From: a bacterium
Lineage (GTDB): Bacteria > ARS69
DNA: 9,430 bases
Assembly (NCBI GenBank): GCA_025774865.1
Contig: JALGZO010000333.1
Location: forward strand, 1 to 9,430
Direction: 5' to 3'
Below are positions 1-9,430 of the stretch, piece by piece. Within the stretch, counting starts at the first letter, position 1. Each line of letters begins with the position of its first letter. The translations under genes and the position numbers were made by a program. The notes beneath the pieces were generated by a model, which was not told where the DNA came from, searched no databases, and was given only the letters and a program-made list of their open reading frames with translations.

Positions 1-1125
1 CTTCACGAAATCGAGCTCGAGGCCCATTCGGCAGGTGAATATGTTGGCCGGCTTGATGTCCCGATGCACCATCCCCGCCCGGTGGGCCTCCGCGAGCGAC
101 CGGCAGGTCTGGCGCAGGAGGTAGACGGATCGGCCCGATTCCACGGGCCCGAAGTTCGCCACGAGAGTCTGGAGGTCGAAGCCGTCGAGCAGTTCCATGA
201 CGTAGTAGAAGACGCCTTGATCGTCGATGCCGAAGTCGTAAAGCTCGATCGTGTGGGGTGAGCGCAGCGCCGCGGTGGCCTGCGCTTCCCGCTCGAACCG
301 GTGGAGGGTCGTTTGAACGCTGTCGGCAGGGATCGCTCCGAGAAACTCCGGTCGGATGAGCTTGATGGCGGCGGGGCGCGCCAGCATCCGATGCTCGGCG
401 CGCCAGACCTCGCCCATACCGCCGGCGCCGATGCTCTCCACCAGTCGGTACGCCCCGAGCTCGCGCGCCTCCGTCACCTGACGCCCGAGTCGCGTGAGGA
501 TGTGCGCCGGCAACACCGCGACGAACGCGAACATGAACGCGGGCCAGTTCAGGAAGAACACCTGCGCCGGCGTCGGCGGAGGGAATCCCCGCCACGTGGC
601 GACCGCCATCCCCAGTGGACCCATCGAAGCGGCGCACAACCCGGCCAGGAGGGTCTTGCCGGGCGAGCTCGGAACGATCATCGGAAACAGCAGGATGATC
701 ACCACGATGAACGTCAGCGCCGGCCGGCGCTCGTACGGAATCGGCTCCGAGTAGCTCAGCATCGCGATCGCGAATGCCACGATGACCTCGTACCCGAGAG
801 CGAGTCGCAGGATCCGGTGCGGATCCCGATCCCTTCCGTGTGAATACCATGCGATCGCCAGCGACACCGCGATCACGCCGAACGCGATTGGCACGGCGGG
901 AATGGGCCAGGAGCCGGGGATCGGGGTCTCGAAGTCGATCCGCGGAAAGACCCACATGTTCAGGACGAACCCGTTCATCCAGAGTGCGGCCACGATGAGC
1001 GCCATCAGAGAAAGCCGCCGCGAGGCGTCCCGGAGCATCTCCGCGGGGAGCGCCCGCGTCCGGGGACCCGAGGCGCTGGCCTCCCGGAAGGGGCGTTCCA
1101 CCACCACCGTGCGGCCGTCCGTCAC
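1..1125 (-). CDS. Membrane-anchored Ser/Thr protein kinase (3' end outside window)
   Basis: Eukaryotic-like (Hanks-type) serine/threonine kinase that would phosphorylate proteins from the inner membrane using ATP. The visible 375 residues start at a GTG at 1125. About six hydrophobic segments (roughly residues 40-60, 76-94, 108-124, 136-152, 157-176, 187-210) precede the catalytic domain, which begins near residue 225. Seen directly: glycine loop GAGGMGEVW (233-241), the ATP-binding lysine in AIKLI (K255), a likely alpha-C glutamate in RFEREA (E280), and the catalytic loop HRDIKPANIF (354-363). The DFG motif, activation loop and C-lobe lie beyond the left edge. The layout, membrane domain first and kinase second, is the reverse of PknB-type kinases. 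The start overlaps the stop of the upstream permease (GTGA) and no clear ribosome binding site is visible, so translational coupling is likely. The frame is open to the window edge, which fits truncation by the window rather than a pseudogene. The family call is firm; the target is unknown. Confidence 0.93.
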   Translation of the reverse strand, partial: MTDGRTVVVERPFREASASGPRTRALPAEMLRDASRRLSLMALIVAALWMNGFVLNMWVFPRIDFETPIPGSWPIPAVPIAFGVIAVSLAIAWYSHGRDRDPHRILRLALGYEVIVAFAIAMLSYSEPIPYERRPALTFIVVIILLFPMIVPSSPGKTLLAGLCAASMGPLGMAVATWRGFPPPTPAQVFFLNWPAFMFAFVAVLPAHILTRLGRQVTEARELGAYRLVESIGAGGMGEVWRAEHRMLARPAAIKLIRPEFLGAIPADSVQTTLHRFEREAQATAALRSPHTIELYDFGIDDQGVFYYVMELLDGFDLQTLVANFGPVESGRSVYLLRQTCRSLAEAHRAGMVHRDIKPANIFTCRMGLELDFVK

Positions 1126-2903
1126 GTGAGCGGCCAGAACATCGGGATCAGGAGCGTCGCGGCCGCCCAGAGCAGGATGTTCAAGGGCAACCCGAATCGG
1201 AAGAAGTCACCGAACGTGTAGCCGCCCGGTCCCATCACGATCATGTTCGTCTGGTACCCGACGGGTGTGGCGAAGCTCGCCGACGCGCCGTAGGCGATGG
1301 CCACCAGGAAGGGGCGAGGGTCGAGCCCCATGGTGTCGGAAACGATGAACGCGAGTGGCGCCATGAGGACCGCGGTCGCGTTGTTCGAGATGAACGCGGA
1401 GAAGATGCTGGTGAGCAGATAGAAACCCGACAAGACAGCGAGCGGGCCGAGTTGACCGAGGACTCCCATTGCGCCGTCGACGATCAACTGGGCGAGCCCG
1501 GTCTTCTCCAGACCGAGTCCCAGCGGAATCGAGCCGGCGATCAGAAAGAGCACGGGCGCATCGAGCGCCGCCAGGGCATCCCGCGGGCGCAGGCAACTCG
1601 TCGCCATGAGAAGGCCCGCTCCCCCGACCGCCAGTACCGACAGCGGCGCCACCTTCATCGTCGCCAGAACGATGACCGCCAGCAGCGTGCCCAGCGCCAG
1701 CGGGGCGCGGGTCCGCTGCACGATCAGCTGGTCTACCCCTTCGACCACCATCACGGAACCGGTCTCGCGGATCGCGTCCAGGCCGCGCCGATCGGCTTGC
1801 AGCAGAAGAACGTCACCACCGCGAAGCCGCATCCCCCTCAGGTAGTACCGATGCTGCCGGCCGTGACGTTGCACGGCCATGATCTTGACGCCGTACAGGC
1901 GGTTCAAGCCGAGACCCGCCACCTGCCGCCCCACGAACGGCGAATCCGGCAGCACGACGGCCTCCGCGATCGCCAGATCCATCGACCGGACCTGCACACG
2001 CTTCTCGTCTTCGACGACGCTCGCGATCTTGACGCCGTGCCGATCGATGAATTCCGTGATTCCTTGCGGCGTCCCCTCGACGATCAGAGAGTCCTGCGGC
2101 TCGATCGCCTTCTCGAGGGCGGTGACCGCGAAGATGACTTGTTCGCCTCGTACGATCTCGAGAAGGCGGACGTCTTTCTGATCGAGGGGAAGTACTTCCT
2201 TCAGAATTCGCCCGACAAGCGGCGCGTCGGCTCCGACAATGAGCTCCGTGACGAACTTCGCTCCTCGATCCTCGGGAAGCATGGCCGAGAGAGGTGTCCG
2301 ATCGGGCAGGAGCCGCTTGTACATCAGGAAGATGTAAAGAAATCCGAGAAGGAAGTAACAGACGCCGAGGGGAGCAAACTCGAAGATGTCGAAGCCGGGT
2401 CCTCCGTGGCTCCGGTAAAGCTGATCGACGAGCAGGTTCGTGCTCGTGCCGATGACCGTGCACGTCCCACCGAGAATCGCGAAGTAGCTCACCGGCAGCA
2501 AGAGCTTCGACGGTTTCATGTCGCCGTGTCGGCTCAGGGCCAGCACGACCGGGATCATCATGACGACGACGGGCGTGTTGTTCAGGAAAGCGCTCGCGAA
2601 CCCGACGACGAGCGCCAGCAAGATGATGAGCCGGGACATCTCGTTGCGGGCTCGGGTCCGGAGCAAGCCCACCAGAAAGTCCAGCGCTCCCGTCTTGATG
2701 AGCGCGGCACTCAGGATGAACATCGCGGCGATCGTGATCGTGGCCTGATTCGAGAATCCGGAGAGCGCTTCCTGCGGCGTCAAGATCCCCGACAGGCAGA
2801 GCGCTGCGATCGTCAGAACCGAGGCGGCCTCGAACGGAAGGGCTCGGGTCGCGAACAGGACGACGGCGACCACGAGAATGAAGGCGAACAGAACTGACTC
2901 CAC
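1122..2903 (-). CDS. SLC13-family (DASS) permease with two RCK_C domains
   Basis: Predicted inner-membrane anion or dicarboxylate transporter of the SLC13/DASS group, 593 residues. Two hydrophobic halves (about 1-200 and 400-590) flank a soluble insert carrying two RCK_C (TrkA-C) domains, at about 215-297 and 305-388. Motifs seen: FLNNTP (106-111) and the matching SNNATAV (506-512), the paired Asn-rich hairpin signatures of the two inverted halves; GTSTNL (152-157) and ATPVGYQTNMIV (545-556); and the family-typical tail DFFRFGLPLN (566-575). The same permease-RCK_C-permease layout is known in YfbS-like proteins and in some sulfate transporters, so sulfate is a candidate substrate, but nothing here fixes it. 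RCK_C domains usually bind small ligands and gate transport. The start is GTG at 2903, chosen because a GAGGAGGG Shine-Dalgarno sits just upstream. It is the first gene of an operon with the kinase, whose start overlaps this stop. Confidence 0.93.
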   Translation of the reverse strand: MESVLFAFILVVAVVLFATRALPFEAASVLTIAALCLSGILTPQEALSGFSNQATITIAAMFILSAALIKTGALDFLVGLLRTRARNEMSRLIILLALVVGFASAFLNNTPVVVMMIPVVLALSRHGDMKPSKLLLPVSYFAILGGTCTVIGTSTNLLVDQLYRSHGGPGFDIFEFAPLGVCYFLLGFLYIFLMYKRLLPDRTPLSAMLPEDRGAKFVTELIVGADAPLVGRILKEVLPLDQKDVRLLEIVRGEQVIFAVTALEKAIEPQDSLIVEGTPQGITEFIDRHGVKIASVVEDEKRVQVRSMDLAIAEAVVLPDSPFVGRQVAGLGLNRLYGVKIMAVQRHGRQHRYYLRGMRLRGGDVLLLQADRRGLDAIRETGSVMVVEGVDQLIVQRTRAPLALGTLLAVIVLATMKVAPLSVLAVGGAGLLMATSCLRPRDALAALDAPVLFLIAGSIPLGLGLEKTGLAQLIVDGAMGVLGQLGPLAVLSGFYLLTSIFSAFISNNATAVLMAPLAFIVSDTMGLDPRPFLVAIAYGASASFATPVGYQTNMIVMGPGGYTFGDFFRFGLPLNILLWAAATLLIPMFWPLT

Positions 2904-2906
2904 GGA

Positions 2907-2914
2907 CCCTCCTC
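2907..2914 (-). promoter_or_regulatory. Ribosome binding site of the SLC13 permease
   Basis: On the minus strand GAGGAGGG precedes the GTG at 2903 by three bases (four from the GGAGG core). It decides the start of the permease, because no ATG is available nearby. Confidence 0.7.
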
Positions 2915-2920
2915 GATTGT

Positions 2921-2941
2921 CCCGCCAGAATGGGTGGCGGG
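2921..2941. promoter_or_regulatory. Inverted repeat in the permease leader (possible operator or hairpin)
   Basis: CCCGCCA (2921-2927) and TGGCGGG (2935-2941) form a perfect 7-bp inverted repeat around a 7-base spacer. It lies 18 bases upstream of the permease start, in the gap between two divergent genes. As RNA it would form a hairpin beside the ribosome binding site; as DNA it could be an operator. Its internal sequence GCCAGAATGG recurs at 3069-3078, nearer to the divergent gene. A regulatory role is inference; in GC-rich DNA a short stem may arise by chance. Confidence 0.3.
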
Positions 2942-3111
2942 CTCCGTTTGCGCAACCGAGGAGAGCGGGGGAACCTCGGGTCTCTTCTCGGGGGTGCGGT
3001 CAGCCGATGAATGAAGCGAACCCGCTCGATGGACGCTTTCCGTGGTCTTGCATTCCCCGGAGCGGGGGGCCAGAATGGCGGCCACCCGAGTGGGGGGGAG
3101 GAAGAGAGGGC

Positions 3112-3768
3112 ATGGACGTGATTCTCTTGCCTGGTGGCGTCCTGAGAGCCTCCGTGTGGGATCCCGAGCTGCGTGACACGACGATGCGCGACGTGTCGGA
3201 GGATCTGCCGTACTTCTTGCGGAGCGCCGTTCGGTTGCACGACGAGGTCACCCTCCGAGATCTTCTCATGCTCGCCGATCGCCATCGTGAGTTCCTCTTG
3301 CCTCTCTTCACCGATCTTCTCGACGACTTCGTCGATGAGGTGAAGCGGCCGGCGTCCGGCGACGAGCTCTGCGAGCTCGACTACCTGGAGATCTGCTGGG
3401 AGTGCTACTCGGAAGGGAAGCGCTTCGACCTCCAGCCGGCGCTCGTCGGCCGGAATCACGAGGATCCCCAGGTCTACTCCGTCGAGGCGGTTCCCACGAA
3501 CGCGATGGGGCACCTGGCGGTGTTGCTTCGGACCGACTTCATGTTGCGACTCCCCACCGTCAGGCCGGGCCGCGGCGAGATCGTGACCGCGGACGAAGCG
3601 AACCTCCCGGTGCGCCGGGAGCTCCGCCGCGATTTCCTCCTCTTCGACGTGTTCGACGCCGTCCTGGCCGAGATCACCGTACACGGCGACCCGATGGAAC
3701 GGGATCGCTGGTGGCGGGAGATCGGACGCCGCGAGCTGGATCGCACCGAAGGCGCGGACGACGAATAG
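3112..3768 (+). CDS. Conserved-looking hypothetical acidic protein, 218 aa
   Basis: I do not recognise a family. The product is 218 residues, acidic and soluble, with no signal peptide or membrane segment. The first half (about 30-80) is probably helical and rich in Leu, Asp and Glu. The middle has a Trp/Cys cluster around ICWECYSEG (94-102). The C-terminal part is rich in Arg and Asp (RRELRRDF at 168-175, then DRWWREIGRRE at 198-208). The frame is open further upstream to 2878, but that would overlap the divergent permease. The ATG at 3112 is preferred because GGAGG lies at 3097-3101 within a purine-rich stretch. It is transcribed divergently from the permease-kinase operon and in the same direction as the secreted-protein genes, about 200 bases upstream of them. 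Whether it belongs with either set is not clear. That it is coding is likely from codon-like structure and the good start; function is unknown. Confidence 0.7.
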   Translation: MDVILLPGGVLRASVWDPELRDTTMRDVSEDLPYFLRSAVRLHDEVTLRDLLMLADRHREFLLPLFTDLLDDFVDEVKRPASGDELCELDYLEICWECYSEGKRFDLQPALVGRNHEDPQVYSVEAVPTNAMGHLAVLLRTDFMLRLPTVRPGRGEIVTADEANLPVRRELRRDFLLFDVFDAVLAEITVHGDPMERDRWWREIGRRELDRTEGADDE

Positions 3769-3809
3769 CTCGGGTCGGCGTGCCCCCTATCCGTGCCCGT
3801 CGGAGCCCC

Positions 3810-3839
3810 TTGCTCATTTTTGAGTTTCTTGGCGCTAAT
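3810..3839 (+). promoter_or_regulatory. Weak candidate promoter upstream of the first secreted subunit
   Basis: The 201-base gap 3769-3969 contains the only clearly AT-richer stretch near this gene. TTGCTC (3810-3815) and GCTAAT (3834-3839) are separated by 18 bases and loosely resemble a sigma-70 promoter (3 of 6 and 4 of 6 matches). A short inverted repeat, CTCA-TTTT-TGAG (3813-3824), overlaps it. A second TA-rich hexamer, GATATA (3859-3864), has no fitting -35 partner. The leader would be long (over 100 bases). This is a suggestion only. Confidence 0.22.
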
Positions 3840-3969
3840 CCACGCCCTCTGTCTTCCCGATATAGGGAAGCCGGCTCCCCCTCTTCGCCCGTTCCAGGGC
3901 GAATCGGAATCGCCGGTGAGCTCCCAAGGCACGGACAGCCCCACTGGCAAACAGGAAGAGATCAACAGA

Positions 3970-4668
3970 ATGAAGATGCCGTTCTTGCTTTTGCTCGCGC
4001 TCTTTCTCGTTGCGTTGGCGCTCCTGCCCGCCGACGTCTTCGCTCAATCCTCCGGAACCGTGAACATCACCGGTCGCGTCGATAAGGCGGCCGCCATGCG
4101 CTGGTGGACCTTCAGTGCAATCAACACCGAGATCGGTACGAACGCTCCCGCCGTCCAGAACGGCCCCCTGGACTTCACCCTCGACGTCTCCGACGTCGCG
4201 GCGGGAAACAACAACAACACGTACGCGGGCGGCACCGTTCAGCTGATGCTTCGGAGCAATACGACGTTCAATCTCGACGCCCAGGTCACGGCATCGTCGG
4301 GCTTCGGTGCCGCCGCCGCCGGCGACGCGGCGCTCTCGGACGTCGGTTTCGGCATCGGAGGACTGGCCAACTCGGGCGCCAAGGTCTTCGGCGATCCGGC
4401 CACCGGCTCCACGATCACCGCGGCCTTCGCTAACGATCCGAGCGCGGCGGCGAAGGACGTGGACGAAGAGCCCATTTTCACGTCGACGCTGGCCGACATC
4501 GCAGCGTCCACTCAGGTACTGACCGGACCGCGCATCTCGAACCGCGGCGGCATCGGCTCCCCGAACAACGGGATGCTGGTCGACTGCACCTACGCGATCG
4601 GTCCGCAGTTCTACACGCCGGCGAACCCGATTTCCGCCACCGTGACCTTCACGCTGGCGACGCCGTAG
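3970..4668 (+). CDS. Secreted beta-rich protein, putative appendage subunit 1
   Basis: A 232-residue exported protein. The signal peptide is clear: MKM, then a Leu/Ala-rich core (about 4-19), with cleavage expected after DVFA (25), leaving a mature start at QSSG. The mature part alternates short polar and hydrophobic stretches typical of beta structure, is rich in Ala, Gly, Thr and Asn (a run of four Asn at 80-83), and has a single Cys (206). Motifs DVGFGIGG (124-131), DEEPIF (165-170) and GPQFYTP (211-217) recur, in order and with similar spacing, in the next gene, so the two are paralogues. The ATG at 3970 is preferred over the longer open frame because it starts the signal peptide and AGGAAGAG lies at 3953-3960. 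A terminator-like hairpin follows it. With a PapD-like chaperone and a barrel gene nearby, a fimbrial or surface-layer subunit is the best inference; a general secreted protein remains possible. I could not match it to a named pilin family. Confidence 0.82.
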   Translation: MKMPFLLLLALFLVALALLPADVFAQSSGTVNITGRVDKAAAMRWWTFSAINTEIGTNAPAVQNGPLDFTLDVSDVAAGNNNNTYAGGTVQLMLRSNTTFNLDAQVTASSGFGAAAAGDAALSDVGFGIGGLANSGAKVFGDPATGSTITAAFANDPSAAAKDVDEEPIFTSTLADIAASTQVLTGPRISNRGGIGSPNNGMLVDCTYAIGPQFYTPANPISATVTFTLATP

Positions 4669-4671
4669 CGG

Positions 4672-5439
4672 ATGACCCGGGCTCTCGGTGTTTCCCCCCC
4701 ACGAGCACGGCGGGAGGAATGCGAAGAGAGGGGTGGCTCTCGCAGCCGCCTCTCTTTTTCGTTCCGGCCCTCCCGGCTTCGCCAGCATCCGCGGGGTGTC
4801 GCGATCACCGTGTTGCTCGCGTTCGGATCGTGGACCGTGGGTCCCTCGGCCGCCCCGGCGAGCGCCCAGGCGGAGTACCTGATCACGTTGACGGGGCCGC
4901 CGGGAGAGGCGCCACCGGATCTCGAGGCACAGGTCATCGACATCGAAGTCAGCCGGGAGGAGCTGGCTCGTCGCTCCGCGTTGCCCCCGTTCGACGTGGA
5001 CCTCGGGCAGCTCTCGCCGCTCAACCCGGCGAGCTACGCAACCGGCACGATCGTGATCCGGGTCTTCTCGCCATGGGGCTGGTTTCCACGGTACGAGATG
5101 CAGGCGCGCGCCCGTACCGCGGCCACCGGGGGCGGGAACTTCACGACCACGGACGTCGGCATGGGCGTTCTGAACGTGGTGGGCGCGAACCCGATCGTGA
5201 ACCCGAGCTTCGACTACGACCCCCGTCTTTCCCCGAAGAACATCGATGACGAGCCGCTCTTCCAGGGAACGGTGGGGACGCTTCCTCTGTCGCCGCCGCT
5301 CATGCTGCTCTACCGGACGCAGGGGTTCTACATGGGGGCTTGGAACTCGTTCCTCCTCGTGTTCGCGGTGGGTCCGCAGTTCTTCACGCCAACCGGAGCC
5401 GAGAGCATGCAGATTCAGCTCAGGTTGAGGCGGAGATGA
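4672..5439 (+). CDS. Secreted beta-rich protein, putative appendage subunit 2
   Basis: Paralogue of the preceding secreted protein, 255 residues if started at the ATG at 4672. The export signal is the hydrophobic run VAITVLLAF (43-51) after an Arg-rich stretch, with cleavage likely after ASA or AQA (65-67). Shared motifs: SYATGTIVIRV (121-131) against TYAGGTVQLML in subunit 1; DVGMGV (161-166); DDEPLF (192-197); GPQFFTP (234-240). The true start is uncertain. The first 40 residues are long and basic for a signal peptide, there is no good ribosome binding site before 4672, and a terminator-like hairpin falls inside this stretch. Yet the only standard in-frame starts closer to the hydrophobic core (GTG 4810, TTG 4813) would lose the positive end. 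The stop overlaps the chaperone start as ATGA, so these two are co-translated. A minor or adaptor subunit is a reasonable inference. Confidence 0.78.
   Translation: MTRALGVSPPRARREECEERGGSRSRLSFSFRPSRLRQHPRGVAITVLLAFGSWTVGPSAAPASAQAEYLITLTGPPGEAPPDLEAQVIDIEVSREELARRSALPPFDVDLGQLSPLNPASYATGTIVIRVFSPWGWFPRYEMQARARTAATGGGNFTTTDVGMGVLNVVGANPIVNPSFDYDPRLSPKNIDDEPLFQGTVGTLPLSPPLMLLYRTQGFYMGAWNSFLLVFAVGPQFFTPTGAESMQIQLRLRRR
4724..4759 (+). terminator. Intrinsic terminator or attenuator after subunit 1
   Basis: AAGAGAGG (4724-4731) pairs with CCTCTCTT (4749-4756). Inside, GGCT (4735-4738) pairs with AGCC (4744-4747) around a 5-base loop. A run of five T ends at 4759. It lies 55 bases after the stop of subunit 1 and overlaps the predicted N-terminal coding stretch of subunit 2. 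Partial termination here would give more subunit 1 than subunit 2 and chaperone. The stem and T-run are seen directly; activity is inference. Confidence 0.6.
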
Positions 5440-6290
5440 GGGCGGCGGCGGCCGTGATCGCGACCCTGTTCTTCGCCGCGACCGAAGCCGCGGCGGGCGA
5501 CGTGGCGATCGTGCCGAGCCTGGTGGAGCTGACGGTCCTGCCGGGGGAAGACCACACGACCGTCGTCCAGATCCACTACACGAAGGACGGGCCCGCCGAC
5601 ACACAACCGGTCCGGGTGATGCTCGATACGGAGAACTGGAGCATGAACACGGCCGGCGATCTCGCCTTCACGCCCGACGACGTCCCGTTCAGCGCGAAGC
5701 CTTGGATCGTGTTTTCGCCCGGGGAGGCGGAGATCGACCCGGGCGAAATGATGAACGTGCGCGTCTCGGTCATCGTTCCGGAGGGGACCGCGAGCGGGGA
5801 GTACCGCGCCGCGCTCATCGCGCAGCCGCGAACGCCGTTCCGTCCGCTCACGCAGGGCGACCGACGCCTCGAGCTCATCTGCCGTCTCGCGACCATCATC
5901 TACGTGCAGGTCCCGCCGGTGGTCGGCGACGTCGAGTTCGGGTCGCTCCAGGTCACGCGCCTGGACGGCCGGTACCACGTCGTCCCCCGCTTCCACAACC
6001 GCGGCGGCGCCCATCTTCGCGTATACGACTCGTTCGAGGTCCTGCCGCTGGCCGAAGCCCCCTCGACGACGACGTGCCAGCGCGAAGAGCAGGAGGCGGG
6101 GGTGATTCTACCGGGACGGTCGCGCCAGTTCGTTCACGTCTTGCCGTGCGACCTCGCCCCCGGTTGGTATCAGCTCATCTATCGAGCGGACGTCGGCAAG
6201 GACCTGCCGTTGCAGGAAGGGGAGACGACGTTCGTCATCTCTCCCAACGACGGCGATGCGCTCGCGTCGACGGAGCCGGCGGAGCCCTAG
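5436..6290 (+). CDS. PapD-like periplasmic chaperone (fimbrial chaperone family)
   Basis: A 284-residue exported protein. The signal peptide is MRAAAAVIATLFFAATEAAA with cleavage near residue 20. The mature N-domain (21-160) reads like a PapD/FimC immunoglobulin fold: IVPSLVELTVLPGE (25-38), the strand KPWIVFSPGEAEIDPGE (88-104) with the typical 'fSP...i.PGe' pattern, VRVSVIVP (108-115) and GEYRAALIA (121-129). A hydrophobic strand, RLATIIYVQVP (150-160), sits where the subunit-capping G1 strand of the family is found. A second beta domain follows (161-270), with Cys214 and Cys238 possibly bonded. Family members hold unfolded pilin subunits and pass them to an outer-membrane usher. It is longer than the usual 220-250 residues and I cannot confirm the Arg/Lys pair of the cleft. 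The ATG start overlaps the previous stop (ATGA), with GAGG at 5427-5430. Another Ig-fold secreted protein is the alternative. Confidence 0.68.
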   Translation: MRAAAAVIATLFFAATEAAAGDVAIVPSLVELTVLPGEDHTTVVQIHYTKDGPADTQPVRVMLDTENWSMNTAGDLAFTPDDVPFSAKPWIVFSPGEAEIDPGEMMNVRVSVIVPEGTASGEYRAALIAQPRTPFRPLTQGDRRLELICRLATIIYVQVPPVVGDVEFGSLQVTRLDGRYHVVPRFHNRGGAHLRVYDSFEVLPLAEAPSTTTCQREEQEAGVILPGRSRQFVHVLPCDLAPGWYQLIYRADVGKDLPLQEGETTFVISPNDGDALASTEPAEP

Positions 6291-6312
6291 GCGGGGCGCT
6301 TCACCCTTCCGT

Positions 6313-8667
6313 TCACGGACGAATGAAGATCTTCCGCTCGACCGCCCGCTCTCGGGGTCGGATCGGCACGTGCACGGGACGCGCGTCGCCCCCGCTGGCG
6401 AGCCGCACCTCGATCGGGTCGGGCGCCCGGTTCTCATCCGTCAACGAGGCCTGGTCGACAATGAGGGTGCGAACGCCCGGGGGAATGTCACTCAGCCGGT
6501 AGTAACCGTTCGAGTCCGAAACCGTGTCGCTGATGCCCGCGATCAGCACGTGAACATCGGGGAGGCCGGGTTCGTCTTCGTCGAGCTTCCCATCGCCGTC
6601 GAGATCGTGAAACACGAGCCCGTGGAGCGTGCGAGACACGCTCGTTCGCCAGTCGACGGCCACCGTTCTGAGGGCGGGGAGCAAGATCTCCCGGTCGATC
6701 GGATCGAGCAGCGCGAGGTCCGCACGGATCCCTTCTGCCGCGACCGAGATCGAATGCTCGCCGGCCCGGACTCCCTGGAACGAGTACTCGCCAGTCTCAC
6801 TCGTGACGGTCGACAAGTTTCCCCGGTCGAGCCGGACGCGGATGCCTTCGAGCGGCCGATCTCCCCGGCTGAACTCGCCATCCAGGTCGTGGTCGAGATA
6901 GATGCGGCCGCGGATCTGGGCCACGTGCGACTGCGGCCCGACGAAGAGCCCGGGGTTGGGTTTGCCCTCGTCGAAAAGGAACGTGCCGTGTCCGGCGAGG
7001 CGGTAGGAGTCGTGAGTCTGCTGTTGATCGTACGCGTAGTCGAGCTCGTGGGAGCCGCCGAAGTTCCAGGTGAGTCGCGCGTTTCCCAGGAAGTCGAGGC
7101 CTCTGTCCGAACGGGGGCGGCCCCAGCGACCGCCGACCGTCGCCTGGAGCCCCGCCTGTCCGGGCACCGGCTGCGTCCAGTAAACGGACACGCCCTGCAG
7201 ATGACCGCCCTGCCAGGTCCCCGTGAGCTGTCCTGACCCGAACCGCGAACGGGTGGAGAGGCCGGCGGTGAGGACGAGAGGGAATCCGTCGCGAATGGTC
7301 TCGCGCGTCATGACGAACCAGTCGCCCCGGCCGACCGAACCGCGCGCGTCGACGAGCAGATCCGTGCGGCGCTCCACGTCGCCGACGTCCGACGAATGAA
7401 TCGACGCGCTGACCGTGCGAAGACTCGTTCGACCGGGCGCGGCCGAGACGGAGCCGGTGGTCAGGTACTCGGTGGCTCCCTCGACGAGGTGGTGGTGGAT
7501 CGACTGCGACGCCGAGAGTGAGAGCCACCGGCTCGGTGCGGTCCGCCCGCCAACGGTCCAGAAGCGCGAGCTCCTTTCCGGGAACGTGAGCACGGGCAGG
7601 CGGAACTCGGTTCCGTAGTGCCCCAGCCGCGTATTGAAACGGACCTCGGGTGCGGCCAGCCACTCGAGACTGACCTCGGACGCGAGGCCGTGGCGTCGTC
7701 CTCGTCCCGGACCCTGGTCGAGGCCCGCCATCGTCTGCAGGCGTACTCTGGGCGATGCGAGTCGGTGCTGCGCCGCGAAGAGGACGCCGCCGGGCTCGTC
7801 CTGAGCGTCGCTCCTGATCGCCAGGCCCATACTGATCGCCTGCCCGGCGGGAGTTCCCGGCCGCGCGCCGGTGGTGTAGGCCGCGGATGCGACTTCCCCG
7901 TCGAAGCGCGGTCGGGAGGCCCGGCCCGGGATTCCGATCTGCCCCGCCACGAGCCGGCGGAAGTCCACGGAGAATCGGTGGCGCCCGCCGCGCCGCTCTC
8001 CCGCCCATTGCAGTCCGCGTCCGAACGTGTCGAACCACCGGAATTCGGGAGTGCCGCGCAGATCTCCCGCCGCCCACTCATTCCCGCGACCGTCGAGATA
8101 GCCGAAGTAATAGGAGCGAAGCACGGGGTCTTCCGAGTCAGCCGCCTGCGCGAGGACACTCGACCGGAAGAGCCCCCGGCCGAGGCGCGCCTTGTCGTCG
8201 ATCCGCAATCCGCCGTAGGTGCCTCCGAGGTCGTGGTTCGCGTAGCCGTGGTACTGCACTTCCTGCATCCCGAAGCGGGGGAGATCGGCCACGATCGGTG
8301 CTCCCGCGGCCCTCCGGCTGAGCAACGTGATCTCGTCCTCGCTCGGCGTGACGTACGCCGAGAGGTCGAAGAGGATCGTGACCAGCGAGAGTGGCAGTCG
8401 CAGGTCACTGACGTCGGAGCCCGTGGCGAGACCGGGAGTGAGCGCGAGGTCGAGTCCTTGATTGCGTCGGATCTCGCCGGAGTTCCCATCGTACTCGACT
8501 ATGGAGGCGTCCAGCGGGTTGGAAACGGAAACCGAGTTCGTCGCGGGCTCGAAGTAGAGCTCGGCGTGGAGCGCGCGGGCGATGGGAAGCGCCGGCAGAT
8601 ACCATTCGTGTCCGCGCTTCTCGGGGTAGACGATCGGGGTGAGGATCTCCTGCCGGTTCACCGTCAC
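6313..8667 (-). CDS. Usher-like outer-membrane barrel with tandem SdrD_B-like domains
   Basis: Large exported protein, 784 residues from the first standard start (GTG 8667) and longer if the signal-like extension upstream is used. Residues 1-120 resemble a stalk domain (copper amine oxidase N-terminal type): TVNRQEIL, WYLPALPIARAL (22-33), ELYFEPATNSVSV (36-48), then a second half, LRLPLSLVTILF (89-100). Residues about 130-580 are alternating polar/aromatic strands rich in Gly, Arg, Tyr and Trp, as in an outer-membrane barrel (for example AGDLRGTPEFRWFD at 200-213). Two SdrD_B or transthyretin-like modules follow, at about 585-645 and 681-745, with calcium-loop motifs DHDLDGEFSRGD (592-603) and DLDGDGKLDEDEPG (688-701). 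Classical ushers have a barrel plus two small C-terminal domains, so this architecture and the PapD-like neighbour suggest a diverged usher. It is convergent to the chaperone gene, ending 22 bases from it. The call as outer-membrane protein is solid; usher activity is inference. Confidence 0.75.
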   Translation of the reverse strand: MTVNRQEILTPIVYPEKRGHEWYLPALPIARALHAELYFEPATNSVSVSNPLDASIVEYDGNSGEIRRNQGLDLALTPGLATGSDVSDLRLPLSLVTILFDLSAYVTPSEDEITLLSRRAAGAPIVADLPRFGMQEVQYHGYANHDLGGTYGGLRIDDKARLGRGLFRSSVLAQAADSEDPVLRSYYFGYLDGRGNEWAAGDLRGTPEFRWFDTFGRGLQWAGERRGGRHRFSVDFRRLVAGQIGIPGRASRPRFDGEVASAAYTTGARPGTPAGQAISMGLAIRSDAQDEPGGVLFAAQHRLASPRVRLQTMAGLDQGPGRGRRHGLASEVSLEWLAAPEVRFNTRLGHYGTEFRLPVLTFPERSSRFWTVGGRTAPSRWLSLSASQSIHHHLVEGATEYLTTGSVSAAPGRTSLRTVSASIHSSDVGDVERRTDLLVDARGSVGRGDWFVMTRETIRDGFPLVLTAGLSTRSRFGSGQLTGTWQGGHLQGVSVYWTQPVPGQAGLQATVGGRWGRPRSDRGLDFLGNARLTWNFGGSHELDYAYDQQQTHDSYRLAGHGTFLFDEGKPNPGLFVGPQSHVAQIRGRIYLDHDLDGEFSRGDRPLEGIRVRLDRGNLSTVTSETGEYSFQGVRAGEHSISVAAEGIRADLALLDPIDREILLPALRTVAVDWRTSVSRTLHGLVFHDLDGDGKLDEDEPGLPDVHVLIAGISDTVSDSNGYYRLSDIPPGVRTLIVDQASLTDENRAPDPIEVRLASGGDARPVHVPIRPRERAVERKIFIRP

Positions 8668-8844
8668 GGTCGGCGCCGGGTCGGTGGCGGCGGCGGGGAC
8701 CGCCCCCGCCGCCGCGATCAGGACGAAGGCGGCAGTGCCACGAGCGAGGCCCGAAGCCGCGGCCAGCAGAACGGCCGCGGCCCCGAGGAACCGACGTGGG
8801 TGAGCGGTCGCGGCCGCACGGCGGCGAGCGGTCTCCTGATTCAG
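8668..8844 (-). other. In-frame signal-peptide-like extension of the barrel protein, no standard start
   Basis: Upstream of GTG 8667 the frame stays open back to a TGA at 8854-8856. It encodes an Arg-rich stretch (TARRRAAATAHPRRF) followed by hydrophobic runs (LGAAAVLLAAASGLA and TAAFVLIAAAGAVPAAA) and then TDPAPTVTV leading into the mature protein. This is what an outer-membrane protein needs for export. No in-frame ATG, GTG or TTG exists in it. The first plausible start is CTG at 8842-8844, with GAGG seven bases before it (8852-8855). Either a non-standard start is used or a nearby base error hides the real one. Confidence 0.5.
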
Positions 8845-8967
8845 AGTCCGGCCTCACGGGTAGGAGCTGAGTTGGCTCTCCTGGGGTCTGGTCCCTGAAA
8901 TCGGTGAGTTTTGGAAGATTCTTGAGCCGGCGGGGCCCCGTAGCCCTCCGGTGTCGCGTGTCCGACC

Positions 8968-9430
8968 TCAGCCTCTCGCGGCGCTCTCCCGGCGGATATC
9001 GATCACTCTCCGGGCCATGGCCTCGACCAAGCCTATCGAGAGATCGAAGTGATCTTCGAGAACGTCCAGGAGCGATTCCGTGTCGCCGCGCAGCGCCACC
9101 AGCGGGGTCTCCGTCACTGCCGTGTACCAGCGGGGGCGGGTCTTCGCCTCCAGACGGACCTCCGGAGTGGCGCGGGCCATCTGCGCGAGCGCGTCGAGGC
9201 TGGACCGCCCGAAGGGGGAGTCCGGTCGCCGGATCATGACGATCCGCTCCACGAGATCGAGAGGCCGGTCGGGGGGTTGGATCAGCCCTTCCATCGAAAC
9301 GAGGTGGGTTCCGGTCGGAATGCGCTGCCGGACCTCGAGTGTGCGCTTGGCGAGGGTCCGAATGAGACCGTGGATGATCGAGAAGTCGTCCTCGAGGATG
9401 TCGTGGAACGTGTCTCTCTCCAACTCCAGC
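8968..9430 (-). CDS. C-terminal part of a cyclic-nucleotide-binding-domain-like protein (5' end outside window)
   Basis: The frame is open through the right edge (reading LELERDTFHD at the boundary), so this is the C-terminal end of a longer protein rather than a gene starting at the TTG at 9423. Two similar helical tails are visible: RDTFHDILEDDFSIIHGLIRTLAKR near the start and DTESLLDVLEDHFDLSIGLVEAMARR near the end. Each resembles the helix that closes a cNMP-binding (Crp-like) beta-roll. Between them, LDLVERIVMIRRPDSPFGRS and LDALAQMARATPEVRL look like the start of a second such domain, and RWYTAVTETPLVALRGD like its last strand. The central beta-roll with the phosphate-binding cassette is absent, so this last domain cannot be a normal nucleotide sensor. 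Family members occur as regulators and as regulatory ends of membrane proteins with HEAT repeats; which applies here cannot be seen. It is transcribed toward the barrel gene, 112 bases away from the preceding stop. Confidence 0.65.
   Translation of the reverse strand, partial: LELERDTFHDILEDDFSIIHGLIRTLAKRTLEVRQRIPTGTHLVSMEGLIQPPDRPLDLVERIVMIRRPDSPFGRSSLDALAQMARATPEVRLEAKTRPRWYTAVTETPLVALRGDTESLLDVLEDHFDLSIGLVEAMARRVIDIRRESAARG

Follow-up and report, generated by a model that had tools for sequence, protein, structure and literature searches.

The window analysed here, a stretch of 9,430 nucleotides, contains four neighbouring genes that we judge, at somewhat better than even chances, to encode a chaperone–usher-like fibre-assembly pathway of a class absent from databases. 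Subunit A (positions 3970–4668) has an ATG start and a signal peptide, and is followed by its secreted paralogue, subunit B (4798–5439, in a frame open from ATG 4672), and by a two-domain chaperone predicted to be periplasmic (5436–6290), whose ATG overlaps the stop codon of B (ATGA). These three genes lie on the forward strand and face a convergent gene on the reverse strand (6313–8844), which encodes a probable outer-membrane barrel. The initial annotation had proposed a diverged appendage locus of four genes; the corresponding open reading frames were confirmed (that of B spanning 4672–5439), and all four genes are genuine and uninterrupted, and are conserved as a set. The pathway reading is built on this gene content, on its conservation, on the profile relationship of the chaperone and on the signature residues that the chaperone retains.

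Profile comparison relates the chaperone to the non-classical chaperones of chaperone–usher systems over both of its Ig-like domains. In pairwise hhalign comparisons, whose percentages are not those of database searches, a class profile of 28 chaperones aligned with EcpB/EcpE of Escherichia coli K-12 at 95.7% over 183 columns that extend into both domains; column-shuffled and reversed controls gave at most 1.4%. The same profile gave 31% with FimC, SfmC, ElfD and YcbF, and EcpB/EcpE gave 24% with these four proteins. No Pfam or NCBIfam model, including PapD_N, PapD_C and EcpB_C, matched the window chaperone above cut-off, and EcpB itself scores below the PapD_N cut-off. The earlier description of the protein as PapD-like is thus upheld as a relationship to non-classical chaperones, but not as a match to any PapD model above cut-off.

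According to a structural study (PMC4654587), the residues of EcpB conserved among non-classical chaperones are Pro60 and Arg89; Arg148 and Tyr169 provide additional anchors, and the donor positions lie at 111, 113, 115 and 117. Mapped through the hhalign alignment, with neighbouring motifs matched by eye, Pro60, Arg89 and Arg148 correspond to P95, R124 and R195 of the window chaperone, the donor positions to the alternating L145, L147, C149 and L151, and Tyr169 to V223. On this mapping, the window chaperone keeps three of four signature residues along with an alternating donor pattern; together with the EcpB/EcpE relationship, these features are among the reasons for reading the locus as a fibre-assembly pathway. 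The replacement of the tyrosine counts against that reading, as does the occurrence of Arg at the Arg89 (R124) site in only 5 of the 28 class chaperones; Pro is kept in 17. R150, an arginine beside the donor strand, is kept in 24 of the 28 and may act as an alternative anchor across the class. Extensions at the C terminus occur in some of the class chaperones (L034 2316–3725, L073 7662–8804 and L101 8793–10064); the one in L034 shows a SPOR-like match that is weak and below cut-off, and the other two look similar by eye.

The main rival explanation, unlikely in our estimate, is a surface complex that builds no fibre, in which the chaperone-like protein would remain permanently associated with A and B, as WxLIP does with WxL proteins in Gram-positives, and the barrel would serve as an outer-membrane anchor or pore displaying the proteins as a coat or adhesive. 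It ranks first among the alternatives because, among solved folds, the one nearest to the chaperone model is that of the Gram-positive WxLIP, a result that also counts against the pathway reading, since it is not that of a chaperone–usher chaperone. The AlphaFold model, computed from two sequences, shows two β-sandwich domains and a long strand (residues 144–157), but has low overall confidence (pLDDT 55.2) and is fairly confident in the second domain only; its best Foldseek matches are Enterococcus faecium WxLIP proteins (E 8.1e-7). A profile search of the PDB likewise placed WxLIP first (E 0.037), with EcpB behind (E 0.17), and some class chaperones show weak WxLIP_PGBD matches below cut-off. 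In WxL clusters, moreover, WxLIP is accompanied by two secreted proteins, one small and one large (PMC10599100), and the partners of WxLIP, like A and B, are secreted and β-rich. Against the surface complex, no WxL domain was found in A or B, the loci are of diderm type with a linked, probably outer-membrane barrel protein, the chaperone model is of low confidence, and the link between the chaperone and EcpB/EcpE is no less clear. PF06030 (WxLIP, DUF916/DUF3324) gave no match in the window chaperone at E values up to 1. VIA-align of the chaperone model lists RbmA and Ig-like domains of a generic kind from glycosidases and transglutaminases; no chaperone–usher chaperone is present among the matches listed, which is not counted as evidence against the relationship.

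Subunits A and B are, as judged by signal peptides and an hhalign score of 98.1% over 196 columns, secreted β-rich paralogues, in line with the initial annotation. A is probably the major subunit and B probably the minor one. Translation of B likely starts at GTG 4798, just ahead of the signal-peptide core, with ATG 4672 as the alternative. Neither subunit belongs to a pilin family that could be named, as had been claimed: no Pfam pilin model matched them, A has no profile match in Pfam, NCBIfam or the PDB, and B has none in Pfam or NCBIfam. An apparent hhalign match of A to FimA (60%) fell to 1.0% once signal peptides were removed and was rejected; comparison of A with FimA and EcpA is in any case uninformative, because FimA and EcpA, both of known type, likewise fail to detect one another. 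The AlphaFold model of A, based on an alignment of A and B homologues, matched mainly virus-capsid jelly-rolls and phage tail fibres (TM about 0.2–0.35), and with a pLDDT of 43.8 it is unusable, which counts against the pathway reading. Between A and B, a stem-loop (4690–4790, forward strand) recurs in the same place after A, with differing sequences, at all four A–B junctions examined. Since its energy was reached by 0 to 5 of 30 shuffles and a terminator scan did not flag it, a role as attenuator is suggested only tentatively.

The product of the convergent gene is probably an outer-membrane barrel, an identity suggested by its amphipathic pattern and by weak porin-type Pfam matches of its homologues. 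Residues 195–630 hold 22 candidate amphipathic strands, compared with 14.8 ± 2.8 in shuffled sequences, the maximum of which was also 22. No common start codon (ATG, GTG or TTG) lies upstream of its signal-peptide-like segment; GTG 8667, the only one available, would remove this segment, which is present in homologues too, and the gene perhaps starts at CTG 8844. The initial annotation was right that the termini are unusual: the C terminus carries two SdrD_B/CarboxypepD_reg domains (Pfam/NCBIfam), and the N termini of homologues vary, being Cu_amine_oxidN1-like or T2SS-T3SS_pil_N-like. A scan of viral contigs with the barrel gave no match.

No usher model matches the barrel, which counts against the pathway reading. 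PF00577, with PapC_N and PapC_C, has no match in the window barrel or the homologues tested, and TcfC and CooC_C, both found in EcpC, are likewise absent from them. However, EcpC, a true usher of E. coli, is itself missed by PF00577, so that absence of this model alone does not disqualify the barrel. EcpC also has a CarboxypepD_reg-like C-terminal domain at the same place as that of the window barrel, and none of the 20 genomes having the system contains a PF00577 usher or a PapD_N chaperone, which further argues for a pathway of this kind. Profile–profile comparison of the barrel with ushers found nothing and is uninformative, because the positive control, EcpC against FimD, failed too.

These observations bear on a second rival explanation, also unlikely and placed behind the surface complex, according to which the locus is a very diverged member of the alternative or archaic chaperone–usher families, with an ordinary 24-strand plugged usher missed by sequence models. 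In its signature residues the chaperone follows the non-classical branch, the barrel has usher-like length, and the alternative pathway of the E. coli common pilus (EcpA, EcpB/EcpE, EcpC and EcpD) shares with the window its set of pilin, chaperone and platform genes, besides the chaperone and C-terminal resemblances described above. On the other hand, the models that recognise alternative ushers miss the barrels tested, the subunits have no pilin match, and the tandem SdrD_B tail and variable N termini are unlike those of known ushers; the window also differs from the Ecp pathway in the replaced Tyr169 and in the convergent barrel of its clade. β- and γ-proteobacteria are given as the only hosts of the alternative pathway (PMC4654587), whereas the present class occurs outside these groups. 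With the archaic (σ) pathway of Csu type, the class shares the non-classical chaperone signature (Arg89 and Pro59; PMC4654587) and a wide phylogenetic spread, but differs in the missing PF00577 and PapD_N matches and in subunits unmatched by Pfam pilin models. Because the usher models of the classical and alternative families were tested and do not match, the locus is not assigned to either. The interpretation given in the initial annotation is partly supported, in that the chaperone has a profile relationship to non-classical chaperones, the four genes co-occur, and models of ushers, PapD or pilins recognise none of the proteins.

The source genome, a MAG, belongs to a little-known phylum represented by five genomes in the set compared, one relative being MAG HKST-UBA01. 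The convergent order is found in five genomes of two small phyla, namely the window's own, G001, G004, G368 and G388. Homologues of A show 58–74% identity in G001 and G004, which belong to the same family, and occur too in G368, G386 and G388; the barrel has homologues in G001, G004, G368 and G388. In G001 and G004, the A, B and chaperone set faces a convergent barrel across an HDOD gene, joined in G004 by a metallo-β-lactamase-fold gene (regions L024 1592–4387, L025 1–537 and L026 3–1088); the window has no counterpart. The G001 set is spread over two contigs, and since each ends in part of the HDOD gene, their junction is inferred. The A gene of G004 is divided between the ends of two contigs. 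In G368 and G388, members of the other small phylum, A, B and the chaperone share a strand and the barrel gene converges on them, in G388 again with other genes between, and G386 retains A, B and the chaperone as far as the contig end. The genes thus keep their relative orientation in other genera, and a lack of co-occurrence, which would have told against the initial annotation, can clearly be dismissed; an order kept across five genomes and two phyla argues for inheritance within the clade rather than accident. This conservation of the four-gene set is a further reason for the pathway reading. It also makes very improbable a third alternative, in which only A, B and the chaperone form a system and the barrel is a porin or anchored receptor unrelated to them, as the barrel's opposite strand in the window's clade and the intervening genes of G001, G004 and G388 might suggest: the convergent neighbourhood is preserved across both phyla, and in 17 of 18 relatives elsewhere the barrel adjoins the chaperone on the same strand.

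Outside the four genes, the ORF upstream of A (2878–3768, forward strand) has no Pfam or NCBIfam match, and a close homologue lies directly upstream of A in G004 (L027 3055–3777); G001 has a different gene there, TrkA-type channel-like. On the reverse strand, the window edge truncates a Ser/Thr protein kinase (1–1125) that has a membrane part at its N terminus and overlaps a CitMHS-type transporter with two TrkA_C domains (1122–2903). At the other end, 8968–9429 (reverse strand) holds the terminal part of an ORF that runs off the window, on the same strand as the barrel gene and upstream of it, with no Pfam match.

A survey with a profile of five chaperones found chaperone relatives in 51 of 386 genomes, representing 44 of 328 genera. 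Inspection of 20 neighbourhoods and two more in G002, comprising 25 chaperone ORFs, showed that 18 of these ORFs have, within 1 kb, a protein of about 770–1195 residues with the C-terminal SdrD_B/CarboxypepD_reg signature; in the distant cases, the barrel profile matches mainly this tail. Most loci include one to three small secreted ORFs with an alternating hydrophobic C terminus, and some operons encode a larger, tip-like protein with the same kind of C-terminal end, so that the class layout looks like an operon of pilin, tip protein, chaperone and platform. This linkage of chaperone and SdrD_B-tailed barrel, with pilin-like secreted ORFs alongside, also supports the pathway reading. The split gene order that had been pointed out in the window is thus real, but it is not typical: with 17 of the 18 linked proteins encoded on the strand of the chaperone and most relatives being single-strand operons, it is a local departure from an operon that is widespread. 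The same-family genome G002 has two further diverged loci (L033 and L034), in each of which pilin-like ORFs, the chaperone and the barrel share a strand; one of the barrels starts with a T2SS-T3SS_pil_N-like domain. Two genomes of one family (L075 8673–12201 and L078 7327–10842) have similar TPR-like tails at the ends of chaperone and barrel, as if added to both partners.

In the fibre-assembly pathway that we favour, A and B would enter the periplasm via Sec, where the interdomain cleft of the chaperone would hold the C terminus of each subunit and the alternating hydrophobic strand of its first domain would be lent to complete the subunit fold. The barrel, a candidate export platform by its position and co-occurrence, would expose its N-terminal domain and its two C-terminal Ig-like domains to the periplasm to receive chaperone–subunit complexes. 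Donor-strand exchange would then join the subunits through their N-terminal strands, and a polymer consisting mainly of A, with B in smaller amount, would be exported through the barrel to form a surface fibre.

More broadly, and as a possibility that we put forward tentatively, the class may represent a separate, very widespread chaperone–usher-like assembly in diderm groups without recognised chaperone–usher systems, with an SdrD_B/CarboxypepD_reg-capped barrel as its platform and a possible link between its chaperones and WxLIP. The open-access literature yielded no SdrD-capped usher and no description of this gene combination. Unannotated counterparts of the set are present in many distantly related bacterial groups. 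A cultured Deinococcus sp. (AB2017081) has chaperone, pilin-like protein and barrel consecutively on a plasmid (NZ_CP140100.1, about 12397–18082), where the annotation gives only hypothetical proteins and one carboxypeptidase-like regulatory domain protein, and this homologous locus opens the system to testing. If the pathway reading is true, this mode of fibre assembly would be older and broader than thought, and would have been overlooked by current gene finders.
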